Shown here in pieces: positions 1-11,693 of a DNA stretch of 11,693 nt; within the stretch, counting starts at the first letter, position 1, and every line of letters starts with the position of its first letter. Below the pieces are notes generated by a model. The model did no database searches and had not been told where the DNA came from. It saw only the letters and a program-made list of their open reading frames with translations. Source of the stretch: DASVDK01 sp036562265 [NCBI: Thermodesulfobacteriota bacterium] (GTDB lineage: Bacteria; DASVDK01); assembly GCA_036562265.1 (NCBI GenBank), contig DATCKS010000366.1, positions 1 to 11,693 on the forward strand. The letters run 5' to 3'. The position numbers and the translations under genes are program-made.

Positions 1-164
1 GCTCCTACCTCGGCGCCCTCCTCGGTGGGGTGATCCTCGGCCTCGCCGAGTCGTTCACCGGGCTCTACGTGGGGACGCAGGCGGCGGAGGCCGTGGCCTA
101 CCTCCTCCTGGTCGCGGTCCTCCTCGTCCGGCCGCAGGGGCTCCTCGGGGAGCGGCGGCAGTGA
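1..164 (+). CDS. livH: LivH-type branched-chain amino acid ABC transporter permease, C-terminal fragment
   Basis: Only the last 53 residues are present; the first complete codon is at position 3 and the stop is TGA at 162-164. The visible protein has a Gly/Leu-rich membrane segment with GALLGGVILGLAES, a second hydrophobic stretch (AYLLLVAVLLVRP) and the ending PQGLLGERRQ. Such an RPQGLLGE-like tail is typical of the LivH permease of HAAT-family importers. LivH and LivM form the membrane channel that LivG and LivF power. The TGA overlaps the GTG start of the next gene (GTGA), so the two are probably translationally coupled. The family is known; the exact substrate cannot be read from this fragment. 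Confidence 0.85.
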   Translation, partial: SYLGALLGGVILGLAESFTGLYVGTQAAEAVAYLLLVAVLLVRPQGLLGERRQ

Positions 165-1090
165 CGGGCCGCGCGGCCGTCGCGACGGTCGTCGTGCTGG
201 CGGCCCTCGTCGCCTTCGGCGCGACGACCGAGAACACGTACTATCTCTCCGTCGGGTACTCGATCTTCCTCTACGTCGCCCTCGCCTCGTCCTGGAACGT
301 CATGTCGGGCTTCACCGGCTACACGTCCTTCGGCCACGTCGCCTTCTACGGCGTCGGCGCCTACACGGCCGCCATCCTCATGTTCGACCATTTCTGGAGC
401 TGGCCGCCGGCCTTCCTCGCCGGCGGCCTCGCGGCGGCGCTGCTCGCGGCGGCCATCGGGTGGCCCTGCCTGCGCCTCAAGGGGCCGTACTTCGCGATCT
501 CCATGCTCGGGATCGCGGAGGTCCTGCGCATCGTGGGCCTCACCTGGGAGAGCGTCACGTACGGCGGGACCGGGATCCCGCTCCTCTCCGCGCTCTCGCT
601 GCGAGGCTTCTACTTCCTCATGGGCGGCATCGCGCTGGCGGCGGTGGGCGTGGCGCTGGCCGTCGCGCGCACCAGGTTCGGCCTGCGCCTCCTCGCGCTC
701 CGGGAGGACGAGATCGGCGCCGAGACGATGGGCATCAACACGACGGCCCACAAGCTCGCGGCCTTCGTGCTGTCGGCCGTCATCCCGGGGATCGCCGGCG
801 GGATCGACGCCTCGCGCGTCGGCTTCATCGAGCCGATCAGCACGTTCAACGTCTTCATCACGATCCAGATGATCATCATGACCATGTTCGGCGGGCGGGC
901 CACGGTGCTCGGCCCGGTCATCGGCGCGGTGGTGCTGAGCGTCGTGCGCGAGGCGCTCTGGGCCCGGTACCCGTACGACTACCAGGCGCTCTTCGGGGTG
1001 CTGATCATCGTCCTGGTCCTCTTCATGCCGGAGGGCGTCATGGGGGTCGTGCAGGCGCGCCGCCGGGCGGCCAAGGTGGCGGCGCCGTGA
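161..1090 (+). CDS. livM: LivM-type branched-chain amino acid ABC transporter permease
   Basis: This 309-residue inner-membrane permease is the second channel subunit of a HAAT-type ABC importer. The sequence is almost wholly hydrophobic, with roughly eight to ten membrane segments. It has the characteristic GYTSFGHVAFYGVGAYTAA stretch after the first helices, matching the family pattern of a Ser/Gly/His/Ala-rich loop (residues about 47-65). The EAA-like cytoplasmic loop that contacts the ATPases is seen at about residues 178-200 (LALREDEIGAETMGIN, then HKLAAFVLSA). The length is normal for LivM. The GTG start at 161 overlaps the livH stop and the stop overlaps the livG start, showing a tightly coupled operon. 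The substrate may be branched-chain amino acids, but HAAT systems also carry amides, urea and carboxylates. Confidence 0.93.
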   Translation: MTGRAAVATVVVLAALVAFGATTENTYYLSVGYSIFLYVALASSWNVMSGFTGYTSFGHVAFYGVGAYTAAILMFDHFWSWPPAFLAGGLAAALLAAAIGWPCLRLKGPYFAISMLGIAEVLRIVGLTWESVTYGGTGIPLLSALSLRGFYFLMGGIALAAVGVALAVARTRFGLRLLALREDEIGAETMGINTTAHKLAAFVLSAVIPGIAGGIDASRVGFIEPISTFNVFITIQMIIMTMFGGRATVLGPVIGAVVLSVVREALWARYPYDYQALFGVLIIVLVLFMPEGVMGVVQARRRAAKVAAP

Positions 1091-1786
1091 GCGGGCCGAT
1101 CCTCGAGGTCCGCGACGTCCGCAAGCGCTTCGGCGGCCTCGAGGCGCTGGCGGGGCCCTCCTTCGACGTGCCGGAGGGGGCGATCGTGGGGCTCATCGGT
1201 CCGAACGGGTCGGGCAAGAGCACGCTCTTCGACTGCATCACCGGCACCCAGCGCCTCGACGGCGGCGAGGTGCGCTTCGCGGGCCGCCGGATCTCGGGCC
1301 TCGCCCCGTACCAGATCGCCCGCCGCGGCGTCGGCCGGACGTTCCAGCTTGGTCGCCTCTTCGGCCGGCTCTCCGTACTCGAGAACCTGCTCGCGGTCCG
1401 CGGCCCGCTCGAGGGCCGGCGGGCCGAGGCGCGGGCGCACGAGCTGATCGAGCTGGTCGGCCTCACGCGGGTCACGCACGAGCTGGCCGCGAACCTCTCC
1501 TACGGTCAGTCGAAGCTGCTCGAGTTCATCCGGGCGCTCATGCTCGACCCGATCCTCGTCCTGCTCGACGAGCCGGCCGCCGGCGTGAACCCGACGCTCC
1601 TCGAGCGGATCGTCGGCTACGTCCGCGGGCTGCGCGACCGCGGCGTGACCGTCCTCGTCGTCGAGCACAACATGGGGTTCATCATGGGGCTCTGCGACCA
1701 GGTCGTCGTGCTCGACCACGGCGAGAAGATCGCCGAAGGGCCGCCGCAGGAGATCCGGGAGGACGAGCGGGTGATCGAGGCGTACT

Positions 1787-1797
<11 letters not shown>
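1087..1797 (+). CDS. livG: LivG-type ABC transporter ATP-binding protein
   Basis: This 236-residue cytoplasmic ATPase is one of the two paired with LivH/LivM. Walker A is GPNGSGKST (residues 38-46, Lys44), the ABC signature is LSYGQ (137-141), Walker B is LVLLDEP with Asp161-Glu162, and the switch His is His194 in VVEHNMGF. LSYGQ followed by a DEPAAGVNP block is typical of LivG rather than LivF. The frame stays open far upstream, but GTG at 1087 is chosen because it overlaps the livM stop (GTGA), begins right before the conserved ILEVRDVRKRFGG strand and gives a family-sized protein. The end overlaps the livF start by 11 bases. Confidence 0.93.
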
Positions 1798-2506
<709 letters not shown>

Positions 2507-2525
2507 GCCACGGAGAAAGGACAGC

Positions 2526-3599
2526 ATGGCGACACATCGGATTGGCGTGATCCCGGGTGACGGGGTCGGCACGGAGGTGGTGGCGGAGGGCCTCAAGGCC
2601 CTCCAGGCGGTCTCGGACGTCTCGGGGGGGAGCCTTCGCTTCGAGATCGAGACGTTCGACTGGGGCAGCGAGCGGTACCTCAAGACCGGCCGCATGATGC
2701 CCGAGAACGGACTCGAGACGCTCGAGAAGTTCGACGCGGTCTACCTCGGCGCCGTCGGCGACCCGCGCATCCCGGACCACATCACGCTCCACAACCTGCT
2801 CCTACCGATCAAGATGGGCTTCGACCTCTACGTCGGGCTCAGGCCGGTCAAGCTCTACCCGGGCGTCGACTCGGCGCTGGCCAACAAGGCGCCCGGCTCG
2901 ATCGACATCGTCCTCATCCGCGAGAACACGCAGGGCGAGTACGCCGACATCGGCGGCATCGTCGGCCAGGGCGCCTCGACGGTCGCCCTCCAGGGGGCGC
3001 TCTTCACCTACGAGGGGTGCGAGCGGATCATCCGATACGCCTTCGAGTACGCGCGCGCCCACGCCCGCCGGAAGGTTACGTCCATCACCAAGTCGAACGC
3101 CCAGAAGTTCGGCATGGTCTTCTGGGACCGGGTCTTCAAGGAGGTCGCGGCGCGGTTCCCCGACATCCAGACCGAGTCGAAGCTCATCGACGCCGCCGCG
3201 ATGGACGTGGTCCGCAAGCCGGAGGCCTACGACGTCGTCGTGGCCTCGAACCTCTTCGCCGACATCATGAGCGACCTCGTCGCGGCCGTCACGGGGGGCA
3301 TGGGGCTGGCGCCCGGCGGGTCGTTCCGCCCGGACCGCAAGAAGCCGGGGCTCTTCGACCCGGTCCACGGCTCCGCGTTCGACATCATGGGGAAGGGGAT
3401 CGCCAACCCGATCGCCGCCATCCTCACCGCCGCCCTGATGCTCGACTACCTCGGCGAAAAGGCCGCGGCCGACCGGATCCGCCGCGCCGTGGAGGGCAAC
3501 CTGGCCGACCGGGAGGTCCGGACGGCCGACCTCGGGGGCCGTTCGCGCACGGCCGAGGTGGGCGACGACGTGGCTCGCCGCATCCGGGCGGCCGGCTGA
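2526..3599 (+). CDS. D-malate/tartrate-type beta-decarboxylating dehydrogenase (DmlA/TtuC subfamily)
   Basis: This 357-residue cytoplasmic enzyme belongs to the isocitrate/isopropylmalate dehydrogenase fold and should oxidise and decarboxylate a 2-hydroxy dicarboxylate with NAD+ and a divalent metal. The start IGVIPGDGVG (residues 5-14) is the family nucleotide/substrate strand. AVGDPRIPDHITL, VRPVKLYPG-like and RENTQGEY blocks match D-malate/tartrate dehydrogenases better than LeuB or Icd. The catalytic Lys is Lys189 in ITKSNAQKFGM, and the metal-binding Asp block is ASNLFADIMSDL. The NAD-binding motif is HGSAFDI (281-287), with Phe285 where most relatives have Pro; Asp286 argues for NAD over NADP. 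The ATG is preceded by a good Shine-Dalgarno (GGAGAAAGGA). It follows livF by 19 bases, so it is probably co-transcribed with the transporter. Isopropylmalate dehydrogenase is a less likely alternative. Confidence 0.82.
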   Translation: MATHRIGVIPGDGVGTEVVAEGLKALQAVSDVSGGSLRFEIETFDWGSERYLKTGRMMPENGLETLEKFDAVYLGAVGDPRIPDHITLHNLLLPIKMGFDLYVGLRPVKLYPGVDSALANKAPGSIDIVLIRENTQGEYADIGGIVGQGASTVALQGALFTYEGCERIIRYAFEYARAHARRKVTSITKSNAQKFGMVFWDRVFKEVAARFPDIQTESKLIDAAAMDVVRKPEAYDVVVASNLFADIMSDLVAAVTGGMGLAPGGSFRPDRKKPGLFDPVHGSAFDIMGKGIANPIAAILTAALMLDYLGEKAAADRIRRAVEGNLADREVRTADLGGRSRTAEVGDDVARRIRAAG

Positions 3600-3607
3600 G
3601 GCCGCCC

Positions 3608-3671
3608 GCGGTGGCCCCGACCACCGCACGGGGGGCCGCGTCGGGGGCCGTGCCACGGCCCCCGACGCGGC
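3608..3671 (+). terminator. Tandem hairpins, probable end of the liv-dehydrogenase transcript
   Basis: Two hairpins follow the dehydrogenase stop. The first is GCGGTGG/CCACCGC (3608-3614 with 3621-3627, 6-base loop). The second is a perfect 18-bp inverted repeat, GCCGCGTCGGGGGCCGTG at 3635-3652 and its exact complement at 3654-3671, with a single base between; in practice the top few pairs open to form the loop. The tail is only GAGTTTGAG, without a real T-tract, so this is terminator-like rather than a canonical intrinsic terminator. It could also protect the 3' end of the mRNA or block read-through into the formate dehydrogenase operon. Confidence 0.6.
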
Positions 3672-3721
3672 ACCGAGTTTGAGAAAGTCCTCACATGCCA
3701 GGCAGAACGCCGGTTCAGTTG

Positions 3722-3750
3722 TTGACACCCCTCACGTAACTGCCTAGACT
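3722..3750 (+). promoter_or_regulatory. Sigma70-type promoter of the formate dehydrogenase operon
   Basis: A perfect -35 box TTGACA (3722-3727) is separated by exactly 17 bases from TAGACT (3745-3750), which matches the -10 consensus at four of six positions. Transcription would start near 3757 and leave a leader of about 115 bases before the ATG at 3872. The stretch is visibly less GC-rich than the genes around it, as promoters often are. Just upstream is the short palindrome TGCCAGGCA (3696-3704), and CTGCCT overlaps the -10 (3740-3745), forming an inverted match to AGGCAG (3700-3705); this could be an operator, but the copies are short and may be chance. Confidence 0.65.
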
Positions 3751-3871
3751 CGCTCCCAACAAGGCAAGGAACCGTGTTCTTCCCGCGCGTTCGTCTCATG
3801 GGCGACGCGGCAAGCTCCCGGTTCATGGCCCGCCTCTCCCTGGCCCAACAGCGAAGGAGGCCTCGAGCCCG

Positions 3872-6800
3872 ATGCAGATCTCACGTCGAGGGTTCCTCAA
3901 GTTCTCCGGTGCGACCACTGCGGGCGTCGCGGTCGGCAGCCTCGCGAGCCTCGGCGTCGACCTTTCGCCGGTGGTGGCCTACGCGCGCGACCTGCGCATC
4001 AAGAACGCGAAGGTTGTTCCGAGCGTCTGCCCTTACTGCGCGGTCGGCTGCGGGCAGCTCGTGTACGTCGAGAAGGTCGACGGCGAGGACCGGATCATCA
4101 ACATCGAGGGCGATCCCGACTGCCCCCACACGCTCGGCGCGCTCTGCCCGAAGGGCTCGGCGACCATCCAGCTCTCCATCAACGAGCGGCGCCCGACGAA
4201 GTGTCTCTACCGGGCGCCCGGTTCCGACCGGTGGGAGGAGAAGCCGCTCGACTGGATGATGGACCAGGTGGCGGAGCGCCTGAAGAAGACCCGCGACCAG
4301 TACTTCATCGAGACCGAGAAGGGGATCACGGTGAACCGCCTCGACGCGGTCGCCAACCTCGGCTCCGCCTGCTGCGACAACGAGGAGTGCTACATCCAGA
4401 GCAAGCTCCTCAGAACGCTGGGCATCGTCTACCACGAACATCAAGCACGCGTCTGACACTCCGCTACGGTCCCGGCTCTGGGATCGTCGTTTGGTCGGGG
4501 TGCGATGACGACGAATCTGATCGACATCCAGAACGCGGATGTCATCATGATCACGTCGAACATGGCGGAGAACCACCCCGTCGGCTTCCAGTGGGTGGTG
4601 CGCGCCAAGGAGCGCGGCGCCAAGGTCATCCACGTCGATCCCCGCTTCACCCGCACGTCGGCGCTCGCCGACATCCACGTGCCGCTCCGCTCGGGCACGA
4701 ACATCGCGTTCTTCGGCGGCCTGATGGCCTACGCGATGAACAACGACAAGATCCACACCGAGTACGTGGCCCACTACACCAATGCCAGCATGCTGATCGA
4801 CGACGGCTTCGGGTTCGACGACGGCATGTTCACCGGCTACGACGGCGACGCCAAGCGGTACGACCGGACGACCTGGAGGTACCAGACGAACCCGGACGGC
4901 TCGCCGAAGCGGGACACGACGCTCAGGCACCCGCGCACGGTGTACCAGCTCATGAAGCGGCACTACAGCCGGTACACGCCGGAGATGGTCGAGCGGGTCT
5001 GCGGCATCCCGAAGGCGAAGTTCCTCCAGGTGGCCGAGCTCTTCTGCTCCACGGGCGGGCCGAAGAAGACGAAGACCGGCACCGTCGTGTACGCCCTGAA
5101 CCTGACGCAGCACACCAACGGCGTCCAGAACATCCGGGCGCTCGCGATGCTGCAGCTCCTCCTCGGCAACATCGGCCTGCCGGGCGGCGGCGTCGTGGCG
5201 CTGCGCGGCCATGCCAACGTGCAGGGGGCGACCGACCTGGCGGTCCTCTACCAGGACCTGCCGGGCTACATGGCCATGCCGCTGCGCGACGTCCACCCGG
5301 ACCTCGCCACGTACCTCGAGAAGGAGACCCCGAAGGGCGGCTACTGGATCAACAAGCCGGCCTTCTTCATCTCGCTCCTCAAGGCCTGGTACGGCGACGC
5401 CGCGACGAAGGCGAACGACTTCGGCTACGACTTCATCCCGAAGCGGGAGAAGGCCGACGCGTACTCGCAGCAGCACATCTTCGTCGACATGTACGAGGGG
5501 AAGATCAAGGGCTTCTTCGCGATCGGCCAGAACCCGGCGGTCGGCAACCCGAACGCGACGCTGGCCCGCGCCGCCCTCGCCAAGCTCGACTGGCTGGTCG
5601 TCAAGGACATCTTCCACACCGAGACGGCCGAGTTCTGGCGGGCGCCGGGGGTCGATCCGAAGAGCATCAACACCGAGGTCTTCTTCTTCCCGGCCGCGCC
5701 GGCCGCCGAGAAGAACGGCACGCTCACGAACACGATGCGGCTCATCCAGTGGCACAACATGGCCGTCGAGCCGCCCGGCGACGTGCGCAGCGACCTCCAC
5801 TTCTGGTATCACCTCGGCAAGCGGATCAAGGCGCTCTACGCCTCGAGCACGGCCAGGCGCGACCAGGGGATCAAGGCGCTCGTCTGGGACTACCCGGAGG
5901 AGGGCAAGCACGCCGAACCCTCGGCGGCGCACGTCCTGCGCGAGATGAACGGCTACGTCTGGGCCCCCGACTGGAAGGATCGGGTCCAGCTCAAGTCGTT
6001 CGGCGAGTGCAAGGCCGACGGCACCACCGCGGCCGGCTGCTGGATCTACACGGGGGTCTTCCCGGACGAGAAGACCAACCGGGCCGCCTCGCGCCAGATC
6101 GACAAGAGCGGCAAGGACTACCTGCAGCACGGATGGGGCTTCGCCTGGCCGGCGAACCGCCGCATCATGTACAACCGCGCCTCGGCCGACCTGGACGGCA
6201 AGCCCTGGATCGAGTCGAAGGCGCTCATCCAGTGGGATCCCGACGCGGACAACGGGCCGGGCGCGCCGAAGGGGAAGTGGGTCGGCCGCGACGTGCCCGA
6301 CTACGGCCCGACGCTCGCCCCGCGCGCCCCGAAGAACGCCGCGGGGCCGCTCAAGGGGGTCGGCGGCAACGACCCGTTCATCATGCGGCCCGACGGCGTG
6401 GCCGGGCTCTTCGCGCCGCTCGTCGACGGGCCGCTCCCGGAGCACTACGAGCCGGTCGAGGCGCCGACGAGGAACCTGCTGTCGAAGCAGCAGATCAATC
6501 CCGTCGCCAAGATCTGGCAGGTCGCCGACGGGCGCAACGAGATCGCGGAGGTCGGGTCGAGCAAGTACCCGTACGTCCTCACGACCTACCGCCTCACGGA
6601 GCACCACCTCTCGGGCGTCATGAGCCGGCAGCTCCCCTGGCTCGCGGAGATGTTCAAGAGCCACTTCGCCGAGATCAGCGAGGAGCTGGCGAAGGAGAAG
6701 GGCATCAGGAACGGCGACCTGGTGGAGGTCTCCACGCCGCGCGGCTCGATCAAGCTGCGCGCCATGGTGACCAAGCGGCTCAGGCCGTTCACGATCGACG

Positions 6801-6973
6801 GCAAGACGGTCCACCAGATCGGCATCCCCTGGCACTGGGGGTACGTCGGCATCGCCAAGGGTGACGTCACGAACGACCTCGTGGCGAGCGTCGGCGACCC
6901 GAACGTCTACATCCAGGAGAGCAAGGCGCTTCTCTGCAACGTCGAGAAGGCCGCGCAGCAGGGGGTGGCGTAG
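3872..6973 (+). CDS. fdnG: Selenocysteine-containing, Tat-exported formate dehydrogenase catalytic (alpha) subunit, UGA read through as Sec195
   Basis: One 1033-residue selenoprotein, close to E. coli FdnG in length. It oxidises formate to CO2 at a Mo/W-bis-pterin centre outside the cytoplasmic membrane. It starts with a twin-arginine signal (SRRGFLK, residues 4-10), a hydrophobic run and a likely cut after AYA (36-38). A [4Fe-4S] cluster is bound by Cys53, Cys56, Cys60 and Cys92, followed by Lys94. The frame meets TGA at 4454-4456 in QARV-U-HSATVPAL and continues unchanged in SSFGRGAMT and later FdnG-like blocks (AENHPVGFQWV, VDPRFTRTSA, TNASMLIDDGFGFDDGMFTGYD, YRLTEHHLSG, GIPWHWGY). Sec195-His196 match the FdnG active-site pair. 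Gene finders would report two pieces, 3872-4456 and 4505-6973. AAGGAGG at 3854-3860 serves as ribosome site, 11 bases from the ATG. The beta-subunit gene follows after two bases. A nitrate reductase is unlikely given the Sec-His pair and neighbours. Confidence 0.95.
4454..4486 (+). promoter_or_regulatory. Selenocysteine UGA codon with bacterial SECIS-like hairpin
   Basis: The UGA at 4454-4456 is followed, after 10 bases, by a 7-bp stem CGGUCCC (4467-4473) with GGGAUCG (4480-4486), including one G-U pair. The 6-base loop is GGCUCU (4474-4479). In bacterial SECIS elements, SelB binds a small hairpin starting about 11 bases after the UGA; E. coli fdhF and fdnG have a GGUCU-type apical loop, which GGCUCU resembles. 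The element lies inside the coding region and is translated as HSATVPALGSS. The pairing is seen directly; SelB binding is inferred. Confidence 0.85.
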
Positions 6974-6975
6974 CC

Positions 6976-7764
6976 ATGGCCGCGACGATGACCCAGAAGG
7001 TCATGTACACCGACACCACGATCTGCACCGGGTGCCGGGCGTGCATGGTCGCCTGCAAGCAGTGGAACCAGCTCCCCTACGAGGAGCCGGAGTGGACGGG
7101 CGGCTACGGCAACCGTTCGCACTTCAGCGACAAGGCGTGGCGCTTCGTCCGGTTCATCGAGGTGGACGACCCGCGGCCGAGCCACAAGGGCGAGGTCCAG
7201 TGGCTCATGATGTCGGACGTCTGCAAGCACTGCCAGCAGGCCGGCTGCCTCGAGGCCTGCCCGACCGGCGCGATCCACCGGACCGCGTGGGGGACGGTCG
7301 ACATCGACCAGGGGATCTGCAACGGCTGTCGCGACTGCGTGGCGTCCTGCCCGTTCGGGGTGATCGCGTTCAACGCCGACACGGGGCGCGTCAACAAGTG
7401 CACCTTCTGCTCGGACCGCGTGCCGGCGGGCATGCCGACGGCCTGCGCCAAGACCTGCCCGACCAGCTCGATCCGCTTCGGCGACAAGGAGCCGATGCTC
7501 GAGATGGCACGCGCGCGGGTGAAGGAGCTCAAGGCACAGGGCTTCGAGCGCGCGAACCTCTACGGGGACTCGGACATCCTCGGCGGGCTCAACGCGTTCT
7601 ACGTCCTGGCCGACAGCCCCTCGGTCTACGGGCTGCCCGAGAGGCCGGAACTGCCGCAGCGCAACGTCAACCTCGACTCGGCGCTCGCCATCGCGTCGTC
7701 GGTCGTCATCGGGCTGGCCGCCCTGGTGAGCTTCCGCGACCAGGGCGCCGGCCGCCAGGGCTAA
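6976..7764 (+). CDS. fdnH: Formate dehydrogenase iron-sulfur (beta) subunit, four [4Fe-4S] clusters
   Basis: A 262-residue ferredoxin-type electron-transfer subunit. It carries sixteen cysteines in four groups: Cys17/20/23/27, Cys83/86/91/95, Cys115/118/121/125 and Cys142/145/157/161, enough for four [4Fe-4S] clusters wired between the formate site and the membrane. No signal peptide is present; such subunits are carried out with the Tat-exported alpha subunit. Near the C-terminus LDSALAIASSVVIGLAALVSF (about residues 234-254) looks like one membrane helix, as in E. coli FdnH, followed by a short charged tail. The ATG lies two bases after the alpha-subunit stop and the next gene begins 11 bases after this one, so all three are one operon. 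Confidence 0.93.
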   Translation: MAATMTQKVMYTDTTICTGCRACMVACKQWNQLPYEEPEWTGGYGNRSHFSDKAWRFVRFIEVDDPRPSHKGEVQWLMMSDVCKHCQQAGCLEACPTGAIHRTAWGTVDIDQGICNGCRDCVASCPFGVIAFNADTGRVNKCTFCSDRVPAGMPTACAKTCPTSSIRFGDKEPMLEMARARVKELKAQGFERANLYGDSDILGGLNAFYVLADSPSVYGLPERPELPQRNVNLDSALAIASSVVIGLAALVSFRDQGAGRQG

Positions 7765-7775
7765 CGGGGGAGCGC

Positions 7776-8666
7776 ATGGGCGTCGTCACGGCGAACATCC
7801 AGGACCCCCACTGGGGGATGTACATCGTGTGGTACTTCTTCCTCGGCGGCATCGCCGGGGGGGCGTACTTCACGGCGGCCATCGCGGACTACTTCGGCGG
7901 CCCGCGCGAGCGGCAGATGGCGAAGATCGGCTACTACATCGCCTGGCCGCTGACCGTCATCTGCGGCATCCTCCTCATCCTCGACCTCGGCACCCCGAGT
8001 CGTTTCCTCAACATGCTGCGCGAGTTCAAGTGGCAGTCGCCCATGTCGGTGGGGGCCTGGGGGCTCGCGGTCTTCGGGGCCTTCGCGACCGTATCGGCCG
8101 TCCTCGCGTACTTCGAGCGAGGGCCGATGCCGGTCCTGTCGCTTTCGGAGGCCGACCGGCTCCGCTACCGGCGGCTCGTCGGGCTCGTCGGGACGCTCGC
8201 CGGCTTCTTCCTCGCGAGCTACACCGGCGTGCTCCTCGGCTCGACGGCCATCCCGATGTGGACCGAGAGCCGGCTCATGGGGGCGCTCTTCCTCGCCTCC
8301 GCCGCCTCGACCGGCGTCGCGTCGATCGCCCTCGTCGCGTGGCTGCGAGGGCTCGACCTGGGGGAGACCTGGAACCGCATCCACCGGTTCGACCGGTTCG
8401 CCATCGTCTGGGAGGCGGTCCTCCTGGCCGCCCTCCTGGTAATGCTCGGCGGGGCGGCCGAGCCGATCGTCTCGGGCCGGTACGCGCTCCTCTTCTGGGT
8501 CGGCCTGGTGGCGATCGGGCTCGTCGCGCCCTTCGTCCTGCAACTGCGCACCGGCCACCACTCGGGGCGGCCGACCTTCGCGCTCGCCCTGCCGGCCCTC
8601 CTGGTGCTGGTCGGCGGCTTCGTCCTCCGGTACGTGGTCATCATGAGCGGGCCCTATCACGGGTAG
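7776..8666 (+). CDS. NrfD/PsrC-family quinone-interacting membrane subunit of the formate dehydrogenase
   Basis: A 296-residue integral membrane protein with about eight hydrophobic helices, for example WGMYIVWYFFLGGIAGGAYF, then IGYYIAWPLTVICGILLILDLG and the last ALPALLVLVGGFVLRYVVIMS. The GGIAGGAYF stretch in helix 1 and DLGTPSRFLNMLREFKWQSPMS after helix 2 are NrfD/PsrC-family hallmarks. The family anchors periplasmic molybdoenzymes and exchanges electrons with quinone without heme. There are no paired histidines as expected for FdnI-type cytochrome b. The ATG at 7776 is chosen because GGGGGAG lies just upstream and it gives a normal NrfD N-terminus; the frame is open further upstream but only as a shadow of the beta gene. 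It is the last gene before a strong terminator. Confidence 0.88.
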   Translation: MGVVTANIQDPHWGMYIVWYFFLGGIAGGAYFTAAIADYFGGPRERQMAKIGYYIAWPLTVICGILLILDLGTPSRFLNMLREFKWQSPMSVGAWGLAVFGAFATVSAVLAYFERGPMPVLSLSEADRLRYRRLVGLVGTLAGFFLASYTGVLLGSTAIPMWTESRLMGALFLASAASTGVASIALVAWLRGLDLGETWNRIHRFDRFAIVWEAVLLAALLVMLGGAAEPIVSGRYALLFWVGLVAIGLVAPFVLQLRTGHHSGRPTFALALPALLVLVGGFVLRYVVIMSGPYHG

Positions 8667-8689
8667 ACGGCGCCCGCGCGCGTCTTCAG

Positions 8690-8724
8690 GCGGCCCGGGG
8701 CTTCCCCCGGGCCGCTTTCGTTTT
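8690..8724 (+). terminator. Rho-independent terminator of the formate dehydrogenase operon
   Basis: A perfect 11-bp GC stem, GCGGCCCGGGG (8690-8700) with CCCCGGGCCGC (8705-8715), is closed by the tetraloop CTTC and followed by TTTCGTTTT (8716-8724). This is a canonical intrinsic terminator, 24 bases after the NrfD-type gene stop. It separates the operon from selA, so selA needs its own promoter. Confidence 0.93.
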
Positions 8725-8725
8725 C

Positions 8726-8735
8726 CGGGTACAAT
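8726..8735 (+). promoter_or_regulatory. Core promoter of selA, apparently leaderless
   Basis: TACAAT (8730-8735), five of six matches to the -10 consensus, is followed by six bases and then the ATG of selA at 8742. With the usual 7-base spacing, transcription would begin at or beside the A of the ATG, giving a leaderless mRNA; no Shine-Dalgarno is present. The expected -35 position falls inside the preceding terminator stem and does not resemble TTGACA. Leaderless genes with a TANNNT box next to the start are common in Deinococcus and Actinobacteria. The same ten bases, CGGGTACAAT, recur at 11185-11194. Confidence 0.65.
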
Positions 8736-8741
8736 CTCCGC

Positions 8742-10172
8742 ATGCCGGACACGCGCGCCCGCCTGCGCCAGCTCCCGTCGGTCACCGAGGTCCTCAAGAG
8801 CCCCGGCGTGGCGGCGCTCCTGCGCCGCCGCCCGCGCCCGCTCGTCGTCGAGGCGATCCGGGAGGTCCTCGACGAGGCGCGCCGCCGGCTCCTCGCGGGG
8901 GAGGCCTTCGAGCCCGACGGCTTCCTCGCCGGCCTGCCGGCCGCCGTCGACCGCGCGCTCGACGCCCGCACCCGGCCGAACCTGCGCCGGCTCCTCAACG
9001 CCACCGGCGTCGTCATCCACACGAACCTCGGCCGGTCGGTGCTGGCGGCCGAGGCGGTGGAGGCGATGGAGGCGGTCGCGGCCGGCTACTCGACGCTCGA
9101 GCTGGACCTCGCGTCGGGCGAGCGCGGCTCTCGCCACGCCCACGTCGAGCGGCTCCTCACGGCGCTCACCGGCGCCGAAGCCGCCTGCGTCGTGAACAAC
9201 AACGCCGCGGCCACCATGATCGCCCTCAACACCCTCGCGGCCGGTCGCGAGGGGATCGTCTCGCGGGGCGAGCTGGTGGAGATCGGCGGCGCCTACCGCA
9301 TGCCGGACGTCATGGCGGCCTCGGGCGTCGCGCTCCGCGAGGTGGGGACCACCAACAAGACGTACCTGCACGACTACGAGGCGGCCATCACCGAGCGGAC
9401 CGGCGTCCTCGTCCGCGTCCACACCAGCAACTTCCGCATCGTCGGCTTCACGCACGCGGTCGACGGCGCCGAGCTGGCGGCCCTCGCCCACCGGCGCGGC
9501 CTCGCGGCCCTGGAGGACCTGGGCAGCGGGTGCCTGGTCGACCTCGGCCGCATCGGCCTGCCGCGCGAGCCGACGGTCCAGGAGGCGGTCGCCACCGGCA
9601 TGGACCTGGTGACCTTCAGCGGCGACAAGCTCCTCGGCGGCCCGCAGGCCGGCATCGTCGTGGGGCGGGCCGCGGCGGTCGCGGCCGTCAAGAAGAACCC
9701 CCTCATGCGGGCCCTGCGGCCGGACAAGCTCACCCTGGCGGCGCTCGAGGCGACGCTCCGGCTCTACGAGGCAGGTACGGACACGGCGCTCCGGCGCATC
9801 CCGACCCTCCGGATGCTCGCCATGAGCGAGGAGGAACTCCGGGCGCGCGCGGCGCGGCTCAAGGCGCACATCCGGCGACTCGCCCCGCAGGCCGCGCTCT
9901 CGCTCAGGGCCGACGTCTCCCGGGTCGGGGGTGGGGCGCTGCCGCTCGCCGAGCCGCCGACGACCGTCGTCGCGGTGGCGCCGCGCGTGGCCGACCCGGG
10001 CCGGGCCGGCGCGGCGCTCGTCGCGCTCGAGGCGGCCCTCCGCTCGGAGGAGCCTGCCGTCATCGCACGCCTCAAGGACGACGCGCTCCTGCTCGACCCG
10101 AGGACGCTCCTCGACGACGAGATCGCGCCCTGCGCGAGACGGGTGGCGGCGGCGCTCCAGCGCGTGGGCTGA
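8742..10172 (+). CDS. selA: L-seryl-tRNA(Sec) selenium transferase
   Basis: A 476-residue PLP enzyme that converts Ser-tRNA(Sec) to Sec-tRNA(Sec) using selenophosphate, in the cytoplasm; the E. coli protein has 463 residues and forms a decamer. The N-terminal segment RLRQLPSVTEVLKSP is the SelA signature start. NATGVVIHTNLGRS, NNNAAATMIALNTLA, RGELVEIGGAYRMPDVM, EVGTTNKTYLHDYE and HTSNFRIVGFT follow in family order. The PLP lysine is Lys296 in TFSGDKLLGGPQAGI. The ATG at 8742 fits both the N-terminal motif and the adjacent -10 box. It lies just downstream of the gene for a selenoprotein, its likely main client, but beyond a terminator, so it is expressed separately. selB, often next to selA, is absent here. 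Confidence 0.96.
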   Translation: MPDTRARLRQLPSVTEVLKSPGVAALLRRRPRPLVVEAIREVLDEARRRLLAGEAFEPDGFLAGLPAAVDRALDARTRPNLRRLLNATGVVIHTNLGRSVLAAEAVEAMEAVAAGYSTLELDLASGERGSRHAHVERLLTALTGAEAACVVNNNAAATMIALNTLAAGREGIVSRGELVEIGGAYRMPDVMAASGVALREVGTTNKTYLHDYEAAITERTGVLVRVHTSNFRIVGFTHAVDGAELAALAHRRGLAALEDLGSGCLVDLGRIGLPREPTVQEAVATGMDLVTFSGDKLLGGPQAGIVVGRAAAVAAVKKNPLMRALRPDKLTLAALEATLRLYEAGTDTALRRIPTLRMLAMSEEELRARAARLKAHIRRLAPQAALSLRADVSRVGGGALPLAEPPTTVVAVAPRVADPGRAGAALVALEAALRSEEPAVIARLKDDALLLDPRTLLDDEIAPCARRVAAALQRVG

Positions 10173-10445
10173 GCGCCTCGACGTCCGGGCGAGCACGCCG
10201 CGGCCGGCGCGCCGCGATCGTCCCGACCACAGGGCGCCGGCCGGCACCGCTCGGGCAGCCGGCTCGTTCGCGCCATACGGCCCGCTTCCGCCCGGCCGTA
10301 CTCGATCCCGCGTCTCGGGCAGCGGTAGCCCCGGCCGGCTCGCGGCCGCACGGCCGGAGACCGGACGGTCGAGCCGGGGCGGACGCCGGCCGGTCGCGCG
10401 GCGTCGGGGGGTTACGGCGGCACGGTCGTCGCTTCGCCCCCGCGC
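10173..10445 (+). other. GC-rich intergenic gap between selA and radC
   Basis: I see no supported gene in these 273 bases: open frames crossing it are unbroken only because of high GC, and their translations are Arg/Pro/Gly-rich without known motifs. It holds several short GC palindromes, for example CGCGGC/GCCGCG (10199-10204 with 10211-10216), and a 10-base direct repeat CTCGGGCAGC (10250-10259 and 10314-10323). The first hairpin could be a weak selA terminator, but no T-tract follows. No tRNA-Sec-like T arm or UCA anticodon loop was found on either strand. Confidence 0.5.
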
Positions 10446-11144
10446 ATGATCGCAGAGGGAGGCCCGGGAGGGACGGGGAACGAGGACCGCCCGCGCGAGC
10501 GGCTCCTCGCCGTGGGGCCCGAGGGGCTCGCGTCGGTCGAGCTTCTGGCGCTGGTGCTCGGCTCCGGAGGCCCGGGGCGGCCGGCGGCCACGCTGGCGGC
10601 GCGCCTGCTCGCCCGGTTCGGCTCGATACGCGGGCTTGCCGCGCGCAGCCCCAGGGAACTGGCGACGGAGCCTGGCGTGGGGCCGGCGCGGGCCGCGGCG
10701 GTGACCGCCGCGCTCGAACTCGGCCGGCGGCTCGCCGAGACGCGGCTCCTCCCCGGCACGAGGCTCGGCGGCGCGGCCGACGTGTTCCGGCACTATCACC
10801 TCCGCCTGCGGGACCTCAAGCGCGAGCGGTTCCTCGCGCTCCTCCTCGACGGGAAGCACCGGCTCGCCGGCGAGATCCTCGTGTCTGAGGGGACGCTCAC
10901 GGCGAGCCTGGTCCATCCGCGGGAGGCGTTCGCGCCGGCGGTCAGGGAGTCGGCGGCCGCGCTGGTGTTCGTCCACAACCACCCCTCGGGCGATCCGACC
11001 CCCTCGCGGGAGGACGTCGACCTCACCCGCCGCCTCGTCGCGGTCGGCGACCTCCTCGGCATCCGGGTCCTCGACCACGTGATCGTGGGTGACGCCCGTT
11101 ACCACTCGTTCGCCGACGCCGGGCGGCTCGCGACGCGGGACTGA
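10446..11144 (+). CDS. radC: RadC family JAB/MPN-domain protein
   Basis: A 232-residue protein of the RadC (UPF0758) family. The N-terminal DRPRERLLAVGPEGLASVELL block is the family's opening, followed by a helix-hairpin-helix-like segment (ELATEPGVGPARAAAVTAAL). The C-terminal JAB/MPN domain has an intact JAMM metal site: the Glu in GEILVSEGTL, then His177, His179, Pro180, Ser187 and Asp190 in HNHPSGDPTPSREDVD. Despite its name RadC is not a proven DNA-repair enzyme; its biochemical role is unsettled. The length is typical. ATG 10446 has no clear Shine-Dalgarno; the frame is open upstream but the family N-terminus starts just after this Met. It stands alone between two non-coding gaps. Confidence 0.93.
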   Translation: MIAEGGPGGTGNEDRPRERLLAVGPEGLASVELLALVLGSGGPGRPAATLAARLLARFGSIRGLAARSPRELATEPGVGPARAAAVTAALELGRRLAETRLLPGTRLGGAADVFRHYHLRLRDLKRERFLALLLDGKHRLAGEILVSEGTLTASLVHPREAFAPAVRESAAALVFVHNHPSGDPTPSREDVDLTRRLVAVGDLLGIRVLDHVIVGDARYHSFADAGRLATRD

Positions 11145-11416
11145 GCGCCCGGGTGTTCAGGTGTCCGGACCCGACGATTCCGAACGGGTACAATGGGGCG
11201 GTCGTGCGACATGCGGTGCACTCCGCGCGGGCGGCCGGCCGGCGCGCGGCCGCCCGACGTGCGGAAGTCCCTGCTTTATCCTTGACTTTCAGGTGCCCGC
11301 TCGATAACAACGGACCGACTCGTCTCGTCACTCGAACCGCCGCGACCCTCTCGGGCACGAAGCCGTGATGTGCCGCGCTTCACGTGCCGCGAGCGGGGCG
11401 CGCGCCCGGACGGTCA
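11145..11416 (+). other. Intergenic region after radC with promoter-like and hairpin elements
   Basis: This 272-base stretch carries no gene I can support. It contains CGGGT/ACCCG (11150-11154 with 11169-11173), a weak possible radC hairpin. CGGGTACAAT (11185-11194) is a copy of the selA promoter core. A GC hairpin CGGGCGGCC/GGCCGCCCG (11228-11236 with 11248-11256) follows, and then TTGACT-N17-TAACAA (11282-11310), a second but weak promoter candidate for the gene starting at 11417. Around 11270-11345 base use is noticeably less GC-rich. A 54-codon frame from GTG 11204 to TGA 11368 lies here, but its third-position GC (about 72%) is well below neighbouring genes, so I do not call it. Confidence 0.5.
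11185..11194 (+). promoter_or_regulatory. Second CGGGTACAAT -10-like element
   Basis: Identical over ten bases to the selA core promoter. No TTGACA-like -35 sits 17 bases upstream. Transcription would start near 11201, which is three bases before a GTG codon at 11204 and upstream of the GC hairpin at 11228-11256. It could drive a leaderless small gene, a small RNA, or the leader of the gene at 11417. The match is seen; activity is inferred. Confidence 0.4.
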
Positions 11417-11693
11417 GTGAGCTTCTTGCGCCGGTTCCTGAAGCCCAGCACGCCCCGCGCCGACGGTGCCGCGCCCTGGGGGCGTCTCCCGGCCAGCCCG
11501 CCTCGCTCCACGCCGTACGCCCGCGGTCTCGACCCGGTGGTGCCCGACGTGGACGGGGAGGGGGACGTCGCGACCGAGGCATCGGTCCGGCCGGCGGCGC
11601 CGGACAGCGGCGCCCGAGCGGAGGCGACGCCGACGACGATCGAGTCGCCGCAGGCGAACGCGCCCACCTGGCGGCGCGAGCCCACGCGCAACA
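11417..11693 (+). CDS. Unrecognised protein, N-terminal part, Pro/Ala/Arg-rich, cut by window end
   Basis: The frame is open from GTG 11417 to the last base, giving 92 residues. It starts MSFLRRFLKP, a basic amphipathic beginning, then becomes rich in Pro, Ala, Arg, Ser and acidic residues (for example DPVVPDVDGEGDV) with no predicted secondary structure, as in a disordered linker before a folded domain. About 93% of codons end in G or C, matching the confident genes and supporting real coding. I recognise no family. An in-frame GTG at 11384 is an alternative start but gives a less natural N-terminus; the ribosome site is weak in both cases. A function cannot be assigned without the remainder. 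Confidence 0.55.
   Translation, partial: MSFLRRFLKPSTPRADGAAPWGRLPASPPRSTPYARGLDPVVPDVDGEGDVATEASVRPAAPDSGARAEATPTTIESPQANAPTWRREPTRN

What the first reader, a model, noticed from the sequence alone, without database searches (positions are those of the whole stretch)
3872..6973. One formate dehydrogenase selenoprotein that automatic annotation would split into two genes
The frame before TGA 4454-4456 and the frame after it are the same, and both halves match contiguous FdnG-like sequence around QARV-Sec-HSAT. The 7-bp hairpin with a GGCUCU loop placed 10 bases after the UGA fits a bacterial SECIS. Splitting would give a 194-residue 'truncated' protein and an 822-residue protein lacking its Tat signal, [4Fe-4S] cysteines and active-site residue.
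Basis: partly seen in the sequence, partly recalled or inferred. Interest (0 to 1): 0.65.

Follow-up and report, generated by a model that had tools for sequence, protein, structure and literature searches.

The report
Selenocysteine formate dehydrogenase read through UGA
This is one ordinary bacterial formate-oxidising enzyme whose gene uses a stop codon to insert selenocysteine, so simple gene finders cut it in two; it belongs to a well-known family.

Summary
Window 3872-6973 is one 1,033-residue frame with a single in-frame TGA at 4454-4456; a mechanical ORF list splits it into 194 + 822 residues. Read through, it is a formate dehydrogenase-N alpha subunit (TIGR01553, 1205 bits, cut-off 814). 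TGA is at that site in 36 of the 37 genome loci that cover it, of 40 found, and in 18 of the 30 best matches from the phylum of a Rokubacteria genome; the other 12 carry Cys codons. The window groups with the 18 TGA genes, support 98/98. The hairpin meets published bacterial SECIS rules, but alone it is only modestly unlikely: 4-5% of synonymous recodings do as well. selA lies 75 bases after the operon. Three related genomes each hold selA, selB, selD and tRNA-Sec; the window's own genome is not held. The operon resembles the tentatively named FqoABC (NrfD-type anchor), not FdnGHI. Ordinary finding; one small oddity is that the SECIS stem pairs one base out of register compared with the 51 distinct Sec relatives compared.

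The parts
3872..6973 (+). Formate dehydrogenase alpha subunit, selenoprotein, 1033 aa with Sec195; Tat signal 2-22, cysteines 53, 56, 60, 92 (presumed [4Fe-4S] ligands), Sec195-His196, Arg445
   Evidence: translation; TIGR01553 1205 bits and Pfam domains including TAT_signal; solved relatives; residue positions, their roles recalled from E. coli FDH-H
4454..4456 (+). In-frame UGA read as selenocysteine
   Evidence: TGA in 36 of 37 covering genome loci and in 18 of 30 best phylum matches
4466..4487 (+). bSECIS hairpin: 8-pair stem 4466-4473/4480-4487, loop GGCUCU 4474-4479
   Evidence: fold; Rfam SECIS_3 at 4451-4509, below gathering score; published bSECIS rules; pairing counts
3854..3860 (+). 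Shine-Dalgarno-like AAGGAGG, 11 bases before the ATG at 3872
   Evidence: read from sequence
6976..7764 (+). Iron-sulfur subunit (FdhB/FqoB-like), 262 aa, 16 Cys, one C-terminal hydrophobic helix 235-253
   Evidence: PF13247 87 bits; TIGR01582 194 bits, below cut-off 334.7
7776..8666 (+). NrfD-like membrane subunit (FqoC-like), 296 aa from ATG 7776, about 8 hydrophobic stretches
   Evidence: PF03916 124 bits; hydropathy. Start chosen here by eye; the searches used 7764-8666, whose first codon is not a start codon
8742..10172 (+). selA, L-seryl-tRNA(Sec) selenium transferase, 476 aa
   Evidence: TIGR00474 578 bits, cut-off 268

Best explanation
One gene for the catalytic subunit of a periplasmic, quinone-linked formate dehydrogenase. 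UGA 4454-4456 is decoded as selenocysteine by SelB and tRNA-Sec at a bSECIS hairpin that starts about 10 bases downstream. The Sec195 selenium then ligates the Mo/W of the active site, formate is oxidised to CO2, and electrons pass over the [4Fe-4S] cluster of the alpha subunit and the clusters of the beta subunit (16 cysteines, so presumably four) to an NrfD-type quinone-reducing membrane subunit. selA beside the operon makes Sec-tRNA. Shown here: frame, family, conserved UGA, hairpin, gene order, SelA. Inferred from family knowledge: Sec insertion itself, metal ligation, export, formate as substrate, quinone as acceptor.
For: Single frame through one TGA. TIGR01553 above cut-off. Solved FDHs named selenocysteine-containing align over about residues 1-1027; in the printed alignments the residue opposite position 195 is an unnamed X in 1h0h and a C in 9qm0. 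TGA in 36 of 37 covering loci, 25 of them actinobacterial and the rest from several other phyla, and in 18 of 30 best phylum matches. Equal conservation on both sides of the TGA. Window in the Sec clade, 98/98. Hairpin fits the bSECIS rules printed in PMC13188914: loop 3-9, stem 4-16, G in the first two loop positions, 16-37 bases between UGA and loop (here 17), energy limit -7.5 (here -13.7 for a 30-base stretch). selA next door. tRNA-Sec, selB, selD and selA in 3 of 3 related genomes.
Against: No genome is held for the window, so selB, selD and tRNA-Sec are not shown in this organism; no tRNA-Sec lies in the window. The hairpin alone is a 4-5% event among synonymous recodings, and two of three Sec relatives tested the same way reach only 17%, no better than the best Cys gene. 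The Rfam hit is below its gathering score. Of the 18 phylum genomes with a TGA gene among the 30 best matches, 3 (G064, G078, G079) gave no selB at E<=1e-60 and no SelA; they are many-contig assemblies, and the two genes are neighbours in the three relatives checked, so one missing contig would explain both. Because 9 of the 12 genomes behind the Cys genes also hold selB over the cut-off, and several of those also hold a TGA gene, co-occurrence does not discriminate. The tree program warns that the place of long rows, the window among them, is unsure.
Confidence: 0.97

Rival explanations
1. The TGA is a sequencing or assembly error for TGC/TGT (Cys).
For: 12 of the 30 best phylum matches carry Cys codons at this site, and a single-base change separates the two.
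Against: The window falls with 18 TGA genes and apart from the 12 Cys genes (98/98 and 100/99); it has the HQAR context of the former (17 of 18; one HQSR) where all 12 of the latter have NSAR; a SECIS-like hairpin follows; selA adjoins.
Confidence: 0.01
2. A pseudogene, or two separately translated proteins split at the TGA.
For: A mechanical ORF list gives two ORFs of 194 and 822 aa.
Against: Identity is undiminished after the TGA; the ATG at 4505 is the internal Met of the FGRGAMT stretch, which solved relatives share, and has no clear Shine-Dalgarno sequence before it; the second ORF would lack Tat signal, Fe4S4 domain and active-site residue; the TGA position is conserved across phyla.
Confidence: 0.01
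3. UGA is read as another residue (for example Trp, as in a recoded genetic code).
For: None found.
Against: Only this one internal TGA in the gene, at the Sec/Cys site of relatives; selA in the window; the other genes named here are open under the standard code.
Confidence: 0.005

Closest known systems
FDH alpha subunits with solved structures (1kqf, nitrate-inducible FDH, recalled as E. coli FdnG; entries named selenocysteine-containing such as 6sdr, 8cm4, 9qm0)
   Same: Alignment over about residues 1-1027
   Different: Sits here in an operon with an NrfD-type anchor; identity to them was not computed
Rokubacteria (Candidatus Rokuibacteriota) Sec-FDH, L001-L003
   Same: 66-67% or 69-70% identity, TGA, VPAL context, followed by FdhB- and NrfD-like genes
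   Different: Their selA lies with selC and selB, not beside the FDH; SECIS stem in the family register
FqoABC, formate:quinone oxidoreductase tentatively assigned in PMC8076601 (passages read)
   Same: FdnGH-like AB plus an NrfD-like C with eight predicted helices
   Different: The passages list Actinobacteria, Chlorobi, Crenarchaeota, Chloroflexi and Deltaproteobacteria, not this phylum; 'selenocysteine' occurs 0 times in the main text
Rfam SECIS_3 (RF01989)
   Same: Match at the same place
   Different: 32.3 bits, below the gathering score of 63

Membership tests
FDH-N alpha subunit (TIGR01553) | Score over the curated cut-off, full length | tested here: met
   1205 bits vs 814.2, residues 2-1026 on profile 1-1009
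FDH-N alpha subunit (TIGR01553) | Tat signal, [4Fe-4S] domain, molybdopterin domains | tested here: met
   PF10518, PF04879, PF00384, PF01568 all over cut-off
Bacterial selenoprotein | In-frame UGA aligned with Sec/Cys of homologues | tested here: met
Bacterial selenoprotein | bSECIS hairpin by the rules quoted in PMC13188914 | tested here: met
   loop 4 or 6, stem 9 or 8, G in first two loop positions, 18 or 17 bases from UGA, -13.7 kcal/mol for a 30-base stretch
Bacterial selenoprotein | Organism has selA, selB, selD, tRNA-Sec | tested here: inconclusive
   selA in window; own genome not held; all four in 3 of 3 relatives
Rfam SECIS_3 | Gathering score 63 | tested here: not met
   32.3 bits
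FdnGHI (FDH-N) complex | Beta subunit over TIGR01582 cut-off | tested here: not met
   194.2 vs 334.7 bits
FdnGHI (FDH-N) complex | Cytochrome b gamma subunit (recalled as defining) | tested here: not met
   The third gene is NrfD-like, PF03916 124 bits
FqoABC | FdnGH-like AB with NrfD-like eight-helix C | tested here: met
   helices by simple hydropathy, ten peaks merging into eight stretches, the first one barely over the limit; placement in the FqoC dendrogram groups not tested
FqoABC | Formate:quinone activity | not testable with these tools
   the source itself calls the complex uncharacterized

The most novel reading that the evidence does not exclude
In this lineage the FDH SECIS has drifted in register while staying functional. 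In the 33 Sec genes compared from other lineages the apical loop is R-G-U, taken from a Ser or Gly codon. In the Rokubacteria-type genes that residue is Ala, so the loop reads G-C-U from the Ala codon, after an A from the Pro wobble base in 17 of 18 distinct genes; in the window the stem has also slipped one base, forming 8 of 8 shifted pairs and only 3 of 7 family-register pairs. If real, it means the protein sequence and the SelB-binding loop have been traded against each other, and SelB of this lineage tolerates or prefers the shifted loop.
Probability: 0.3. Interest if true: 0.3.

Novelty: new member of a known kind. Interest (0 to 1): 0.15.

Why it matters
[quoted passage not shown] FdhA is described as the most widely distributed bacterial selenoprotein family (PMC13188914, passages read). 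The only locally new points are a selenocysteine FDH in an FqoABC-type operon with selA at its end, and the one-base slip in the SECIS stem.

Tried and rejected
Sequencing error, pseudogene and alternative code were considered and rejected (see rivals). tRNA-Sec in the window: none by ARAGORN or Rfam (E up to 10). The co-occurrence of selB with TGA genes across 95 phylum genomes was tried as a test (83 of 95 over cut-off) and does not discriminate. A hairpin energy comparison of Sec and Cys genes (mean -12.2 in 55 TGA rows, -8.9 in 13 Cys rows) points the right way, but the rows are related and include the window and three duplicates (L001=L059, L002=L064, L003=L060), so it was not used as a test. 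The synonymous null was run on 16 of the 68 rows, all with the window gene's codon usage: window 4%; Sec rows L071 0.5%, L057 and L059 17%; the 12 Cys rows 17-99%. It is thus weak for most single genes. The two stem registers were chosen after looking at the sequences, so that comparison is descriptive. One search's motif missed most loci (it demanded a context that actinobacterial genes lack) and one search dropped minus-strand loci; replace them. L027, L028 and L030 do not reach the site and were left out of codon counts. The tree used 41 of the 67 loci with a codon call, plus the window; left out were the three duplicates and 23 actinobacterial loci. radC next to selA was looked for in six selA loci held with 1.5-kb flanks and not found. 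One query (the second ABC-transporter gene) had guessed coordinates and is not used. The window's phylum is not settled: FdhA is nearest to Rokubacteria (66-67%, the other loci 48% or less), SelA is at best 57% and RadC at best 56% over near-full-length matches in that phylum; SelA and RadC were not compared with whole genomes of other phyla.

Literature: 'Rokubacteria' with 'selenoprotein', and with 'formate dehydrogenase' and 'selenocysteine', each gave the same one paper, on phylum KSB1 (PMC9012183), listing seen only. 'Methylomirabilota' with 'selenoprotein' gave two: PMC9890850, listing only, and the review PMC13188914, of which passages and section 5 were read. That Rokubacteria are placed in Methylomirabilota by some taxonomies is recalled. 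Searches are listings; from them only PMC1088965 and PMC8076601 were opened, passages only.

Full report
Observation. The window holds two ORFs in one frame, 3872-4456 (194 aa) and 4505-6973 (822 aa). Read through TGA 4454-4456, they make one protein of 1033 residues with residue 195 recoded, in the context HEHQARV-U-HSATVPALG.

Identity of the protein. It scores 1205 bits against TIGR01553, formate dehydrogenase-N alpha (cut-off 814), over its whole length. It has a Tat signal, the molybdopterin Fe4S4 domain, the molybdopterin oxidoreductase domain and the dinucleotide-binding domain, each over Pfam's cut-off. By the table it aligns over about residues 1-1027 with solved FDHs, several of them named selenocysteine-containing; the two alignments printed (both cut short) show X (1h0h) and C (9qm0) opposite residue 195. 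Cys 53, 56, 60 and 92, Sec195-His196 and Arg445 match the cluster ligands and the Sec-His-Arg set of E. coli FDH-H; that correspondence is recalled, not computed. NCBIfam also lists NF041513 (1224 bits, cut-off 1400), not reached.

The TGA is a conserved codon. Of 40 loci found in genome contigs, 37 cover the site: 36 have TGA and one (L039, Dehalococcoidia) has TGT. Of the 36, 25 are actinobacterial and 3 Rokubacteria; the rest are labelled Acidobacteria, Myxococcota, Spirochaetes, Deltaproteobacteria, Eisenbacteria or just bacterium. In the phylum of G001, the genome behind L001, 61 of 95 genomes have a match at E<=1e-100; of the 30 best matches, which alone were fetched, 18 have TGA and 12 have Cys codons. 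On a tree of 42 proteins the window joins the 18 TGA genes (98/98) and the 12 Cys genes form their own clade (100/99); the window's branch is long, 0.39, and the program warns that such placements are unsure. Identity to the 18 is as high after the TGA as before it. This speaks strongly against a sequencing error, a pseudogene and two separate genes.

The hairpin. The stem runs 4466-4473 with 4480-4487, loop GGCUCU at 4474-4479; the lowest-energy fold adds a G-U pair and leaves GCUC. It meets the rules for bacterial SECIS printed in PMC13188914 section 5. Rfam finds SECIS_3 at 4451-4509 with E 4.6e-4 but below the gathering score. By itself it is not strong evidence: 11 of 200 dinucleotide shuffles fold as well, and 4.0% (energy) or 5.3% (stem length) of 5000 synonymous recodings do as well; two of three Sec relatives tested so reach only 17%, like the best of 12 Cys genes.

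A detail of the hairpin. Counting the U of UGA as base 1, the Sec relatives pair 15-21 with 27-33. Of 54 Sec rows (51 distinct), every one forms 6 or 7 of these 7 pairs, while the window forms 3. The window forms 8 of 8 pairs one base out of register (13-20 with 27-34), where no Sec relative exceeds 6; the 13 Cys rows form 4 to 6 of the 7. Loop sequences differ by lineage: the 33 other Sec loci have R-G-U from a Ser or Gly codon; the 18 distinct Rokubacteria-phylum Sec genes have G-C-U from an Ala codon, with A before it in 17 and C in one; the window has G-G-C-U. The review says most bSECIS loops have G followed by G or U, which the Rokubacteria loops do not. That the Ala codon forced the shift is an inference; 12 of the 12 phylum Cys genes share the Ala. 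The window is a single sequence without close kin here, the registers were chosen after looking, and the slip could be drift.

Machinery. selA lies at 8742-10172, 75 bases after the NrfD-like gene (TIGR00474, 578 bits, cut-off 268). The window's genome is not held. In the three genomes behind L001-L003, tRNA-Sec (3 of 3 over cut-off; found also by ARAGORN with a TCA anticodon), selB (3 of 3), selD (3 of 3, each with one internal TGA) and selA (3 of 3) are all present, with selC, selA and selB on one contig in each. Across 95 genomes of the phylum, 83 have selB over the cut-off and 83 a SelA match at E<=1e-60. Of the 18 genomes with a TGA gene among the best 30 matches, 15 have selB over the cut-off; G064, G078 and G079 have neither selB nor SelA at the thresholds used. 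Of the 12 genomes behind the Cys genes, 9 have selB over the cut-off.

The operon. After the alpha subunit come a 16-cysteine iron-sulfur protein with a C-terminal hydrophobic helix (TIGR01582 194 bits, below cut-off 334.7) and an NrfD-like protein with about eight hydrophobic stretches. This is not FdnGHI, whose third subunit is a cytochrome b (recalled). It fits FqoABC, which PMC8076601 (passages read) tentatively assigned as a formate:quinone oxidoreductase and called uncharacterized. The Rokubacteria loci L001-L003 have FdhB- and NrfD-like genes directly after the alpha gene too.

Mechanism. Most likely: co-translational Sec insertion at the UGA by SelB at the hairpin, Tat export, formate oxidation at a Mo or W ligated by Sec, and electron flow over iron-sulfur clusters to quinone at the NrfD subunit. 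Only the sequence features are shown here; each biochemical step is inferred from the family.

Verdict. The case is ordinary: FdhA is described as the most widely distributed bacterial selenoprotein family, a Methylomirabilota assembly has been predicted to hold 63 selenoproteins, with a caveat about co-assembled strains (PMC13188914), and splitting at Sec codons is a documented general fault (PMC1088965).

Noticed in passing
window 8742-11144: selA is followed by radC rather than selB; in the three nearest genomes selA stands between selC and selB. A selA placed at the end of an FDH operon is a different arrangement.
   Followed up: partly
window 4466-4487: SECIS stem pairs one base out of register compared with the 51 distinct Sec relatives examined, and the loop carries GCU from an Ala codon where other lineages have RGU.
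   Followed up: partly
window 3722-3750: TTGACA-17-TAGACT (10 of 12) in the gap before the FDH gene; shuffles give 0.0 on average. Possible promoter of the operon.
   Followed up: no
L087, L088, L089 (base 1531 of each): selD in the three related genomes is itself a TGA-containing gene with an inverted repeat soon after the TGA; the predicted fold is that hairpin in L087 and L088, another in L089.
   Followed up: partly
G079 contig C103, 3749-6814 and 9449-12553: Two FDH alpha copies stand about 2.6 kb apart on one contig: one with TGA (L066) and one without an internal stop, presumably Cys (its codon was not read). The genome gave no selA or selB at the thresholds used.
   Followed up: no
window 161-3599: Branched-chain amino-acid-type ABC transporter genes (named from reading the translations, not searched) followed by a tartrate dehydrogenase/isopropylmalate dehydrogenase-like gene 2526-3599 (TIGR02089 452 bits, just under its cut-off 470).
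   Followed up: no
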